Assembly (NCBI GenBank): GCA_017395245.1
Contig: JAFPVR010000081.1
Span: 1-64,000 of the forward strand
DNA: 64,000 bases
DNA from: Bacteroidales bacterium
GTDB taxonomy: Bacteria > Bacteroidota > Bacteroidia > Bacteroidales > WCHB1-69
Direction of reading: 5' to 3'
The notes under the pieces are model-generated. The model was given only the letters and a program-made list of their open reading frames with translations. It made no database searches and was not told where the DNA came from. Shown here in pieces: positions 1 to 64,000 of this stretch; within the stretch, counting starts at the first letter, position 1, and each line of letters starts with the position of its first letter. The position numbers were made by a program, and so were the translations under genes.

Positions 1-101
1 ATCCGACCCGCATCAACGTTTCCGGCCTGGCCGACGGCATGTATTTCGTGCGCGTGACCACGGAAGAGGGCATGGTGACGAAGACGTTCGTGAAACGGTA
101 A
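1..101 (+). CDS. C-terminal end of a T9SS-secreted protein (partial)
   Basis: Only the last 32 codons are inside the window (reading frame from base 3). They encode a stretch with the pattern of a type A T9SS C-terminal sorting domain: a V-S-G-L-A-D-G-M-Y-F-V core, a V-T-T-E-E-G turn, and a final K-T-F-V-K-R with a basic end. In this family the domain directs passage through the outer membrane by T9SS and is then removed. The cargo domain lies to the left of the window and cannot be identified. The assignment rests on pattern recognition over a short stretch. Confidence 0.8.
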   Translation, partial: PTRINVSGLADGMYFVRVTTEEGMVTKTFVKR

Positions 102-105
102 TCAC

Positions 106-140
106 CACCCCGCCCTGCGGGCACCCCTCCAAAGGAGGGA
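106..140. repeat. GC-rich intergenic repeat, copy 1
   Basis: The segment CACCCCGCCCTGCGGGCACC followed by CCTCCAAAGGAGGGA recurs in reverse orientation at 43081-43121. It contains two hairpins (CCCGC/GCGGG and CCTCC/GGAGG). It sits between the T9SS cargo gene and the next terminator. Confidence 0.75.
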
Positions 141-149
141 ATAAGAATT

Positions 150-178
150 GTAGAGCCGTCATATTATGGCGGCTCTAC
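150..178. repeat. GTAGAG palindrome (CCG subtype)
   Basis: The arms GTAGAGCCG (150-158) and CGGCTCTAC (170-178) enclose an AT-rich centre that is itself nearly palindromic. This is a member of the dispersed palindrome family that clusters around the RAYT gene at 19.8-20.5 kb. Confidence 0.85.
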
Positions 179-181
179 TGC

Positions 182-212
182 AAGGGGAATCCGCGAGGGT
201 TCCCCTTTTTTC
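182..212 (+). terminator. Rho-independent terminator
   Basis: The stem AAGGGGAA (182-189) / TTCCCCTT (200-207) is followed directly by a T run. It ends transcription coming from the left edge. Confidence 0.7.
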
Positions 213-229
213 TATGTTCGAAAAAAGTG

Positions 230-237
230 TATTTTTG
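230..237 (+). promoter_or_regulatory. -7 box (TATTTTTG) for the HMA-domain gene
   Basis: The box lies just after the terminator and about 130 bases before the ATG at 368, which implies a long AT-rich leader. Confidence 0.65.
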
Positions 238-367
238 CACCGTTTTTTGGATGAGGTTCGAGCTGAAATTAAACTTTTTGCGCGGCAGCGGTCTAAAAAA
301 CATTCGTGTCAAGAAAAATTGGCATTGAAGTCGGAAATAATCAAATCAATAAATAAACGAAAAAAGA

Positions 368-853
368 ATGAAAAGACTGATTGTATTGGCTTTAGTGAGC
401 CTCATCACGCTGGGTGTGAGTGCCCAGAAGGCGGCCTCGAAGAACGAACAGACCGTGACGATCCAAACCAACGGCGTCTGCCAGAAGTGTGCCGACAAAT
501 TCAAAGAGAATGTGCCTTATTTCAAGGGCGTGAAATCCTACACCTATGACCAGAAGACGGCGAAGCTGACCATCACCTACGACACGAAGAAGACAAATCC
601 TGACCAGCTGCGCACGGAAATTAGTAAGTTGGGTTACAATGCCGACAATGTGAAGGCTGATGCGGCTGCCCGTGCCAAACTTCCCGCATGTTGCCGTGTG
701 GAAAAGAGCGGTTGCGGCGGTTGCGCCGGACATGGTAACGGAGGTTGTGGCAACCACGGTAATGGTCAGGGTTGTGGAAATCATGGCAGCGGCCAAGGTT
801 GTGGTAACCACGGCAACGGCCAGGGTTGTGGCAACCACAGTTCCTCCAAGTAA
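368..853 (+). CDS. Exported heavy-metal-associated (HMA) domain protein with Cys-Gly-Asn-His repeat tail
   Basis: This 161-residue protein probably binds metal ions outside the cytoplasm. Residues 1-19 look like a signal peptide ending at VSA-Q. Residues ~28-97 match the HMA fold, with the metal-binding GVCQKC motif (CxxC) and a typical beta-alpha-beta ending near KLGYNAD. A conserved-looking CC pair follows at ~107. The tail from ~115 is made of Cys, Gly, Asn, His and Gln, including three near-identical nine-residue units (GCGNHGNGQ) and a degenerate fourth. Such a tail is a plausible extra thiol/imidazole metal sink. The gene is alone, with its own promoter and no neighbouring metal ATPase, so its physiological metal is unknown. 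The HMA assignment is firm and the function of the tail is inference. Confidence 0.88.
   Translation: MKRLIVLALVSLITLGVSAQKAASKNEQTVTIQTNGVCQKCADKFKENVPYFKGVKSYTYDQKTAKLTITYDTKKTNPDQLRTEISKLGYNADNVKADAAARAKLPACCRVEKSGCGGCAGHGNGGCGNHGNGQGCGNHGSGQGCGNHGNGQGCGNHSSSK
743..850 (+). repeat. 27 bp in-frame tandem repeat
   Basis: There are four 27-base units starting at 743, 770, 797 and 824, each opening with GGTTGTGG. They encode the GCGNHGNGQ units of the HMA protein. The last unit diverges into the terminal SSSK. Confidence 0.9.
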
Positions 854-900
854 GGAGCGAACAATATCCCGATAACGTCGGCCAAGATGTTTGAAATCAT

Positions 901-928
901 GTAGAGACGCGCCATGGCACGTCTCTAC
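901..928. repeat. GTAGAG palindrome (ACG subtype)
   Basis: 28 bp; arms GTAGAGACG / CGTCTCTAC around a GCCATGGC core. It lies between the HMA gene and the next promoter and may also act as a terminator hairpin. Confidence 0.85.
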
Positions 929-946
929 GTCTTTTTGAAAATATCG

Positions 947-954
947 TATTTTTG
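947..954 (+). promoter_or_regulatory. -7 box (TATTTTTG) for the flavoenzyme operon
   Basis: The box is only ten bases before the ATG at 965. It rules out the in-frame ATG at 914, which would lie upstream of the promoter and inside the palindrome. Confidence 0.65.
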
Positions 955-964
955 CGGCCGAAAA

Positions 965-2464
965 ATGAAAATGGATAGAACTGTGGTGATAATTGGTGGC
1001 GGCATCGGCGGGCTCTTCACCGGTGCGCTTTTGGCCAAGGAGGGTTACAAAGTAACCGTTCTAGAGCGCAGTGCGCACGTGGGTGGCGGTCTGCAGTCGT
1101 TTACCCGCAATGGGGTGACCTTCGATGCCGGCATGCACGTGGTGGGCGGCCTCCAGCCCGGCGGCTCGCTCAACCGCATCTGCCGTCACCTCGGCATCCT
1201 CGACCAGCTCCGTTTCCGCCAGGTGGATGCCGATTGTGGGGATGAAGTGGTCTGCTTCGAGGATGGAGCGACGTACCGTATCCCGCAGGGAAAGGAGCCG
1301 TTCACGCAGTATTTTCAGCGCCTTTTTCCAGAAGAGAAGGAGAATATCCAACGTTATGTGGATCACCTGTTTGCATTGGCCGACCAGGTCGATTTTTTCT
1401 TCCTCCGTCCGGGCAGCGTGTCGGGGTCTCATGGCGACGAGGCCTTTTACCAGTCGTCGGCGCAGTTTATTGCCGACCATGTGCGGAATCCGAAGTTGCG
1501 CAGTCTGTTGGCCTACCTCAGCCCCTTGTGCGGGGGCGAGGCCGGATATACACCCGCCTACATCTTTGCGCTAATCAACTATCTGTATATCAGTGGACAT
1601 TCCCGTTTCGAAGGGCCGGCGGAGCAGTTGTCGGAAGCGTTGGTGCGGCGTATTGGCGAATTAGGTGGAGAGGTGCTGACCAATGCCGACGTTACTGACG
1701 TCCGCATAGAGGGTGGGCGAGTGCAGTCGCTTGTCACCGCCGATGGCCGCGTGTTCGAAGCTGATGTCTTTGTCTCCTCCATCCATCCGCAAGCCATGTT
1801 AAAAATCGTGAATAATCAGCTGTTTACGAAGGCCGCCCGCACGCGGTTGACCGTCGCCCCGAACAACTATTCGGCGTACTGTGTCTATGCGGTGCTTAAG
1901 GAGGGAACGTTCCCGTACTTGAATCACCCGTGCTACTGCTGGGACGATTACGACAAGGTGTGGAACTTCGGCAAGTATATCGCGCAGGATTGGCCGCAAA
2001 ACTTTGTCTATTTTACCCCGTGCGATAGAAATCAGGGCCCTTACGCCCGAGCCTTGCAGGTGATAGTCTTCTCCCCGTTCTCAATGTGTGAGCGTTGGGC
2101 GGACACGACAGTCGGGAAGCGCGGAAGCGAGTATGAGGAATGGAAGAAACAACATACGGAGTTGATATTGAATAAGTTGGAGATGCGTCATCCGGGATTC
2201 CGCTCGTGTGTGGAGGCTGTCTATGACGCTACCCCGCTCACCGTCCGCGACTACTTCAACGAGCCGGACGGATCGCTCTACGGCCTGCGCAAGGACAGTC
2301 GCGACCCCTATGCCGGCTATCTGCCCATCCGCACCAAGGCCGAAAACCTCTTCATGACCGGCCAAAACGTCTATCTCCACGGCTGTTGCGGCGTGCCCCT
2401 CACGGCGGTGATGACGGCGGAAGCGGTGATGGCTGAGGAGGACGCGATTGTAAGAAAATTATGA
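965..2464 (+). CDS. Phytoene dehydrogenase-like FAD-dependent oxidoreductase
   Basis: This 499-residue flavoenzyme belongs to the CrtI / carotenoid isomerase / retinol saturase-like group of the amine oxidase superfamily. The FAD-binding Rossmann motif VVIIGGGIGGLFTG starts a few residues from the N-terminus, followed by the acidic end of strand 2 (VTVLE) and the second dinucleotide-contact segment VGGGLQSF. The C-terminus has the usual FAD-contact region (NLFMTGQNVYLHGCCG). Length fits the family (~490-510). The start at 965 (or the ATG two codons on) is preferred because the promoter box is at 947. The next gene begins seven bases after the stop, so the two are probably co-transcribed. No carotenoid genes are nearby, so the substrate is unknown. 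Confidence 0.85.
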   Translation: MKMDRTVVIIGGGIGGLFTGALLAKEGYKVTVLERSAHVGGGLQSFTRNGVTFDAGMHVVGGLQPGGSLNRICRHLGILDQLRFRQVDADCGDEVVCFEDGATYRIPQGKEPFTQYFQRLFPEEKENIQRYVDHLFALADQVDFFFLRPGSVSGSHGDEAFYQSSAQFIADHVRNPKLRSLLAYLSPLCGGEAGYTPAYIFALINYLYISGHSRFEGPAEQLSEALVRRIGELGGEVLTNADVTDVRIEGGRVQSLVTADGRVFEADVFVSSIHPQAMLKIVNNQLFTKAARTRLTVAPNNYSAYCVYAVLKEGTFPYLNHPCYCWDDYDKVWNFGKYIAQDWPQNFVYFTPCDRNQGPYARALQVIVFSPFSMCERWADTTVGKRGSEYEEWKKQHTELILNKLEMRHPGFRSCVEAVYDATPLTVRDYFNEPDGSLYGLRKDSRDPYAGYLPIRTKAENLFMTGQNVYLHGCCGVPLTAVMTAEAVMAEEDAIVRKL

Positions 2465-2471
2465 ATGTAGA

Positions 2472-3368
2472 ATGATGAATAAAACATTATTCCTTAAACA
2501 GCCCCGGCAGGGGCAAGAGCTTGGTAAAGAAATAAAGAACATATTCGGACGTATCGTCTTGTGTGTTTGTGCGATGTTGTTGACAGACAACGTTTTCGCG
2601 CAAAGAATGACGGAGTTCCTCCCGGAGGGCAGAAAGTCCGACACCGCCGTGGTGGTGTGCCCAGGCGGAAGCTATTACTGGTTGGCAAAGAAGAGCGAAG
2701 GCAGCGAGGTGGCGCAGTGGCTGAATCAGAACGGCTTTGCCGCCTACGTGCTGGAATATCCGGTTTCCGGCTGGTGGTCGTGGTTCACCCACATCCGCAG
2801 GAGCTGCTGCACGCAGTATCCCGGTCAGCTGAATGCGCTGGAATATGCGTTAATAACCGTTAAATCGAAGGGCTATGCGACCGTCGGGGCGATGGGCTTC
2901 TCCGCCGGCGGGCATCTGGTGCTCAGCGGTGCGGAACTCCTTCCCGACAGCACCGCGCCCGACTTTGTGGCAGCCATCTATCCCGTGGTGACGATGCGCA
3001 CGCCTTACGTACACAAACGTTCGCGCCGTGGGCTCCTGGGCGAGCGCCGCCGATTCGACCCTGTGATGCAAGACTCCCTCTCCATGGAGCTGCACGCCGA
3101 CAAGGTGCGCTGTCCCGTGTTCCTGTTGAATTGCGAGGACGATCCCACGGTGGACTGGCACAATGCCAAGATGATGGCCGATTCGCTGAATGCTTATATG
3201 AACATAGGCGCGGACCCCGATGCAGCTGTTCTCGTTTACATAAATTCAGCCTCTGGCGGGCATGGCTTCGGGGTGAATCAGAGAAAAATGGCCAAATATA
3301 ATAACGATTTGTTGTCCAAATGGCCGGAAACTTTTTTGCAATGGCTTAGAGGGGAAATGCGGAAATGA
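2472..3368 (+). CDS. Exported alpha/beta hydrolase (esterase, acetyl-xylan-esterase-like)
   Basis: 298 residues. A hydrophobic segment (about 28-44) ending VFA-Q suggests export to the periplasm. The hydrolase fold shows the oxyanion-hole strand VVVCPGGSYY, the nucleophile elbow GFSAGG (Ser in GxSxG), an acid candidate in the CEDDPTVDWHN segment, and the histidine in SGGHGFG. This set is typical of BD-FAE / pectin or xylan acetylesterase-like hydrolases in Bacteroidota. The insertion around WWSWFTHIRRSCC is less usual. It is probably co-transcribed with the flavoenzyme gene upstream. The fold is certain; the ester substrate is not. Confidence 0.83.
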   Translation: MMNKTLFLKQPRQGQELGKEIKNIFGRIVLCVCAMLLTDNVFAQRMTEFLPEGRKSDTAVVVCPGGSYYWLAKKSEGSEVAQWLNQNGFAAYVLEYPVSGWWSWFTHIRRSCCTQYPGQLNALEYALITVKSKGYATVGAMGFSAGGHLVLSGAELLPDSTAPDFVAAIYPVVTMRTPYVHKRSRRGLLGERRRFDPVMQDSLSMELHADKVRCPVFLLNCEDDPTVDWHNAKMMADSLNAYMNIGADPDAAVLVYINSASGGHGFGVNQRKMAKYNNDLLSKWPETFLQWLRGEMRK

Positions 3369-3480
3369 TTTTTTTTGCCGCCAATACAATAAAATGACAA
3401 AAACCTCGTTTTGTCGAGGTTAGAATAACGGGGATGCCGAAAACCGTAAAGAAAGAGTAGGCGCGAAAACCTTAATCGTT

Positions 3481-4635
3481 ATGAAAAGAAAATTCGCATT
3501 ATCCATTTGTGTAGCAGTGCTTTTGGCCGTGCTGGGCAGCGCTTGCAACAACGATCCTGTCGACCCGACACCAACACCCCCCAACCCTGCTTCAAAAGAG
3601 GGCATCTATCTTGGTGTGATTGGGTTTAACGACCAGTTGTATATCAAGGATATCACGTACCTGAATAGTTCGTCATACCAGAGTTTCACGAATTTTGTGG
3701 ACAATCTGACGCCGGGCAACGGCACGGCATTATATTTTGCCGACTATACCGCGTTGAAGAAGATGAGTGCGTACCCCAAACCCAAGGAACTGCGGAATGT
3801 GGCTCTTGTGACGTTCACCGACGGTTTGGACAACATTTCGACCGCCAACAGCCAATACGACCCCGAAGGTTATAACAGCACCAGCGCCTATCGCAACGCG
3901 CTGCATGACATGATTATGAATGAACCGATTCATGGCGTGAGTGTTTCGGCCTATTCCATCGGCTTGAAGGGCGGCGATGTCACCGATGAGGCGCAGTTTA
4001 TGGAGACGTTGCGTAAATTGGCCAGCAGCAACAACAACGTGTTCCAAGTGGCGAATATGGATGAGGCGATGGCGCGCTTCTCGGAGATTGCCTCCAGCTT
4101 GTATTCCATCTCCACCTCCGTGAATTTGGGCGTGAATGTGCCTGGCGGTTATGACGAGGGGCAGAAGCTCCGCTTCACGTTCGACGACGTGACGGCAGCC
4201 GGCCAATCCACCCGCTTCATTGAGGCCACTTACCGCCGTACCTCCAACAGCACTAGGACACTAGACAACATCATTTATTATGGTCTCGCCCCGGGTCGGT
4301 CGTCAATAGCCTCCACCTCTTCGCAGGGCGCCTATTACCAGTTCCTGTTCCAAGGTCTTGCCTACCTTGACGGCACACCCATTTCGCAAGCGGATATGGC
4401 CAATATCAAGCTGTGGAAGCAGACCAGCACGGGCGCATGGGACAAGGAGACGGAGTTCAATCCGGCCAGTTCCACCACCGTTACGGAGGACAAGAACAGT
4501 GCTTTGATCATTCTTGTCCTGGACTGCACCACCTCGTTGGGCAGCGACTTTGTGAATATGCAAAACAGCGCCAAACAGTTCATCGGAACGCTCGCCAATG
4601 TCAACACTGGCGGCAGAAAGCGCTGGATTCAGTAA
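3481..4635 (+). CDS. Lipoprotein with von Willebrand factor A-like domain
   Basis: 384 residues. Residues 1-22 are a lipoprotein signal with lipobox LGSAC (Cys22), followed by an acidic, proline-rich linker (NNDPVDPTPTPPNP), so the protein is expected on a membrane surface. Residues ~40-205 resemble a VWA domain: a central strand LVTFTDGLDN and alternating helices. The first MIDAS segment reads GVIGFNDQL rather than DxSxS, so metal binding is doubtful. The remaining ~180 residues are beta-rich and unrecognised. It is monocistronic, with a good terminator 26 bases after the stop. Ligand unknown. Confidence 0.75.
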   Translation: MKRKFALSICVAVLLAVLGSACNNDPVDPTPTPPNPASKEGIYLGVIGFNDQLYIKDITYLNSSSYQSFTNFVDNLTPGNGTALYFADYTALKKMSAYPKPKELRNVALVTFTDGLDNISTANSQYDPEGYNSTSAYRNALHDMIMNEPIHGVSVSAYSIGLKGGDVTDEAQFMETLRKLASSNNNVFQVANMDEAMARFSEIASSLYSISTSVNLGVNVPGGYDEGQKLRFTFDDVTAAGQSTRFIEATYRRTSNSTRTLDNIIYYGLAPGRSSIASTSSQGAYYQFLFQGLAYLDGTPISQADMANIKLWKQTSTGAWDKETEFNPASSTTVTEDKNSALIILVLDCTTSLGSDFVNMQNSAKQFIGTLANVNTGGRKRWIQ

Positions 4636-4660
4636 CGATGTAACTGATATTTCCCCACAA

Positions 4661-4696
4661 AGGGCGTGGCTGTTGATGCGGTCGCGCCCTTTTTTC
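4661..4696 (+). terminator. Rho-independent terminator
   Basis: The stem AGGGCGTG (4661-4668) / CGCGCCCT (4683-4690) with one G-T pair is followed by TTTTTTCT. It lies between two convergent genes. A half copy of the GTAGAG palindrome (CGTCTCTAC) follows at 4711-4719, reaching into the end of the UvrA-like gene. Confidence 0.75.
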
Positions 4697-4715
4697 TAAA
4701 AACAGCATGGCGTCT

Positions 4716-7241
4716 CTACGGCGTTTCTGCGTTTCCTAAGAATCTTCCTGTTAGGCTGTCTTTACATTCCGCGATCTCTTTCGGTGTACCGGTGGCCACG
4801 ATTCTGCCGCCGTCCTCGCCGCCCCCGGGTCCCATGTCAATGATATAGTCGGCGGCGCGGATTACGTCCAAGTCGTGCTCGATGACGATGACCGTCGCGC
4901 CGTTTTTGATCAGCGTGTCGAAGACTTGCAGCAATGTGCGCACGTCCAGCGGGTGCAGCCCGATGGTGGGCTCGTCGAACACGAAGACGGAATCGTGCTG
5001 TAAACGTCCCATCTCGGTGGCCAATTTCAGTCGCTGCGCTTCGCCGCCCGACAGGCTCGGGGTCTCCTCGCCGAGTGTAAGGTAACCCAAACCAAGGCTT
5101 TGCAGTACTTGCAACTTGGGGAACACGTTTTTCATGTCTTGACAGAACTCGATGGCGGAATTCACGTCCATGTCCATCAACTCCGGCAGGGAGCGGGTTT
5201 CGTTGCGTTTGTTGGTGTGGCGCACGGCGTAGGCGGCTTTTGCGTAGCGCGAGCCGCGGCAGTCGGGACAAGGGATATCGACATCGGGGAGGAACTGCAC
5301 ATCGAGGCTGATGGAGCCCGTGCCGTCGCAGACGGGGCAGCGCAGGTCGCCGGTGTTGTAGGAGAAGTCGCCGGCCTTGTAGCCGTGGTGTTTCGCGTCG
5401 GGCGTGCGGGCATAGAGCTTGCGCAGCTCGTCGTGGACGTTGGCGTAGGTGGCCACCGTGGAGCGGATGTTGATGCCGATGGGTGTGGCGTCGATGAGCT
5501 TCACGTGCTCGATGCCCTCCGCGAGAATGTCCGTGACGTGCTCGGGCATCCGTTTGCCACGCGTCAGCGCCTCCAACGCGGGCACGAGGCTTTCAAGAAT
5601 CAGGGTCGTCTTGCCGGAGCCGGAAACGCCCGTCACCACGGTGAGCCGCCCTTTGGGAATCTCGACCTCCAACGGTTTAACCGTGTGTATCTGCTTGGTT
5701 GACAGATGGATATTGCCGAATGCGAACAGCCGTTCTTTGTCGGTCTCGTTCCAGCCGCGCAGCTCTTGTCGGCTGAGGAAGGGACCGATGCGGGACTCGC
5801 TGTTGCGGATGATGTCCTGGATGGTGCCCTCGGCGATGATGCGGCCGCCCTTTGCCCCCGCGTCGGGACCGAGCTCGATGAGCCAGTCGGCTTCCTGCAG
5901 GATTTGGGTGTCGTGATCGACGAGCAGCACGGTGTTGCCGTCGGCCACCAGGTCGTGCATCACGCCGTTAAGACCCACAATATTGGAGGGGTGCAATCCG
6001 ATGGAGGGTTCGTCGAGGACGTAGAGCACGCCGGTGGTGCGGTTGCGGACGGCGCGGGCGAGCTGCATCCGTTGCCGTTCGCCGGTGGAGAGGGTGGAGG
6101 CGGCGCGGTCGAGGGTGAGGTATCCTAACCCCAAGTCCATCAGCCGGTTGGCGGCGGTCCGGAACGATTCGCAGATGCTCTCCGCCATGGGGCGCATCTC
6201 CTCGGGCAGCGACGCGGGCACGCCGTCCACCCATCGGGTGAGCTGCGCCAGCGTCATCTGGCAGGCCTCGTCGAGTCCGATGCCGCGCAGTTTCGGCGCG
6301 CGGGCGGCTTCCGAAAGCCGTGTGCCGTGGCATTCGGCGCAGACATCCTCCTTCAGGAACTTCTCCACACGCTTCATTCCTTTTTCGTCCTTCACTTTCG
6401 AGAGGGCGTTTTCAACGGTGTAGGTGGCGTTGAAGTAGGTGAAATCGAGTTCGCCGGCCTCGTTGGTGGTCTTCGACTTGTAGAAGATGTGCTTCTTCAC
6501 GGCCGGCCCGTTATAGACGATATCTTTCTCTTCGTCAGTGAGTTCGCGGAACGGCACGTCCGTGCGCACGCCCATGGCGCGGCACACGTCGGTCATGAGC
6601 GACCACATGAGGCTGTTCCACGGTGCCACGGCCCCCTGGTCGATGGTGAGCGACTCGTCGGGCACGAGGGTGGCCTTGTCAACAGTGCGCACCATGCCGG
6701 TGCCTCCGCAGCAGCGGCACGCGCCCTGGCTGTTGAAGGCCAGCTCCTCCGCGCCGGGGGCGTAGAAGTGCTCGCCGCATACGGGACAGACGAGCTCCTG
6801 TCCGGCGGCCACGGCCAAGGAGGGTGGGAGATAGTGCCCGTTGGGACAGCGGTGACTGGCTAAACGGGAGTACATGAGGCGCAGGCTGTTCAGGAGTTCG
6901 GTGCCGGTGCCGAAGGTGGAGCGGATGCCGGGCACGCCGGGCCGTTGGTGCAGGGCGAGGGCGGCGGGCACATAGAGGATTTCATCGACGTCGGCCTTCG
7001 CGGCTTGGGTCATACGGCGGCGCGTGTAGGTCGAGAGCGACTCGAGGTAGCGGCGCGAGCCCTCCGCGTAGAGCACGCCCAGGGCGAGCGAGGACTTGCC
7101 GGAGCCGGAAACGCCCGCCACGGCCACGATCTTATGCAGCGGCACATCTACATCGATGTTTTTCAGGTTGTGCACGCGCGCCCCTCGGATGCGGATGTGG
7201 GAAGGACGGTTGTTGTCTTGCTGAAGAATGTCGTTATTCAC
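4716..7241 (-). CDS. Short UvrA paralogue (UvrA-like ABC ATPase)
   Basis: 841 residues against 945 for the canonical UvrA encoded at 34639-37476. Two ABC ATPase modules are visible. The first has Walker [10 protein letters not shown] and a signature reading [12 protein letters not shown] instead of LSGGEAQR. The second has Walker [10 protein letters not shown] and signature [12 protein letters not shown]. Both zinc-finger regions remain (CPNGH with [12 protein letters not shown] with CPDCRGS). The region between the first Walker A and the first signature is shorter than in UvrA, as in class II/III UvrA paralogues often linked to DNA-intercalating drug tolerance. The gene is alone with its own promoter. 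A DNA-damage recognition role is inferred. Confidence 0.9.
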
Positions 7242-7297
7242 TTTTGAAGGATGTCAAGAAACGCTTGGATGGTTATTACAATTTATTTTTTGTGCGG

Positions 7298-7305
7298 CAA
7301 AGGTA
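7298..7305 (-). promoter_or_regulatory. -7 box (TACCTTTG) for the UvrA-like gene
   Basis: Read on the minus strand, the box ends 56 bases before the ATG at 7241 and is followed by GCCGC. A short inverted repeat (ACAAGCT/AGCTTGT, 7357-7376) lies behind it. Confidence 0.6.
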
Positions 7306-7393
7306 GCATTTTTTTAGACTTCTTCCTAACGGGCGAAAGTCCCGGGCAATGAGTGACAAGCTGTTGATAGCTTGTTGAAAAATACCTTGTTAA

Positions 7394-7401
7394 TATTTTT
7401 G
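7394..7401 (+). promoter_or_regulatory. -7 box (TATTTTTG) for the FISUMP gene at 7.4-8.6 kb
   Basis: The box is 50 bases before the ATG at 7452 and over 200 bases before the alternative MKNLL-type start at 7621. Confidence 0.5.
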
Positions 7402-7451
7402 TTGTTTTCTTATTTTTACAACATTGGATATGATGTATAAGAAATAAAGGA

Positions 7452-8570
7452 ATGAATTTTTATAACAATCTAATAGTCAACCTGTTATTGCTACGCCCCC
7501 TCGAAAAATGGTGGTGTAGTTCACCTTGGCCATACATTTTCCATCCCATTTTTGTTGTTTCCATCCCGTTTTTTTTCGGGGTCGGAGACGTCTTGTCGTG
7601 TATTCAAATACCAAATTTACATGAAAAATCTTTTATTGTAATTTTATTGTTGTTATGCGGTCTGTCCGCGGCTGTGACCTTGAACGCGCAGCCGGTGCAA
7701 ACCGTGCAGGCGACCGTGGCTGCGGGCGGCAATGTCGACTATTTCTACGTCGCGGTCGGAGAGCCGTTCTTCTCGCAGGCTGCCTTCGGCGACTATGAGT
7801 TAGCCATGGGCGTGGCGCAGGCGCAGTGGACGCGCGACACCGTGTATGATGTCATCACCTACAACGCCCCCTACACGGAAAACGAGTTCAACCTGCCGGC
7901 GCAGACCACCACGCACAAGGACAGCGTCTACCTGGTGAACGGCGGCATCTACAACTACGACCTGCTCCGGACGCTCTACCTGATCGTCTGTCCGGAGAAG
8001 GTGACCGACGCCTTCAGCCCGGGCATCGAGTATGACGTGTTCGCGGTGACCGGCCATTGCTGGACCAAGCAAAACCTCTGCTCGCCCATGAGCGACGCGA
8101 TGTCCTACACCTGCGCGATGTATCCCACCGTGCCGGAAAACTACGGCCTGCTCTACACCTGGAACACCGCCATCAACGGCACTGTCGCCGACAATGACGG
8201 CAACGTGCAGGGCATCTGCCCGAACAACAAGTGGCATCTCCCGAACGCCGAAGAGGTCGACGCCCTGATTTCCAACCCGCTTGCGACCCTCCGCAGCGAG
8301 AACGACTGGATTGGTCCGGAAGTCAACACCAACGCCACCGACTTCACGGCCTTTCCCGCAGGCTGCTACAACGCCTCCTCCAGCCGCTTCGAGGGTCTCT
8401 ACACCCAGACCGACTGGTGGACGACGATCAACCCCGGCTCCGGCGGCGGGTCAACGCACAAAACCTCCCTGGAGCTCCCCTGCCACTGCTACACCACCCT
8501 GCTCGTCACCTGCGACCCCAAAGACGCCGTCAGCGTCCGCTGCGTGATGAAGAACGAATGGCCCCAGTAG
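7452..8570 (+). CDS. FISUMP-domain surface protein (start uncertain, possible frameshift)
   Basis: The reading frame has 372 codons. The C-terminal ~190 residues are a divergent FISUMP domain: GHCWTKQNL, YGLLYTWNTAI, NVQGICPNNKWHLPNAEE, FTAFPAGCY and the closing SVRCV. Before it lies a ~130-residue unknown domain. The signal peptide core ILLLLCGLSAAVTLNAQ is at codons ~64-80, far too deep for a normal start. The preceding ~58 residues are Trp/Phe/Pro-rich and look non-coding. A perfect MKNLL start exists at 7621 but one frame off, running into TAA after six codons. One inserted base near 7637 would join it to this frame. Either the gene carries a recent frameshift or it uses an unusual start. 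FISUMP proteins are outer-surface proteins of unknown role. Confidence 0.7.
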   Translation: MNFYNNLIVNLLLLRPLEKWWCSSPWPYIFHPIFVVSIPFFFGVGDVLSCIQIPNLHEKSFIVILLLLCGLSAAVTLNAQPVQTVQATVAAGGNVDYFYVAVGEPFFSQAAFGDYELAMGVAQAQWTRDTVYDVITYNAPYTENEFNLPAQTTTHKDSVYLVNGGIYNYDLLRTLYLIVCPEKVTDAFSPGIEYDVFAVTGHCWTKQNLCSPMSDAMSYTCAMYPTVPENYGLLYTWNTAINGTVADNDGNVQGICPNNKWHLPNAEEVDALISNPLATLRSENDWIGPEVNTNATDFTAFPAGCYNASSSRFEGLYTQTDWWTTINPGSGGGSTHKTSLELPCHCYTTLLVTCDPKDAVSVRCVMKNEWPQ

Positions 8571-8602
8571 TTAGCAGTTAGTAGTTAGCCCGACATTCCA
8601 TG

Positions 8603-8656
8603 AGGGCCGAAGGCCTGAAGTATGCCAACCCAGGGTGAACGAAGTGAGCCCTGGGA
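8603..8656. repeat. 54 bp dispersed repeat, copy A (reverse orientation)
   Basis: The segment contains AACCCAGGGTGAACG and GAGCCCTGGG and reads as the reverse complement of two copies at 62432-62485 and 62509-62562. The CCCAGGG/CCCTGGG arms form a hairpin. Confidence 0.8.
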
Positions 8657-8685
8657 ATATCAGAGAATAACAAAAACCCCAAAAT

Positions 8686-9879
8686 ATGAAAAAAGCTCTA
8701 CTTCTCATAGCCACGATGCTATGCTGCGCGATGACCATCTTCGCGCAAAACGACAAAATCAGCTACCAAGCCGTGGTGCGCGACACCGCGAACCGCCTGG
8801 TGGCCAACAAGAACGTGGAAGTCACGGTGAACATCTTCAACGGCACGGCCACGACGGCCGCCTACACCGAGACACAGGCGGTGACGGCCAACTACAACGG
8901 TCTCATCTCCCTGCTGATCGGCCCCGACGGGAACAACGCCGGCTGGAACAGCATCCAGTGGAACAAGGCCCGCATCGAGACCACGGTGAAACTGGATGGC
9001 ACTGAACTCGGCACGTTGGCGATGCCCCTCACGGCGGTGCCGTACGCGGTCATTGACAACAAGCTGACCACGAAAGCCGATGCCGACAATGTGTACTCCA
9101 AGGCTGACATGGACCAAAAGTTAGGCGCGAAGGCCGACACTGCCATTCTTGCCAAGGTTGCCAAAACGGGCAGCTACAGCGATTTGAGCGGCAAGCCTGA
9201 GATCAACAACGTCACGCTGACCCTTAAGCAGGGCAACGCCACGTTGGGGACATTCACGGCCAACGCTTCGCAGAACCAGGAAATTGTGATTCCGACACAG
9301 GCCATCCTGGAACAAGTGAATTCCGACTGGAACGCGACGAGTGGTGCAGCGGGGATACTATTACAACTGGTCGGCGGCGATGCACGGTGCGGCCTCATCC
9401 GCGGCGAGCCCCAGCGGGGTGCAGGGCATCTGCCCCGACGACTGGCATGTGCCGAGCGACGCGGAGTGGACGGCGATGACGGACTATGTCGGCAGCCAGA
9501 GCGCATACGTCTGCGGCACCAACAGCGAAAACATCGCCAAGGCGCTGGCCTCCACGGAGGGGTGGAACACCTACACGTCCAGTTGTGCGGTGGGGAACAC
9601 GCCAGCAAGCAACAACGCGACGGGCTTTTCCGCCGTTCCGGCAGGCAACTGCTACGGTTCGTCGTTCGGCAGCGCGGGCAACAACACCAACTTCTGGAGT
9701 ACTACGCAGAACGAGAGCAACTCGAACAACGCATACAACCGCAACCTGAACTACAACAACGCGAACGTGAACAGGGGCAACAACAAGAACAAGAACAACG
9801 GGATGGCAGTGGCTCTCTCGTTGCTACAGGGAATGCCGGAACTGTGCGAACCTGCAAGAATCCCGCTTTCACCCCATGA
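8686..9879 (+). pseudogene. Broken surface protein: YQAVVR N-terminal domain fused out of frame to half a FISUMP domain
   Basis: The first frame encodes a signal peptide (ending TIFA-Q), a domain starting ISYQAVVRDTANRLVANKNV (the same N-terminal domain as the 1934-residue protein at 13.9 kb), a KADADNVYSKADMDQKL spacer and a beta-rich stalk to SDWNATSGAA at ~9345. The next frame (9341-9830) carries only the second half of a FISUMP domain (RGYYYNW, GICPDDWHVPSDAEW, NATGFSAVPAGNCY, NTNFWSTTQ) and an Asn-rich tail. After ~9812 the first frame resumes as SLVATGNAGTVRT and stops at 9879. The FISUMP front half (QCWMKENLR) is missing. GCAGCGGGG is meaningful in both frames at the junction, so a microhomology deletion is likely. 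The end overlaps the RNA ligase gene by 11 bases. Confidence 0.75.
9680..9805 (+). other. AAC-rich tail resembling a diversity-generating-retroelement variable region
   Basis: Of the 40 codons from 9680 to 9799, 19 are AAC and none is AAT. They encode NNTNFWSTTQNESNSNNAYN followed by RNLNYNNANV and NRGNNKNKNNGM. Dense AAC codons near the end of a lectin-like or FISUMP-like domain are the signature of DGR template and variable repeats, because adenines are the mutagenised bases. No reverse transcriptase or second copy is present in the window. Confidence 0.45.
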
Positions 9880-10906
9880 TGTACGCCTGCCCCATATAAA
9901 CCTTCTTCACCAGACTGGTGCAGAGCCGGTTCAGCTCCTTGTTGAACGACTTCTGCTCGCATTTGTCGAGGGCCGAATAGGGACCGCCGTGCTCCTTGAG
10001 GAAATCGTCGAGGGTGTCTTTGGAAAACAGCCCCATCACTTTGCCGAAATCCTTCGGGAAATGTAACTCCCCGATATGACTCACCACATTGTCCAGGCGG
10101 TTTTCGGTGACGTAGGCTTCGCCCTCTTCGATCAGCGCTTTCAGCTCGTCGCTGTAAGGGATGGGTTCGGCAAAGAGCTTGTTCCGTTTTTTCACGCTAT
10201 TCTTCTCGGCAAACCGTTCGTTTTTGCTTTTGATCAGCACCCGCGTGCCGTTCCGCAGATACGTCGGCACCACAGGCCGGATGACAATCCCTTCGCAAAT
10301 GTTGCCCTCGATGGCGGGCAGTCCCAGCCATTCGGCGATCCGGCTCGGGAAGGCGTTGGGATGTTTCAGGCACTCGGCCAAAGTTCCCCTGAATAGCGTC
10401 CTGGCGTAAAGGAACCCCTCAGTCTCGAAGAGCCCGTTCATCTCCTCAACGGACAGGAACCGACCACCGTCCTCCGTGAACAGGTAGAGGTCGAAGGCGT
10501 AGAACTCGTGCCCGGGGGTGTAGAAGACACCTTTCTGGATAAGTCCCACTTTACGGTTGGCTTTCACTGCATTGTGCGGGTACCGTCCGCCGAACATCTC
10601 CCCGAAGACGGAAATGTGCGTCGCTTCCGGATGCCTCGCCTTGACGTCGGCAAAGAGTTTCAGCACCCTTGCCTTGTACCGGTCGAGCATTTCGGGGTAG
10701 TCGTAAAACGGTTCCTCATCTGCCAGCATCGCCGTCCGTTTGGCGAATCGTACCTCCTCGCCGTCGCAGAGAAAGCTGGTGTTGGCGCCGTGCACCTTCT
10801 CCTGCACCACATATTCCAGATCCGGCGGTGTCTCCGCCACCACGTATTCCATATACTCCCGGTTGTAGGAGTTCTCAATGGAGCTGTACTTCTTGAATTC
10901 AATCAT
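9869..10906 (-). CDS. Rnl2-type RNA ligase
   Basis: 345 residues. All nucleotidyltransferase motifs of the T4 Rnl2 branch are visible: motif I EKVHGAN with the adenylated lysine (~residue 38), motif III FGEMFGG, motif IIIa FYAFDL, motif IV EGIVIRP, and motif V IKSKNERF. The enzyme is expected to seal nicked or broken RNA using ATP through a lysyl-AMP intermediate. The C-terminal ~100 residues are a helical extension seen in bacterial members. It is transcribed divergently from the unknown gene at 11082 across a ~100 bp palindromic element. A second copy of that element lies between the next divergent pair, and a sigma factor gene lies 2.5 kb away. No TAnnTTTG box is seen upstream. RNA repair under special sigma control is an inference. 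Confidence 0.92.
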   Translation of the reverse strand: MIEFKKYSSIENSYNREYMEYVVAETPPDLEYVVQEKVHGANTSFLCDGEEVRFAKRTAMLADEEPFYDYPEMLDRYKARVLKLFADVKARHPEATHISVFGEMFGGRYPHNAVKANRKVGLIQKGVFYTPGHEFYAFDLYLFTEDGGRFLSVEEMNGLFETEGFLYARTLFRGTLAECLKHPNAFPSRIAEWLGLPAIEGNICEGIVIRPVVPTYLRNGTRVLIKSKNERFAEKNSVKKRNKLFAEPIPYSDELKALIEEGEAYVTENRLDNVVSHIGELHFPKDFGKVMGLFSKDTLDDFLKEHGGPYSALDKCEQKSFNKELNRLCTSLVKKVYMGQAYIMG

Positions 10907-10955
10907 ACCTTAGTGTTTTTTGTTAATCGTTTTGCCTTTTCACTCGGCTGTTTCA

Positions 10956-11057
10956 CCCTATATGTATGGATAAACCGGAAATGTTACAGCGGGAAAATTT
11001 TTTTTTGAAAAAAAACTTCCGGGCGTGTAACATTCCGCGTAAAGCCATACATTAGGG
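10956..11057. promoter_or_regulatory. ~100 bp palindromic element, copy 1 (divergent promoter region)
   Basis: Nested inverted repeats: outer arms CCCTATATGTATGG (10956-10969) and CCATACATTAGGG (11045-11057); inner arms GGAAATGTTACA (10977-10988) and TGTAACATTCC (11026-11036); centre a T-run, one G and an A-run. Copy 2 is at 12149-12249. It separates the RNA ligase gene from the gene at 11082 and is followed by a shared GTGAAC. Confidence 0.75.
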
Positions 11058-11081
11058 CGTGAACATCAAAATAACAACGCT

Positions 11082-11567
11082 ATGAGCTTGGATTTGTACA
11101 TTAAAAGGAGAACACCTTTGCGCAAACAAGGGACTGGGGTGTTTGTACGGGAAAAAGGGCAGACTCTTGAACTGAAGACCATCGAAGAAGTGCGGGAATA
11201 TTTTCCGGATAAGGATTTGTCGGGTATTAGGATAATCGAGCAAGAAGACGGTGTCTTTTGGCACGGGAATGTCACGCACAATCTGGGGGCGATGGCCGCG
11301 GCGGTTCTGGTTGAGGGGTCGGTTTTGACGCTGTATGATTTGTTGTGGCACCCGGGTAGGCATGGCTTCGGGGACGCGGGGTCGGAAGGGTACAGAGAGA
11401 ATGTCCTGAAAGGCTTTCTGTTCCTGCGCGGGCATCGGGAGGAACTGCTCCCGTTGAATCCTGAAAACGGATGGGGCGGTTATGACCTGTTGCTTGGGTT
11501 CACAAGGGATTATCTGTTCCATCTGGTCCAGGCGGAGGATGATTGCGGGATTGAGGCATCAAGATGA
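11082..11567 (+). CDS. Hypothetical protein, MSLDLYI type
   Basis: 161 residues, no signal peptide or membrane segment. The N-terminus has the pattern SLDLYIKRRTP...TGVFVRE seen in uncharacterised proteins of phages and bacterial accessory regions. A central WHGNVTHNLGAMA segment and a C-terminal ENGWGGYDLLL segment (His, Asn, Gly, Trp-rich) look like conserved functional patches. It starts 25 bases after palindromic element copy 1 and converges with the next gene, leaving ten bases between stops. It has no recognised domain and may act with the neighbouring RNA ligase, but that is only context. Confidence 0.75.
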   Translation: MSLDLYIKRRTPLRKQGTGVFVREKGQTLELKTIEEVREYFPDKDLSGIRIIEQEDGVFWHGNVTHNLGAMAAAVLVEGSVLTLYDLLWHPGRHGFGDAGSEGYRENVLKGFLFLRGHREELLPLNPENGWGGYDLLLGFTRDYLFHLVQAEDDCGIEASR

Positions 11568-11577
11568 CGGGCGGGCG

Positions 11578-12126
11578 TCAAGATGACGATCCGTTGTCGC
11601 GCCATGCGATATGTTTTGCCCCGGACAAAGTGGCAAGCGTATCGAAGGCGTGCGCGAAGATGTCGTCCCGTAGTTCTTTGTTGCGCGGCTGGTGCCGCAT
11701 GTATTCGTCGGTGGTGACCCAGTGGCTGAAAGGTGGTTCGTTCTCTTCCTGCAAGCCTTCCGGACCGAGCAGGAACCCGATCCTGTAGTGGGGATAAACG
11801 AACACCGACTTGTCTTCGGTGACGATGACCACCATCGCGCCGTTGTTGTTGTCGCAGTGCATAAGCACCTGTTGACAGTCCTCCAGCTTGTTGAAGTCGT
11901 AGCCGTTCCAGTCGTTTCCAAGGTCGGCAAGCCCGTCGAGTTCCATTGCTCCGGTGCAGAATCGGAATATGTCTTGCCCATCCGGTTTGAAATATCTTGC
12001 GGAAACGAGATGGATGAACGCCATCGGCAGGTACCTGCGATAGCCCCATTGGAGATGGTAGACCTTGTTCAACCGAGTGCCGTCGCGCCCTTCAATTTGC
12101 AGTAGTAGATTTGTTCTTTGACCCAT
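11578..12126 (-). CDS. Hypothetical protein, VYHLQWGY type
   Basis: 182 residues, soluble. The N-terminus (MGQRTNLLLQIEGRDG) and the VYHLQWGYRRYLPMAFIHLV segment recall uncharacterised accessory proteins. An acidic middle (CDNNNGAMVVIVTEDKSVFV) resembles a beta sandwich. Convergent with the gene at 11082 and divergent from the small gene at 12277 across palindromic element copy 2. The G+C-rich composition matches its neighbours, so the cluster seems to be one unit. Function unknown. Confidence 0.72.
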   Translation of the reverse strand: MGQRTNLLLQIEGRDGTRLNKVYHLQWGYRRYLPMAFIHLVSARYFKPDGQDIFRFCTGAMELDGLADLGNDWNGYDFNKLEDCQQVLMHCDNNNGAMVVIVTEDKSVFVYPHYRIGFLLGPEGLQEENEPPFSHWVTTDEYMRHQPRNKELRDDIFAHAFDTLATLSGAKHIAWRDNGSSS

Positions 12127-12148
12127 AGTGCGATTTATTTTTGTTTTT

Positions 12149-12249
12149 CCCCTATGTGTGGGATTTTTGGAAATGTTACAGCGGGAAATTTTTTTTTGAA
12201 AAAAAACTTTCGGGCGTGTAACATTCCGTTTTCAATCATACATACGGGG
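12149..12249. promoter_or_regulatory. ~100 bp palindromic element, copy 2 (divergent promoter region)
   Basis: Outer arms CCCCTATGTGTGGG (12149-12162) and TCATACATACGGGG (12236-12249); inner arms GGAAATGTTACA (12169-12180) and TGTAACATTCC (12217-12227); the same T-run/G/A-run centre as copy 1. It lies between the genes at 12126 (minus) and 12277 (plus) and ends in the same GTGAAC. Confidence 0.75.
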
Positions 12250-12276
12250 TGAACAACGAACAAAACTTAGACGAAA

Positions 12277-12426
12277 ATGATATACGTTATCCAAAACCGA
12301 ATCGTGTGGGTTGTGTATGACGACCGAGATAGCGGCTGGTCATTCGGGAAGTGGATATTCCCGAGTGTCAGGAACGAGCACCGGGAGCCGGTGATAGTGA
12401 TACGGTTGGGGGCTCGTCGGTTGTGA
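12277..12426 (+). CDS. Small hypothetical protein (49 residues)
   Basis: ATG at 12277, TGA at 12424-12426. The peptide starts MIYVIQNRIVWVVYDDRDSG, continues through a W-S-F-G-K-W-I-F patch and ends with a basic R-L-G-A-R-R-L. It is aromatic and looks like a compact beta protein. Its position 27 bases after palindromic element copy 2 mirrors that of the gene at 11082 after copy 1, which is the main argument that it is real. Function unknown. Confidence 0.5.
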   Translation: MIYVIQNRIVWVVYDDRDSGWSFGKWIFPSVRNEHREPVIVIRLGARRL

Positions 12427-12434
12427 TGATGCTC

Positions 12435-13442
12435 TCACCCGCCGATGAACCGTCCTACCAGATTCCACAGTGCCTCTCTGGAAAGCTTGGCCTTGTAAGG
12501 TGTCGCGTTTTCGTGCAGAAGGTCGCCTGAGAAGTCGAGGTGAGTCTGGCGGAGACTGCGGACGGCTCCGGCACAGTCGCGGTCCAGGGAGGAGATGGTC
12601 TGGTCGTAATAGAACAACAGGGTGGGGTAGAGGTGGAGGAAGTCCTCGTGGATGCGCTCGGCCATCCTCCGGTGCGGGTCGTCAAGACGGAGGGGCTCGC
12701 CTTGGAGCAGACGGGCGCGGTACCGGGCGAGTCTGCCTTTAACGCGGTGGACGGCCACCCGGTAGGAGACGTCGGTCATCCCGAGGGCTCCGGCCATCTC
12801 GTCCCGAGGGACCGACCTCCGCTTGTCGAGCATCGAGAGCAAGGCGCGGAACAGGAGGAAGGCGTCTCGCGGGGTCATCTCCTGATGGGCGTAGGCGATC
12901 AGATGCGAGGCGATTGCGAGCTTCCGCTCGTCGGTCAGGATGGAGGACGCGGCGTCGGTGTGAGGGGAACCGTCGCCGATCCCGTTGCCGGCATGCCGGT
13001 CTGGGAGGTCACTGGCGTCGAGCTTGGTGCAAACGATCGCTCCTTCCTTGGCGGTGCGCACGCTGAGGTAGTTGCGGAAAGTGCGGAGCATCCAAAGGAC
13101 GAACGCCTCCGGGTTGCGGATGCGCCGCACCGAGGGATATAGGGGCTGTCCCCCCTTAGGGGCTCCGGCAATCTCATCCGCCGCGTCACAATTGCCGATG
13201 TGGTCGACTTCCTGTTCCCCGTCCCGGAGGTAGAAGAAGAAATCGTCAAGTATGTCGTCGAAGTCGTCGAACAGATGGTGGTGAACAATCTCGTACCGCT
13301 TTTTCAACGGCAGGTAAAGGAGACGATGCAGCAGGTAGTACATGGCTTCGTCCGCCTGCTCGCCTCCGTCGAGGATAATGCCGACGAAATCAGCGACGGG
13401 AACGTTTGCGAAGGGGGCTTTCGTTTTTTCAATGGTGCTCAT
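12435..13442 (-). CDS. Divergent sigma-70-family RNA polymerase sigma factor
   Basis: 335 residues. A region-2-like part spans ~60-130: an acidic FDDFDDILDDFFFYLRDG helix, then NPEAFVLWMLRTFRNYLSVR, which matches the 2.3-2.4 DNA-melting helix pattern. Region 4 lies at ~205-245 (VPRDEMAGALGMTDVSYRVA followed by VHRVKGRLARY), a helix-turn-helix ending in the usual basic helix. Long insertions and a ~90-residue C-terminal extension separate it from ordinary ECF factors. No anti-sigma gene is adjacent. It may direct polymerase to the two palindromic elements next to it, since none of the cluster genes has the vegetative box; that is inference. Confidence 0.75.
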   Translation of the reverse strand: MSTIEKTKAPFANVPVADFVGIILDGGEQADEAMYYLLHRLLYLPLKKRYEIVHHHLFDDFDDILDDFFFYLRDGEQEVDHIGNCDAADEIAGAPKGGQPLYPSVRRIRNPEAFVLWMLRTFRNYLSVRTAKEGAIVCTKLDASDLPDRHAGNGIGDGSPHTDAASSILTDERKLAIASHLIAYAHQEMTPRDAFLLFRALLSMLDKRRSVPRDEMAGALGMTDVSYRVAVHRVKGRLARYRARLLQGEPLRLDDPHRRMAERIHEDFLHLYPTLLFYYDQTISSLDRDCAGAVRSLRQTHLDFSGDLLHENATPYKAKLSREALWNLVGRFIGG

Positions 13443-13530
13443 TTTTTATCTGTTTTATGATTCGGTGGGGGTAACGCAGGAATTTGGGAAATATTGTGTT
13501 GCCAGGACACGTGCGTTTTAAGAAAAAATG

Positions 13531-13538
13531 TATTTTTG
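13531..13538 (+). promoter_or_regulatory. -7 box (TATTTTTG) for the giant surface protein transcript
   Basis: The box is followed by GCGGCG and lies 342 bases before the ATG at 13881. It implies a long leader that includes the folded segment at 13639-13749 and a GTAGAG palindrome. Confidence 0.6.
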
Positions 13539-13638
13539 CGGCGATATTCAAAGATGTATTCACGAAAAGAGACAAGAATATAGAGTAGATAATAGGTTTT
13601 ATAACATGTTGATATAAAGCGTTTTCGCTTTTCTTCGC

Positions 13639-13749
13639 ATACCCGAAATCGCCAAATTTAGGTATCACTACGCAAGAGAAGAGAAACGCTCGCGATTGTA
13701 TCGTGGGCTTTCTTGTTTGTAGTGATAGGTTTTGGCGAACCTCGGGTAT
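13639..13749 (+). ncRNA. Structured leader RNA (multi-stem) upstream of the giant FISUMP protein
   Basis: Three collinear paired segments build one long arm: ATACCCGA (13639-13646) with TCGGGTAT (13742-13749); CGCCA (13650-13654) with TGGCG (13733-13737); TATCACTAC (13663-13671) with GTAGTGATA (13719-13727). An inner CAAGAG/CTTTCTTG hairpin closes it. The spacing is regular enough for a conserved RNA or a DNA cruciform. No known riboswitch motif was recognised. The rest of the 13443-13880 gap holds only the promoter and the palindrome at 13810. Confidence 0.5.
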
Positions 13750-13809
13750 AAACAAAACGAAGTTCACGATTCTTTTTGTGTTTGTGACGGAGGGGTGAAA
13801 ACGGTTGTC

Positions 13810-13837
13810 GTAGAGACGCAAAATTTTGCGTCTCTAC
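13810..13837. repeat. GTAGAG palindrome (perfect 28 bp)
   Basis: The arms GTAGAGACGC / GCGTCTCTAC surround AAAATTTT. It is identical in all 28 bases to the copy at 45683-45710. It lies in the leader 43 bases before the giant gene. Confidence 0.9.
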
Positions 13838-13880
13838 CAGAGGACATCAGAACAATAATAATCACAAATACGAAAAGAGT

Positions 13881-16800
13881 ATGAAAAATCTTACAACAGT
13901 AATCACCCTTCTCCTGCTCTGCGTTGCATCAGTGTTTGCGCAGGCGCCCGAGAAGTTCACCTACCAGGCGGTAGTGCGCAATGCGAGCAACGCGCTGGTG
14001 GCCAATGCGCAGGTGGGTGTGCGCGTGAACATCCTGCAGGGCTCGGCCACGGGCAACGCCGTCTATTCCGAATCCCATGTGGTGACCACCAACGCCAACG
14101 GACTGGTTACCGTCAACATCGGCGGCGGCAGCGTGCTGCACGGCAGCTTTGTCGGCATCAACTGGGCTGACGGTCCGTACTTTCTGAAGACGGACATCGA
14201 CCCGAACGGCGGCAACGACTACAGCATTACGAGCACGCAGCAGTTGTTGAGCGTGCCGTATGCGCTGTACGCTACGGAGGCGGCCAACGGTTTCAGCGGT
14301 GATTACAACGACTTGGTTAATGTCCCGCAGATTCCGCAGATTCCCGCAGACATTAGTGCGTTTAACAATGATGCAGGGTATATTACGATGGATTCTGTAC
14401 CAGCCATTCCGACAAATGTGAGTGCTTTTACGAACGATGCTGGTTACCTTACTTCTTTTAGTGAAACTGACCCGCAGTTCAACGCTTGGGATAAGGACTA
14501 TGATGACTTGATAAACAAGCCGGTGATTCCTACCGTTCCGACGAATGTCAGTGCTTTCACCAATGATGCGGGTTATTTGACGAGTTTTACGGAACAACAA
14601 GTGTTGAGTATCAGCAACGACACTCTTTTCCTAACGGGTGGTAGTTTCGTGAAGTTGCCGGCAGGTTTTGATGGTGACTATAACTCACTGACGAACAAGC
14701 CAGTGATTCCTACCGTTCCGACGAATGTCAGTGCTTTCTCTAACGACGCGGGCTATATTACCGGCTACACTGAGACTGATCCGCAGTTCAACGCTTGGGA
14801 TAAAGACTACAATGACTTGACTAATAAACCTGTCATTCCGACGATTCCGACAAACGTCAGCGCGTTTACTAATGATGCTGGTTATTTGACGGAATATACA
14901 GAACAACAGATTTTGACAATCAGCAATGATACAATTTTCCTCTCGGGTGGCAGCTTTGTGAAACTTCCGGCAGTAACAGGGTTCAGTGGCGATTACAATG
15001 ACCTGACTAACAAACCGACAATCCCGATAGTACCGACCAATGTGAGCGCATTTACCAACGACGCAGGCTACATCACCGATTACACCGAGATTGACCCAAT
15101 GTTCAACGCTTGGGACAAGGATTACAACGACCTGATTAACACACCGACCATTCCCACGGTTCCGGAAAATGTTAGTGCTTTTGCCAACGACGCAGGCTAT
15201 TTGACCAGTTTCACTGAGCAACAAATCCTGACTATTAGCAACGACACCATCTTCCTGACTGGCGGTAGTTTTGTGAAGCTGCCTGCGGGTTTTAGCGGAG
15301 ATTACAATGATTTGACGAATAAGCCGGAAATTCCAGAGATTCCTGACCTTCCAGATAGCGTGAGTGCGTTCACTAATGATGCGGGGTATATTACTATGGC
15401 CGATATTCAGGCGTTTTTGGATGAATTGAACAACACTATTGACAGTTTGCGTGACCGAATTGAGGATTTGGAGAATGGGGTCGAGCCATCAGCGCCAGAT
15501 ATGCTGAATATGCAACACATTATCTCCGTTTCCTTAAAGACGGATCAGTTTGGCAATGAGACTACATGGGAGATTAAAGATTTGTTTAACGATACCATTC
15601 TTGCTTCTGGCGGTCCCTATTCCACTTTGACTGACCCTGGTACCACAATACAAGACATTTCAGACATAATTGTGGATGGAGCGGGTTGCTATGTCTTTAC
15701 CATTTATGACTCGTACGGAGATGGAATTGACATTGGTTATGGAAGCGGTTCGTATTCTGTTTCTTATGACGGTGTTGTAATGGGAAGCGGAGGTTCTTCG
15801 TTTTCGCAAGAGTCAGTTTTCCTAAACCCTAATTCCAATTATTGCGATCATTCCCCAAAACTATCATTAGTTTCGTTGGATGTCGCTCTTAACATGATAC
15901 TGAACACCACTTTTCAGGTGAAAGGAAATGTGAAAAACAATGGTCTCGATACGATTGTTGCTTTTAAGGTGAAATATAGAGTAGATGGTGGAGAATGGAT
16001 GTCTGACTGTAGTGTGTCATGTAATATTCCTTATCAGGGAACCTGCAGTTTCACGCATGATGAACCTTTCTTTTTTTCCACAGCAGGACAACATTCTCTT
16101 GAAGTTGTAGTGTTTGATCCAAATGGTGTGGCAGATGGAGTAATGGACAACAGTATTTCAATAGAAGTTGTAGTGATTGAGCTTCCAGAAGGAGATGCTC
16201 AACCTTGTTCAGGCTCTCCTACTGTGACGGACATTGATGGTAATATCTATAACACTGTGCAAATTGGTGGACAATGTTGGATGAAGGAGAACTTGCGCAC
16301 CACAAGGTATGCTAATGGAGTATCTATCCCTATCGGAGAAGTATCGAGTCTAACCTCCCCATACTATTATGATGATAATGGTTCCAGTATGCCATTAGAG
16401 CAACGGGGCTACTTGTATAACTGGGCGGCTGTAATGAACGGAGCTATGTCGTCTTCCTCCAATCCTTCCAATGTGCAGGGTGTTTGTCCTACTAGCTGGC
16501 ATGTGCCAAGTGATTCGGAATGGTCGCAGTTAGAGGACTATCTGAGCAATCAGAACGTATATTTATGTGATAACAGTACGTCTTTTATAGCAAAGGCACT
16601 TTCTGCTACATCAGAATGGATGCCTTCTACTGTAAATTGCGAAGTGGGAAACAATCAGGGCTCCAACAATTATACTGGGTTCAGCGCATTTCCTGTAGGT
16701 GGTTTTTATGGTAATTACAACCTCGGTGCTAACGAGCATACAACCTTTTGGAGTTCTACGGAGTCCTCGATTGATAATGTTTGGTACCGACTTATAGCCT

Positions 16801-19685
16801 ACGACAGTTACGTCGTGTCACGCGGTAGTTATGGTAGCAAGAACCATGGTTTCTCTGTTCGCTGCATCCTTGATGATACTACGGCAGCTATTATACCCGA
16901 CACAAATACCTCCGCTTCTGTCACATCCACTTTTCCTTGTGCTGTTGCCTCATCCCACTCTGCACAAACTGGCAGTGATTATCAAAGCAATGGTCATAAT
17001 GGTGCGAATTACGGTTTGGAGACTGTGAATGCTGATGGAACAATCAATTCCGTGACTGACTATGACGGCAATGAGTACCCTGTAGTGCAGATTGGTAGCC
17101 AGTGCTGGTTGGCAGAGAACATGCGATGCACACACTCGCCGAGTACAGGTTCCTATATTGTGAATAATCAGTTCACCTCCGGCACGAGTGTTGCCTACAC
17201 TTGGACAGGTAAGATGTCACGATGGTACAATAATGATAGTATAACATACGCTCCTAAACACTACGGTTTGTTGTACAATTGGAATGCTGCGGTAGACACT
17301 TTTAATACAGACTATGGGGAGCTTAGCATTAATGAGAGTCCAGATAACGTAGTGGGTGTCACATTTAATGGCAATCGCCAAGGAATCTGTCCTATTGGTT
17401 GGCATGTTCCAAGCGATGAAGAATGGACGACAATGGAAACTGAGGTGAATGGCAGTGATGTAAGCGATGGAACTAATTATGAATGTCGGGGTTCTTATGC
17501 TGGAAAACTTGCAGGTGGAGATAATTGGGCGGCTTCTTTAGAAGACATGTACTCTGAAGCTAACTCGCCTAACGACTATAATTACATTCAGCGTAACAGT
17601 ACTGGTTTTAATGCTTTACCGGCTGGTGTCTTTTATGATGATTTTTATTTTACTGATGGCTATTATACGTCTTTTTGGAGCTCTTCCAAGGATATCGGAC
17701 CATATACGCGCACTATGAGTTTTTATACAACATGTGTTGAACGAGGTGTTTCAGGTGATGCTGAAGGATATTCCGTTCGTTGCATTCGAGATGGTGCTGT
17801 GACACTCCCTATCGTCACCACATTCGTTGTCGAATCTGTTACGGAATCTTCCGCCATATTGAAGGCCTCTGTTTCGAATCCTGATGGGTTGGCTATAACA
17901 AATCAGGGATTCGAGTGGGGGCTTCCTTGGAGTGATAATTATACTCAAGAGATATGTTTAGGCATAAATGATACCTTTACAATTAATCTTTCGAATTTAG
18001 CAGAGAACAATTATTACACCTATAGGGCGTTCGTCACATGCGGAGGAATTAAAGTTTACGGTGAATATATGATGCTTAGAACATTGTGCTTGTTGGAACC
18101 TTTTACGGTTGTTCCTGTCCCATGCAACGTGTCATCATATCATCCAGCCCAAACAGGTAGTGCCTATCAAGGCAACGGTCACAATGGTGTAAACCATGGT
18201 TTGGAATCGGTTGGTCAAGACGGAAAAATCAACTCCGTGACGGATTATGACGGGAACGAGTACCCGGTGGTACAGATTGGTAGCCAATGCTGGTTGGCTG
18301 AAAATTTACGCTGTTCACATTCACCGAAAACAGGACGACTAATAGTGGATAATCATATAGAGTCGTTTAGTAGTAAGCATGCCGAATGGTACACAAGAAA
18401 AATCTCTATGGAAGATTGTTTGTTAGAACCGTTCGACTCTGTTGCGTGCGTTACACATCACTTTGGATTGCTTTACAATTGGTGTGCCACGATGGATACC
18501 GCATGCCCGACGAACTATGTAGAGGTGGCAACGGAGTTAGATAACAATAATACGATTTGGTACTATACACCGTCCGGCAATCAACAGGGAATATGCCCAA
18601 TAGGTTGGCATGTGCCAAGCGATACAGAATGGAGTGAGATGGAGAGTTTTGTGTCTGGTTCAGACTTGTCAATTTCCACAGGCTATCGTGGCACTCATGC
18701 AGGGAAACTTGCAGGAGGTAATGTGTGGAAAAGTAGTACTACATCTAATGCTCCAGGTAATTATAATGATATACGTAACAGCAGTGGCTTTTCAGCTGTT
18801 CCGGCTGGTTCTACTTGGCTTACCACTTTTGACGGAGGAGGATTTGCCCAATTTTGGTCTTCTTCTTGGTCGTCATCCAGAGAAGCGTGGTCTCGATGTT
18901 TGTGTTTTGGCTCGTCAGGAGTGCAAAGAACTTATATTGACAAAAATGTGGGATTTTCCGTCCGCTGCCTCCGCGATGATGAAGATAATAGTATTACCGC
19001 TGATGCCCAACCCTGTTCTGAAACACCCACTGTTACAGACATTGACGGTAATGTTTATAATACAGTACAAATAGGACAACAATGTTGGATGAAAGAGAAC
19101 CTGCGCACCACTAAATACGCGAATGGATCCTCTATCCCTGCTGGTTCATCTGCGAGCGTTACAGCCCCTTACTATTATGACTATTGTACTTCCAGTATTG
19201 CATTAGAGCAACGGGGGTATCTCTATAATTGGGCAGCAGTGATGCATGGGGCTGTGTCTTCTTCCTCCAATCCTTCCAATGTGCAGGGTGTTTGTCCTAC
19301 AGGCTGGCATGTTCCAAGTGATAGTGAATGGGCGCAATTGGCCAATTATGTAGGTGGTAAGAACCAGTACTCATGCAATAGTGACGCAACCTTTATTGCA
19401 AAGACGTTGTCATCAGCAATAGGTTGGGACAGCAGTGCGAACACGTGTGCTGTTGGAAATAATACGAGTTCCAATAATCTTACAGAATATAGTGCAATGC
19501 CAGCGGGTTGTTATGATGAAATATATGGTTATGCCTGTTCTGGACAGTGCGCTTACTTCTGGAGCGCTACAGAAACCTCTAATGGATCGGCGTGGGAACA
19601 TTTTCTTTACTATAATAGCGCTCTTATGCAACGCAATGGTGGTAGTAAAAGTGGAGGAAAATCCGTCCGTTGCCTCCGCGACTAA
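13881..19685 (+). CDS. Giant multidomain surface protein with SAFTNDAGY repeats and four FISUMP domains
   Basis: 1934 residues. Signal peptide 1-21 (ending VFA-Q); N-terminal FTYQAVVRNASNALVAN domain ~25-135; eight repeats of the form N-V-S-A-F-T-N-D-A-G-Y alternating with GDYNDLTNKP and LTISNDT/GGSFVKLPA units, ~137-507; short coiled coil ~508-535; beta domain with DSYGDGIDIGYG ~537-650; CARDB-like Ig domain ~656-767; FISUMP domains at ~781-999, 1052-1304, 1447-1700 and 1717-1934, each with QCWMKEN or QCWLAEN, G-I/V-C-P-x-x-W-H-V-P-S-D and a closing SVRC; a fibronectin-III-like domain ~1309-1404. The layout (head, thin repetitive stalk, sticky C-terminal domains) suggests a fibre-like adhesin. 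No T9SS tail is seen after the last FISUMP. The 3' two thirds are clearly more AT-rich than the 5' end, as if assembled from different sources. Confidence 0.88.
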   Translation: MKNLTTVITLLLLCVASVFAQAPEKFTYQAVVRNASNALVANAQVGVRVNILQGSATGNAVYSESHVVTTNANGLVTVNIGGGSVLHGSFVGINWADGPYFLKTDIDPNGGNDYSITSTQQLLSVPYALYATEAANGFSGDYNDLVNVPQIPQIPADISAFNNDAGYITMDSVPAIPTNVSAFTNDAGYLTSFSETDPQFNAWDKDYDDLINKPVIPTVPTNVSAFTNDAGYLTSFTEQQVLSISNDTLFLTGGSFVKLPAGFDGDYNSLTNKPVIPTVPTNVSAFSNDAGYITGYTETDPQFNAWDKDYNDLTNKPVIPTIPTNVSAFTNDAGYLTEYTEQQILTISNDTIFLSGGSFVKLPAVTGFSGDYNDLTNKPTIPIVPTNVSAFTNDAGYITDYTEIDPMFNAWDKDYNDLINTPTIPTVPENVSAFANDAGYLTSFTEQQILTISNDTIFLTGGSFVKLPAGFSGDYNDLTNKPEIPEIPDLPDSVSAFTNDAGYITMADIQAFLDELNNTIDSLRDRIEDLENGVEPSAPDMLNMQHIISVSLKTDQFGNETTWEIKDLFNDTILASGGPYSTLTDPGTTIQDISDIIVDGAGCYVFTIYDSYGDGIDIGYGSGSYSVSYDGVVMGSGGSSFSQESVFLNPNSNYCDHSPKLSLVSLDVALNMILNTTFQVKGNVKNNGLDTIVAFKVKYRVDGGEWMSDCSVSCNIPYQGTCSFTHDEPFFFSTAGQHSLEVVVFDPNGVADGVMDNSISIEVVVIELPEGDAQPCSGSPTVTDIDGNIYNTVQIGGQCWMKENLRTTRYANGVSIPIGEVSSLTSPYYYDDNGSSMPLEQRGYLYNWAAVMNGAMSSSSNPSNVQGVCPTSWHVPSDSEWSQLEDYLSNQNVYLCDNSTSFIAKALSATSEWMPSTVNCEVGNNQGSNNYTGFSAFPVGGFYGNYNLGANEHTTFWSSTESSIDNVWYRLIAYDSYVVSRGSYGSKNHGFSVRCILDDTTAAIIPDTNTSASVTSTFPCAVASSHSAQTGSDYQSNGHNGANYGLETVNADGTINSVTDYDGNEYPVVQIGSQCWLAENMRCTHSPSTGSYIVNNQFTSGTSVAYTWTGKMSRWYNNDSITYAPKHYGLLYNWNAAVDTFNTDYGELSINESPDNVVGVTFNGNRQGICPIGWHVPSDEEWTTMETEVNGSDVSDGTNYECRGSYAGKLAGGDNWAASLEDMYSEANSPNDYNYIQRNSTGFNALPAGVFYDDFYFTDGYYTSFWSSSKDIGPYTRTMSFYTTCVERGVSGDAEGYSVRCIRDGAVTLPIVTTFVVESVTESSAILKASVSNPDGLAITNQGFEWGLPWSDNYTQEICLGINDTFTINLSNLAENNYYTYRAFVTCGGIKVYGEYMMLRTLCLLEPFTVVPVPCNVSSYHPAQTGSAYQGNGHNGVNHGLESVGQDGKINSVTDYDGNEYPVVQIGSQCWLAENLRCSHSPKTGRLIVDNHIESFSSKHAEWYTRKISMEDCLLEPFDSVACVTHHFGLLYNWCATMDTACPTNYVEVATELDNNNTIWYYTPSGNQQGICPIGWHVPSDTEWSEMESFVSGSDLSISTGYRGTHAGKLAGGNVWKSSTTSNAPGNYNDIRNSSGFSAVPAGSTWLTTFDGGGFAQFWSSSWSSSREAWSRCLCFGSSGVQRTYIDKNVGFSVRCLRDDEDNSITADAQPCSETPTVTDIDGNVYNTVQIGQQCWMKENLRTTKYANGSSIPAGSSASVTAPYYYDYCTSSIALEQRGYLYNWAAVMHGAVSSSSNPSNVQGVCPTGWHVPSDSEWAQLANYVGGKNQYSCNSDATFIAKTLSSAIGWDSSANTCAVGNNTSSNNLTEYSAMPAGCYDEIYGYACSGQCAYFWSATETSNGSAWEHFLYYNSALMQRNGGSKSGGKSVRCLRD
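14289..15398 (+). repeat. In-frame stalk repeats (eight SAFTNDAGY units)
   Basis: Imperfect units of about 100-120 bases alternate between a GDYNDLTNKP-IP-VP segment and a short beta strand. The DNA copies differ at many third positions, so this is an old protein repeat kept by selection. Confidence 0.85.
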
Positions 19686-19747
19686 CCCAATGTATAATGA
19701 AGAATGTAGAATGAACAGGGCGAGGCCGGTGCGGCCGCGCCCTTGTT

Positions 19748-19815
19748 GTAGAGCCGTGCTATAGAGCCGTGCTGCAGCGCGGCTCTACAATAAGCGCCAC
19801 GTCGCGGCTCTGCAA
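19748..19815. repeat. GTAGAG palindrome cluster on the 3' side of the RAYT gene
   Basis: A half element GTAGAGCCGTGCT (19748-19760) is followed by a nearly complete palindrome (19761-19788, arms TAGAGCCGTGC / GCGCGGCTCTA) and a degenerate half CGTCGCGGCTCTGCA. It fills most of the gap between the giant gene and the transposase gene. Confidence 0.8.
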
Positions 19816-19853
19816 TTGCTGTATCGTGTCCCACAGCATTGATGTCTTTCATA

Positions 19854-20450
19854 TCAATCCCACGTGTTGTAGAATCTGTCCTGTTGCCAATTTGCCACGT
19901 TGTTCTCAATATAATCTGCAATATGGTTCATCTCATCAACATTTCGTATAATATGGTCGTGAAAACGAGTTTGCCATGCGAATGGAATGTTGTTTTGGTT
20001 TGCATGATGTGTGACGGCTCGTTTCACCCCACCGATTACGACAGATAACCAACCTTGCATGTTGGCGATTTGTCTCAGGACCTCAGCGTTATCTGTAATA
20101 CGATGAGATGTCGTTTCATTGAGATAGAACGTCTTTGCTTTCCGCCGTTCGTATGGGATTTTATTGTGGTCAATTATTACGAGGGCATGTATATGATTAG
20201 GCATAATAACCCATAGCGGGATTTCTGCATAAGGGTAATGATTCTGCACATTGCGGAGTTGTTCATCGGCGTATTTTCCAATAGGGGATAGTTCCATTTG
20301 CGGACAGTCATTGTCTGCAAGGATTTTTCCAAAATAGTGTTCCCGTCCTCTTGTGCAAGCAGTGACAAAATATGTCCCACAGTTATAATCATGCCACGGA
20401 ACACGAATGGTTTGAATGCGGTATTTGTTCTGGAATTTGTTGTTAGACAT
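19854..20450 (-). CDS. REP-associated tyrosine transposase (RAYT, IS200/IS605-like Y1 family)
   Basis: 198 residues, single-domain HUH nuclease. The N-terminus has the family strand GTYFVTACTRGREHYFGKI, the metal-binding HUH motif is in MPNHIHALVII, and the catalytic tyrosine is expected in the C-terminal helix IADYIENNVANW. Enzymes of this group nick and move single-stranded hairpin DNA. Length and motifs are complete, so it may be active. It has its own promoter on the minus strand. The CCG-subtype palindromes on both sides (19748-19815, 20578-20605, 20666-20693), plus those elsewhere in the window, are the likely substrates. Cell function may be domesticated rather than selfish, as known for other RAYTs. 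Confidence 0.9.
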   Translation of the reverse strand: MSNNKFQNKYRIQTIRVPWHDYNCGTYFVTACTRGREHYFGKILADNDCPQMELSPIGKYADEQLRNVQNHYPYAEIPLWVIMPNHIHALVIIDHNKIPYERRKAKTFYLNETTSHRITDNAEVLRQIANMQGWLSVVIGGVKRAVTHHANQNNIPFAWQTRFHDHIIRNVDEMNHIADYIENNVANWQQDRFYNTWD

Positions 20451-20476
20451 AATATTTCATTTAAAGGTTCAGGTGG

Positions 20477-20484
20477 CAAAAATA
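20477..20484 (-). promoter_or_regulatory. -7 box (TATTTTTG) for the RAYT gene
   Basis: The box ends 26 bases before the ATG at 20450 and is followed by GCCACC on the minus strand. Confidence 0.6.
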
Positions 20485-20577
20485 CAAAAATATCAATATG
20501 TTTGTGCAAGGGACGTTAATTTTTGATTGCGGTGTCATCGTTGTCGTGTTATCATCGTTGTCATCGTTGTTGTCGTT

Positions 20578-20605
20578 GTAGAGCCGCGCTGCAGCACGGC
20601 TCTAC
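20578..20605. repeat. GTAGAG palindrome (CCG subtype), 5' side of RAYT, copy 1
   Basis: 28 bp with arms GTAGAGCCG / CGGCTCTAC and a CTGCAG centre. It is preceded by TCATCGTTG tandem words and followed by a half element (GCGTCTCTAC, 20621-20630). Confidence 0.9.
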
Positions 20606-20665
20606 ATCATGTGCCACGTCGCGTCTCTACGTCGCGGTGTCATCGTTGTCATCGTTGTCATCGGT

Positions 20666-20693
20666 GTAGAGCCGCGCTGCAGCACGGCTCTAC
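20666..20693. repeat. GTAGAG palindrome (CCG subtype), 5' side of RAYT, copy 2
   Basis: Identical in 28 bases to the copy at 20578 and again preceded by TCATCGTTG words. The pair therefore looks like a local duplication of a ~90 bp block that includes the flanking words. Confidence 0.9.
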
Positions 20694-20730
20694 AGTAGAA
20701 ATGTGGAAAACCACATAACTAACAATTTTG

Positions 20731-20738
20731 TATTTTTG
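20731..20738 (+). promoter_or_regulatory. -7 box (TATTTTTG) for the CoA ligase gene
   Basis: Followed by GCCGCC; 49 bases before the ATG at 20788. Confidence 0.65.
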
Positions 20739-20787
20739 CCGCCTCTTTTTTTAGAGGGCATTACCTCACCAACAGAAATCTAAAATA

Positions 20788-22122
20788 ATGAATTTCAACA
20801 AAAACGATATAGAATTTGCCTCCCCGGAGGCTATTAAGGCCTTCCAGGAGGAGAAACTCCATGAGGCGCTGGCCTATCTGCAACGGAACTCCCGCTATTA
20901 CCAGCGTATGTTCGAGCGATATCGCATCAACATCGATAAGATCCGAACCATCGAGGATCTCGTGAACATCCCGTTCACTGAGAAGAAGGACCTCCAACTC
21001 TTCAACGAGGATTTCCTCTGCGTGCCCAAGGAGAAGGTGATCGACTACATCACCACGAGCGGCACGCTGAGCGACCCCGTGACCTTCTGCTGCACCGAGA
21101 AGGACCTACAACGCTTGGCGTACAATGAGAAAAAGAGCTTTGAATGCGCTGGGCTGCAACCCGGCAACATCCTCCAGCTGATGGTCACCCTCGACAAGCG
21201 GTTCATGGCCGGACTGGCTTACTTCCTCGGGCTGCGCGAACTGGGTGCGTCGGTCATCCGCGTGGGCAACGGCATCCCCGAACTGCAGTGGGACACTATT
21301 CAGCGTATCCGCCCCGACAGCATCATGTGCGTGCCGTCGTTTATCCCAAGGCTTATTCAATACGCTGAGGATCATGGGATTGACTATCGGAACTCCAGCG
21401 TCCGAAAGATAATCGGGATAGGGGAGAGCCTGCGCAACCAGGACTTCTCGCTCAACCTCTTGGGCGAACAAATCAAGTCGAAATGGGATGTGGAGCTCTA
21501 TGCCACCTACTCTTCCACCGAGATGAGCGCGACGTTCAGCGAGTGTGCGTACGGCGTGGGCGGCCACGTGCATCCGGAGCTCATCATCGTGGAAATCATC
21601 GGCGAGGACAACCTGCCCGTGCCCGACGGCGAGACCGGCGAGGTGGTGGTGACGACCCTCGGCGTGGAGGGCATGCCGCTGTTGCGCTTCCGCACGGGCG
21701 ATATGTGCGCGAAAATCACCGAACAATGTCCTTGTGGCAGAAATAGTTACCGTCTCACTCCGTTGGTGGGCCGCAAGAACAACATGATCAAGTTGAAAGG
21801 CACGACGCTCTATCCGCCTGCGTTGATGGACGTGCTTAACAACACGCCGTTCGTCCAGAACTACGTCATCTACGTGCAGGATTCGCAGCAGGGAACTGAC
21901 GAGGTGGTGGTGAAGGTGGGTCTAAACGCGGAGGTTGTGGAGGAAAACGTCCGATTCAAGGACCATCCCGAGGAGATTGTCAACGAGCTGAAGAACCGCT
22001 TCCGTGCCCACGTGCGCGTGGCTCCGGTGGTGCAGGTCGCTCCCGTGGAGGAGGTGCAACGCATCAATTTTCCACCCAGCGCAAGAAAGCCGGTGAAGTT
22101 CGTGGATTTGCGGACTCGGTAA
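20788..22122 (+). CDS. paaK: Phenylacetate-CoA ligase family protein
   Basis: 444 residues, the usual length for PaaK. The adenylate-forming enzyme converts an aryl acid plus ATP and CoA to the aryl-CoA. Visible motifs are the P-loop region YITTSGTLSDPVTF, the second core motif YATYSSTEMSA, the hinge-proximal GDMCA, and the C-terminal MIKLKGTTLYPPALMDVL of the mobile lid. A short cysteine cluster (CPCG) is present as in other PaaKs. No phenylacetate degradation genes are nearby. In gut Bacteroidales such ligases usually accompany amino-acid fermentation, so the physiological acid is open. The gene is monocistronic, with its own promoter. Confidence 0.88.
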   Translation: MNFNKNDIEFASPEAIKAFQEEKLHEALAYLQRNSRYYQRMFERYRINIDKIRTIEDLVNIPFTEKKDLQLFNEDFLCVPKEKVIDYITTSGTLSDPVTFCCTEKDLQRLAYNEKKSFECAGLQPGNILQLMVTLDKRFMAGLAYFLGLRELGASVIRVGNGIPELQWDTIQRIRPDSIMCVPSFIPRLIQYAEDHGIDYRNSSVRKIIGIGESLRNQDFSLNLLGEQIKSKWDVELYATYSSTEMSATFSECAYGVGGHVHPELIIVEIIGEDNLPVPDGETGEVVVTTLGVEGMPLLRFRTGDMCAKITEQCPCGRNSYRLTPLVGRKNNMIKLKGTTLYPPALMDVLNNTPFVQNYVIYVQDSQQGTDEVVVKVGLNAEVVEENVRFKDHPEEIVNELKNRFRAHVRVAPVVQVAPVEEVQRINFPPSARKPVKFVDLRTR

Positions 22123-22149
22123 ACGGCGGTGTCGCGTCCGAAAAAAGTA

Positions 22150-22157
22150 TACCTTTG
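22150..22157 (+). promoter_or_regulatory. -7 box (TACCTTTG) for the MBL phosphodiesterase gene
   Basis: Followed by CCGCC; 24 bases before the chosen ATG at 22182. It overlaps the TTG at 22155, which is therefore not the start. Confidence 0.65.
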
Positions 22158-22181
22158 CCGCCGATTAATCGACCGGATATG

Positions 22182-22949
22182 ATGAAGATAACACTCTTGG
22201 GTACAGGTACTTCGCAGGGCGTCCCCGTCGTGGGATGCAACTGTGAGGTGTGTCGTTCCGCCGACCCACGTGACAAACGGCTGCGCACCTCCGCCTACGT
22301 GGAGGTTGACGGTGTGCGTCTGCTCATCGACGCGGGGCCTGACCTTCGGCAGCAGCTCCTGCGGGAGAACATCACCAAAGTCGATGCCATTCTCGTCACG
22401 CACGAGCACAAGGATCACTTGGCCGGGTTGGACGACATCCGGCCCGTCTATTTCCGGCAACAGAAGCCCATGGACGTTTACGCCATGCAGCGCGTGCTGA
22501 ACGTCATTCGCAAGGACTTCGACTACGCCTTCAAGGAGCATCCCTATCCTGGGGCACCGGCATTTCAGTTGCACCCCGTCCGTCACGACAAGTTCTCAGT
22601 CGGCGGTGTGGAGATACAGCCCATACAGGTGCGTCACCTCACGCTCCCCATCCTCGGTTACCGCATCGGGCCGTTTGCATACATTACGGACGCGAGTTTC
22701 GTGGCGGAATCGGAAATTGCCCGTCTTCAAGGATTGGAGGTGTTGGTAGTCAATGCGTTGCACCACGACAAGCACTACTCCCATTTCAATCTCGAACAGG
22801 CCTTGCAATTTGTGGAGACCGTGAAGCCCCAGCGTGCCTATTTGACACACTCCTCCCACCACATGGGCCTCTATGCCGATGTGGCGAAAACACTCCCGCC
22901 GAACGTGACCTTGGGCTACGACGGCTTGCAGACCACTATCGATAAATAG
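22182..22949 (+). CDS. MBL-fold metal-dependent phosphodiesterase (PhnP-like)
   Basis: 255 residues. The metallo-beta-lactamase core shows the first strand ITLLGTGTSQGVPVVGC with a CNCEVC cysteine cluster, as in PhnP-type cyclic phosphodiesterases. The main metal motif is THEHKDHLAGLDD (HxHxDH), followed by TDASF and THSSHH. The enzyme probably hydrolyses a phosphodiester, and the physiological substrate in Bacteroidota is not established. The ATG at 22179 is equally possible as a start. The 3' end overlaps the convergent lamin-tail gene by 14 bases, so the two transcripts are antisense at their ends. Confidence 0.87.
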   Translation: MKITLLGTGTSQGVPVVGCNCEVCRSADPRDKRLRTSAYVEVDGVRLLIDAGPDLRQQLLRENITKVDAILVTHEHKDHLAGLDDIRPVYFRQQKPMDVYAMQRVLNVIRKDFDYAFKEHPYPGAPAFQLHPVRHDKFSVGGVEIQPIQVRHLTLPILGYRIGPFAYITDASFVAESEIARLQGLEVLVVNALHHDKHYSHFNLEQALQFVETVKPQRAYLTHSSHHMGLYADVAKTLPPNVTLGYDGLQTTIDK

Positions 22950-24666
22950 CGGCCACCAGCCGTTTTCTCAGCGTTTTCTGCGTCCGCAGATTCCAGCATT
23001 CGATTTGCACTGCGTACATGCCCGCCGGGGCAGGCTGGTTGTTGTCGTCTGTGCCGTCCCAACGGAAACGGGCTTCTGAACCGCACAACACATTGTTGGC
23101 CAGTCGTTTGATAGGATACCCCCGGTTGTTGTACAGCACAATGTTCACACGGTTTTCTTCGTCGGGAAAGGTGCAGACCACCTCTGTGTAGTCGTCGAAG
23201 CCGTCGTTGTCGGGGGAGAAAACGTCCGGGGCAATCTCGAATCCGCAGCTCTCGAGTACGTTGCCTGCTTGCGAGTTGCGGTAGCCCGGTGTGCCGAATC
23301 CAGCACTCTCTGCTGCCGATCGCCAGTTATTTTCGTCCTGCGTGGGCATGTCCGGGTAGAGGCGCTCCAGCGATACCCCTTTGACCGTCTGCAATTTCGA
23401 ATAGTGCATATCTTCGGTGTAGGCCAGCCGGTCGATTGTTCGCAAACTTCTGTCCGTCAGGTAGATGATGCCTTTTGCGGTGGCAAAGTCGGGCAGCGAG
23501 TCGCAGTCGGCCAGCGCTTTTTCGTCACGGCAGATGTACTGTTCCAGCGTGAGATTTCTCCGTTTGCACAGTGCGAGGTACGTTCCCGGCGGCATCTGAA
23601 ATCCTTTGGAAAGGGCTAATACAGCCTTCTGCGGCAGAGTGTCGCCTCCATAGCCGATCTTCACATCTTTGAGGTCGATGATTTTGTTGGAGCGGTTGTA
23701 GATTTCGAGGTAGTCCGCATTTTCGTCGCTGAGTGCATTTGTTAGAATCTCGTTGATTACCAAATCGTTGTATTCTGGTGGTGAGGCTCTTCCGAACGGA
23801 ACTTCTTCGCTGATTTGCCAGCGGTTTCCGCCGCAATCCGCCACCTCGCCGTAAGCAAACAGGCGGTATACGGTGCTGGGTTCCACAGGCTCCGAGAATC
23901 GGATATCCCAGGAGGCGAAATCAGGTGGCACCTCGCTGACTGTCAGAACTTTGAGATATGGTTCTGTGCGGAAGAATTCCACGGGATTCTTGGTGTCTTG
24001 CGCGAGGGTTTTGGAGAAGTGGACTCGCAAAGTGACAGAATCGCGTAAGGTTACGCCCGTAATGTGTGGTACAGTATTGTCTTTCAGTGAGTTGCGGATG
24101 GAATTCGGCCGACCGGGGGTGCCGCCGAGCGGGTCTACCGATGAGTTCCAGTTCCACCCACCCGCGCACGGCCAGCCTTCGTCAATAATTTCTAACGACC
24201 ATCCGCCCTCCTGCTTGATTTTCTCCGTGTGCCATTCGGGCTTAAAGCTCACGTAATGAATCACTTCGCCGTTTTGGTTGTAGAGTGTCAATGCCTGTCC
24301 ACCGTCGGTGATGGCTAATGATGACAATACATAGATGTTGTCGCAGACCGAGGCGAAGTCTCCGAGCCATTTCTGGGCGATGATGACGGCGTACCCGCAG
24401 CTGTCGAGGGTGATGTCGGGTAGGTTTTTGTTGGTGTTGCCGAGGGTGAGCCGCCAGTTTTGCAGCGTTACGGGGTAGGGGAGGCGGCTGTGCAGTTCGA
24501 GGTACTCCACCGGCGGCAACCCGATTTCTGGTGCGGGTTTGGCCATAATCTCACTGATAAGGATGTCGTAACGATTTGGTTCAGAGCGTACTTGGCTCAA
24601 AACAACCCGTTGGTTCAGTAAGATGCAAAATGTCAGCAAGAATGCTTTCAAAGTTTTTTTATTCAT
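22936..24666 (-). CDS. Exported lamin-tail-domain protein with C-terminal FlgD-Ig/gliding-type domain
   Basis: 576 residues. Signal peptide 1-25 (ending VVLS-Q). A first lamin-tail domain lies at ~30-190 (DILISEIMAKP, EYLELHS, WRLTLGNTN) and a second at ~300-460 (LVINEILTNA, YLEIYNRS, DVKIGYGGD). An Ig-like segment separates them. The last ~90 residues (PDVFSPDNDGFDDYTEV, IVLYNNRGYPIKRL, RWDGTDDNNQPAPAGMYAV) form the FlgD-Ig/gliding-motility C-terminal domain used in Bacteroidota secreted proteins. Lamin-tail domains often accompany secreted nucleases or phosphatases, but no catalytic domain is seen here. The start at 24666 is set by the signal peptide and the promoter; the upstream ATG at 24726 lies before the promoter. 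Confidence 0.83.
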   Translation of the reverse strand: MNKKTLKAFLLTFCILLNQRVVLSQVRSEPNRYDILISEIMAKPAPEIGLPPVEYLELHSRLPYPVTLQNWRLTLGNTNKNLPDITLDSCGYAVIIAQKWLGDFASVCDNIYVLSSLAITDGGQALTLYNQNGEVIHYVSFKPEWHTEKIKQEGGWSLEIIDEGWPCAGGWNWNSSVDPLGGTPGRPNSIRNSLKDNTVPHITGVTLRDSVTLRVHFSKTLAQDTKNPVEFFRTEPYLKVLTVSEVPPDFASWDIRFSEPVEPSTVYRLFAYGEVADCGGNRWQISEEVPFGRASPPEYNDLVINEILTNALSDENADYLEIYNRSNKIIDLKDVKIGYGGDTLPQKAVLALSKGFQMPPGTYLALCKRRNLTLEQYICRDEKALADCDSLPDFATAKGIIYLTDRSLRTIDRLAYTEDMHYSKLQTVKGVSLERLYPDMPTQDENNWRSAAESAGFGTPGYRNSQAGNVLESCGFEIAPDVFSPDNDGFDDYTEVVCTFPDEENRVNIVLYNNRGYPIKRLANNVLCGSEARFRWDGTDDNNQPAPAGMYAVQIECWNLRTQKTLRKRLVAAIYR

Positions 24667-24692
24667 AACGTTTTTGTTTAGGTTTATGTCTG

Positions 24693-24700
24693 CAAAAATA
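24693..24700 (-). promoter_or_regulatory. -7 box (TATTTTTG) for the lamin-tail gene
   Basis: Ends 26 bases before the ATG at 24666. It is one base away from the oppositely oriented -7 box of asd. Confidence 0.65.
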
Positions 24701-24701
24701 C

Positions 24702-24709
24702 TACTTTTG
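24702..24709 (+). promoter_or_regulatory. -7 box (TACTTTTG) for asd
   Basis: Followed by CGGCG; 51 bases before the asd ATG. It stands back to back with the minus-strand box at 24693-24700, so polymerase cannot occupy both at once. Confidence 0.65.
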
Positions 24710-24760
24710 CGGCGAAAATCAAGCATTGTTGATAACTTTTTTTAGAAAAATCAAAAAAAT

Positions 24761-25747
24761 ATGAAAATAGCCCTTGTTGGAGCCACCGGATTAGTGGGTG
24801 GCGTTATGCGCAAAGTATTGGTGGAAAGAGGATTTGATGATTGTGAATTCATTCCTGCCGCTTCATCAAAATCAGTTGGGAAGAAAGTGCAGTTTGGTGA
24901 CCGCGAGGTGGCCGTGGTCTCGGTGGAAGATGCCATCGCCGCCAAGCCCGATTTCGCCATCTTCTCGGCGGGCAGCGCGGCTTCGCTCGAATACGCCCCG
25001 AAGTTCGCCGCCGTCGGCACGGTGGTCATTGACAATTCCGCCGCTTGGCGAAGTGACCCGAAGATTCCGTTGGTGGTGCCCGAAATCAACGGCGACGTTA
25101 TTACCCCCGATGACAAGATAATCGCTAACCCGAATTGCTCCACCATCCAGATGGTAATGGCGCTGGCACCGCTGCATAAACGTTTTGGTATCAAACGGTT
25201 GGTGGTGGCTACATATCAGTCGATTACAGGCACGGGCAAGAAGGCGGTCGATCAGCTGATGAGCGAGCGTGCTGGTCAGCCCTGCGATCCCGCCTATCCC
25301 TATCCCATTGACATGAACCTTTTCCCGCACGGCGGCAGTTTCACTGAAAATGGTTATACAACGGAAGAGATGAAACTCTTGAACGAAACCCGTAAGATTT
25401 TGAGGGATAATGAGATACAAGTTACTTCGACCGTCGTTCGCGTACCCGTTACAGGCGGTCATTCTGAAGCGGTGAACGTGGAATTCCGTCAGGATTACGA
25501 CTTGGCGGAGGTTTATGCGTTGCTCAGCGAGATGCCCGGCGTGAAGGTGTTGGATGCACCCGCCGAGAACGTCTATCCGATGCCGAAGTATGCCGAGGGG
25601 TTGGACGATGTCTTTGTGGGTCGTATCCGTCGCGATTTCTCGCAGCCCAACTCGTTGAACCTCTGGGTGGTGGCCGACAACCTTCGCAAGGGCGCGGCGA
25701 CGAATGCTGTGCAAATCATGCAGTATATTTTAGGCAATAGGCAATAG
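24761..25747 (+). CDS. asd: Aspartate-semialdehyde dehydrogenase
   Basis: 328 residues. It reduces aspartyl phosphate to aspartate semialdehyde with NADPH, the branch point to lysine/diaminopimelate, threonine and methionine. The NADP-binding motif VGATGLVGGVM is at the N-terminus, the catalytic cysteine lies in IIANPNCSTIQM, the substrate region in TYQSITGTGKKAVDQL, and the catalytic histidine in VRVPVTGGHSEAVNVEF. Length is normal. It is transcribed divergently from the lamin-tail gene. The TAG stop runs into a short array of the words GGCAATA and GACTTA. Confidence 0.95.
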   Translation: MKIALVGATGLVGGVMRKVLVERGFDDCEFIPAASSKSVGKKVQFGDREVAVVSVEDAIAAKPDFAIFSAGSAASLEYAPKFAAVGTVVIDNSAAWRSDPKIPLVVPEINGDVITPDDKIIANPNCSTIQMVMALAPLHKRFGIKRLVVATYQSITGTGKKAVDQLMSERAGQPCDPAYPYPIDMNLFPHGGSFTENGYTTEEMKLLNETRKILRDNEIQVTSTVVRVPVTGGHSEAVNVEFRQDYDLAEVYALLSEMPGVKVLDAPAENVYPMPKYAEGLDDVFVGRIRRDFSQPNSLNLWVVADNLRKGAATNAVQIMQYILGNRQ

Positions 25748-25832
25748 GCAATAGGCAGGAGACTTAAGACTTAGGACTTAAGACTTAGAACTCAAGGTCA
25801 AAGGTCAAGGTCAAAGGTCAAAGTCAAGACAG
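25741..25832. repeat. Low-complexity word array (GGCAATA, GACTTA(A/G), AAGGTCA)
   Basis: Short degenerate tandem words follow the asd stop. The GGTCAAAG words are the reverse complement of the CTTTGACC words that follow the next gene (26961-27017), so the nuclease gene is bracketed by inverted word arrays. Confidence 0.6.
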
Positions 25833-25913
25833 ACGGTCGGTTACTTTGAAAGCCTATCGCCTGTCTTTTTTTGCCTAAAGGTGATTTGTTATTTTCGGTA
25901 ATTATAATTTTTG

Positions 25914-25921
25914 TACTTTTG
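25914..25921 (+). promoter_or_regulatory. -7 box (TACTTTTG) for the nuclease gene
   Basis: 21 bases before the ATG at 25943. It excludes the upstream in-frame ATG at 25871. Confidence 0.65.
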
Positions 25922-25942
25922 CAGGAATTTTATCTGATATTT

Positions 25943-26962
25943 ATGAAAAGAGTCGTATTTGCCATAGTCGCGATATTGACGGTGAGTTTTGTTGTGGCGC
26001 AACAATCTCACAATAAGGCTGTTATAGGTTTTTATAATGTGGAAAACCTGTTTGACACGATCGACGATCCGAACAAGAACGACGAGCAGTTTTTGCCCAA
26101 TGGAGACTACCGCTGGGACTCCGAGCGTTACAACACCAAGTTAGAGAATCTTTCCAAGGTGATAGAGCTGATGGCGAGCCTTGATGGCGGGTTGGTGGTG
26201 TTAGGTGTCTCTGAAATCGAGAATGAGCAGGTGATGCTCGATTTGGCTGCCACGCCGCGTCTGCAACCTTACCACTTTTCGGTCTGCCATCACGAGTCGC
26301 CCGACCGCCGCGGTGTAGATGTAGCCTTCTTCTACGATGCCTCCCGCTTCAAAATTCTCAGCACCAGAGCTTTCCCGACCATCGTGCCCGGCAATCCCGA
26401 CTTCATTACCCGCGATCAGTGGCTGATGACCGGTGTGCTGGACGGCGTGGACACCCTCGACATTGTGGTCAACCACTGGCCTTCAAAGTCCGGTGGCGAG
26501 AAGCGTAGCCTTCCCGGCAGAATGGCGGCGGGTGCGCTCGGCCGCAGTATCGCCGACTCCGTGCTGAATTCCCGTCCCAACGCCAAGTTCATCTACATGG
26601 GCGACCTCAACGACAACCCCACCTCCAAGTGCATCCTTGCCGAGATGGATACCAAGACCAAGCCCGACAATCTGGCGCCCACCGACTTGTACAACCCAAT
26701 GTGGAAAATCTTCCGCGACGGCATCGGCTCCTACGCCTACCGCGACAGCTGGGAGATGCTCGACAACATTATCATCTCCGCCGGGCTCGTGAATGCGGCT
26801 CCCGACACCTACAGGTTCCGCTCCGCCAACATTTTCCGTAAAGATTTTATGTTCACCAAGACCGGTTCCTACATGGACTACCCCTACCGCTCCTTCGCCG
26901 GCGGCAACTACCAGGGCGGCTATAGCGACCATCTGCCGGTGTATATTGTGCTGACACGGTGA
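25943..26962 (+). CDS. Exported endonuclease/exonuclease/phosphatase-family protein
   Basis: 339 residues. Signal peptide of ~20 residues (MKRVVFAIVAILTVSFVVAQ). The EEP fold shows the start motif IGFYNVENLFDT with the metal-contact asparagine and later glutamate (VSEIEN), the central catalytic region VNHWPSKSGG, the MGDLNDNP motif, and the final SDHLPVYIVL with the catalytic Asp-His pair. It is expected to cut nucleic acid or a phosphoester outside the cytoplasm. Its length and motifs match the Bacteroidota secreted DNase-like branch. The gene has its own promoter and is bracketed by word arrays. Confidence 0.87.
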   Translation: MKRVVFAIVAILTVSFVVAQQSHNKAVIGFYNVENLFDTIDDPNKNDEQFLPNGDYRWDSERYNTKLENLSKVIELMASLDGGLVVLGVSEIENEQVMLDLAATPRLQPYHFSVCHHESPDRRGVDVAFFYDASRFKILSTRAFPTIVPGNPDFITRDQWLMTGVLDGVDTLDIVVNHWPSKSGGEKRSLPGRMAAGALGRSIADSVLNSRPNAKFIYMGDLNDNPTSKCILAEMDTKTKPDNLAPTDLYNPMWKIFRDGIGSYAYRDSWEMLDNIIISAGLVNAAPDTYRFRSANIFRKDFMFTKTGSYMDYPYRSFAGGNYQGGYSDHLPVYIVLTR

Positions 26963-27017
26963 CTTTGACTTTGACCTTTGACTTTGACTTTGACCTTTGA
27001 CTTTTGACTTTTGACTC
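26961..27017. repeat. Low-complexity word array (TTTGACT / CTTTGACC)
   Basis: About nine copies of a 6-7 base word directly after the stop of the nuclease gene, mirror to the array at 25795-25832. Confidence 0.65.
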
Positions 27018-27090
27018 TTGGGCAATAAACGCAAATTATTAACGTTAACCTCATACCTTTAACCCTTAAACAGTAAACGGTAAACCATAT

Positions 27091-27852
27091 ATGAAAAGGC
27101 TTGTAATTATACCTACGTACAAGGAAAAAGAGAACATCGAGAACATTATCAGGGCGATTTTTGGCCTGATCGATGTCCACATATTGATTATTGATGACAA
27201 TTCGCCGGACGGCACGGCGGATATTGTGAAGTCGCTGATGCCCGAGTTTGACGGGCGGCTTTTCATTGAGGAGCGCAGCGGCAAGTTAGGGCTCGGCACG
27301 GCCTATATCCACGGATTCAAGTGGGGGTTGGCGCGCGGCTACGACTATTTTACCGAGATGGATGCCGATTTCTCGCACGATCCGCACGACCTGCAACGGT
27401 TGTACGATGCCTGCGAGAACACACCTGCTGATCTTGCCATCGGTTCGCGTTACTGTCAGGGAGTCAACGTGTTGAACTGGCCGATGGGCCGTCTGCTGAT
27501 GTCATATTATGGTTCCGCATACGTGCGCACGGTCTTGGGCGTGCCCGTGAAGGACACTACCGCCGGTTTTGTCTGTTATCGCGCCGACGTGCTCAACGCC
27601 ATCGATTTCGACAAGATCAAGCATATCGGCTACGGCTTCCAGATTGAGATGAAGTTCACGGCTTGGAAGCTGGGCTTCAAGATTGTGGAGGTGCCCATCA
27701 TCTTCCGCGATCGCACGGAAGGCGTTTCCAAGATGAGCTCCGGCATCTTCCGCGAGGCCATCTTTGGCGTTATCGGCCTGAAAATCCGCAGCTGGTTCCG
27801 CAAATGGGAACGCGTCGACAACCGCGCGAAACTGGGTCAGGCTTCAGAATGA
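27091..27852 (+). CDS. Polyprenol-phosphate mannosyltransferase (Dpm1-like GT2)
   Basis: 253 residues, soluble GT2 glycosyltransferase without C-terminal membrane segments. The N-terminal nucleotide-binding signature is IIPTYKEKENIENII, then LIIDDNSPDGTADIV, the metal-binding EMDADFSHDP (DxD-type), and the acceptor-loop region TAGFVCYRADVL. It transfers mannose (or a similar sugar) from GDP to a polyprenol phosphate, feeding periplasmic glycosylation such as the O-glycosylation known in Bacteroidales. The closing RSWFRKWERV segment is basic and probably membrane-associating. It is preceded by a GTAAACGGTAAAC word pair that recurs inverted at 30186-30210. Confidence 0.88.
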   Translation: MKRLVIIPTYKEKENIENIIRAIFGLIDVHILIIDDNSPDGTADIVKSLMPEFDGRLFIEERSGKLGLGTAYIHGFKWGLARGYDYFTEMDADFSHDPHDLQRLYDACENTPADLAIGSRYCQGVNVLNWPMGRLLMSYYGSAYVRTVLGVPVKDTTAGFVCYRADVLNAIDFDKIKHIGYGFQIEMKFTAWKLGFKIVEVPIIFRDRTEGVSKMSSGIFREAIFGVIGLKIRSWFRKWERVDNRAKLGQASE

Positions 27853-27947
27853 GGAATTATGAACGGTTAATTCACCAATCACTAATCACCACTCACCATT
27901 CACTAGGCCTCAATAACCAATAACCTCTAACCTCTAACCATTAATAA

Positions 27948-29108
27948 ATGGAATACTTCATCGCCAAAACTTTTGCCGGATTAGAAACCGAGCTTTTCAA
28001 AGAACTGCACGCATTGGGTGCGAAGAACTGCGAGAAGCTCAGTCGTGCTGTGGCCTTTGAGGGCGACTTGGCGATGATGTACCGCGCTAACTACTTCTGC
28101 CGCACGGCGTTGCGTGTTCTCTGGCGCCGCAAGCAGTTTACTTTCAACAGCAACCGCCAGTTCTACGAGCAGATCTTTGACTTTCCAGCAGAGGAAGTGC
28201 TTTCTCCCGACGGAACGTTGGCAGTGCATGCCACTATCGTCGATTCCATATTCAATACACCGCTTTACGCGTCCGTACTGGCGAAGGATGCCGTCTGCGA
28301 CCGTTTCCGCGACAAGTTCGGCCGCCGACCCTCCGTGGACAAAGACTATCCCGACGTGCAGTTCCATCTCCATGTCTATAAGAATGAGGCCCAGCTGTTT
28401 TTGGACAGTTCGGGCGAGTCGCTGCACAAGCGTGGCTACAAGGTGCGCAACCATCCCGCGCCGCTGAACGAGGTGACGGCCGCCGCCATGATTCTCAAAA
28501 GCGGTTGGGACGGCACCTGTGACTTCATCGACCCGATGTGCGGCGGTGCAACGCTTTCCATCGAGGCGGCCATGCAGGCTCTCAACATCCCCGCCGGTTT
28601 CTACCGCCGCGAATATGGCTTCTATCAATGGAAGAATTTTGATCGACAGCTTTGGAAATCTGTGCGTGACGAGGCCGACATCAAGGATGACGTGACCATC
28701 AACTTCTATGCTTCCGACATAGACGGACGTTTCCTCGATATCGCCCGTGCCAATGTACAGAAGGCTCGTTTGCAGGATTTTATCGTCACGGAACGTCAGG
28801 ATATGCGCTATTCCAATCCCGAGAACACACCCTCCGTGGTGATGATGAATCCGCCCTACGGTGAACGGCTTTCCGTGGATGACATTAATATATTGTATCA
28901 GGAAATCGGCAATGCATTGAAGCAGCGTTATGCCGGCTGCAAGGCGTATATTATCAGTTCCGACAAAGAAGCTCTGAAACGCGTGGGGCTGAAACCGTCG
29001 CGCAAATGGCCCATGCTCAACGGCTCGTTGGAGTGCATGTTCCAGGAGTACGAACTTTTTTCCGGCGACCGCAAACAGTACGTCACCCAGAAGAAAGAGC
29101 AGGCATGA
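27948..29108 (+). CDS. THUMP-domain rRNA (guanine-N2) methyltransferase, RlmL-like
   Basis: 386 residues. The N-terminal ferredoxin-like and THUMP part (EYFIAKTFAGLETELFKEL, then VHATIVDSIFNTPLYASVLA) binds RNA. The C-terminal Rossmann methyltransferase shows FIDPMCGGATLSIEAA (SAM site), YASDIDGRFLDIARAN, and the catalytic NPPYGERL motif. It matches the N-terminal half of RlmL, which makes m2G2445 in 23S rRNA; the RlmK half is absent, as is usual in Bacteroidota. Its TGA overlaps the ATG of the next gene (ATGA), so translation is coupled. Confidence 0.9.
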   Translation: MEYFIAKTFAGLETELFKELHALGAKNCEKLSRAVAFEGDLAMMYRANYFCRTALRVLWRRKQFTFNSNRQFYEQIFDFPAEEVLSPDGTLAVHATIVDSIFNTPLYASVLAKDAVCDRFRDKFGRRPSVDKDYPDVQFHLHVYKNEAQLFLDSSGESLHKRGYKVRNHPAPLNEVTAAAMILKSGWDGTCDFIDPMCGGATLSIEAAMQALNIPAGFYRREYGFYQWKNFDRQLWKSVRDEADIKDDVTINFYASDIDGRFLDIARANVQKARLQDFIVTERQDMRYSNPENTPSVVMMNPPYGERLSVDDINILYQEIGNALKQRYAGCKAYIISSDKEALKRVGLKPSRKWPMLNGSLECMFQEYELFSGDRKQYVTQKKEQA

Positions 29109-30184
29109 GGCGCAACATTCTCATATTGTTAATGTTACTGGCTGTCGTCATAGTCGGTCGCGGGCAGAGCAAGTATAGCAACGAGTTCCTGTCGTTAGGG
29201 CTTGGCGCGCGCGGGCTTGGCATGGCGAACACGATGTGCGCCATCACTGACGACGTGACCTCCGCCTACTGGAACCCCGCCGGGTTGACGCGCATGGACA
29301 AGCGTTACCAGCTCGCGCTGATGCATGCCGAGTACTTTGCCGGTATCGCCAAGTACGACTACGGCGGGCTGGCTTACAAGATTGATTCGAACCAGTCGGT
29401 GGCGTTTTCCTACATCCGCTTCGGGGTGGACAATATTATGAACACCACGCAATTGATTGACGACCAAGGAAATGTGGACTATGACCGCATCACCTACTTT
29501 TCCGCCGCCGATAACGCTTTCTTGCTGAGCTATGCGTATGCATTTCCGCAGGTGCCGGGGCTGTCGGTGGGCGCGAATGCGAAGATTATCCACCGCAAGA
29601 TCGGGCAGTTCGCGAAATCGTGGGGTTTCGGGCTCGACTTCGGGCTGATGTACAACCGCAAGGGCTGGCAGGCGGGCTTGATGCTGCGCGACGGCACCTC
29701 CACCTTCAATGCGTGGCGCTACTCCCTGACCGACGATGTGATTGCTGTCTTCGAGGAGACTGGCAACGAGATTCCCGAAAACGACCTCGAACTGACTGTC
29801 CCTGCGCTGCTTTTGGGCGGCGGCAAAACCGTCCATTTCGGGAAGGGCTTCCACGGTACCTTCGCGCTTGGTTTGGACTGCACCTTCGACGGCAAGCGTA
29901 ACACCTTGATTAAGAGCAATGTCATCAGCATAGACCCGCATTTCGGGATGGAGTTCGACTACAAGAAGATTGTGGCGTTGCGGATGGGCATCGGCAATTT
30001 CCAGCAAGAGCCCGACTTCGACGGCAAAATGAAGACCACCTTGCAAATCAACTTCGGCGTGGGGGTCAACATAAAGAATGTGGTGGCTATCGACTACGCC
30101 TTCACCGACTTGGGTAACCTCTCCATCGCGCAGTACTCGCACATTGTCTCGTTGAAAGTGAACATCGACAAATTCAAGAAGTAG
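29105..30184 (+). CDS. PorV/PorQ-family outer membrane protein
   Basis: 359 residues. Signal peptide ~1-20 (ending GRG-Q). The sequence then follows the PorV/PorQ pattern: FLSLGLGARGLGMANTMCAI, DDVTSAYWNPAGL, and a long run of alternating beta strands ending in SLKVNIDKFKK, as expected for an outer membrane beta barrel of the FadL-like group. Family members are T9SS components (PorV shuttles cargo, PorQ belongs to the attachment complex) or paralogues of them. The start at 29105 is set by the signal peptide and the ATGA overlap with the methyltransferase. It supports the presence of T9SS seen at the left edge. Confidence 0.82.
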   Translation: MRRNILILLMLLAVVIVGRGQSKYSNEFLSLGLGARGLGMANTMCAITDDVTSAYWNPAGLTRMDKRYQLALMHAEYFAGIAKYDYGGLAYKIDSNQSVAFSYIRFGVDNIMNTTQLIDDQGNVDYDRITYFSAADNAFLLSYAYAFPQVPGLSVGANAKIIHRKIGQFAKSWGFGLDFGLMYNRKGWQAGLMLRDGTSTFNAWRYSLTDDVIAVFEETGNEIPENDLELTVPALLLGGGKTVHFGKGFHGTFALGLDCTFDGKRNTLIKSNVISIDPHFGMEFDYKKIVALRMGIGNFQQEPDFDGKMKTTLQINFGVGVNIKNVVAIDYAFTDLGNLSIAQYSHIVSLKVNIDKFKK

Positions 30185-30264
30185 TTTACCGTTTACGGTT
30201 TACAGTTTAGAGAACGAACCCTTATTCCATAACCATTAACCCATAACCAATAACCATAAACCTT

Positions 30265-31134
30265 ATGTCAGAGAATCACAAGATTACCATCCAGAAATTC
30301 CCGTTTTCGGAGTCGCAGTTCATGCAGCGCGTGAAGAACGATTCCGCGTTTACCTATAATAAAGAAGAAGAGCTGGCAATGCTCAAGACCATCTTGGGAA
30401 GTGTTGACTTGACCACTTTGGAGGGCTCGGATAATACCGAAAAGGTGACAAAGCTCTGTGAAACAGCGGTTTCCTTCCGCGATGACGAGCGTGGCATACC
30501 TGCGACGGCATCCGTGTGTGTCTACCCGCGCTTTGTGGCCTTGGCGAAAGAGAAACTGCAGGGCACGGGTGTGAAAGTGGCCTCCGTGGCGGGCGCGTTT
30601 CCCGCAGGTCAGCTGCCGATTGAGCTGAAAGTTGCCGAAGTGGAATACGCCGTAAGGCAAGGCGCGGACGAAATTGACATGGTGATTTCGCGCGGCGAGT
30701 TCCTCGAAGGTCGTTACCAGGTAGTCTACGACGAGATCTGCGCCATTCGCAAGGCTTGCGCGGGTAAGGTGCTGAAGGTGATTTTGGAGACCGGCGAACT
30801 GCAGACACCGCAGAACATCTTCCGCGCATCGCAGTTAGCCATCCACGCTGGCGCGGACTTTTTGAAGACTTCCACCGGAAAAATCGCCGTAAACGCCACT
30901 CCGGAGGCTTTCTGGGTAATGATGTTCGCCATCCGGCAGCATTTCCAGGAAACCGGCAAGAAAGTCGGCATCAAAGTGGCAGGTGGCGTCTCCACCCCTG
31001 AACAGGCTTACACCTATCTCCACATTTGGCGGCAAAATATGGGCAAGGAGTGGCTTACGCCCGAACTTTTCAGAGTAGGCACAAGCCGCCTCGCTGGGAA
31101 GATTTCCGAAAAAATTCAAGATTTTTTTGTATAA
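30265..31134 (+). CDS. deoC: Deoxyribose-phosphate aldolase
   Basis: 289 residues. It cleaves 2-deoxyribose-5-phosphate to acetaldehyde and glyceraldehyde-3-phosphate in deoxynucleoside salvage. The TIM-barrel shows VCVYPRFV, the strand EIDMVISRGEFL, KVILETGEL, the Schiff-base lysine in ADFLKTSTGK, and the second active lysine in VGIKVAGGVST. A ~30-residue N-terminal extension makes it longer than the ~220-260 of many homologues, as in other Bacteroidota. No phosphopentomutase or nucleoside phosphorylase gene is adjacent. Confidence 0.94.
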   Translation: MSENHKITIQKFPFSESQFMQRVKNDSAFTYNKEEELAMLKTILGSVDLTTLEGSDNTEKVTKLCETAVSFRDDERGIPATASVCVYPRFVALAKEKLQGTGVKVASVAGAFPAGQLPIELKVAEVEYAVRQGADEIDMVISRGEFLEGRYQVVYDEICAIRKACAGKVLKVILETGELQTPQNIFRASQLAIHAGADFLKTSTGKIAVNATPEAFWVMMFAIRQHFQETGKKVGIKVAGGVSTPEQAYTYLHIWRQNMGKEWLTPELFRVGTSRLAGKISEKIQDFFV

Positions 31135-31159
31135 GTGTTGGATTATAAAGAAATTATTG

Positions 31160-31167
31160 TATTTTTG
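31160..31167 (+). promoter_or_regulatory. -7 box (TATTTTTG) for the HU gene
   Basis: Followed by GCAGCCC; 72 bases before the HU ATG at 31240. Confidence 0.7.
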
Positions 31168-31239
31168 CAGCCCGAAAAAATCGAGGCATAAATTAGGCAA
31201 ACCAATTATAAATTCAAACTTTAAAAACACATTAAGATT

Positions 31240-31524
31240 ATGACTAAAGCAGAAATTGTCAACGAAATTTCCAATCGCACCGGTTATGAAAGAAATAGCG
31301 TGCAAACTATCGTCGAGGCTTTCATGGATGCCGTGAAGAAGACCATGATTGACGGTGAGAACGTTTATTTGAGAGGCTTCGGCAGCTTCATCGTGAAGCA
31401 CAGAGCTGAGAAGACCGCCCGCAATATCTCCAAGAACCAGACCATCACCATCAAGGCCCACAACATCCCCGCTTTCAAACCTTGCAAGGATTTCGTGGAG
31501 GCTGTCAAAAAGAACACAAAATAA
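31240..31524 (+). CDS. HU/IHF-family DNA-binding protein
   Basis: 94 residues, full HU length. The N-terminal helices (MTKAEIVNEISNRTGYERNS), the saddle strand NVYLRGFGSFIVKHR, the arm region KTARNISKNQTITIKAHNIP with its intercalating proline, and the C-terminal helix FKPCKDFVEAVKK are all in place. It is a nucleoid protein that bends DNA as a dimer. It is first in a run with the 29-residue basic protein, RNase G, RecX and a nuclease gene. A strong hairpin before rng may make that part independent. Confidence 0.94.
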   Translation: MTKAEIVNEISNRTGYERNSVQTIVEAFMDAVKKTMIDGENVYLRGFGSFIVKHRAEKTARNISKNQTITIKAHNIPAFKPCKDFVEAVKKNTK

Positions 31525-31548
31525 GTCAAACATCAATAATTTATTATT

Positions 31549-31638
31549 ATGCCTAGCGGAAAAAAACGTAAACGTGCGAAAATGAACACGCACAAACGCA
31601 AAAAAAGACTAAGAAAGAACAGACATAAGAACAGATAG
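31549..31638 (+). CDS. AURKAIP1/COX24-domain small basic protein (ribosome-associated, mS38-like)
   Basis: 29 residues, ATG at 31549, TAG at 31636-31638, 24 bases after HU. The peptide opens MPSGKKRKRAKMNTHKRKKR and has 16 Lys/Arg in 29. This matches the tiny Bacteroidota protein with the AURKAIP1/COX24 domain, related to mitochondrial ribosomal protein mS38. It is expected to bind the small ribosomal subunit rRNA. Its place between HU and RNase G is the usual one in the phylum as I recall it. It is easily missed because of its size. Confidence 0.85.
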   Translation: MPSGKKRKRAKMNTHKRKKRLRKNRHKNR

Positions 31639-31658
31639 TCTTTTCGCGGTAAAACAAT

Positions 31659-31700
31659 GAAAACTAAATGATTTACACGTAAGTCATTTAGTTTTCTTAT
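31659..31700 (+). terminator. Strong hairpin between the small basic protein gene and rng
   Basis: The 15 bp stem GAAAACTAAATGATT (31659-31673) / AGTCATTTAGTTTTC (31682-31696) with one G-T pair is followed by TTATTTTT. It is a good terminator, and the T run doubles as a possible -7 box (TATTTTTG, 31698-31705). Confidence 0.75.
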
Positions 31701-31708
31701 TTTTGGAT

Positions 31709-33307
31709 ATGGAGAATAAGCAAGAAGAAAACACCAAAGAGATTACTAAAGAAATCATCATCACTTCCCATACCAATGAGGTTCAGGTTGCGCTGTTGGA
31801 GGACAAGAAGCTGATGGAGATTCATACGGAAAAGTCGTCTGCGCAGTTTTCGGTGGGCGACATCTATTTGGGGAAGGTGAAGAAGATCATGCCCGGCTTG
31901 AACGCCGCCTTCGTGGACGTGGGCAGTGAGCGCGAAGCCTTCCTGCACTACCTCGACCTCGGCATCAATGGCCGTACTATCAATGCATTCGTCAGTCAGG
32001 CCATTACCACCGGCAAACGTAGCATCAGCCGCGTGCAATACTTGGAAGAGATTCCCAAAAACGGCAAAATCAGCGACGTAATCACCTCGGGCCAGCAGAT
32101 TATGGTCCAGGTGGCCAAAGAGCCGATTTCCACGAAAGGGCCGCGTATCACCACCGAGATTTCCTTTGCCGGACGCTACCTTGTGTTGGTGCCGTTCAGC
32201 GATAAAGTGTCTGTATCACAGAAGATTAAGAGCAGCGAGGAACGCAAGCGTCTACGCACAGCGGTGCAGAGCATCCGTCCGCGCAACTTCGGCATCATCA
32301 TCCGCACGGTGGCCGAGCACAAGTCCGTGGAGGAGCTTTCCGCCGACCTCGACATGCTGCGCTACCGTTGGGACACCACCGTTGAGAACCTTTTCGCCTC
32401 CAAAGCGCCGATGCGGCTTGCCCAGGAGGAGAACCGCGTGGCCTCCCTGCTGCGCGATTTCCTTAACGATTCGTTCCATGCCATCTATGTGGACACCCCC
32501 GAGATGTTCACCGAGGTGAAGAACTACCTCCACATACACGCCCCCGAACAGGAGTCCATCGTCAATCTTTACAAAGAAAAACGCCCGATTTTCGACTATT
32601 TCAACGTCGCCAAGCAAATCAAGGGCTCATTCGGCAAGGTTGTCACCATCAAAAACGGCGTCTATCTCATCATTGAGCACACCGAGGCCATGCACGTCAT
32701 CGACGTGAACAGTGGCAACCGCGTGAAATCCTCGCAGACGCCGGAACAGAATGCGCTGAACACCAATATGATAGCGGCACAGGAGATTGCCCGTCAGCTA
32801 CGTCTGAGGGATATGGGCGGCATCATCACCATCGACTTCGTGGATTTGCACGACCCCGCCAATAAGAGTACGCTGAACAAAGCGATGGCCGAGTTCATGC
32901 GCAACGACAAAGCGAAGCATACCATCCTGCCGCTCAACAAGTTCGGGTTGATTCAGATCACCCGTCAGCGCGTGCGGCAAGCTACCATTATCGAGAATAC
33001 GGAGGTTTGTCCGACCTGTAAGGGCACCGGCAAAATCAAGCCGCCGATTGTCATTGAGGACGAGATTGCCAACGCCCTCGACTTCCTGTTCGACAAGCAG
33101 CACGAGCCCAAGATCACCGTGGTGGCGCACCCGTTCGTGCAGGCCTACCTTACCAAGGGCTTCCCGTCCATCCGGATGAAATGGAGCTGGCGGTATAAGA
33201 AACACATCCGCATCGTGGCCAACCAGAGCAGTCGCCTCACCGAGGTACACTACCTGAACGAGCACGGCGAAGACATCATCCTGTGGAACGAACCAGCCCG
33301 CGATTAG
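31709..33307 (+). CDS. rng: Ribonuclease E/G family protein
   Basis: 532 residues, RNase G length. The S1 domain begins SVGDIYLGKVKKIMPGLNAA followed by FVDVG, with the usual insertion of the family. The DNase-I-like catalytic part carries VIDVNSG (metal-binding Asp) and GGIITIDFVDLHD. The zinc-link CPTCKGTGK lies near residue 435. It is an endonuclease acting on 5'-monophosphate RNA in 16S rRNA 5'-end processing and mRNA decay. The ATG at 31709 follows a terminator hairpin by only a few bases, so the leader is extremely short if the box at 31698 is used. recX starts two bases after its stop. Confidence 0.93.
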   Translation: MENKQEENTKEITKEIIITSHTNEVQVALLEDKKLMEIHTEKSSAQFSVGDIYLGKVKKIMPGLNAAFVDVGSEREAFLHYLDLGINGRTINAFVSQAITTGKRSISRVQYLEEIPKNGKISDVITSGQQIMVQVAKEPISTKGPRITTEISFAGRYLVLVPFSDKVSVSQKIKSSEERKRLRTAVQSIRPRNFGIIIRTVAEHKSVEELSADLDMLRYRWDTTVENLFASKAPMRLAQEENRVASLLRDFLNDSFHAIYVDTPEMFTEVKNYLHIHAPEQESIVNLYKEKRPIFDYFNVAKQIKGSFGKVVTIKNGVYLIIEHTEAMHVIDVNSGNRVKSSQTPEQNALNTNMIAAQEIARQLRLRDMGGIITIDFVDLHDPANKSTLNKAMAEFMRNDKAKHTILPLNKFGLIQITRQRVRQATIIENTEVCPTCKGTGKIKPPIVIEDEIANALDFLFDKQHEPKITVVAHPFVQAYLTKGFPSIRMKWSWRYKKHIRIVANQSSRLTEVHYLNEHGEDIILWNEPARD

Positions 33308-33309
33308 CC

Positions 33310-33762
33310 ATGACGGACGTTCCCTCGGAAATTATGACCAAAATGGAGCGTTTCTGCGCTTTTCAGGAACGCTGTGAGAAAGACGTGAGACGGAAACTCA
33401 CGTCTTTCCATTTATCAGAAGACCAAGAAGATAAGGTTGTCAAGTTGCTAAAGGACAACCAGTTCCTTGATGAAAACCGTTATGCGGAGGCGTTTGTGCG
33501 CGGCAAGGTGCGCGTGGGGTGGGGGAGACAGAAAATCGTGGCGGCACTGCGGGCGAAAGGCATCCCGTCCGAGTTCATCGACCGCCACTGCGCCGCCATT
33601 CCCGCCGACGACTACGCGGCGACGCTCCGCAAAGCCATAGAAAAATGGCGCCGCTCGCACCCCGACGAGACTCCGAACAGCCCCAAGTTAGTGCGGCATC
33701 TGCTGTCGAAGGGGTATGCGATGGAGGAGGTGTTGTGGGAAATGAAGAATGATGAATGCTGA
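33310..33762 (+). CDS. recX: RecX-family regulatory protein
   Basis: 150 residues, all-helical, with the RecX three-helix repeats: CAFQERCEKDVRRKLTSF, the conserved FLDENRYAEAFVRGKVRVGWG segment, and GRQKIVAALRAKGI. RecX binds RecA filaments and limits their activity. Most bacteria keep it next to recA, but here it follows rng. The start at 33310 is preferred over the frame-open 33283, because the former sits cleanly after the rng stop. Last residues overlap nothing; the next gene starts three bases later. Confidence 0.87.
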   Translation: MTDVPSEIMTKMERFCAFQERCEKDVRRKLTSFHLSEDQEDKVVKLLKDNQFLDENRYAEAFVRGKVRVGWGRQKIVAALRAKGIPSEFIDRHCAAIPADDYAATLRKAIEKWRRSHPDETPNSPKLVRHLLSKGYAMEEVLWEMKNDEC

Positions 33763-33765
33763 ATT

Positions 33766-34596
33766 ATGAATAAAAAATCGTTGGTATTAATTGCGGCGGC
33801 GGTGTTAGCCGTTGTATTGATAGTGGCCAGTATCGCCACCAAAGGGAAGGCTGGATCGCAGACGAGTAATGTAGTGCGTTCCGCGCAGACGGCCGTCGTG
33901 CCAGACGGTGCTCTCGAAATCCCCACGTACACGCGTCCTCGTGCGCATTCGCAAAAGATTGAGCACAAGGCCTATACGGTGGATTATAACGAGGAGTGGC
34001 GGTTGGCGAACTGGGTGGCCTACGCGCTGACTGCGGAGCATACCAAGGGTCCGGTGGAGCGCTACAACAAGTTCGACGCCGACCCACAGGTGAAAGGTGC
34101 GACGGCGCAGTGGTGGGACTACAAGCACACCACCTACGACCGCGGCCATCTCGTGCCTGCCGGCGACATGAAGTGGGACGAGACGGCCATGCGCGAGTGC
34201 TTCTACCTGAGCAACATCGCCCCGCAGGACCACACTTTCAACGAGGGCGACTGGAACTATTTGGAGAACCGCGTGCGCGGCTGGGCCAATTTCTTCGGTG
34301 AGGTCTATGTGGTGTGCGGTCCCATCGTTTCCGAGCATCCCGAGGTGATTGGCGAGAACTGCATTGCCGTGCCAGACTCCTTCTTCAAGGTAGTGCTTTG
34401 CAACATGCGCGGCGAGTGGAACGCCGTCGGTTTCATCTGCCCCAACGATCCCACGCACCATAATCTCTCGCACTATACCCGCACCGTCGATGAGGTGGAG
34501 CGCATCACCGGTCTGGATTTCTTCCCGCTGCTCCCGGACGACGTGGAGGAGAGGATTGAATCGGGGATTGACTGGGGGGCGTGGCGGATACGATAA
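33766..34596 (+). CDS. DNA/RNA non-specific endonuclease (beta-beta-alpha-Me), membrane-anchored or exported
   Basis: 276 residues. A single hydrophobic segment (about 5-24) acts as signal or anchor. The nuclease motif YDRGHLVPAGDM (DRGH with catalytic His) is at ~125, followed by the metal-binding asparagine region LSNIAPQDHTFNEGDWNYLE and a late VGFICPN segment. This is the NucA/EndoG family, which cuts DNA and RNA without sequence preference. It follows recX by three bases and is probably co-transcribed. It is the second exported nuclease in the window. Confidence 0.9.
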   Translation: MNKKSLVLIAAAVLAVVLIVASIATKGKAGSQTSNVVRSAQTAVVPDGALEIPTYTRPRAHSQKIEHKAYTVDYNEEWRLANWVAYALTAEHTKGPVERYNKFDADPQVKGATAQWWDYKHTTYDRGHLVPAGDMKWDETAMRECFYLSNIAPQDHTFNEGDWNYLENRVRGWANFFGEVYVVCGPIVSEHPEVIGENCIAVPDSFFKVVLCNMRGEWNAVGFICPNDPTHHNLSHYTRTVDEVERITGLDFFPLLPDDVEERIESGIDWGAWRIR

Positions 34597-34603
34597 AATT
34601 TCG

Positions 34604-34611
34604 TATCTTTG
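34604..34611 (+). promoter_or_regulatory. -7 box (TATCTTTG) for uvrA
   Basis: Followed by CCGCCC; 27 bases before the GTG at 34639. It contains the TTG at 34609, which cannot therefore be the start. Confidence 0.7.
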
Positions 34612-34638
34612 CCGCCCTTAAAAAATCAGCAACCTATT

Positions 34639-37476
<2,838 letters not shown>

Positions 37477-37485
37477 AGGGGTGCC

Positions 37486-37513
37486 GTAGAGACGGATAAT
37501 TATGCGTCTCTAC
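37486..37513. repeat. GTAGAG palindrome after uvrA
   Basis: 28 bp; arms GTAGAGACG / CGTCTCTAC around an ATAATTAT centre with one mismatched pair. It begins nine bases after the uvrA stop and may serve as its terminator. Confidence 0.88.
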
Positions 37514-37592
37514 ATAACGTTTTACGCATCATTTTTTTTTCGTTATACAAGTGCAACCTTTTCGGATTTTTCCGTCTTATATAAAAATATTG

Positions 37593-37600
37593 TATCTTTG
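37593..37600 (+). promoter_or_regulatory. -7 box (TATCTTTG) for the SRPBCC-lptB operon
   Basis: 21 bases before the ATG at 37622. It rules out the earlier in-frame ATG at 37502, which lies inside the palindrome. Confidence 0.7.
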
Positions 37601-37621
37601 CAGATTCAAAAAACGAGAGAT

Positions 37622-38029
37622 ATGCTACACGTCAACAGTAATGAAGAGACCATTGCGGCTAGCCCTGAGAAAGTCTATCAGGTGCTGACGCAGTTTATGA
37701 ACAACGACAAGCTGAACCAGATTCCGGGATTGGACGGTTTGGAGACTTTCGAAAACGGCTGCCGTTTCAACGTGCAGGGGCAGGTGAGCTGTCAGCTGAC
37801 CATCACCGACCAGGTTCCCTACAGTCGCGTGGCGTACAAGGCCGACACCGACAAGCCCGTGAGTGCCGAGGTGACGTTCGACATCGTGCCGAACGGTGAC
37901 GGCAGTATACTGAGAGGGGCCGCCGACATCCAGGTGCCGTTTTTTCTGAAGGGGATGGTCAAGGGTGCCGTTGACAAGTTCATGGGCACAGCGATGCAAT
38001 ACCTCAAAACCGCCATCGAGAACAGTTAG
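37622..38029 (+). CDS. SRPBCC-fold (polyketide cyclase-like) protein
   Basis: 135 residues. The START-like fold is suggested by an opening strand with [20 protein letters not shown], an antiparallel sheet, and a long closing helix [20 protein letters not shown]. Such proteins hold small hydrophobic ligands in a cavity; no catalytic residues can be pointed to. The start codon of lptB follows after one base, so the two are translated together, and in Bacteroidota this small protein commonly neighbours lptB. A role near lipid or LPS export is an inference from context. Confidence 0.8.
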
Positions 38030-38030
38030 T

Positions 38031-38762
38031 ATGGAATATACGATTCGGACCGACAAACTGGTTAAAAAATACAAGAACCGCACGGTCGTCAACGAGGTCT
38101 CCATTAACTTCACGCAGGGCGAGATTGTGGGTCTGCTCGGGCCAAACGGCGCGGGCAAGACCACTTCGTTCTATATGATAGTAGGGCTTATTAAGCCGTT
38201 CTCGGGTCGCATCTTCTTGAACGACAAGGATATATCGGAAGAGCCGATGTACAAGCGGGCGCAGATGGGTATCGCCTACCTGCCGCAGGAGGCGTCGGTG
38301 TTCCGCCAGCTGACCGTGGAGGACAACATCCGTGCCATCTTGGAGTTCAGCGGGATGAGCAAGGCCGAGCAGAATGCGAAGTTGGAGAGCCTGATTGCGG
38401 AGTTCAACATCGAAAAAGTGCGCCGTAACAAGGGTAACAACCTCTCCGGTGGGGAACGCCGGCGTGTGGAGATTGCCCGCTGTCTTGCCTCCGACCCCAA
38501 GTTCATCCTCTTGGACGAGCCCTTTGCGGGGGTCGATCCCATCGCCGTGGAGGACATCCAGGGCATTATCAGGAAGCTGAAAGACAGGAACATCGGCGTT
38601 GTCATCACCGACCACAACGTCCATGAGACGCTCTCCATCACCGACCGTGCCTACCTCCTGTTCGAGGGCCGCGTCCTCAAATCCGGCACGGCTGAGGAGC
38701 TCGCCGCCGACCCCGTGGTGAAAAAAGTGTATTTAGGAACGAATTTCGAGCTTCGCCGGTGA
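38031..38762 (+). CDS. lptB: LPS export ABC transporter ATP-binding protein
   Basis: 243 residues, single ABC domain. Walker [11 protein letters not shown]-loop [20 protein letters not shown] (the FRQLTVEDN signature is typical of LptB), signature [13 protein letters not shown], Walker [17 protein letters not shown], and the H-loop [12 protein letters not shown] are all present. It powers extraction of lipopolysaccharide from the inner membrane with LptF/LptG, which are not in the window. Second gene of the operon. Confidence 0.95.
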
Positions 38763-38775
38763 ACGGCGAAGGTGG

Positions 38776-38839
38776 TCGGCTAATTGAGTGGATTTTACGA
38801 ATATAATATCGGCTAATTGAGCGGATTTCACGAATATAA
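38776..38839. repeat. Two-copy 31 bp tandem repeat (period 33)
   Basis: Two copies starting TCGGCTAATTGAG and ending ACGAATATAA at 38776-38806 and 38809-38839, differing at two positions (G/A and C/T changes). It lies just before the TPR-type gene and could be a regulator site pair. Confidence 0.75.
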
Positions 38840-38883
38840 ATAAACATAAAAAACGAAAAAATAAAACACCAAACAATAACAAT

Positions 38884-41800
38884 ATGAAAAAGAGTCAATT
38901 ATTCCGGACAATCATGATTCTCGCGGTGGCGGTGGCGCCGTGGCTCGCGAGTGCGCAGGTCAAGCAGGTGTTCAAGGTCGTGGATTTCGACACGAAGCAG
39001 CCCATCGCGGGTGTGACCAACACCGTCTACGGCCAGAAAATCACCACCGATGCCAAGGGTGTGGCTGTTGTAACCCTTCCCGCCGACAAAAAAGACGCCT
39101 ATCTGCTGATGGAAGATTGGAAGAAGGAAGGTTATATGTCTATGGGCAGGATGCCGGAATCGTTTTTCAAACGGTTTCAGACCAAAGACACCATCAAATA
39201 CTATATGGCTGATGAAAAGGCCTATCGGAAGGAAGCTCGGATGATGTTCGACTCGCTGTACCGCTTCGTCTACGACACGGTCATCCGTTACACGGCGAAG
39301 GTGTACATGGATTCCATCGCTAAAACGCCCGATCAGACCAACGCGCTGGCGCAAGAGTGGCTGCGGTCGTTCTGGTCGCTGGATCCGATGGCGAAACCTT
39401 GTATCTCAGATGCTTACGATATCAGCCGTTACGGGTGTTACGAATATACGGCGCCAAAGTACGCAGATGCGTTGCGGGTGTTGCGCTCCGGCGATGTCAA
39501 CAAGGCCGTGGAAATGGCCAAGGAACGGGTGGATACCGCCAACAACAGCCGCGAGAACCTCGAGTGGACCGACTTCTATCGTTGGATGCGCAGCCTGGAC
39601 CTTGCCACTATGGACGAGTCCCCGGTGAGCGATTATAGCGGCCTGCTCTATCGGAATCACTTCAATCCGTTTATCTACGTGAACTATATCGAGGATTTGA
39701 ACCGCGACCAACTCTACGACAAGGCGGATTCCATCATCAGGATTGAGAAGGGAAACAACAGGGATCCGCGATTCGAAGTCGAGCTGGCGCCCAGCTATTT
39801 CCGCTATATCCTAGGGGCGCCTGACAACGCCAAACTGAAGGCACTTGCCGAGCAGACGCTTGAGACGGCTCTCAAAACCTACCGCGACTATCCGTGCAGA
39901 TCCGTGTTAGGCGACGTGTACTGGAATTATAAGAACCTTTATTTTGTATATGTTACGCTGGAGGACAGCGTCTCGGCGACCCGCGCCATCGACAGCTCCA
40001 TAGCCAATTTTCAGAAATACCTCGACACGTACTACACGGACAATGCCTACGCTCGCAACCAAAAAATCATCTCTACCTATCAGAATATGCTCTCCACGTT
40101 GAGCTTTAATCTGGAATATATCCCGATAGAAACGGTAAACAAGTTGTATACATCGATTTATGACGCTGCGAAGGCCAACTACGATGCTGACAAATCAAAT
40201 CAAATGCTGAAGTTGCAGTTGGCCGAGAATGCGTTGGAGTGGCTCAAGAATGTGGATGAGGAGGCGGATGATTCCACCGCTGCGAAATATACTGAAATCC
40301 TTGAGATGCTTGTGGATTTGGAGTCGGAACTCGCGCAGGAACTGACGGAATATTACGCCGTGCAGAACATCCAGGTTGCGTCGCAGTATATGGGCGATGC
40401 CGTGACCCGTGGGGTCGCCAGCGACAAGATGCAGGAGGCCTTCCGCAAGTATGTGCAAAGTTTCGACGTGGTGAACGCCCTCTATCCCAAGGTTTTCATC
40501 AACGTCTATCAGCGTCTGAACGCTGTGGTGGAGGATTACATGGCCGGCACCCAGCAGACGGTGCTTGCCGCCGAACTCGCCGCCTTCAACGACCGCTTGT
40601 TCAGCATTCGCGAGGACAATGACCCGCAGAAAATTCTGGTCGCCAAGGCCGAATATGCCAACGGCATCGCCGAATCACTCTATCAGTCGGAGAGTTATGA
40701 CGAGGCCATCGGTTACTACCAGCAGGCCGACGAGTATTACAAAAAGGCTATCCCGAACGATGAACAGCTCTGGATTCCGTACCTGAACAACTATTTGCAA
40801 ATGGGTGACGCGCACCTCTACCAGAACCAGTATGACAAGGCCGTGATGACCTACCAGCAGATTTTAGACTACGAGTCGCAGATTCCGGCCTCCATGATGC
40901 CGCAATACATCACGATGAAAGGTTCTGTGAACTACTACATCGGCGATGTGTATAAGGCCACCGGCGATTCCAAACGTGCTGAAAAAGAGTACAAAACAGC
41001 TGAAAAATGGTACAAGAAGGCCATCGCCATGGGCGACACCACGGCATACCAGGTGATGGGTGAGATGTATTGGGGCAAAGCGGTGATGTACTACCAGCAA
41101 GATGATTTGAAACGCTGCAAGCAGGCGTTGGAGGTCTCGGTCGCCAACTACGAGAAATGCAAGACGGACCGGATGCTGACCCGCTACGAACGCGCCAAAT
41201 CGACGCTCGGTGCGTTCTACGAGATGGAAGGCAACGATGAGAAATATTACGCCAACCTGAAAGGTCTCATCGATTTTTACCGCAAGTTCGTCGATGCTGA
41301 CGAAGATTACGCCGTCGAGCTGGTACAGGGGGCCGAGAAGATGTTGAATAGCGGGAAGATTACCCAGGAGGAGACGCTGATTTACTCGCAGGACCTCATG
41401 GACGGCCTCATTGCGCTGAACGACGCCGGCCGCGACGTGGACCTCCCGTATCTGCGTAGCCTGTTCAACCTTGCCCGCGCGAACGCTATGAACGATTCCA
41501 TAGAGACGGCCATCCGCCTCTACCGCGACTGTGCCACGATGAGTGAATACATGTTTGCCGACACCTCCATGGAAACGCACAAGGGCAATATGGCGGAGAT
41601 TTACCTCAAGTTGGCCCTTTGCTACGAGAGCATGGCCGAGGATATCGACACCGCGCATTCCGAAAACTGGTACTTCCGCGCTGTCGACACCCGCGACTCG
41701 CTCATCGACCTGATGAAGGAACTCAACGACGACGGGGATATCAATCTTACCTACAAAACTGCGCTGCAGTACCGCAAAAACGGTGCTCTTTTCTACAAAC

Positions 41801-42144
41801 TTGACATGGTTCCTTCCGCGCAGGACTATTTCGACAAGTCCAACGATTTGTTGATGATGCTCTACAATAGCGAGTACAAGGCCGAAGTGGAAGACGATGT
41901 CATCCAAAATTACTTCCTCAAGGGTGTGGTTTACTACGACAACGACGACGAGGCGAACGCACTCCAATACCTCCGCAAGGCTGTTGAGTTCGGCGAGCGG
42001 GTGGAGGCGGACAATTTCTCTCCCTACTACTTAGCCGCCGCCGCGCAACTCCTTGAGATCCTCGAAAAGGACAAATCCGCCAATGCCGCCGAGATTGCCA
42101 AGCTGAACAAGGCGGTGAAGGCGATGTCGAAGAAGTTGAAGTAA
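38884..42144 (+). CDS. Large exported helical-repeat (TPR-like) protein
   Basis: 1086 residues. Signal peptide 1-24 (ending WLASA-Q). Residues ~28-70 look like a CarboxypepD-regulatory/carbohydrate-type beta domain (FKVVDFDTKQPIAGVTNTVY). The rest is almost wholly alpha-helical and rich in Tyr, Asp, Ala and Lys. TPR-like pairs are clearest at ~600-760 (SYDEAIGYYQQADEYYKKAI, QYDKAVMTYQQILDYES, DSKRAEKEYKTAEKWYKKAI) and ~850-1050. It has no catalytic motif. Likely a periplasmic or outer-membrane scaffold; a gliding/T9SS link is possible but not shown. Monocistronic; function unknown. Confidence 0.82.
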   Translation: MKKSQLFRTIMILAVAVAPWLASAQVKQVFKVVDFDTKQPIAGVTNTVYGQKITTDAKGVAVVTLPADKKDAYLLMEDWKKEGYMSMGRMPESFFKRFQTKDTIKYYMADEKAYRKEARMMFDSLYRFVYDTVIRYTAKVYMDSIAKTPDQTNALAQEWLRSFWSLDPMAKPCISDAYDISRYGCYEYTAPKYADALRVLRSGDVNKAVEMAKERVDTANNSRENLEWTDFYRWMRSLDLATMDESPVSDYSGLLYRNHFNPFIYVNYIEDLNRDQLYDKADSIIRIEKGNNRDPRFEVELAPSYFRYILGAPDNAKLKALAEQTLETALKTYRDYPCRSVLGDVYWNYKNLYFVYVTLEDSVSATRAIDSSIANFQKYLDTYYTDNAYARNQKIISTYQNMLSTLSFNLEYIPIETVNKLYTSIYDAAKANYDADKSNQMLKLQLAENALEWLKNVDEEADDSTAAKYTEILEMLVDLESELAQELTEYYAVQNIQVASQYMGDAVTRGVASDKMQEAFRKYVQSFDVVNALYPKVFINVYQRLNAVVEDYMAGTQQTVLAAELAAFNDRLFSIREDNDPQKILVAKAEYANGIAESLYQSESYDEAIGYYQQADEYYKKAIPNDEQLWIPYLNNYLQMGDAHLYQNQYDKAVMTYQQILDYESQIPASMMPQYITMKGSVNYYIGDVYKATGDSKRAEKEYKTAEKWYKKAIAMGDTTAYQVMGEMYWGKAVMYYQQDDLKRCKQALEVSVANYEKCKTDRMLTRYERAKSTLGAFYEMEGNDEKYYANLKGLIDFYRKFVDADEDYAVELVQGAEKMLNSGKITQEETLIYSQDLMDGLIALNDAGRDVDLPYLRSLFNLARANAMNDSIETAIRLYRDCATMSEYMFADTSMETHKGNMAEIYLKLALCYESMAEDIDTAHSENWYFRAVDTRDSLIDLMKELNDDGDINLTYKTALQYRKNGALFYKLDMVPSAQDYFDKSNDLLMMLYNSEYKAEVEDDVIQNYFLKGVVYYDNDDEANALQYLRKAVEFGERVEADNFSPYYLAAAAQLLEILEKDKSANAAEIAKLNKAVKAMSKKLK

Positions 42145-42146
42145 GA

Positions 42147-42224
42147 CTTGAGACTTGAGACGTAAGACTTTTGGGAGGGATGTCCCTATATACCCAAAGT
42201 CTCAAGTCTTAAGTCTTAAGTCTC
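42147..42224. repeat. Inverted word array (GACTTGAGACTTG / CAAGTCTTAAGTC)
   Basis: Words GACTTGAGAC and GTAAGAC on the left face CCAAAGTCTCAAGTCTTAAG on the right around GGGATGTCCC, giving a long imperfect hairpin after the TPR gene. The same words recur at 62570-62598 next to the M13 peptidase gene. Confidence 0.65.
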
Positions 42225-42273
42225 GACCCGAGATTCCCCATAACGACCAATTCATAGTGATAGTTAACTAAAA

Positions 42274-43053
42274 ATGCAGAAATACCACCATAGATATACC
42301 GTCACCTGCCAAGATATGAACAAGGACTACCGGCTCAGTCCGCAGGCGGTGCTCCTCTACTTCCAGGAGAGCTATGCGCGGTTCATGGGTTGCCTCAACA
42401 TGGCCGCCTTCGACCTGGTCAAGGAGCGTCGGATGTGGATTATCACGGAGATGAGTGCCGAGATGATGCCGGTCGACACGTTCTGGGGCGACGACATTGT
42501 GGTGACGATTTGGGTCAGCGAGATTACGCCGCTGCGGGTCTATGCCGACTACCACGTCACCAATGCCGACACGGGCGTGATGATTGCGAAGGGCACGAGC
42601 TGTTGGAACTTGATGAACGCCGATACACGCAAACTGGACTTCACGGATGTGGTCGCGCCGCGCATCACCATGGTACCCGAGTTGATGCTGTCCACACACA
42701 GGAAACTCCGCTTCCCGAAAGAAGGCGAGGTACTCAAGCAGGTCAACCATACGGTGAACCAACTCGACCTCGACTTCAACGGGCACGTCAACAACCGCAG
42801 TTACGTCAACATCGCCATGCTCACCGTGCCTGACGAGTTCATCGTCACCCATCGGACGCGGAGTTTCACCGTGCATTGGCTGCGGGAGACCTACCTCGGC
42901 GAAACGCTGACCTGCACGCTCTACGGCCTTCCTGACGGTGCTTACATGCATAAGCTCACCCGCACCGACGGCACTGTTGCCGCTGAGATTCTCTCCGTTT
43001 GGGAACCGCTGACGAGTACGGTGGATGTCGCTGAAGTCGCGAAGCGACGATGA
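42274..43053 (+). CDS. Acyl-[acyl-carrier-protein] thioesterase (FatA-like)
   Basis: 259 residues, double hot-dog fold. It releases fatty acids from acyl-ACP. The N-terminal hot dog starts YTVTCQDMNKDYRLSPQAVL with the family W-x-I-T-E pattern (MWIITEMSAEM). The C-terminal domain carries the catalytic region LDFNGHVNNRSYVN (Asn and His as in plant FatA/FatB and bacterial relatives). Length is typical of bacterial members. It stands alone, with no promoter box recognised, and is followed by the second GC-rich intergenic repeat. Confidence 0.9.
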   Translation: MQKYHHRYTVTCQDMNKDYRLSPQAVLLYFQESYARFMGCLNMAAFDLVKERRMWIITEMSAEMMPVDTFWGDDIVVTIWVSEITPLRVYADYHVTNADTGVMIAKGTSCWNLMNADTRKLDFTDVVAPRITMVPELMLSTHRKLRFPKEGEVLKQVNHTVNQLDLDFNGHVNNRSYVNIAMLTVPDEFIVTHRTRSFTVHWLRETYLGETLTCTLYGLPDGAYMHKLTRTDGTVAAEILSVWEPLTSTVDVAEVAKRR

Positions 43054-43080
43054 TAAGATGATATAACGGTCGAAGGACCA

Positions 43081-43121
43081 TTCCCCTCCTTTTAAGGAGG
43101 GGTGCCCGCAGGGCGGGGTAG
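43081..43121. repeat. GC-rich intergenic repeat, copy 2 (reverse orientation)
   Basis: TTCCCCTCC, GGAGGGGTGCCCGCAGGGCG and GGGTAG read as the reverse complement of the segment at 106-140. The CCCCTCC/GGAGGGG hairpin is better preserved here. Confidence 0.8.
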
Positions 43122-43179
43122 TAAAAAGACTACTTCCTTGAACAGTCTCGAAGAGATAAAACGCGCGAAGCGCAATTAA

Positions 43180-43207
43180 CCCCACACAAGCGAAGCGTAG
43201 TGTGGGG
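43180..43207 (+). other. Hairpin immediately upstream of aroC
   Basis: The perfect 8 bp stem CCCCACAC (43180-43187) / GTGTGGGG (43200-43207) has a GCGAAGCG-containing loop. It ends two bases before the ATG at 43210 and 17 before the preferred ATG at 43225, close enough to affect ribosome access. Confidence 0.5.
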
Positions 43208-43224
43208 CTATGACGAAACAGACT

Positions 43225-44169
43225 ATGGATACTTTTGGGAATATATACCGCCTCACCGACTGGGGAGACACCCACGGCGACGCACTGGAGGGCCTCATCG
43301 AGGGCTGTCCGGCGGGGCTGCTTGTGGATATGGACTTCGTGAACGTCGAACTGAATCGGCGAGCTCCGAGCGGGGATACGTTTTCTACGAAGCGACTGGA
43401 AACCGACCGTGTGGAGTTCCTTTCCGGTATTGTTGACGGCGTGACCACCGGCGAGCCTATCCGTTTCAGGATTCCCAATGAAGATGTAAAAATCTCGGAA
43501 GCAAACCGTTACGTGCTGAAACCGTCGCACGCGTCTTACACGTACATGCGCAAGTACGGCGTGACGGACAACGAGCAGTGCGGACGGGCATCGGCCCGGC
43601 AGACGGTATGCCGGGTGGTGGCGGGTGCCATCGCCAAGTTGTGGCTGCAGGATAGGGGAGTGCGGATTACCTCGCGGACGCTGAGCATTGCTGAAGCGGC
43701 ACGCGAGGGCGACTCCGTGGGCGCACTCGTGGAGGGCCGCATCAGCGGGTTGCCGGCGGGATTAGGCGAGCCGGTCTATGACAAGTTCTCGGCACGGTTG
43801 GCATACGCGATGCTCAGCATCAACGCGGCGAAGGGCTTCGAGTACGGTTTGGGCTTTAAGGCGGCGGAAATGTCCGGCAGCGAATACCACGACCTGCAGA
43901 ACCCCGATTTCTCGTTCCGCACCAACCATGATGGCGGTATCCAAGGCGGCATCACCAACGGCGAGGAGGTCTATTTCCGCGTGGCGTTCAAGCCGATTCC
44001 GTCGGTGCGCTATGACAGGGAAACCATTGATTTTGATGGGAAACCGACCAATATGCGCGGCTCCGACCGTAACGACCTCTGCGTGGTGCCGAGGGTATTG
44101 CCGGTGGTGGAGGCAATGGCCGCGATGGTGGTGATGGACTTTTGGTTAATGCAGAATATAGAATTATGA
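43225..44169 (+). CDS. aroC: Chorismate synthase, short and divergent
   Basis: 314 residues instead of ~350-390. It would convert EPSP to chorismate using reduced FMN. Family landmarks are recognisable but altered: DWGDTHG for the usual TWGESHG, KPSHASYTY for RPGHADYTY, GRASARQT for GRSSARET, EGDSVGAL for GDSVGG, and GSDRNDLCVVPR for RHDPCVVPR. The histidine of the first motif and the serine-arginine core of the third remain. About 40 residues are missing between RGVRITS and AREGDSVG. The start at 43225 gives the family-like MDTFGN; the ATG at 43210 adds five residues. It may be a functional lineage variant or a paralogue. Confidence 0.85.
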   Translation: MDTFGNIYRLTDWGDTHGDALEGLIEGCPAGLLVDMDFVNVELNRRAPSGDTFSTKRLETDRVEFLSGIVDGVTTGEPIRFRIPNEDVKISEANRYVLKPSHASYTYMRKYGVTDNEQCGRASARQTVCRVVAGAIAKLWLQDRGVRITSRTLSIAEAAREGDSVGALVEGRISGLPAGLGEPVYDKFSARLAYAMLSINAAKGFEYGLGFKAAEMSGSEYHDLQNPDFSFRTNHDGGIQGGITNGEEVYFRVAFKPIPSVRYDRETIDFDGKPTNMRGSDRNDLCVVPRVLPVVEAMAAMVVMDFWLMQNIEL

Positions 44170-44205
44170 ATTATGAATTATGAATAAAAAAGGCGGATGA
44201 TGTTT

Positions 44206-44296
44206 CAGTGATCATTCGCATTTTTTCGTCTATTCATCGTTTTTTATCGTTTTTATCGTTCATTCATCGCCTATTCATCGTTATTCATCGTCATTT
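44206..44296. repeat. Low-complexity word array (TTCATCG / TTATCGTT)
   Basis: About nine degenerate copies of TATTCATCG-like words lie between the convergent ends of aroC and mnmE, reaching the mnmE stop. The same TCATCGTTG words flank the palindromes at 20.5-20.7 kb. Confidence 0.55.
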
Positions 44297-45655
44297 ACCG
44301 ATGCAGAATTTTCCAAAAATGTTGTTGAGGATATCGTCAGACGAGACTGTTCCGGTGAGTTCGCCTAAATCGTGCAATGCCATGCGGACGTCCTCGGCGA
44401 CGAGATCAGTGGGCATTTGCTGGCGAAGACCGTTTTCGGTGCGTTCTATGGAGGCGAGGATGCCGTTCAGCAACGCCTGATGCCGCTCGGAGGTGAGCAA
44501 CGTGATGTCGCGGATGTTGTTTTCGTTGACAAAAGAATCGATTTCGTTGAGCACCAAGTCAATGTTCTCTCCTTTCTTAGCCGAGATGCAAATGGCTTCT
44601 TGGTTGCATTCGGATGGTTTCGAAACCAAATCTGATTTATTTCTGATTAGGATGATTTTCTTATCGTCCAAATCAATTGAATTTGTTGTTTTAGATAATT
44701 CCAGTTCGATTTCATGGTCGTTTTTTCGTGCATCGGTAATCCATAGGATGACTGCGGCGCGTCGTATAGTATCGAGCGTTCTTTCGATGCCGAGTTGCTC
44801 AATAGTATCGCCGGATTCGCGGATGCCGGCTGTGTCGATGAACCTGAATAAGGTGCCGTTGAGTACAAAAGTGTCTTCGATGGTGTCGCGGGTGGTGCCC
44901 GGAATGTCGGACACGATGGCGCGTTCCCGCTGAAGTATCGCGTTCAAAAGAGTTGATTTTCCAACGTTGGGTTCGCCCACAATGGCCACGGGGATGCCGT
45001 TCTTCAGCATCGTTCCCCATTTGTAGCTTTGGAGCAGCCGGTTCACTTCGTCCTTGATATGCGCAAGCAGGTTGAGCAGGGCGGTGCGGTCGGCGAACTC
45101 CACCTCCTCTTCACTGAAGTCGAGTTCCAGTTCCAACAGCGACGCCATCTGCAGTAATTCTTCACGTAGTACGGCCATCTTGTCGGAGAGTTCCCCTTGC
45201 AGCTGCTTCATGGCGGCGTGGTGCGCGGTTTCCGACTGTGCCTCGATAAGGTCGGCGATGGCCTCCGCCTGCGGTAAATCAAGTTTTCCGTTGAGGAACG
45301 CCCGTTGCGTGAACTCGCCCGGCGCAGCCATCCGGCAGCCGTTCTTAATCAGTAACTCAATGATTCTCTGTTGGATATAAACTGACCCGTGGCAGCTGAT
45401 CTCGACCACATCTTCTCCCGTGAACGAGTGCGGCGCGGCGAACTTGGTCACTACCACCTGGTCCAGCAACGAATATTTCCCATCTACATTATCATATATA
45501 GAAGCAAACTTCGCCCGATTCGGTTCCAGCCCATTGAACCCGGATTCCGTCGAAAAGAGTTTCCCGGCAATGCTGAACGCCTCCGGACCTGAGATTCGGA
45601 TCATCGCCGTGGCCCCAAGGCCTGCGGGGGTTGCAATTGCACAGATGGTGGTCAT
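44291..45655 (-). CDS. mnmE: tRNA modification GTPase MnmE
   Basis: 454 residues. With MnmG it makes the 5-carboxymethylaminomethyl modification at U34 of several tRNAs. The N-terminal formyl-THF domain starts TICAIATPAGLGATAMIRIS and carries EDVVEISCHG. The inserted G domain has G1 GEPNVGKST, G2 PGTTRD, G3 DTAG, and G4 written NKSD. The closing FCIGK holds the conserved C-terminal cysteine. It is downstream of the YciO-like gene on the same strand, with a perfect GTAGAG palindrome between them. Confidence 0.96.
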   Translation of the reverse strand: MTTICAIATPAGLGATAMIRISGPEAFSIAGKLFSTESGFNGLEPNRAKFASIYDNVDGKYSLLDQVVVTKFAAPHSFTGEDVVEISCHGSVYIQQRIIELLIKNGCRMAAPGEFTQRAFLNGKLDLPQAEAIADLIEAQSETAHHAAMKQLQGELSDKMAVLREELLQMASLLELELDFSEEEVEFADRTALLNLLAHIKDEVNRLLQSYKWGTMLKNGIPVAIVGEPNVGKSTLLNAILQRERAIVSDIPGTTRDTIEDTFVLNGTLFRFIDTAGIRESGDTIEQLGIERTLDTIRRAAVILWITDARKNDHEIELELSKTTNSIDLDDKKIILIRNKSDLVSKPSECNQEAICISAKKGENIDLVLNEIDSFVNENNIRDITLLTSERHQALLNGILASIERTENGLRQQMPTDLVAEDVRMALHDLGELTGTVSSDDILNNIFGKFCIGK

Positions 45656-45682
45656 AATGAAATTGATGATTGATGGTCAATC

Positions 45683-45710
45683 GTAGAGACGCAAAATTTT
45701 GCGTCTCTAC
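45683..45710. repeat. GTAGAG palindrome (perfect 28 bp), overlapping a stop codon
   Basis: Identical to the copy at 13810-13837. Its right arm supplies the TAG stop (minus strand, 45707-45709) of the YciO-like gene. It sits between two co-oriented tRNA-modification genes. Confidence 0.92.
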
Positions 45711-46324
45711 AACAGTGTGATATCGCCTTTGCCCTCGCGCACGACCTCAATCCCGCCGCTGGTGCAATCGACCACGGTGGAGGGGGTGTTGTCGCCGTAG
45801 CCGCCGTCGATCACGATGTCGACCTGGTCGCCGTAGCGTTCGTAGATGAGCTCGGGGTCGGTGGTGTACTCGATCACCTCGTCGTCGTCTTTTACGGAGG
45901 TGGAAAGGATGGGGTGGCCGAGCTGGCGCACGATCTCGCGGATAATGTTGTTGTCGGGGATACGCACGCCGACGGTCTTCTTGTTGCTCTGCAGCAGTTT
46001 CGGCACGCTGTTGTTGGCCTCCAAAATGAAGGTGTAAGGTCCGGGCAGCACCCGCTTCATGGTCTTGAACACGCTGTTGTCCAACGGTTTGGTGTAGTCC
46101 GACAGGTCGCTCAAATCATGGCAGATGAACGTCAGCGCGTCCTTCTTTTTCTTCTCGCCGAGGATGGAGATGATCCGCTCGATGCTCTTCTGCTTGAAGA
46201 TATCGCAGCCGATGCCGTAGATGGTGTCGGTCGGGTAAATGACAATGCCGCCGTCCCGCAAACACTCCACCACGGTGTTCACAGCCTTCGGATTCGGATT
46301 CTCAGGGTATATTTTCAACAACAT
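45707..46324 (-). CDS. Sua5/YciO/YrdC-family protein (YciO-like)
   Basis: 205 residues. The YrdC fold shows GGIVIYPTDTIYGIGCDIF, RVLPGPYTFILEA, KKTVGVRIPDN, LSTSVKDDDEV and STVVDCTSG. The family makes threonylcarbamoyl-AMP for t6A in tRNA (TsaC/Sua5), but the opening IYPENPNPKAVNTVVECLRD and the DALTFICHDLSDLSDYTK segment match YciO more than TsaC. Either role is possible. It is upstream of mnmE, which favours tRNA modification. The stop codon is provided by a mobile palindrome, so the natural C-terminus may once have been different. Confidence 0.85.
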   Translation of the reverse strand: MLLKIYPENPNPKAVNTVVECLRDGGIVIYPTDTIYGIGCDIFKQKSIERIISILGEKKKKDALTFICHDLSDLSDYTKPLDNSVFKTMKRVLPGPYTFILEANNSVPKLLQSNKKTVGVRIPDNNIIREIVRQLGHPILSTSVKDDDEVIEYTTDPELIYERYGDQVDIVIDGGYGDNTPSTVVDCTSGGIEVVREGKGDITLL

Positions 46325-46382
46325 AACAATATAGTTTCAGGATTCAGGTTTCAAGATTCAGGTTTCAGGTCAAAAAAAGAAA

Positions 46383-46480
46383 GGGTAAGCGACTTATATC
46401 GCATCGCTACAACCTTAATGCCCTTGCTACATTCCTGTCCTGGGGGAGTTATAAGGGAGCAGATCGTATAAGACTTACCC
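46383..46480 (-). ncRNA. ffs: Signal recognition particle RNA (4.5S-like, ffs)
   Basis: About 98 bases. The 5' end GGGTAAG (46480 down to 46474) pairs with the 3' CTTACCC (46389 down to 46383). The apical loop carries the SRP signature: CCCCCAGGACAGGAATGTAG then CAAGGGCA, equivalent to the Ffh-binding CAGGTCCGGAAGGAAGCAGC of other bacteria. A -7 box (46485-46492) places transcription start almost exactly at the predicted 5' end. The RNA binds Ffh for co-translational membrane targeting. It lies between the YciO-like gene and arginine decarboxylase. Confidence 0.85.
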
Positions 46481-46484
46481 GCTG

Positions 46485-46492
46485 CAAAAATA
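46485..46492 (-). promoter_or_regulatory. -7 box (TATTTTTG) for ffs
   Basis: It ends four bases before the predicted 5' end of the SRP RNA, which is the spacing expected between this box and a start site. Confidence 0.75.
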
Positions 46493-46513
46493 CACTTTTT
46501 TCGTATCGGTAGG

Positions 46514-47935
46514 CTAATAGCCCAAAATTTTGAGCATCGACTTGTAACTCTGTTCTTTAGCGAACAGTTTGGTGCAGAGTTCGCCCTCCTCGTCGCGGTA
46601 GATGATGATGTGTTTTGGCGCGGGAGTCATGCAATGCTGTATTCCGCCGTAGCCGCCGAGGGCGTCCTGGTAGGCGCCGGTGTTGAAGAGCCCGATGTAT
46701 TGGATGTCCTCCGGGCTGTCGCCGGCCGGGTAGTTGGCGGAGTCGATTTGCGGGAGGAAGACGGCGTTCAAGTGCGACTCGGAGTTGTAGTAGTCGTGGC
46801 TGTCGCAGGTGAGCCCGCCCATGAAGACGCGCTCGTAAGCCTTGTCCCAGTTGTTGATGGCCAAGATGATGAACTGTTGGTTGATGGCCCAGGTGTCGGG
46901 TAGGGTAGTCATGAAGGAGCTATCGATCATGTTCCATAACTCCCTGTCGTTCTGGCGTTTCTGTTGCAGCACGGAGAAGAGGACCGCGCTGGCCTCGCCC
47001 ACGGTGAAGGAACCGAACTCGGTGAAGATGTCGGGCTCCTGCACGCCCTCGCGGTCGCAGATGTTCTTGATCTGGGCCACGATTTCCTCGGCCATGTACT
47101 CGTAGTCGTAGTCGAAGGAGAGCGAGTTCTTGATGGGGAAGCCGCCGCCGATGTTCAGCGAGTCGAGCTCGGGACATATCTTCTTGAGGTCGCAGTAGAG
47201 GTTCACGCACTTGGTAAGCTCGTTCCAGTAGTAGGCGGTGTCCTGGATGCCCGTGTTGATGAAGAAATGGAGCATCTTGAGTTCGTAGTCGGGGTTGTCC
47301 TTGATCTTTTCGCGGTAGAACGGGATGACATCGTTGTAGCGGATGCCAAGTCGCGAGGTGTAGAACTCGAAACGCGGCTCCTCCTCGGAGGCGATGCGGA
47401 TGCCGACCTTGCACTTCGTGTTGATTTTCTGCTGGGCGAGCAGGTCAAACTCTTTCTTGCTGTCGAAGACAGGGATGGTGTTGATATAGCCCTTGTTCAG
47501 GATGTCTACGATGTTGTCGATGTAGATCTGCCGCTTGAAGCCGTTACATATAATATAGTTCTCCTTGTCGAACAGCCCGGCTTCGTGCAGCGTTTCGATC
47601 AGGTTGATGTCGAACGCGGAGGAAGTCTCGATATGTACATCGTTTTTCAGCACCTCCGACATCACAAACTCGAAATGGTTGCTCTTGGTGCAGTAGCAAT
47701 AGTGGTAACTACCTCTGTAATCGGCTTTTGCGATAGCCACGTTGAACCATCTCTTTGCTTTCTGGATGTTGGCGGAGATCTTCGGCAGGTAGGTGATTTT
47801 CAGCGGGGTACCGTACTGCTTGATGATATCCATCAACGGTACTTCGTTGAATAACAGGTTGTTGTCTTCTACGTTGAATTCCTCCTGCGGGAAGTCGTAG
47901 GTTTGTGAAATCAGGTCGATGTACTTGGTTTTCAT
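46514..47935 (-). CDS. Arginine decarboxylase (PLP-dependent, Bacteroidota ~470-residue type)
   Basis: 473 residues, fold-III (alanine racemase-like) decarboxylase. It would make agmatine from arginine for polyamine synthesis. The PLP lysine is in YHYCYCTKSNHFEF, the phosphate-binding glycines in LNIGGGFPIKNS, the later barrel strand in IFTEFGSFTVGEAS, and the C-terminal active-site cysteine in GGLTCDSHDYY. This short form is distinct from the ~630-residue SpeA; related Flavobacteria proteins carry the same annotation, and a diaminopimelate or ornithine substrate cannot be excluded by motif alone. It has its own promoter. The 240 bases upstream (47936-48175) hold that promoter and GAGGATGA words only. 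Confidence 0.85.
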   Translation of the reverse strand: MKTKYIDLISQTYDFPQEEFNVEDNNLLFNEVPLMDIIKQYGTPLKITYLPKISANIQKAKRWFNVAIAKADYRGSYHYCYCTKSNHFEFVMSEVLKNDVHIETSSAFDINLIETLHEAGLFDKENYIICNGFKRQIYIDNIVDILNKGYINTIPVFDSKKEFDLLAQQKINTKCKVGIRIASEEEPRFEFYTSRLGIRYNDVIPFYREKIKDNPDYELKMLHFFINTGIQDTAYYWNELTKCVNLYCDLKKICPELDSLNIGGGFPIKNSLSFDYDYEYMAEEIVAQIKNICDREGVQEPDIFTEFGSFTVGEASAVLFSVLQQKRQNDRELWNMIDSSFMTTLPDTWAINQQFIILAINNWDKAYERVFMGGLTCDSHDYYNSESHLNAVFLPQIDSANYPAGDSPEDIQYIGLFNTGAYQDALGGYGGIQHCMTPAPKHIIIYRDEEGELCTKLFAKEQSYKSMLKILGY

Positions 47936-47964
47936 TCTTCTGGGTTTTTGAAATTAAAACGCGG

Positions 47965-47972
47965 CAAAAGTA
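47965..47972 (-). promoter_or_regulatory. -7 box (TACTTTTG) for arginine decarboxylase
   Basis: Followed by CCGCG on the minus strand; 29 bases before the ATG at 47935. Confidence 0.7.
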
Positions 47973-48175
47973 TATAAAAAAACAATACGGATGGTCGGAA
48001 AAAGTTAAATCCGAGTGAGGCGGATTGTGTTTTAAATTCGAAAGTGAGTGAGATGGATTGGGAGTTGAATTGGAATTTGTGATGGTTGACGGTGAGGTGA
48101 GAGGATAAGAGGATGAGAGGATGAGAGGATTCGATGAAACGATGAATGGGCGATGAAATGCGACGAATGGGTGTG

Positions 48176-48670
48176 TTACAACAACTGCATTGCAATCTTG
48201 GCGCAGGCTTCGGCGTCGGCGAGGGCGTGGTGGTGGTTTTCCATCGGACAACCGCAGGCGGCGGCCACGGTGTGCAGCTGGTGGTTGGGCAGGCGGCGGC
48301 CGAAGTGGCGGCGCGAAGCCCGGCAGGTGCAAAAGAACTGGTAGTCGGGGTAGTCCATCTGATAGACGCGGAACACGGCCCTGAGGCAGCCTTCGTCAAA
48401 GGGACTGTTGTGCGCCACGAGCGGCAACCCTTCAATCAGCGGCTCGATCTGTCGCCACACGACGGGGAATATGGGCGCGTTGTCGGTGTCCTCGTGCGAG
48501 AGGCCGTGCACGCGCTGGCAAAACCATGCGTAGTAGTCAGGCTCGGGCTTGATGAGCGAATAGAACGTGTCGGTGATGACGCCGCCGCGCACCACCACCA
48601 CACCCACGCTGCATACGCTGCTGCGCTGCCCGTTGGCGGTCTCGAAGTCTATGGCTGCAAAGTCGGTCAT
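48176..48670 (-). CDS. DnaQ-like 3'-5' exonuclease (DEDDh)
   Basis: 164 residues, a free-standing proofreading-type exonuclease domain. Exo I is FAAIDFETANG (Asp and Glu), Exo II is LVAHNSPFDEGCL, and Exo III is HHALADAEACA with the catalytic His and Asp. Two metal ions would drive hydrolysis of DNA or RNA 3' ends. It has no polymerase or helicase partner. It opens the 13 kb accessory region to the right. Substrate unknown. Confidence 0.88.
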   Translation of the reverse strand: MTDFAAIDFETANGQRSSVCSVGVVVVRGGVITDTFYSLIKPEPDYYAWFCQRVHGLSHEDTDNAPIFPVVWRQIEPLIEGLPLVAHNSPFDEGCLRAVFRVYQMDYPDYQFFCTCRASRRHFGRRLPNHQLHTVAAACGCPMENHHHALADAEACAKIAMQLL

Positions 48671-48705
48671 AACAAGCTGGCGGATACTAGTTTTTTCTAT
48701 GCGGC

Positions 48706-48713
48706 AAAGATAC
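48706..48713 (-). promoter_or_regulatory. -7 box (TATCTTTG) for the DnaQ-like exonuclease gene
   Basis: Followed by GCCGC; 35 bases before the ATG at 48670. Confidence 0.7.
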
Positions 48714-48770
48714 GTTTTTTGGACGACAACTGGGAGAACTTGGGAGAACTTTAAGTTGTTTCGTGACCTG

Positions 48771-49067
48771 TCAATCCCACAAATGCCTGAAATACTTGCA
48801 AAACAGCTCGAGTCCTTCCGAAACGGTTTTGTCCTCTTCTTCGGAGAGACACTGCACGTACTTCATCAACTCGAAAGCGTCAATCATCTTTTGGATGGCG
48901 TTGTTCCATTGGCGCATATCTTGGAAATCGTCTGGAGCACCATGCTTTTCTAAATCCCTGAACGATACGAGGCGAGGGGCAATCAGCCGGGCTAATGTGT
49001 TCTCGGTGTTCCACACTTCCTCAATCGGGTAATCGTGCTTGTGGCTCCAGTTCGCACTGTCGGCCAT
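48771..49067 (-). CDS. Hypothetical protein (98 residues)
   Basis: A soluble, mostly helical protein beginning MADSANWSHKHDYPIEEVWN, with a likely helical bundle (RDLEKHGAPDDFQDMRQWNN) and a closing acidic helix. The start at 49067 is preferred over the in-frame ATG at 49133, because it follows the stop of the upstream gene by one base, implying one operon. No domain recognised. Confidence 0.65.
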   Translation of the reverse strand: MADSANWSHKHDYPIEEVWNTENTLARLIAPRLVSFRDLEKHGAPDDFQDMRQWNNAIQKMIDAFELMKYVQCLSEEEDKTVSEGLELFCKYFRHLWD

Positions 49068-49068
49068 G

Positions 49069-49614
49069 TTATGCTTCTTCGGATTCTTTTTCATCTTTTT
49101 CGGTTTGAGGCTTGTTTTTAATAATCTCCGCAATCTTCTCGTCCATATTAATCAAAAAAATTCCAAACGGCAAGTTCCCATCAGTGAATTCCATCTCCTT
49201 TTGATAATCAACAGTATGGAAATGGTCCACCACATTCCCGAACCAAGAATTTTCAATAGTTTGAATGCGGCTTCCAAACGTGGGTGGTAACACTTTGATT
49301 ACATGAACTGTGAGACCTTTATGGTGGACTTTGCACCATGTGAGATTGATGCTGACTGCACGACATGTAACACTCAAGGACGAGCAAGCATCCCTCGGAG
49401 CTTGAAGCATTTTGCCAGGCGAATCCCACACCAGCAGCCAAACCTCCAACGGCGGGTCATAGTCGCCGTCCTCCTGACAATACAGATATCGCTGCACGAA
49501 ATCTTGGTCCGACATCCATTCCGTTGTGATGTCATCTGCGAAATGTGCCAGAACGCCTCGTTTACACTGTTCGGCATTGAAACCGATGGGAATGATGATT
49601 TTCTTTGCGGTCAT
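49069..49614 (-). CDS. Hypothetical protein (181 residues)
   Basis: Starts MTAKKIIIPIGFNAEQCKRG; a possible Rossmann-like or nucleotide-binding opening (KKIIIPIGF). The middle is beta-rich (YLYCQEDGDYDPPLEVWLLV), and the C-terminus is highly charged (EKDEKESEEA). The start at 49614 fits the promoter 20 bases upstream. It forms a two-gene unit with the 98-residue protein. Function unknown; a toxin-antitoxin or immunity pair is conceivable only from the arrangement. Confidence 0.65.
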   Translation of the reverse strand: MTAKKIIIPIGFNAEQCKRGVLAHFADDITTEWMSDQDFVQRYLYCQEDGDYDPPLEVWLLVWDSPGKMLQAPRDACSSLSVTCRAVSINLTWCKVHHKGLTVHVIKVLPPTFGSRIQTIENSWFGNVVDHFHTVDYQKEMEFTDGNLPFGIFLINMDEKIAEIIKNKPQTEKDEKESEEA

Positions 49615-49634
49615 AATCGTTGATTTTCTGCCCG

Positions 49635-49642
49635 CAAAAATA
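49635..49642 (-). promoter_or_regulatory. -7 box (TATTTTTG) for the two-gene hypothetical unit
   Basis: 20 bases before the ATG at 49614; decides this start over the ATG at 49686. Confidence 0.65.
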
Positions 49643-49682
49643 AAGCAAGCCTGCGCCAATTTGTGGCACAGTGCAATCAAGG

Positions 49683-50306
49683 TCAATCATCGTCTATTTC
49701 CCAGTCTAGAAGCTGGCCGTTCATATCGCGCAGCTCACAGCAAGTGCAGCCACCCACCTTGAAGCGGCCGAGAGTAAGGACAGTGTGCGGAACATGGACG
49801 GCGTTAAGCCACGTGCACCCCTCAAAAGGGGCTCCTTGTATCTGTTTCAAATGTTTGGGCAGTTTGATGGCGTTGATTGTGTCAGGATACGAGCAGAAAC
49901 CATTGATGATAACCTCCACCTTATACAGCCGGTCGCTTAATTCCACAAAATCAGGAAATTCGAATCGACCACCCTCTTTTTGGATGTTATCCGCACTACC
50001 CGCTTTCAAGATGCCATCTGACAATTTGAATGAAAGTGTCTCTTGCGCATTGACCCCGAAGAAATAATCCCGATTAACTTCTTCGGGGAACACTTTCTGA
50101 ATGTATAAGGGAAAATGATCGCCTTCGGTTTCATAATATTTCAACCCAGTAATCTGCTTCTCGTTGAAACAGAATTCTTTGCCACCATTGTGTAATCTCA
50201 ACAAAACAGGGTTCAGTTCCACAATCTCCCCGTGGAACGAAGCATCCTTGCTTTCAATAGTAATGGGATCTCCAACCTGCAGGTTCTCGTTGATGTACTT
50301 CAACAT
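49683..50306 (-). CDS. Hypothetical protein with a short BspA-like leucine-rich segment
   Basis: 207 residues. The N-terminal ~60 residues look like a small beta barrel (ITIESKDASFHGEIVELNPV, LLRLHNGGKEFCFNE), reminiscent of SH3- or Sm-like folds. The C-terminal part has one or two BspA-type LRR units (INAIKLPKHLKQIQGAPFEG, LNAVHVPHTVLTLG) and a CTCCE cysteine cluster. LRR_5 units are also found in the winged-helix protein at 56182. It has its own promoter. Binding partner unknown. Confidence 0.65.
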   Translation of the reverse strand: MLKYINENLQVGDPITIESKDASFHGEIVELNPVLLRLHNGGKEFCFNEKQITGLKYYETEGDHFPLYIQKVFPEEVNRDYFFGVNAQETLSFKLSDGILKAGSADNIQKEGGRFEFPDFVELSDRLYKVEVIINGFCSYPDTINAIKLPKHLKQIQGAPFEGCTWLNAVHVPHTVLTLGRFKVGGCTCCELRDMNGQLLDWEIDDD

Positions 50307-50326
50307 ATCTTTGACGTTTTAGGCGG

Positions 50327-50334
50327 CAAAGATA
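50327..50334 (-). promoter_or_regulatory. -7 box (TATCTTTG) for the LRR-like hypothetical gene
   Basis: Followed by CCGCC; 20 bases before the ATG at 50306. Confidence 0.65.
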
Positions 50335-50481
50335 GGGTGGAGGTGTGCAAGGAGGTGGCAGAGGTCTTCTTTTCCACATATTAAATAAGAAAGCAACGAT
50401 GTAGATAAAAGGCAATAAAAATACAGTGATTATATTTGCGGTCATCTAACCAAGCTGAGTGTAGGCGAGATGTGAGTATCT

Positions 50482-52164
50482 TTATACATTATTTATATCA
50501 TTATCTCTCAATATATCGTAAGAGTTATTTACTTTGTTAACAATATCTATTACGTCCTTGTCGGAGTAAACATCTTTCAAAAAAACGTATTTTTCATCGT
50601 CAGTCATCAAGGCGAACGGTTTTGGAGCACGAATTGCCTTAGTAAAGTATGTGTTTATGTCTCTTTCGGATGATTTTTTGTTGATTTGTAATTTATTTTG
50701 CAGAATGGGACCAATTGTATATCGACAGTTACCCTCAACATGTAATACTAAAGTGTATTCCGTATCTTCAAGTAATTGTTTTTGAGAGATTGGATACCAT
50801 TCAAGATGAACAAGACTATCCCATTTCCCACTTCGAATTTGAATAAATCCATTCTCCCAAGCGGTAGAGTCGGATGTTCTCCAATCCCCATGAGGAAAAA
50901 TGTTTTTCAAGATCTCATCAGTTATTTGACAAAAAGTATTGACAAAAGACATCAGTTGATTTTTATATGTGGATAAAACACTTTGCAAATCATTTGTTTT
51001 TTGAATCATCCTCTCGGTGGCGAAAATCTTTTCGGCAATTGAATCGTTCTCGTTAATTGAACATTTTTCAAGTAAAAAATCTTTCATATTATTCATTAAA
51101 ATTATTTGGTTATTTCTTAATCCAAGCAATCCTTCAAGGAAATCTATGTATTGTTTGATTCCACTGGAGAGAAGATCTTCCTTTAATGTGCAATTGGGAA
51201 GGACATCGTTCTTTAACCACGGAAGAATGTCATTTTTGTAATTAACAGGGATAAATTGTCCTTGTTCTTCGTCATTTTTCCAACCTAATTTTTTTCGAGC
51301 CTCATTAAAACTAGTATTACTTACTTCTTTTGTTCCATCTTGAGTAAGATACACCACAAAAACATTTTTTAATATACCAGATTCGTCAAGAATAAATCCC
51401 GAATTTTTAACAAAATCTACATATCTGTCAATCTGACTGTCTTGATCCACAGCCCAATATATCTTGTTTTCAATGATAATAGCATATTTACCTTTTTCAA
51501 CGATAAGAGCATCAATCCGATTTCGTTCATTAGAAATATCAGGTGAATCCACTTTGATGTTTATTTCACATTGACATTTGCTTTGAAGTAGATTGATGAA
51601 TGATTCTAAAATCGTATATTTATCATTAACCTTGTATTGGAGTAGTTTTGCTAAAACACGGCTGTGCCCATTTTCGTTAATATGGAGTTCGTCAATCACA
51701 TTAAAAGAAAAGGGAAGTTTGTTCTTTTCTCTTTGATATACTTCCGCAAAAGAATTGATAATGTCAGTGATAGACGACAACTGCTCCTTATATTCTTGAA
51801 CGAATGGATTGATGATTTCAAATAAAAAGGAGAATTTTTTCTTCACATCTTGAATGTCACCAGATTTAGTGTATTCTTTCAGATGAACAACATCCACACC
51901 AGTCCCCATTTCAATTTCTGGTATGTTTTTAGTTTTTTCTCGAATATAATTCGAAAGACCTTCCAATAAACCACTTTCGTTATGGACAACCATTTTAGCT
52001 TCTGGGCTAGGTAATTCATAGTGAAATTTTGGAGGGAAAATGCTATCGATAGGTATCTGAAAATGGTGAACAGAGTCATTGCCAAGTTCTTGATACCATC
52101 CTCGATTTATAGGACAACATTTGGTGTCTTCTTGTAATTGCTTTTCTAGCTCGTCAATTTTCAT
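50482..52164 (-). CDS. PD-(D/E)XK nuclease superfamily protein (PDDEXK_4-like)
   Basis: 560 residues. The nuclease core is at ~170-260: a helix with the ENGHSRVLAKLLQY motif, then NRIDALIVEKGKYAIIIENK, which holds the D and the E-x-K of the active site, followed by DQDSQIDRYVDFV. The C-terminal ~300 residues include a helical part and a beta segment with WDSLVHLEWYP. Such proteins occur in phage-defence and restriction contexts. The gene is clearly more AT-rich than its neighbours, with long A/T runs, so recent acquisition is likely. Monocistronic, with its own promoter. Confidence 0.82.
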   Translation of the reverse strand: MKIDELEKQLQEDTKCCPINRGWYQELGNDSVHHFQIPIDSIFPPKFHYELPSPEAKMVVHNESGLLEGLSNYIREKTKNIPEIEMGTGVDVVHLKEYTKSGDIQDVKKKFSFLFEIINPFVQEYKEQLSSITDIINSFAEVYQREKNKLPFSFNVIDELHINENGHSRVLAKLLQYKVNDKYTILESFINLLQSKCQCEINIKVDSPDISNERNRIDALIVEKGKYAIIIENKIYWAVDQDSQIDRYVDFVKNSGFILDESGILKNVFVVYLTQDGTKEVSNTSFNEARKKLGWKNDEEQGQFIPVNYKNDILPWLKNDVLPNCTLKEDLLSSGIKQYIDFLEGLLGLRNNQIILMNNMKDFLLEKCSINENDSIAEKIFATERMIQKTNDLQSVLSTYKNQLMSFVNTFCQITDEILKNIFPHGDWRTSDSTAWENGFIQIRSGKWDSLVHLEWYPISQKQLLEDTEYTLVLHVEGNCRYTIGPILQNKLQINKKSSERDINTYFTKAIRAPKPFALMTDDEKYVFLKDVYSDKDVIDIVNKVNNSYDILRDNDINNV

Positions 52165-52183
52165 ATTTGATTATTTGTCGCTG

Positions 52184-52191
52184 CAAAACTA
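52184..52191 (-). promoter_or_regulatory. -7 box (TAGTTTTG) for the PD-(D/E)XK nuclease gene
   Basis: 19 bases before the ATG. It is part of a 21-base sequence (52182-52202) repeated exactly at 53057-53077. Confidence 0.6.
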
Positions 52192-52201
52192 CAACTTTTT
52201 C

Positions 52202-53011
52202 CTAAAAAACCGCCAACGGATATCCCCACGTCCTCTCCATCTCCTGCAAGATCTCTTGGAAGTCGTCGGGTAGGCAGGGCCAGATGGCCTTGAATATCTC
52301 TTCTGGGATGTGGCCGTAGAAGGCCTCTGCGATGCCGCCCGTGATACAGGCAATCGTGTCACTGTCGCCGCCGAGCGAGACGGCCAGGCGGACGGCGTTC
52401 TCAAAATCCGTGCTGTCGAGGAAGGCTGCCATCGCCGCAGGAATCGTCCCTTGACAACTCTCCTCAAAAACATAATCGGGACGGATTTCATCGCACGTAC
52501 GGCTCAAGTCGTACCCGAAACGGGTTTCCACGTACTCCTTGATTTCCGCTTTTGTTTTGCCGGTTCTGGCCAAAAAGATGGCGGCAGCTACAGCTTGTGC
52601 CCCTTTGATGCCTTCCGGATGGTTGTGGGTGATGGAGGCCGAAATCTCCGCCACCCGCAAGGTCTCCTCCAGCGTGCCGAACGCCCAGCCCACAGCACTC
52701 ACCCGCATTGCCGAACCGTTGCCCCACGAGTTGTAGGGCTTGCGTTCGCGTCCGCTGAACAGCCATCGGTAAAACGACCCGCCGTATCCGCCAACCGGAT
52801 TGCGGTATTTGTTCGCATAACGCACCATCGAGGCCTCCAGTTCCTTGTGAGTGTGATCCTTGTCTCGCAACAGCCACTCCGCCACTGCAACACTCATCAC
52901 GGAATCGTCTGTGAACTCGTTCCGTTCCGTAAAGAGCGGAAAATCGGTGGTCTTAATGTTGTCGAATTCGTATATCGATCCGACGGTGTCTCCTATTATT
53001 GATCCTAACAT
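52202..53011 (-). CDS. ADP-ribosylglycohydrolase family protein
   Basis: 269 residues, all-helical DraG/ARH fold. The two metal sites are visible: the N-terminal GSIIGDTVGSIYEF with FTDDSVMSVAVAEWLL (Asp-Asp) and the C-terminal LGGDSDTIACITGGIAEAFYG. It removes ADP-ribose from proteins, nucleic acids or small molecules by cleaving the N- or O-glycosidic bond. In a region with a Fic-domain gene and nucleases it may reverse ADP-ribosylating toxins, but no ADP-ribosyltransferase is seen here. The TAG stop is inside the promoter repeat of the gene ahead. Confidence 0.92.
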   Translation of the reverse strand: MLGSIIGDTVGSIYEFDNIKTTDFPLFTERNEFTDDSVMSVAVAEWLLRDKDHTHKELEASMVRYANKYRNPVGGYGGSFYRWLFSGRERKPYNSWGNGSAMRVSAVGWAFGTLEETLRVAEISASITHNHPEGIKGAQAVAAAIFLARTGKTKAEIKEYVETRFGYDLSRTCDEIRPDYVFEESCQGTIPAAMAAFLDSTDFENAVRLAVSLGGDSDTIACITGGIAEAFYGHIPEEIFKAIWPCLPDDFQEILQEMERTWGYPLAVF

Positions 53012-53058
53012 ATTTGTTCTATTTTTGTTGTTCTGATCTAAAAATAAAATCCGATGTG

Positions 53059-53066
53059 CAAAACTA
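53059..53066 (-). promoter_or_regulatory. -7 box (TAGTTTTG) for the ADP-ribosylglycohydrolase gene
   Basis: 47 bases before the ATG at 53011, inside the second copy (53057-53077) of the 21-base promoter repeat. Confidence 0.6.
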
Positions 53067-53080
53067 CAACTTTTTCCCTT

Positions 53081-53797
53081 TCACCTCCAATCGTCCACAC
53101 CAAAATCATCGTCTTCCAAATCCTCCTCATCCAAATAATCCTTCAGCGTCCTTCCGGTCGGGATGAGTTCGTCCTCGTTGGCTTCAACCATCGAGGCAAA
53201 GAGGTCGCGCATGATGTCGGTTCCCGACTCGCCGGTCTCGGTCGTGAAGCAATCCGTCGGATTATCAAGGACAATGAAGGAATACCAAGACCACATCCGT
53301 CCAAACATTGTCCTCACGGCAAACCATAGCGCGAACATGCCGCGGGTGATTTCGTCTGGGGCGATGGGGAGACCAAACTCCTCCTTGATCAGCTCATCCA
53401 GTGGCGTGTCGCATCGGAGGAAAGGCACCGCTTTGATTTCTTGGTCCATCATGATGGACAGACACCGCTCAAATAGGTAATGTTTGTTCTGGCTCATTCG
53501 CGCACTTACGTTCACAGACTCACCGTCTTCGTCCTTTTCGCAACGCAACAACATCTCAAATACAAAACTCATTCTTGAAAACTCGTATCTTGGGGCATCC
53601 GGATTGGGGTTGATGAATGTCCAGAAGGCTTCAATCTGAAGTTTTCCCTCCATATAGTCCCACTCGTCAGCGATTTTCTGCTTGTAAACAAGGGCCGTGC
53701 GGCTGCAGTTGTTCTCGTGCAGCAGTAAGGCTTTGATGAGTTTCAGGTCGTTGGTGAAGTCGGATGCGGATGCTTTGGCTTCGTTCAAGATGTCCAT
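53081..53797 (-). CDS. Hypothetical protein with acidic tail (238 residues)
   Basis: Soluble and mixed alpha/beta. Notable segments are WDYMEGKLQIEAFWTFINPN, a helix-rich DEITRGMFALWFAVRTMFGR and a strongly acidic end (YLDEEDLEDDDFGVDDW). No signal peptide or known domain. It is upstream of the ADP-ribosylglycohydrolase gene on the same strand; the 70-base gap contains that gene's promoter. Function unknown. Confidence 0.68.
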   Translation of the reverse strand: MDILNEAKASASDFTNDLKLIKALLLHENNCSRTALVYKQKIADEWDYMEGKLQIEAFWTFINPNPDAPRYEFSRMSFVFEMLLRCEKDEDGESVNVSARMSQNKHYLFERCLSIMMDQEIKAVPFLRCDTPLDELIKEEFGLPIAPDEITRGMFALWFAVRTMFGRMWSWYSFIVLDNPTDCFTTETGESGTDIMRDLFASMVEANEDELIPTGRTLKDYLDEEDLEDDDFGVDDWR

Positions 53798-53845
53798 TCC
53801 TTTCGCAATAAAATTTGGGGCGGGATCGAAATCCCGCCCGTCGTT

Positions 53846-53986
53846 CTACTTCTTCGGCACAAAAATATAGGTTTTGTTGCCTACCGCTTTTGCGGTGCCG
53901 CCCATCTTGTGCGCGGCGTTCATCAGTTCGCCGGACGTGGAGTACGTCTGGCTCATGCCGTTCGGAAAATTTAAGGTGTACATCAT
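53846..53986 (-). CDS. Small hypothetical protein (46 residues)
   Basis: Starts MMYTLNFPNGMSQTYSTSGE, then a helix LMNAAHKMGG and a strand TYIFVPKK. The amphipathic pattern and basic end look like a real small alpha/beta protein. The longer frame to 54073 starts in a region without coding character. No promoter box was found nearby. Confidence 0.45.
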   Translation of the reverse strand: MMYTLNFPNGMSQTYSTSGELMNAAHKMGGTAKAVGNKTYIFVPKK

Positions 53987-54074
53987 CAAAACCCTGATAC
54001 GTGTCGGGCGCAACTTTTGGTGAAAACTAAAAACGCGGCAAAGATTGGGCATGGGTGTGCCAGTGCGTGGCATA

Positions 54075-54099
54075 GTGGAGACGCGGCCTGCGTCTCCAC
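54075..54099. repeat. GTAGAG-type palindrome, GTGGAG variant (25 bp)
   Basis: The perfect arms GTGGAGACGC / GCGTCTCCAC surround GGCCT. They carry the compensating G-C change at the third arm position relative to the main family. Confidence 0.8.
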
Positions 54100-54132
54100 G
54101 GTGGGGATGTCGTCCCGATGTCCTCGCCCGTA

Positions 54133-55106
54133 TCAGTTGTTCTTGTTAATCAGATTCACCACCACTTTCACCATCACGTCCTTTTCCTCAGGCTTGCTTT
54201 CGGCAATCATCAGGGTGAGAGCCACCAGCGTGTTGTCGGCGATGCGCTTGGTGCCGTCTTTGTGATAAAGGATGCCGTTGTTGTTGAGAAACCAGAGGAA
54301 CAGCGTGGCGGCGATGCGTTTGTTGCCATCGCTGAACGAGTGGTTTTTGGTGACCAAATAGAGCAGCATGGCGGCCTTTTCTTCCACGCTGGGATAGAGG
54401 TCGTTGCCGTCGAAAGTCTGGTATATTTGACCGATGGAACTCTTGAACGAGCCATCCTTCTCGTTGCCGAAAAGGACACTTTCGCCGAAGCGCTCCTTTA
54501 GAGCCGCGATGGCTTGCTTTGCATTGTCGTAAGTGGCCTGAAACTTCTCCTCTTGAGTGGTGTCAGCCACTGCCAACCGCTGATAGTCGTAATTGTCGAG
54601 CGTGTCGAGCGCGTAGGTGTAGTCAACCACGATGTCGAACAGTGCCTGGTTCTCGTCGGTTTTCAGCAACGGTTGGTTCTGGATAGTCCTTCCCAACATT
54701 TGGACGAGCTGTCGTAGTTCGCCAATCTGTTTTTTCCGGATCTTTTCGTTCACCACATAGCCGTTGATTAAATAAGCTTTCAGCACTTTGTTCGCCCACT
54801 TGCGGAAATCGACACCCCGCTGCTCTTCACGCGGTAACCGACGGAAATGATAACATCGAGGGAGTAAAAGGCCACAGGCTGCTTGACTCCATCAACACGC
54901 AAAAAATGCGTGTTGTTATTTCTTTCGAGTTCTCCTTCGAGGAATACATTATTGATGTGTTTTCTGATGGTTTTTTCATCTCTGTCAAAAAGCGTAGCCA
55001 TCTGGTTGGCTTTTAACCATACGGTTTCTTGCTCAAGTCGTACATCAATTGCTGTTTTTCCGTCTTCGGTCTGATAGATAACAATTTGTTCTTCAATGTC
55101 TTTCAT
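54133..55106 (-). pseudogene. RhuM-Fic fusion protein with a single-base frameshift
   Basis: The 5' part (55106 to 54780) encodes the RhuM N-terminal domain: IVIYQTEDGKTAIDVRLEQE, TVWLKANQMATLFDRDEKTI and the conserved SLDVIISVGYRVKS. It then leaves frame and stops after SGVSISASGRTKC. The next frame (from ~54822) would read QRGVDFRKWANKVLKAYLIN and continues to 54133 with a Fic domain carrying HSFSDGNKRIAATL (HxFxDGNKR, AMP-transferase core). The total span of 974 bases is one short of a whole number of codons, so a one-base deletion near 54819-54826 explains it. Intact relatives are ~320-340-residue proteins in accessory regions. The Fic half has an internal ATG at 54786 and might still be made. 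Confidence 0.85.
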
Positions 55107-55134
55107 AACTTTTTGTTTTTAATGGGTGATGCAG

Positions 55135-55142
55135 CAAATATA
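55135..55142 (-). promoter_or_regulatory. -7 box (TATATTTG) for the RhuM-Fic gene
   Basis: 28 bases before the ATG at 55106. Confidence 0.55.
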
Positions 55143-55208
55143 ATAATTTTTTGTTTTCAATTGTAAGACATTTTATTTTTTTTACCTAGTCGGATGGAAC
55201 AAAACACG

Positions 55209-55721
55209 TCACACTATCGGATCCGCACAGAACTCCCGCCGTTTGCAGGCCTTGCAGTGTTTGCCAATCCACACGTCGTCGAACTGGTTCATCGCCTGCT
55301 CCACGATTTCGGGCTCGTCGGTGAGGATGCCCGCCTCGAAGTTACGTTTGTGGTCCGACTTCATGCCGATACCCGCTCCCGTGAGGTTCGCACTGCCGAT
55401 ATAGACCTCTTTACAGTCGAAGACTATCAACTTGAAGTGGACACGCGGACAAAGCACTCGTTCCAACCGATCGAACAGGATGGGGTACTTGTCGAAGTCC
55501 TCTCGGAAGTTCGGACCTGGCTCTTTCGCATGAATGAGACGAACCTCAACACCACGCCGTATCAGCTGTGCGATGAGCGCGAGAAACGGCTTCTTATCCT
55601 TACCCACCTCCACGTAGAGGTCCTTGATGTCAGCGGTGCCGATCCAGAGGGTGTGCTTTACGGCGGCCACTCGAGCGAGGACGGTGGAGTAGTGGGCGGA
55701 GTTGGAGATGTATTGGAGCAT
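55209..55721 (-). CDS. Phospholipase D-like domain protein (single HKD motif)
   Basis: 170 residues. The HKD motif is in VHFKLIVFDCKEVYIGSANL (HxK with a following D; GSANLTGAG at the end). The first strands (ALIAQLIRRGVEVRLIHA) fit the PLD fold. One HKD per chain means it must dimerise, as in Nuc/BfiI-type nucleases. The C-terminal CKACKRREFC could bind zinc. The absence of a signal peptide favours a nuclease over a lipase. Own promoter; faces the truncated restriction-type gene. Confidence 0.82.
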   Translation of the reverse strand: MLQYISNSAHYSTVLARVAAVKHTLWIGTADIKDLYVEVGKDKKPFLALIAQLIRRGVEVRLIHAKEPGPNFREDFDKYPILFDRLERVLCPRVHFKLIVFDCKEVYIGSANLTGAGIGMKSDHKRNFEAGILTDEPEIVEQAMNQFDDVWIGKHCKACKRREFCADPIV

Positions 55722-55743
55722 ATTTAAGTTTTTTTATTGGGTG

Positions 55744-55751
55744 CAAAAATA
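55744..55751 (-). promoter_or_regulatory. -7 box (TATTTTTG) for the PLD-like gene
   Basis: 22 bases before the ATG at 55721; lies 14 bases from the opposite box at 55766-55773. Confidence 0.65.
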
Positions 55752-55765
55752 GGGAAAATAATTAT

Positions 55766-55773
55766 TACTTTTG
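55766..55773 (+). promoter_or_regulatory. -7 box (TACTTTTG) for the truncated restriction-type gene
   Basis: 106 bases before the ATG at 55880; divergent partner of the PLD-like promoter. Confidence 0.55.
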
Positions 55774-55879
55774 CAGCTTTGTTATCCTCGGATGATGTCC
55801 AACGGACTTCGCATCATTTCGTGTGAACAATATGAATCGTAAATAATCAGAAGTCCTATTATTGCAAATAATAGTATGT

Positions 55880-56170
55880 ATGGATAAAAAGGCATTGATT
55901 GATAAAATAAAAGAGATTCGGGAGACTTTCAAAGAAAACGAATGGTGTTATAGAGTTTCTGAAGAAAATGTCAGAGCAGAAATCATTGATCCTATCTTGA
56001 GGATTCTTGGTTGGAGACTGCCTTATATAAAACGAGAAGAACATGGCATGGATGATATGATAAGTATGAAACAAAAGGACGGACATTTCACGCGCCACTC
56101 CGCCGCTTTTTGGCAGGGTGGCGTTTTATTTTTGCCGCATAAAATCAAAACGGAAATTATAAACATCTAA
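55880..56170 (+). pseudogene. Truncated N-terminus of a restriction-type (HSDR_N-like) protein
   Basis: The first ~60 residues (MDKKALIDKIKEIRETFKEN, then ENVRAEIIDPILRILGWRLP) match the opening helix of type I/IV restriction-endonuclease N-terminal domains, where a nuclease core should follow. Instead, after EEHGMDD, the frame runs into ~35 residues without domain character that overlap the promoter of the next gene (56127-56134). The gene therefore seems cut off by a deletion that brought in the next unit. Probably non-functional. Confidence 0.55.
56127..56134 (+). promoter_or_regulatory. -7 box (TATTTTTG) for the winged-helix/LRR gene
   Basis: Followed by CCGC; 47 bases before the ATG at 56182 and inside the tail of the truncated frame. 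Confidence 0.65.
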
Positions 56171-56181
56171 ATTTCAAAACA

Positions 56182-57159
56182 ATGAAGAAAAACGATCATG
56201 CGGCAATGAAATATCAGATATTGCTGATGCTGCAACAGGAAGGACCGCTCACCCCCACGGAAATCACAGAAAGACTGGCCGGGATTATCGGGATGGACGA
56301 TGACGAATTTGACGAACGCTATGAAGGGCGCCCGAACGACAAGGTGTTCTACAAAAGTGTCGCCACTAACGAACAACACCTCAAAGCTGCCGGACTGCTT
56401 GATTTCTTGGGGAAATCAGGTCACTGCATCACGTTTGAGGGTATTCAGGCTTTAATGGACAACGAGGCTTCCCGTCAAATTGAGTACAGCTACCTCCGGC
56501 AGTTCCCGGCATACTGCCAATGGTCCGAGAAATTCCGCAAGGCAACAAATCTGTCGGAAGACATTTTCTCATCCATGCCGACAACAAACAAGCAAAGCAT
56601 CCGTCGCAGAAAAACCGATGTTTGCATCGAGGCCGGAAATTTCATCGAAACGGACATTGAGCATATTGACTGGCCGGAAGGCATAACCCACATCGGACAT
56701 GATGCCTTTGCCCACTGCGGCAATCTCGAAACCGTTATCATACCAGACACCGTGACCCAAGTGGGCGAGCGCGCATTTATTGAATGTTTATCGCTCCGTG
56801 CAATATCATTCTCCAAAGGCATGTCAGAGATTCCACTGGGATGCTGTGCCGAGTGTCTTGTCTTGGAAACGGTTAATATCCCCTCAAACATTCGTCACAT
56901 TGGCTATGACGCTTTTGTGAAGTGTATATGTTTGCAGACGGTTACCATTCCCGAAGGGATCATTAGCATCGGTGAAGGGGCGTTTTCCTATTGCGACAAG
57001 TTGTCCACCATTTCTCTCCCTGCAAGCGTCAAGGTAATCGGCGAGGATGTGTTCTACAGTTGTGATGCTCTGCAGGAAATCATTGTTCCAAAAGGTTGTA
57101 AGGAAAAGTTTGTCGAGATGTTGCCGGATTGGCGGGAGCAAATCAAGGAAGAAGAATGA
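56182..57159 (+). CDS. Mrr-N-like winged helix fused to BspA-type leucine-rich repeats
   Basis: 325 residues. The N-terminal ~95 residues (MKYQILLMLQQEGPLTPTEI, DEFDERYEGRPNDKVFYKSV, LKAAGLLDFLGKSGHCITFE) look like the winged-helix domain found at the N-terminus of Mrr-type restriction enzymes. From ~165 there are five LRR_5 (BspA/Treponema) units with the pattern C-x-x-L-E-x-V-x-I-P-x-x-V-x-x-I-G-x-x-A-F. Intracellular, with no signal peptide. A DNA-binding sensor that recognises a partner through the LRR face is one reading. I know no named family with this exact order. Own promoter. Confidence 0.72.
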   Translation: MKKNDHAAMKYQILLMLQQEGPLTPTEITERLAGIIGMDDDEFDERYEGRPNDKVFYKSVATNEQHLKAAGLLDFLGKSGHCITFEGIQALMDNEASRQIEYSYLRQFPAYCQWSEKFRKATNLSEDIFSSMPTTNKQSIRRRKTDVCIEAGNFIETDIEHIDWPEGITHIGHDAFAHCGNLETVIIPDTVTQVGERAFIECLSLRAISFSKGMSEIPLGCCAECLVLETVNIPSNIRHIGYDAFVKCICLQTVTIPEGIISIGEGAFSYCDKLSTISLPASVKVIGEDVFYSCDALQEIIVPKGCKEKFVEMLPDWREQIKEEE

Positions 57160-57211
57160 TAAGCGCGTTTGAAAATCTTTGCTTCTTTGGTGCTGCTGTT
57201 TGAAATAGTTG

Positions 57212-57219
57212 TATTTTTG
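57212..57219 (+). promoter_or_regulatory. -7 box (TATTTTTG) for the first WYL regulator gene
   Basis: 20 bases before the ATG at 57240. Confidence 0.7.
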
Positions 57220-57239
57220 CCATTTCAAAACAGCAGAAA

Positions 57240-58169
57240 ATGGACAAGTTCATCAAATGCATCTGGATTACCAACACGATAGCGGCGGCGGGCGAGGATG
57301 GCATCACATTGGCTGAGCTCAACCGCAAATGGACAGCAGACCCCGAAAATGATCCCATCCCCGACCGCACCTTCTTTCGTCTAAAGAACCAAATTGCTGA
57401 CATTTTCGGCATTGACATTGAATGCAACAAAGGGCGGAACACCTACTATATTCCATACCGTGACGAGCTATACGATGACAAATTGAAGATGTGGTTGCTC
57501 AACAGTTTTGCATTGCACAACCGGCTTTCGGGCGACCCGCAGTTGAGGCGACGTGTGCAGTTTGAAGACATTCCAAGTGGTACCCATTGGCTGGATTCTT
57601 TGATGGATGCTATACAAAAGTGCCTCAAAATCAGCATTTCCTATCAGAAAAGTTTTGAAGACGATTTGACCGAATATGCACATTGCAAGCCTTTTGGCCT
57701 AAAGTTGTTCAAGCAGCGATGGTATCTCATTGCGGAGAACAGAGAAGGTGCCATGCGATTCTTCTCCCTTGACCGCATTCACGACTTGGAGGTTTCCGCT
57801 GAAAGTTTCCAAATGCCGGAGAATTTCGATATGGAGAAGCTGTTTGACGAAGCTTTTGGGATGTATGTGAATCCGGAAATCAAAGCAGAACGGATTGTGG
57901 TTAAGGCAGACATCCCCCAAAGCCAATACCTGAAAAGCTTGCCGTTGCACCATAGCCAATGCATCATAGAGGAATCCGACGATTATGTGGTCTTTGCCTG
58001 GAAACTGAAACCAACCTACGATTTCATCCAGCAGTTGCTCACCATGAACCTACACATTGAAGTGCTGGAGCCCCTTTCATTGCGTCAACAGATGTTCGAG
58101 TTGTTAAATATCATGCTGGGAAAATATAAGAAGAAAAACGTCAAACGAGCCACTCCGAGACAACACTGA
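57240..58169 (+). CDS. WYL-domain transcriptional regulator (first)
   Basis: 309 residues. N-terminal winged helix ~1-75 (NTIAAAGEDGITLAELNRKW, RTFFRLKNQIADIFGI), WYL domain ~120-210 with the literal motif QRWYLIAENR and the downstream FSLDRIHDLEV, and a C-terminal WCX-like domain. WYL proteins sense a ligand, often nucleic acid, and commonly control phage defence or DNA-repair genes. Its paralogue at 59882 shares the same layout, and the frameshifted AAA+ gene lies between them. It is followed by a GTAGAG palindrome. Confidence 0.88.
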   Translation: MDKFIKCIWITNTIAAAGEDGITLAELNRKWTADPENDPIPDRTFFRLKNQIADIFGIDIECNKGRNTYYIPYRDELYDDKLKMWLLNSFALHNRLSGDPQLRRRVQFEDIPSGTHWLDSLMDAIQKCLKISISYQKSFEDDLTEYAHCKPFGLKLFKQRWYLIAENREGAMRFFSLDRIHDLEVSAESFQMPENFDMEKLFDEAFGMYVNPEIKAERIVVKADIPQSQYLKSLPLHHSQCIIEESDDYVVFAWKLKPTYDFIQQLLTMNLHIEVLEPLSLRQQMFELLNIMLGKYKKKNVKRATPRQH

Positions 58170-58208
58170 CGTAATTCCGATGTAATACTGACTTTGGCCT
58201 ATGGCACT

Positions 58209-58236
58209 GTAGAGACGCAGCGCGCCGCGTCTCTAC
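58209..58236. repeat. GTAGAG palindrome between WYL regulator and AAA+ gene
   Basis: 28 bp; arms GTAGAGACGC / GCGTCTCTAC around AGCGCGCC, plus a half copy GCGTCTCTA at 58241-58249 that overlaps the last bases of the AAA+ gene. It separates convergent genes. Confidence 0.88.
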
Positions 58237-58246
58237 ATGCGCGTCT

Positions 58247-59633
58247 CTATGCCTGAAACCCAATACTACTCCCTTTTCCTTCATCACCAATCTTCTCGTG
58301 CCGACAGAACTCCTCGATCTCCGCCAAGGTGGGGCGGGTGCCGTGAAGCACCTCCTCCATCACCACCTTGCGGACGATGTTGTCGATTTCGCCGCCGGAG
58401 AAGTCGTGGTGGGCGGCTAATTGGCGGCAGTCTTCATCGGTGAGCCCCGAAAGTTTGCTCTTCCAAATGCTCTGCTTGGCCTCCTCGGTCGGCTGTCCGA
58501 ACTTGATTTTGAAGAGGAAACGGCGAGCGAAAGCACTGTCGAGATTTTCGGTGAGGTTGGTGGTGGCGATGAGGATGCCGTCGAGCTTCTCCATCTCCTC
58601 CAAGATGATGTTCTGGATGGCGTTCTCGGTCTGCGCCACACTGCTGGAACCATTAATGTTGTTGATATTCTGGCGGCTGCTCAACAGCGCGTCGGCCTCG
58701 TTGAAAAGCAGGATGGGCTTCAGCTTCTCCTTTTCGCAAAGTCTGCGATAGTTGGTGAAGATGCCCTTCACGAGTTTCTGGCTCTCGCCGTACCAGCAGG
58801 TTTTCGCCTCGCTGATATCCACGTGGCACACGGCCCGCCCCGTGGCGCGCGCAATCTGCATGGCCGTTTCGGTTTTGCCGGTGCCGGGCAGACCATGGAA
58901 CAAGGCGGCAACACCTTTGGGTAATGCCTGTTCCTCCAACCGCTGCTGCAGCTCCGAGAATTTTTCATCGACAAGGTTCTCCTTGAAAAGTTCCAACTGT
59001 TTGGACAGTTCTTGGTCGTAGAACATGGGCTTTTCCGCGATTTTGTCGGGATAGATCAAGCTTTGACTGCGACTGTCGGTGCGGAAAAGATCGTAGTCCT
59101 CTTCCAAAAACAGTTGTTTGCCCTTGTCGGTGAGCACGATGGAGGCATTTGAACTTTTTGCCATCGAAAACAGCCTCTTTCACCTGCGGATTAATAATAT
59201 AGTCGTTGCGCTCGCTGAACTGATGCGTTTTTTCGGATAGGAAGACGCGTTTGTGTACCAAATCCACAAAATCGTTTCTCAACATCAGAAACTCCATGCT
59301 TCTGATGCCGAAGAACGAACTGATGTTGTCCTTGTCGAAGTCGTTGCGCTCAACATTTTGGGCGAAACCGGCCACGAAGATAGCCGCCTGCAACGGTGTA
59401 ACACTTAAATATTCGGCCAACAACTGGTTTTTCTCCACCACCTGTTCCACCATTTCGGATTTGTAACGAGGCTCGTCCGGCTCCAATGGTTCTCTTTTCC
59501 CGTTGCGTCGTCTTGGGCGTTCATACTCCGGTAGTGTACCCGGTGCAATGGCGTTAATCAATTGCGTTTCAGAGTCTTCCATTTGTACGGCGAGGAAGCT
59601 CAGGGTTTGGATCATGTTGCTTTCTTTTTTCAT
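58247..59633 (-). pseudogene. AAA+ ATPase with N-terminal helical domain, frameshifted at an A5 run
   Basis: The 5' frame (59633 down to ~59160) encodes ~160 residues with a helical domain (QLLAEYLSVTPLQAAIFVAG, then FFGIRSMEFLMLRNDFVDLV). The second frame (58247-59164) carries the AAA+ core: Walker A HGLPGTGKTE, the GESQKLVKGIF pore region, Walker B LKPILLFNEADALL, sensor-1 IATTNLTENLD, and arginine fingers in AFARRFLF. At 59155-59159 an AAAAA run separates them. Removing one A would read VFDGKSSNASIVLTDKGK, giving one 461-residue protein; the 1387-base span is one base over a whole number of codons. An ATG at 59164 could restart translation of the ATPase half. Confidence 0.82.
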
Positions 59634-59672
59634 AACGACAATATTAATAATGTAACAACTGTTATTTGTTTA

Positions 59673-59727
59673 GGCGCGGCAAGGATGTCGCAGATTCTAT
59701 GTGTGCGGCAAGGATGCCGCACCTCCT
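59673..59727. repeat. Second hairpin family: two direct copies (TGCGGCA-TCCT-TGCCGCA type)
   Basis: Copy 1 at 59673-59692 (GCGGCAAGGATGTCGC) and copy 2 at 59702-59727 (TGTGCGGCAAGGATGCCGCA then CCTCCT). They lie in the leader of the AAA+ gene. An inverted copy is at 60873-60898, on the other side of the second WYL gene. Confidence 0.8.
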
Positions 59728-59736
59728 AAGACGCTG

Positions 59737-59744
59737 CAAAAATA
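59737..59744 (-). promoter_or_regulatory. -7 box (TATTTTTG) for the AAA+ gene
   Basis: 103 bases before the ATG at 59633; the leader contains both hairpins of the repeat at 59673-59727. Confidence 0.55.
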
Positions 59745-59846
59745 AAACGCCACTGTGCCATTCCATAGCACAGCGAAAAGTTCTGAATGAAAAATTTTGG
59801 CAATGCTATTTTTTTAACTATGCCACCAACTTTCACACCAATTGAC

Positions 59847-59854
59847 TATCTTTG
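59847..59854 (+). promoter_or_regulatory. -7 box (TATCTTTG) for the second WYL regulator gene
   Basis: 27 bases before the ATG at 59882; rules out the TTG at 59867 as a needed start. Confidence 0.7.
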
Positions 59855-59881
59855 CCGCGTTGAATTTTGAATCCACAGACG

Positions 59882-60796
59882 ATGACAAAAGACCTGATAA
59901 GAAAGTATATCTGGCTGATAGACACGGTTAACACGGCGGGGTGGTCGGGAATCACCCTGAAGGAGATCTCCGCCAAATGGGAGCGGAACGACCGGCTTTC
60001 CGGCGGGGAGGAGTACCCGAGACGCTCGTTCCATAACCATGTGGCGGCGGTGCGCGAGCTGTTCGGTATCGAGATTGCCTGCCACAAGAACACCAACTCC
60101 TATTATATCGCCAACAGTCACGACCTCAAGGACAGTTCTGGCTTCAAGGGGTGGCTTTTGGATGCGCTTTCGCTCAACAGCCAACTGGAGGAGAGCAGCC
60201 AGCTGAAAGATCGCATCCTCATAGAAGAGATCCCCTCCGGCAAGGAATTCCTGCCCACCGTTTTGGAGGCGATGCGCGACGGCAAGATGCTGACATTCAG
60301 CTACAAACCTTTTTGGGTGGAAGATGACTACGTGTCGAACTTCTATCACGTGGAACCCTACGCGCTGAAGGTGTTCAAACGCCGGTGGTACCTCTTGGGC
60401 AAGTACGGCGACAGCCCGCTGAAAGTCTATGCGTTGGACAGGATGCAGGATATTGACATTGAGTTTGAGAGCTTTGTGCTGCCCGCCGACTTCAACGCGG
60501 CGGAGTTCTTCGGCACCTGCTTCGGTGTGATGATGACGGAAGAAGAACCGCAACTAATCAGACTGAAGGTGGACGCTTTCCAGTCGAAATACCTGCGCAC
60601 GCTGCCGTTGCACCCGTCGCAAGAGGAGGTCGAGCGCACGGAAGAATATTCCATTTTCACCTACTTCCTCCGTCCCACTTTCGACTTCATCCAGGAGCTG
60701 CTCTCGCTCGGCATCACCGCTGAGGTGCTGTCTCCCAAAACGTTACGTAAGGAAATCTCCCGCATCGGCAAAACGGTGTGGAAGCTGAATGGGTGA
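59882..60796 (+). CDS. WYL-domain transcriptional regulator (second)
   Basis: 304 residues, paralogous to the protein at 57240. Winged helix ~1-85 (VNTAGWSGITLKEISAKW, PRRSFHNHVAAVRELFGI), WYL domain ~130-215 with RRWYLLGKYG and YALDRMQDIDIE, and a C-terminal domain ending FIQELLSLGITAEVLSP. It is divergent from the AAA+ gene, which it may control; this is the usual place for a defence-gene repressor. The gene has higher G+C than its paralogue. Hairpins of the second repeat family bracket it in inverted orientation. Confidence 0.88.
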   Translation: MTKDLIRKYIWLIDTVNTAGWSGITLKEISAKWERNDRLSGGEEYPRRSFHNHVAAVRELFGIEIACHKNTNSYYIANSHDLKDSSGFKGWLLDALSLNSQLEESSQLKDRILIEEIPSGKEFLPTVLEAMRDGKMLTFSYKPFWVEDDYVSNFYHVEPYALKVFKRRWYLLGKYGDSPLKVYALDRMQDIDIEFESFVLPADFNAAEFFGTCFGVMMTEEEPQLIRLKVDAFQSKYLRTLPLHPSQEEVERTEEYSIFTYFLRPTFDFIQELLSLGITAEVLSPKTLRKEISRIGKTVWKLNG

Positions 60797-60856
60797 TTGG
60801 TTGCACCACTGCCCGCCAAAATCCATGTGCTCCGTAAAAGTTATCGCCCAAAAATG

Positions 60857-60864
60857 TATCTTTG
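60857..60864 (+). promoter_or_regulatory. -7 box (TATCTTTG) for the RQKDRWG repeat protein gene
   Basis: 98 bases before the ATG at 60963; the leader is mostly the composite palindrome 60873-60924. Confidence 0.65.
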
Positions 60865-60872
60865 CCGCGTTT

Positions 60873-60924
60873 AGGAGGTGCGGCATCCCTGCCGCACAAA
60901 GGTCGCCAGGAATGGCGACACTCC
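60873..60924. repeat. Composite palindrome: two hairpins enclosed by AGGAG/CTCCT arms
   Basis: Hairpin 1: TGCGGCA / TGCCGCA (60879-60896). Hairpin 2: GTCGCCA / TGGCGAC (60902-60919). Outer arms AGGAGGTG and CACTCCT. The left half is the reverse complement of 59702-59727 with one mismatch. The arrangement of two opposed hairpins resembles a BIME. Confidence 0.75.
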
Positions 60925-60962
60925 TACTACAAACGTTCAAATAACAGTAGTTATATAGAAAC

Positions 60963-61394
60963 ATGAAGAACCGAATATCCATCATCCTGGCTGTCGTCAC
61001 GCTTTTTGTCGTCGCAGCCCACGCACAAACCGTCTATCAGAAGGATCGGTGGGGCGCGAAACTGTACTATATGCAGGATAATGCCATCCGGCAAAAAGAC
61101 CGATGGGGGGAGCAGCTGCTATGGTACGACGCAGCCTCACATCAGGTTCGGCAGAAGGATCGGTGGGGACAACCGCTGATCTACATTGACGGACAGACGG
61201 TGCGGCAGAAGGACCGCTGGGGAGAGCCGCTTCTCTACTTCGACGGACAGACCATCCGCCAAAAGGACCGTTGGGGAACTCCGCTCTACTACCTCGACGG
61301 ACAGACCCTTCGTCAGAAAGACCGCTGGGGCGCTCCGGTCTATTATTTCGACTTCGTACCCACAATATGGCAGATTGCCTGTATAATACTATAA
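60963..61394 (+). CDS. Small exported protein of six RQKDRWG repeats
   Basis: 143 residues. Signal peptide 1-21 (ending AAHA-Q). The rest is six units of about 18 residues with consensus x-R-Q-K-D-R-W-G-x-P-L-x-Y-x-D-G-Q-T; the first begins YQKDRWG. Each unit pairs a basic-aromatic turn with a short strand, suggesting a closed beta propeller-like or solenoid fold. The last ~12 residues (PTIWQIACIIL) are hydrophobic. The DNA units are 54 bases long and well diverged at third positions, so protein selection maintains them. Function unknown; Lys/Arg/Trp richness hints at polyanion or membrane binding. Confidence 0.78.
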   Translation: MKNRISIILAVVTLFVVAAHAQTVYQKDRWGAKLYYMQDNAIRQKDRWGEQLLWYDAASHQVRQKDRWGQPLIYIDGQTVRQKDRWGEPLLYFDGQTIRQKDRWGTPLYYLDGQTLRQKDRWGAPVYYFDFVPTIWQIACIIL

Positions 61395-61398
61395 AAAA

Positions 61399-61423
61399 AC
61401 GCACGGTTCTGTCAACCGTGCGT
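61399..61423. terminator. Bidirectional Rho-independent terminator
   Basis: The perfect 10 bp stem ACGCACGGTT / AACCGTGCGT is preceded by an A run and followed by a T-rich stretch. It serves the repeat protein gene (plus) and carbamate kinase (minus). Confidence 0.85.
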
Positions 61424-61462
61424 TTCGTGTTTCGTATTCTGCGGTGAAATCACAAGGGAATG

Positions 61463-62413
61463 TTATCCCGCGATGATTCGGGTGCCGCAGTTCGGGTCGT
61501 GCAGCTTGCCGGCTTCGGTGATGATGCAGGTCTTGCCGCTCTTCTCGACATACTGGATGGCGGCACGCACCTTCGGGGCCATGGAGCCCTCGGTGAAGTG
61601 CTTCTCCTCCAGATATTTCTTAGCTTCGCTCACCGTGATGGTGTCCAACGCCTTCTCATCGGGTTTGCGGAAGTTGATATAGACTTTCGGCACGTCGGTG
61701 AGGATGTAGAACTCGTCGGCACCGATTTCGATGGCTGTGATGGCCGAAGCCAGATCCTTGTCGATGACCGCCTGCACGCCCTTCAAGTAGCCGTCCTTCA
61801 TGGCCACGGGGATGCCGCCGCCGCCGACGGTGATGACGATGATGCCCTGCTCGGCCAACTGCTTCACCAGCTTGATGTTCTGGATGCGGATGGGCTTCGG
61901 GGAAGCCACCACCTTGCGCCAGCCGTTGCCCTTCGGGTCCTCACGGTAGATGTCGCCGGTCTCCTCGTGGTACTGATCGGCCTCCTCGCGGGAGACGTAC
62001 GGACCGACGGGCTTGGTGGGGTTCTGGAAGAGCGGGTCGTTGGCGTCAACCTCCACGTGCGTGAGCAGCGTGACGGTATCCTTGTCCCAGCCTTTCTCGG
62101 CGAAGATGTGGCGCAGGCCCTCTTCGATGAGCGCGCCGATGGAGCCTTGCGTCTCGGCCACGCAGAAGTTCAGCGGCATGTCCTCGACCTGGAAGGTCTC
62201 CTTGCCGGCCTTGTGCTGCAGCATGACGTTGCCCACTTGCGGACCGTTGCCGTGACCGATGACGATGTTGTAGCCGTTCTCGATCAGCGGGATCAGGTTG
62301 CGGCAGGTCTCCGTGACGTTCTCAATCTGCTCCTGATAGGTGCCTCTTTGTTTACTTTTCAGTAATGCGTTGCCGCCGAATGCGATGACGGCGAGTTTGT
62401 TGTTGTTTGCCAT
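61463..62413 (-). CDS. arcC: Carbamate kinase
   Basis: 316 residues. It transfers phosphate between carbamoyl phosphate and ADP, giving ATP in arginine or purine fermentation. Amino-acid-kinase motifs are VIAFGGNALL, VIGHGNGPQVGN, VEVDANDPLFQNPTKPVGP, VITVGGGGIPV, the ITAIEIGADEFYILTDVPKV segment and the closing GSMAPKVRAAIQYVE. Length fits. No arcA/arcB is within the window. Two direct copies of the 54 bp dispersed repeat lie directly upstream. Confidence 0.95.
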   Translation of the reverse strand: MANNNKLAVIAFGGNALLKSKQRGTYQEQIENVTETCRNLIPLIENGYNIVIGHGNGPQVGNVMLQHKAGKETFQVEDMPLNFCVAETQGSIGALIEEGLRHIFAEKGWDKDTVTLLTHVEVDANDPLFQNPTKPVGPYVSREEADQYHEETGDIYREDPKGNGWRKVVASPKPIRIQNIKLVKQLAEQGIIVITVGGGGIPVAMKDGYLKGVQAVIDKDLASAITAIEIGADEFYILTDVPKVYINFRKPDEKALDTITVSEAKKYLEEKHFTEGSMAPKVRAAIQYVEKSGKTCIITEAGKLHDPNCGTRIIAG

Positions 62414-62431
62414 ATATTTTTCTTTTTATGA

Positions 62432-62485
62432 TCCCAGGGCTCACTGCGTTCACCCTGGGTTGACATAGGTCGGGCTTTCAGCCCT
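62432..62485. repeat. 54 bp dispersed repeat, copy B
   Basis: Starts TCCCAGGGCTCACTGCGTTC and ends TTTCAGCCCT. Same orientation as copy C, opposite to copy A at 8603-8656. Confidence 0.88.
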
Positions 62486-62508
62486 TTGTTGATTTTTTTT
62501 CTTCTATA

Positions 62509-62562
62509 TCCCAGGGCTCACTGCGTTCACCCTGGGTTGACACGTGTCGGGCTTGCAGCCCT
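62509..62562. repeat. 54 bp dispersed repeat, copy C
   Basis: Repeats copy B with a few changes (CACGTGTCGG for CATAGGTCGG; TTGCAGCCCT end). The 23 bases between B and C are T-rich. Confidence 0.88.
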
Positions 62563-62569
62563 CTTGGAA

Positions 62570-62598
62570 AAGTCTTAAGTCTCAAGTCTTACGTCTCA
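62570..62598. repeat. Word array (AGTCTTAAGTCTCAAG)
   Basis: Short AAGTCTTA/AAGTCTCA words just after the M13 peptidase stop, the same words as at 42147-42224. Confidence 0.6.
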
Positions 62599-62599
62599 A

Positions 62600-64000
62600 C
62601 TACCAGATATGCGAGCGTTTGGCGGGATCCATGTACATCGGGTCGCCGGGTTGGATGTTGAAGGCTTCGTAGAAGGGGTCGATGTGGCGGAGGGTGGCGT
62701 TGACGCGCCAGCGGCCGAGGGCGTGCGGGTCACTCTTGGTGCGGCGCAGGATCTCAGCCTCGCGGATGTTGGCGGCCCAGACCGCGGCATACGCTAAGAA
62801 GAAGCGCTGCTCGGGGGTGAAACCGTCCATTTCGCCTTTGATCTGGCCGTCTTTCTTGGCCTTCTGGAAAGCGGTGTAGGAGACGTTCAGACCACCGTTG
62901 TCGGCGATGTTCTCACCGAGGGTGAACTCGCCGTTGGCATAGACACCGGGGGCGACTTCGATGCTGTTGAAGTGATCCACAATGAGTTGCGCTTTCTCCT
63001 TGAAGGTCTCCGCGTCCTGCTCGGTCCACCAGTCGGCGAGGTTGCCGTCCTTGTCGTAGTTGCGGCCTTGGTCGTCGAAACCGTGGGTCATTTCGTGGCC
63101 GATCACCACGCCGATGGCACCGTAGTTGGCGGCATCGTCCGCGTTCATATCGAAGAACGGCGGTTGCAGGATGCCGGCGGGGAAGCAGATCTCGTTGGTG
63201 GTGGGATCGTAGTAGGCGTTCACCGTTTGCGGGGTCATCTGCCACTCGGTCGGGTCAACGGGCTTGCCGATCTTGCTGAGGTTGTAGGCCATGTCGAAAC
63301 GGCGGGAGTTCAGCACGTTGGCGTAGTAGCTCTCCGTGCCGATGGTCAGGCCGCTGTAGTCGCGCCATTTGTCGGGGTAACCGATCTTCACGGTGAAGGC
63401 GGCCAGCTTGTCGAGGGCGTTCTTCTTGGTCTGGTCGGTCATCCAGGTGGAAGCCTTGATGCGCTCGCCGAGGGCCCATTGCAGGTTCTTGACCAGCTGG
63501 GTCATGCGCTCCTTGGCCTCGGCGGGGAAGTAGTTCTTGACGTACATTTGTCCGACGGCCTCGCCGAGACAGTCGTCGAGGTTGTCGATGACGCGTTTCC
63601 AGCGCGGACGGTTCTCCTTTTTACCTGAAAGGGTTTTGCCGTAGAAGTCGAAGTTAGCGTCCACGAACTCGTCGCTCAGATAGCTGGCGGCGCTGCGGAT
63701 GACGTTCCAGGCAAGGTAGGCCTTCACCACCTCGAAGTCGGTGACTTCCAATATGTTGCTGATGCCTTGAATGTAGGTGGGCTGGCTCACGTTGAGCGTG
63801 TCAACCTTCAGGTTCAGGGTTCTCAGGTACTGGTTCACGTTGAGGGCGGGGATCAGCTGCTGGAACTCCGCGGGCGTGCATTTGTGGATGGTCTGGTAGG
63901 GGTCGCGCAGCACGGTCTTGTCGATGGCGTGTTTCGCGAGCAAGGTCTCCAAGGCTAAGATGCGATTGGCCATCTCGGTCTCATATCCTTTGAAATTGGC
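62600..64000 (-). CDS. M13-family (neprilysin-like) metallopeptidase, partial
   Basis: The gene enters from the right edge; 467 residues are visible, against ~680 for the family, so the signal peptide and first ~210 residues are outside. The zinc motif VIGHEMTHGFDD (HExxH) and the third ligand in GENIADNGG are present, plus the substrate-binding NAYYDPTTNEICFPAGILQP segment before them. The closing DPMYMDPAKRSHIW matches the family C-terminal CxxW end except that the usual Cys is replaced. Bacterial M13 enzymes are exported and trim peptides in the periplasm. The reading frame is open to base 64000, so the ATG at 63973 is internal. Confidence 0.93.
   Translation of the reverse strand, partial: ANFKGYETEMANRILALETLLAKHAIDKTVLRDPYQTIHKCTPAEFQQLIPALNVNQYLRTLNLKVDTLNVSQPTYIQGISNILEVTDFEVVKAYLAWNVIRSAASYLSDEFVDANFDFYGKTLSGKKENRPRWKRVIDNLDDCLGEAVGQMYVKNYFPAEAKERMTQLVKNLQWALGERIKASTWMTDQTKKNALDKLAAFTVKIGYPDKWRDYSGLTIGTESYYANVLNSRRFDMAYNLSKIGKPVDPTEWQMTPQTVNAYYDPTTNEICFPAGILQPPFFDMNADDAANYGAIGVVIGHEMTHGFDDQGRNYDKDGNLADWWTEQDAETFKEKAQLIVDHFNSIEVAPGVYANGEFTLGENIADNGGLNVSYTAFQKAKKDGQIKGEMDGFTPEQRFFLAYAAVWAANIREAEILRRTKSDPHALGRWRVNATLRHIDPFYEAFNIQPGDPMYMDPAKRSHIW

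What the first reader, a model, noticed from the sequence alone, without database searches (positions are those of the whole stretch)
9869..13442. RNA ligase / unknown proteins / divergent sigma factor cluster with two copies of a 100 bp nested palindrome
The intergenic regions of both divergent gene pairs carry the same ~101 bp element (10956-11057, 12149-12249): outer arms around TATGTATGG, inner arms GGAAATGTTACA / TGTAACATTCC, a T-run/G/A-run centre and a common GTGAAC end. None of the five genes has the vegetative TAnnTTTG box that most other units in the window have. A divergent sigma factor with long insertions is part of the cluster. Together this looks like a small regulon: a dedicated sigma (or palindrome-binding regulator), an Rnl2 RNA ligase and three unknown proteins. 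It could be an RNA-repair or anti-phage module.
Basis: partly seen in the sequence, partly recalled or inferred. Interest (0 to 1): 0.75.

Follow-up and report, generated by a model that had tools for sequence, protein, structure and literature searches.

The report
Dedicated sigma factor for RNA repair
The repeated palindrome is best read as a pair of back-to-back gene switches that answer to the unusual sigma factor encoded beside it, which in gut and rumen Bacteroidales seems to control a small, variable set of genes that includes RNA-repair enzymes.

Summary
In detail: two ~100-bp near-palindromes at 10950-11066 and 12144-12258, the only two copies found in the genome. Each is best read as two back-to-back promoters: the inner arms are -35 boxes (TGTAACATT), the outer arms -10 boxes (CATAC-A/T-TA) 11-12 bp on, and the T/A centre a shared AT-rich tract. 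The site follows the cluster's divergent ECF-like sigma: of 40 genus genomes 12 carry the sigma, and the strict half-site is in 11, all carriers. Of 37 sigma loci from other genomes, 23 hold a site. Half-sites precede the ligase, p161, p182, p49 and, elsewhere, p537, HicA, DUF1016 and RhuM genes; none of 49 distinct sigma genes has one, so autoregulation is unlikely. Clusters in other lineages hold Rnl2, RlaP, HAD-SAK, an OB-fold ligase fragment and metallophosphoesterases. In seven Prevotella-type species the sigma is fused to AlkD, a DNA-alkylation-repair domain. Best reading: a dedicated ECF-type sigma running an accessory RNA-repair/stress regulon, perhaps switched on by nucleic-acid damage. 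Recognition of the site by the sigma is inferred from co-occurrence; no structure prediction was available; in this genus the ligase is rare.

The parts
9869..10906 (-). Rnl2-family ATP-dependent RNA ligase, 345 aa
   Evidence: TIGR02307 197.4 bits (cut-off 197.15), PF09414 and PF18043; 2e-37 to T4 Rnl2 2hvq with EKVHG, FGE, EG and KSK stretches aligned (motif names recalled)
10961..10988 (-). half-site promoter TGTAACATT-N11-CATACATA driving the ligase (start codon 54 nt further)
   Evidence: 43.9 bits, E 5.3e-11; this site was in the model
10998..11015 (.). T9-G-A8 centre of element 1: AT-rich tract shared by the two promoters
   Evidence: sequence; mean AT fraction 84% at 10-20 nt upstream of the -35 over 97 sites, 51% over their loci
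11026..11053 (+). half-site promoter driving p161 (start codon 28 nt further)
   Evidence: 28.2 bits, E 4.7e-6; in the model
11082..11567 (+). p161, conserved protein of unknown function
   Evidence: no Pfam, NCBIfam or PHROGs hit at E<=0.1; homologs behind sites in L082, L104, L123 and in the p537 operons L061, L072, L134; distant relatives in viral contigs
11578..12126 (-). p182, conserved protein of unknown function
   Evidence: no family hit; homologs behind sites in L066, L074, L082 (L066 and L074 aligned)
12153..12180 (-). half-site promoter driving p182 (start codon 26 nt further; -10 CACACATA, one mismatch)
   Evidence: 31.3 bits; in the model
12189..12206 (.). T9-G-A8 centre of element 2
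   Evidence: sequence
12217..12244 (+). half-site promoter driving p49 (start codon 32 nt further)
   Evidence: 31.2 bits; in the model
12277..12426 (+). p49, 49-aa protein; 13 of 14 family members found have a site upstream
   Evidence: in loci fetched because of the sigma or the site
12435..13442 (-). divergent ECF-like sigma factor with variable region 2-4 linker and a conserved C-terminal extension of about 85 residues
   Evidence: regions 2 and 4 read by eye; site upstream in 0 of 49 distinct sigma genes

Best explanation
The 335-aa protein at 12435-13442 is an alternative (ECF-type) sigma factor. RNA polymerase carrying it starts transcription at TGTAACATT-N11/12-CATAC(A/T)TA. Each 'nested palindrome' is two such promoters placed back to back around one AT-rich tract, so the two elements switch on four genes at once: the Rnl2 ligase, p161, p182 and p49. 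A fifth site elsewhere in the genome drives p537 plus a second p161. The sigma is probably made from a vegetative promoter and held inactive by its own extension or an unknown partner until a signal arrives. The regulon varies between species but repeatedly contains RNA-repair enzymes, and sometimes HicA-type toxin genes. In a Prevotella-type clade the sigma is fused to an AlkD domain, which suggests nucleic-acid damage as the signal. Shown: site structure, co-occurrence with the sigma, gene content, fusion. Inferred: recognition of the site by the sigma, repair function, signal.
For: In 40 genus genomes the sigma is in 12. The strict half-site is in 11, all carriers, its reversed control in 0 of 40; Fisher 5e-9. 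The pattern came from four genomes (G000, G012, G016, G026); leaving these out, the 7 new genomes with a site are all among the 8 carriers left in 36 (p 1e-6). Sites lie also on contigs without the sigma. From other genomes, 23 of 37 sigma loci carry a site; none of these trained the matrix. 59 of 97 have an ATG frame 8-60 nt downstream, against 1416 of 5000 random positions. Sigma70_r4_2 is hit by 7 of 45 homologs, best 2.8e-5. Repair genes in clusters: Rnl2 in window, L066, L111, L120; RlaP in L111; HAD_SAK_2 in L120; OB-fold ligase fragment in L121; metallophosphoesterases in L094, L104, L106, L108, L131. The Rnl2 C-domain is in 8 of 295 order genomes, so two in 505 kb of outside loci has p about 9e-6 (taking 3.3 Mb per genome). 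AlkD-sigma frames in 7 species.
Against: The window sigma has no Pfam hit. Profile A4 against solved structures gives five matches at E 0.27-0.67: first NarL, then four sigma factors; profile A2 gives none. The fold could not be predicted. Co-occurrence is not recognition, and model R1 was trained on sites from sigma genomes. At E<=1e-3 R1 also hits 2 of 28 genus genomes without the sigma: G025 (two strong sites; 68% complete) and G002 (6.8e-4). In the order, R1 at E<=1e-3 hits 3 of 291 genomes without the sigma, and misses G055, the weakest carrier. 10 of 12 sigma genomes of the genus have no ligase under a site; only 5 ligase copies were found in the 40, and the other three have no site in the stretch held. 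14 of 37 outside loci lack a site scoring 16. L120's repair operon has a weak site (13.5). The AlkD fusion was not seen in this genus. 38 of 97 sites have no ATG frame within 60 nt.
Confidence: 0.72

Rival explanations
1. The palindrome is an operator for a separate dyad-binding regulator (repressor or activator), and the sigma is a linked passenger.
For: Each element is a good dyad, and shared operators between divergent genes are common (general knowledge).
Against: Single half-sites are common and point at genes. The spacing of the two boxes is 11-12 bp in 95 of 97 sites, while the gap between divergent half-sites varies from 32 to 42 bp in 14 pairs. The site follows the sigma although the genus carries two sigma lineages.
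Confidence: 0.1
2. The element is a mobile repeat (MITE or REP type) that happens to sit between these genes.
For: Long inverted repeat, two copies 88% identical.
Against: Two copies only in 3.78 Mb. In relatives the conserved part is limited to the two boxes and their spacing, in front of diverse genes.
Confidence: 0.03
3. A dedicated sigma regulon as described, but a general stress, toxin-antitoxin or anti-phage regulon in which RNA-repair genes are only occasional cargo.
For: HicA, DUF1016/YhcG (PDC-S02), RhuM (PDC-S05), Schlafen-AlbA and helicase genes follow sites. The ligase is missing from most genus members.
Against: Several unrelated RNA-repair families in sigma clusters of different lineages; Rnl2 and HAD_SAK are rare in the order, 8 and 10 of 295 genomes.
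Confidence: 0.3
4. The hairpin acts in RNA as a bidirectional terminator or regulatory leader.
For: Strong predicted folds on both strands with a U-rich centre.
Against: It lies before, not after, both diverging genes. The inverted arms are explained by two like promoters. The only Rfam match is at E 0.58, far below its gathering score.
Confidence: 0.03

Closest known systems
RtcR/sigma-54 control of the rsr-yrlBA-rtcBA RNA-repair operon in Salmonella (PMC9879122; abstract and outline seen)
   Same: An alternative sigma system dedicated to RNA-repair genes; in Salmonella 14028s it answers to genotoxic stress.
   Different: Sigma-54 with an enhancer-binding activator and RtcB/RtcA there; here one ECF-like sigma and Rnl2, RlaP or HAD-SAK genes. 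RtcR and RtcB were not searched for.
ECF sigma factors with regulatory C- or N-terminal extensions (PMC8103513 and PMC8999054; passages seen)
   Same: Apparent two-region sigma with an extension and a bipartite promoter.
   Different: The find tool gave no occurrence of 'alkylation' in the first and none of 'alkyl' in the second, so an AlkD extension seems not to be described there. Which numbered ECF group this is was not tested.
T4 RNA ligase 2 (Rnl2) family
   Same: Whole-length match with catalytic stretches.
   Different: Chromosomal and under the sigma site; the best-listed phage copies are 34-35% identical.
RNA-repair protein families RlaP (PF10127) and HAD_SAK_2 (PF18143, 'Swiss Army Knife RNA repair proteins')
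   Same: Members occur in sigma clusters L111 and L120.
   Different: I recall no sigma factor as part of those systems; the source paper I tried to read was not held.

Membership tests
ECF sigma factor | sigma region 4 (HTH) domain | tested here: met
   Sigma70_r4_2 in 7 of 45 homologs at E<=0.1, best 2.8e-5; the window member itself has no hit
ECF sigma factor | sigma region 2 domain and overall fold | tested here: inconclusive
   profile A4 aligns with four sigma-factor chains at E 0.34-0.67, after NarL at 0.27; structure prediction not accepted
ECF sigma factor | own bipartite promoter with fixed spacing | tested here: met
   co-occurrence and spacing; recognition itself inferred
[quoted passage not shown]
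   conserved C-terminal extension, AlkD N-terminal fusion in 7 species; whether p49 is an anti-sigma was not tested
ECF sigma factor | transcription activity with core RNA polymerase | not testable with these tools
   needs in-vitro transcription
Rnl2 RNA ligase | nucleotidyltransferase domain with its motifs and the Rnl2 C-terminal domain | tested here: met
   PF09414, PF18043, TIGR02307 just over cut-off; motif residues aligned to 2hvq
AlkD (relatives only) | DNA_alkylation Pfam domain in one frame with the sigma | tested here: met
   L096 164.9 bits (only this one was scanned); the other six by 77-87% identity to it in one open frame with the sigma
AlkD (relatives only) | catalytic or damage-binding residues | not tested
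   no solved relative at 1e-3 for the single sequence
MITE/REP mobile repeat | many dispersed copies | tested here: not met
   2 copies in the genome

The most novel reading that the evidence does not exclude
An ECF sigma family of rumen and gut Bacteroidales is a built-in nucleic-acid-damage switch. An AlkD-type domain, fused to the sigma in a Prevotella-type clade and presumably replaced by other extensions or partners elsewhere, senses alkylated or broken nucleic acid and releases the sigma to fire back-to-back promoters for RNA end-healing and sealing enzymes (phosphatase, nucleotidyltransferase, Rnl2) plus several new families (p161, p182, p537, p108, p49) that would be unrecognised RNA-repair factors.
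Probability: 0.33. Interest if true: 0.87.

Novelty: new variant of a known kind. Interest (0 to 1): 0.7.

Why it matters
RtcR with sigma-54 is the switch for RNA repair that my paper searches turned up; how other bacteria switch it on is open as far as I could see. A single sigma with a readable promoter gives a handle: each gene behind the site becomes a candidate RNA-repair or RNA-damage gene, including five families without any known function, and a damage-repair domain fused to a sigma suggests a direct signal. It also explains a striking palindrome as a two-way promoter, a pattern that can be searched for elsewhere.

Tried and rejected
Mobile repeat: rejected on copy number. RNA family: one match at E 0.58. 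Autoregulation: no site upstream of any of 52 family frames; these are 49 distinct sigma genes plus two duplicates (L148 = part of L095, L149 = part of L121) and one stand-alone AlkD frame (L082). Phage origin: sigma and p182 have no match at 1e-3 in 50,697 phage records; seeded scans of IMG/VR found no relative of sigma or p537; p161 has one phage record (csAssE-Sib) and six viral contigs, not read further. The ligase has 1,362 phage records at 1e-10, all under 60% identity. Leader before RhuM/HicA genes: a 9-pair consensus hairpin with no two-sided compensation, left as a lead. p537 and p161 profiles against solved structures: one match at E 0.4 and none. Marginal sites not believed: G000:C97, whose match lacks the -35, G002, and three order genomes at E 4-6e-4.

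Limits of the counts. Model R1 and the matrix were trained on 26 sites from sigma genomes, so matches in those genomes come by construction. The 79-locus set was chosen by sigma or site and holds the two duplicates above; without them there are 95 sites, 57 with an ATG frame. Some loci share near-identical stretches (L061/L072/L130, L109/L111, L095/L123, L071/L075/L060, L076/L077/L127). The 37 are the 49 minus 12 (11 whose contig lengths equal genus contigs, and L078, dropped as near L079); that all 37 lie outside the genus was not checked.

Literature: in searches no listed title or abstract start joins an ECF sigma with RNA repair or AlkD. I saw listings only, apart from PMC8103513 and PMC8999054 (passages) and PMC9879122 (abstract and outline). 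The library is partial.
Full report
What is there. Two ~100-bp near-palindromes sit between ligase/p161 and between p182/p49. They are the only two matches in the 3.78-Mb genome and fold better than shuffled sequence. The genes are an Rnl2 RNA ligase, p161, p182 and p49 without any family match, and a divergent sigma-like protein that ends head-on against p49.

How the palindrome is built. A search of 60 relatives returned whole elements in a few genomes and also single halves. Twenty-six aligned half-elements share an invariant TGTAACATT, then 11 or 12 bases, then a box close to CATAC(A/T)TA. Over 97 sites in 64 of the 79 loci scanned the consensus runs T-rich, TGTAACATTT, spacer, CCATACTTTAAGGGTGAAA, with a mean AT fraction of 84% in the bin 10-20 nt upstream of the first box against 51% in the loci. 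In the window the start codons follow 26-54 nt after the second box, read outward (p49 from coordinates, 32 nt). This is the anatomy of a promoter, and the palindrome is two of them back to back. Fourteen divergent pairs were found, with 32-42 bp between their -35 boxes.

Link to the sigma. The 40 held genus genomes were searched. The sigma is in 12. The strict site is in 11, all of them carriers, the reversed pattern in 0 of 40 (Fisher). The pattern was drawn from four of those genomes; among the other 36, the 7 with a site all fall within the 8 carriers (p 1e-6). A sequence-only model of the half-site (R1), trained on sites from carriers, at E<=1e-5 matches all 12 carriers, plus G025 (68% complete, no sigma found), and none of the other 27; at E<=1e-3 it also matches G002. 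Sites occur on contigs other than the sigma's. In the order the sigma is in 4 of 295 genomes, one of them by a 51.7-bit partial match, and R1 at E<=1e-3 hits 3 of those 4 (the window's own genome among them) and 3 of the other 291 (stricter filters). A tree of 45 sigmas puts the nine genus copies included in two separate, well supported groups, so the sigma reached the genus more than once or was partly lost. All nine 12-bp spacers among the 26 aligned sites belong to genomes of one group, but two other sites of that group's genomes (L059, L068) have 11. Forty-nine loci with sigma relatives came from public genomes, mostly rumen Bacteroidales and Prevotella MAGs. After dropping 12 that repeat or lie near genus genomes, 37 remain, of which 23 have a site scoring 16 or more; the 14 misses are listed. 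None of the 37 trained the matrix.

The protein. The window sigma has no Pfam hit, but 7 of 45 homologs hit sigma-70 region 4. The profile's five matches among solved structures are weak (E 0.27-0.67): NarL first, then four sigma factors. By eye it has ECF-like region 2.4 and region 4 motifs, a long variable linker and a conserved C-terminal extension. None of 49 distinct sigma genes has a site upstream.

The regulon. Behind sites: p49 in 13 of 14 family members; p537 in 10 of 15 frames (of the rest, four lie behind another site-driven gene and one is a fragment); p119 in 3 of 3; p161 in 4 of 7 (the other three follow p537); p182 in all 4 loci where found; and the full-length ligases of window and L066. 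In this genome a fifth site drives p537 and a second p161 (L134). Full-length p537 is in 8 of 12 sigma genomes and 0 of 28 others; two of those 28 have a distant partial match of about 257 bits. Other genes behind sites in relatives: HicA (46.3 bits in L136; below cut-off in L059) with a HicB-like partner by eye, DUF1016, RhuM, a helicase, Schlafen-AlbA and a metallophosphoesterase. The HicA and RhuM starts lie more than 100 nt after the site.

RNA repair. In other lineages the clusters hold Rnl2 (L111, L120), RlaP with its own site (L111), a HAD-SAK RNA-repair protein and a zeta-type kinase (L120), the OB-fold part of a putative RNA ligase cut by a contig end and behind a site (L121; PF21189 44.4 bits, TIGR02306 only 23.8 of 151), and metallophosphoesterases (L094 with only a weak site, L104, L106, L108; L131 in the genus). 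L120's operon has a weak site (13.5). The Rnl2 C-domain is in 8 of 295 order genomes and HAD_SAK_2 in 10 of 295; two Rnl2 genes in 505 kb of outside loci would be expected 0.004 times (taking 3.3 Mb per genome). Against this, the ligase domain was found only 5 times in the 40 genus genomes; two copies (window, G062) are under a site and the other three have none in the stretch held.

Signal. In seven species labelled Prevotella, Prevotellaceae or Bacteroidaceae an AlkD domain is in one frame with the N-terminus of the sigma (L096, L099, L100, L101, L102, L109, L111). L082 has a stand-alone AlkD gene in the cluster and L094 part of one at a contig end. On the tree the fused forms need three changes, which may be one gain and two losses. 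This suggests alkylation or strand damage as the signal; the step is inferred.

Literature. The nearest functional parallel is RtcR/sigma-54 control of RNA repair under genotoxic stress (PMC9879122, abstract and outline). A review describes C- and N-terminal extensions of ECF factors and says that nothing mechanistic is known about N-terminal ones (PMC8103513, passages); another names a DUF2275 N-terminal extension in ECF36 (PMC8999054, passage). No listed title or abstract start joined an ECF sigma to RNA repair or AlkD in the searches named in Tried and rejected.

Noticed in passing
L076:9425-9560, L077, L128, L129, L133, L136, L145: Downstream of sites in front of RhuM and HicA genes (and before neither in L128, L129) lies a conserved leader with a short hairpin around GCGATGATnnTTnTCCT; nine consensus pairs, no two-sided compensation. 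It may be a leader RNA or small RNA.
   Followed up: partly
window 8686-9879 and 9341-10066: The FISUMP-type lipoprotein gene before the ligase seems to continue in another frame from about 9340, so it looks frameshifted, truly or by assembly (by eye).
   Followed up: no
L062:2307-2381: A 25-residue stretch like the Rnl2 C-terminus (88% identical) lies behind p49 in G012, as if the ligase had been lost there (where the locus was L021).
   Followed up: no
L060, L063, L067, L069, L071, L074, L075: One half of the divergent element has a weaker -10 (CATACTAT); in L060, L063, L071 and L075 it faces a TolC-like gene (named by eye).
   Followed up: no
L125:7929-8555 and 9002-9030: A short (208-aa) distant sigma relative in a Barnesiella MAG has a site (21.7) before a von Willebrand-A-like gene (by eye; no Pfam hit); it could lead to a cultured host.
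   Followed up: no
L061:3168-4367, L104:12648-13844, L106:9689-10891: An AAA ATPase of about 400 aa recurs in p537 clusters (Pfam AAA in L061 and L104).
   Followed up: partly
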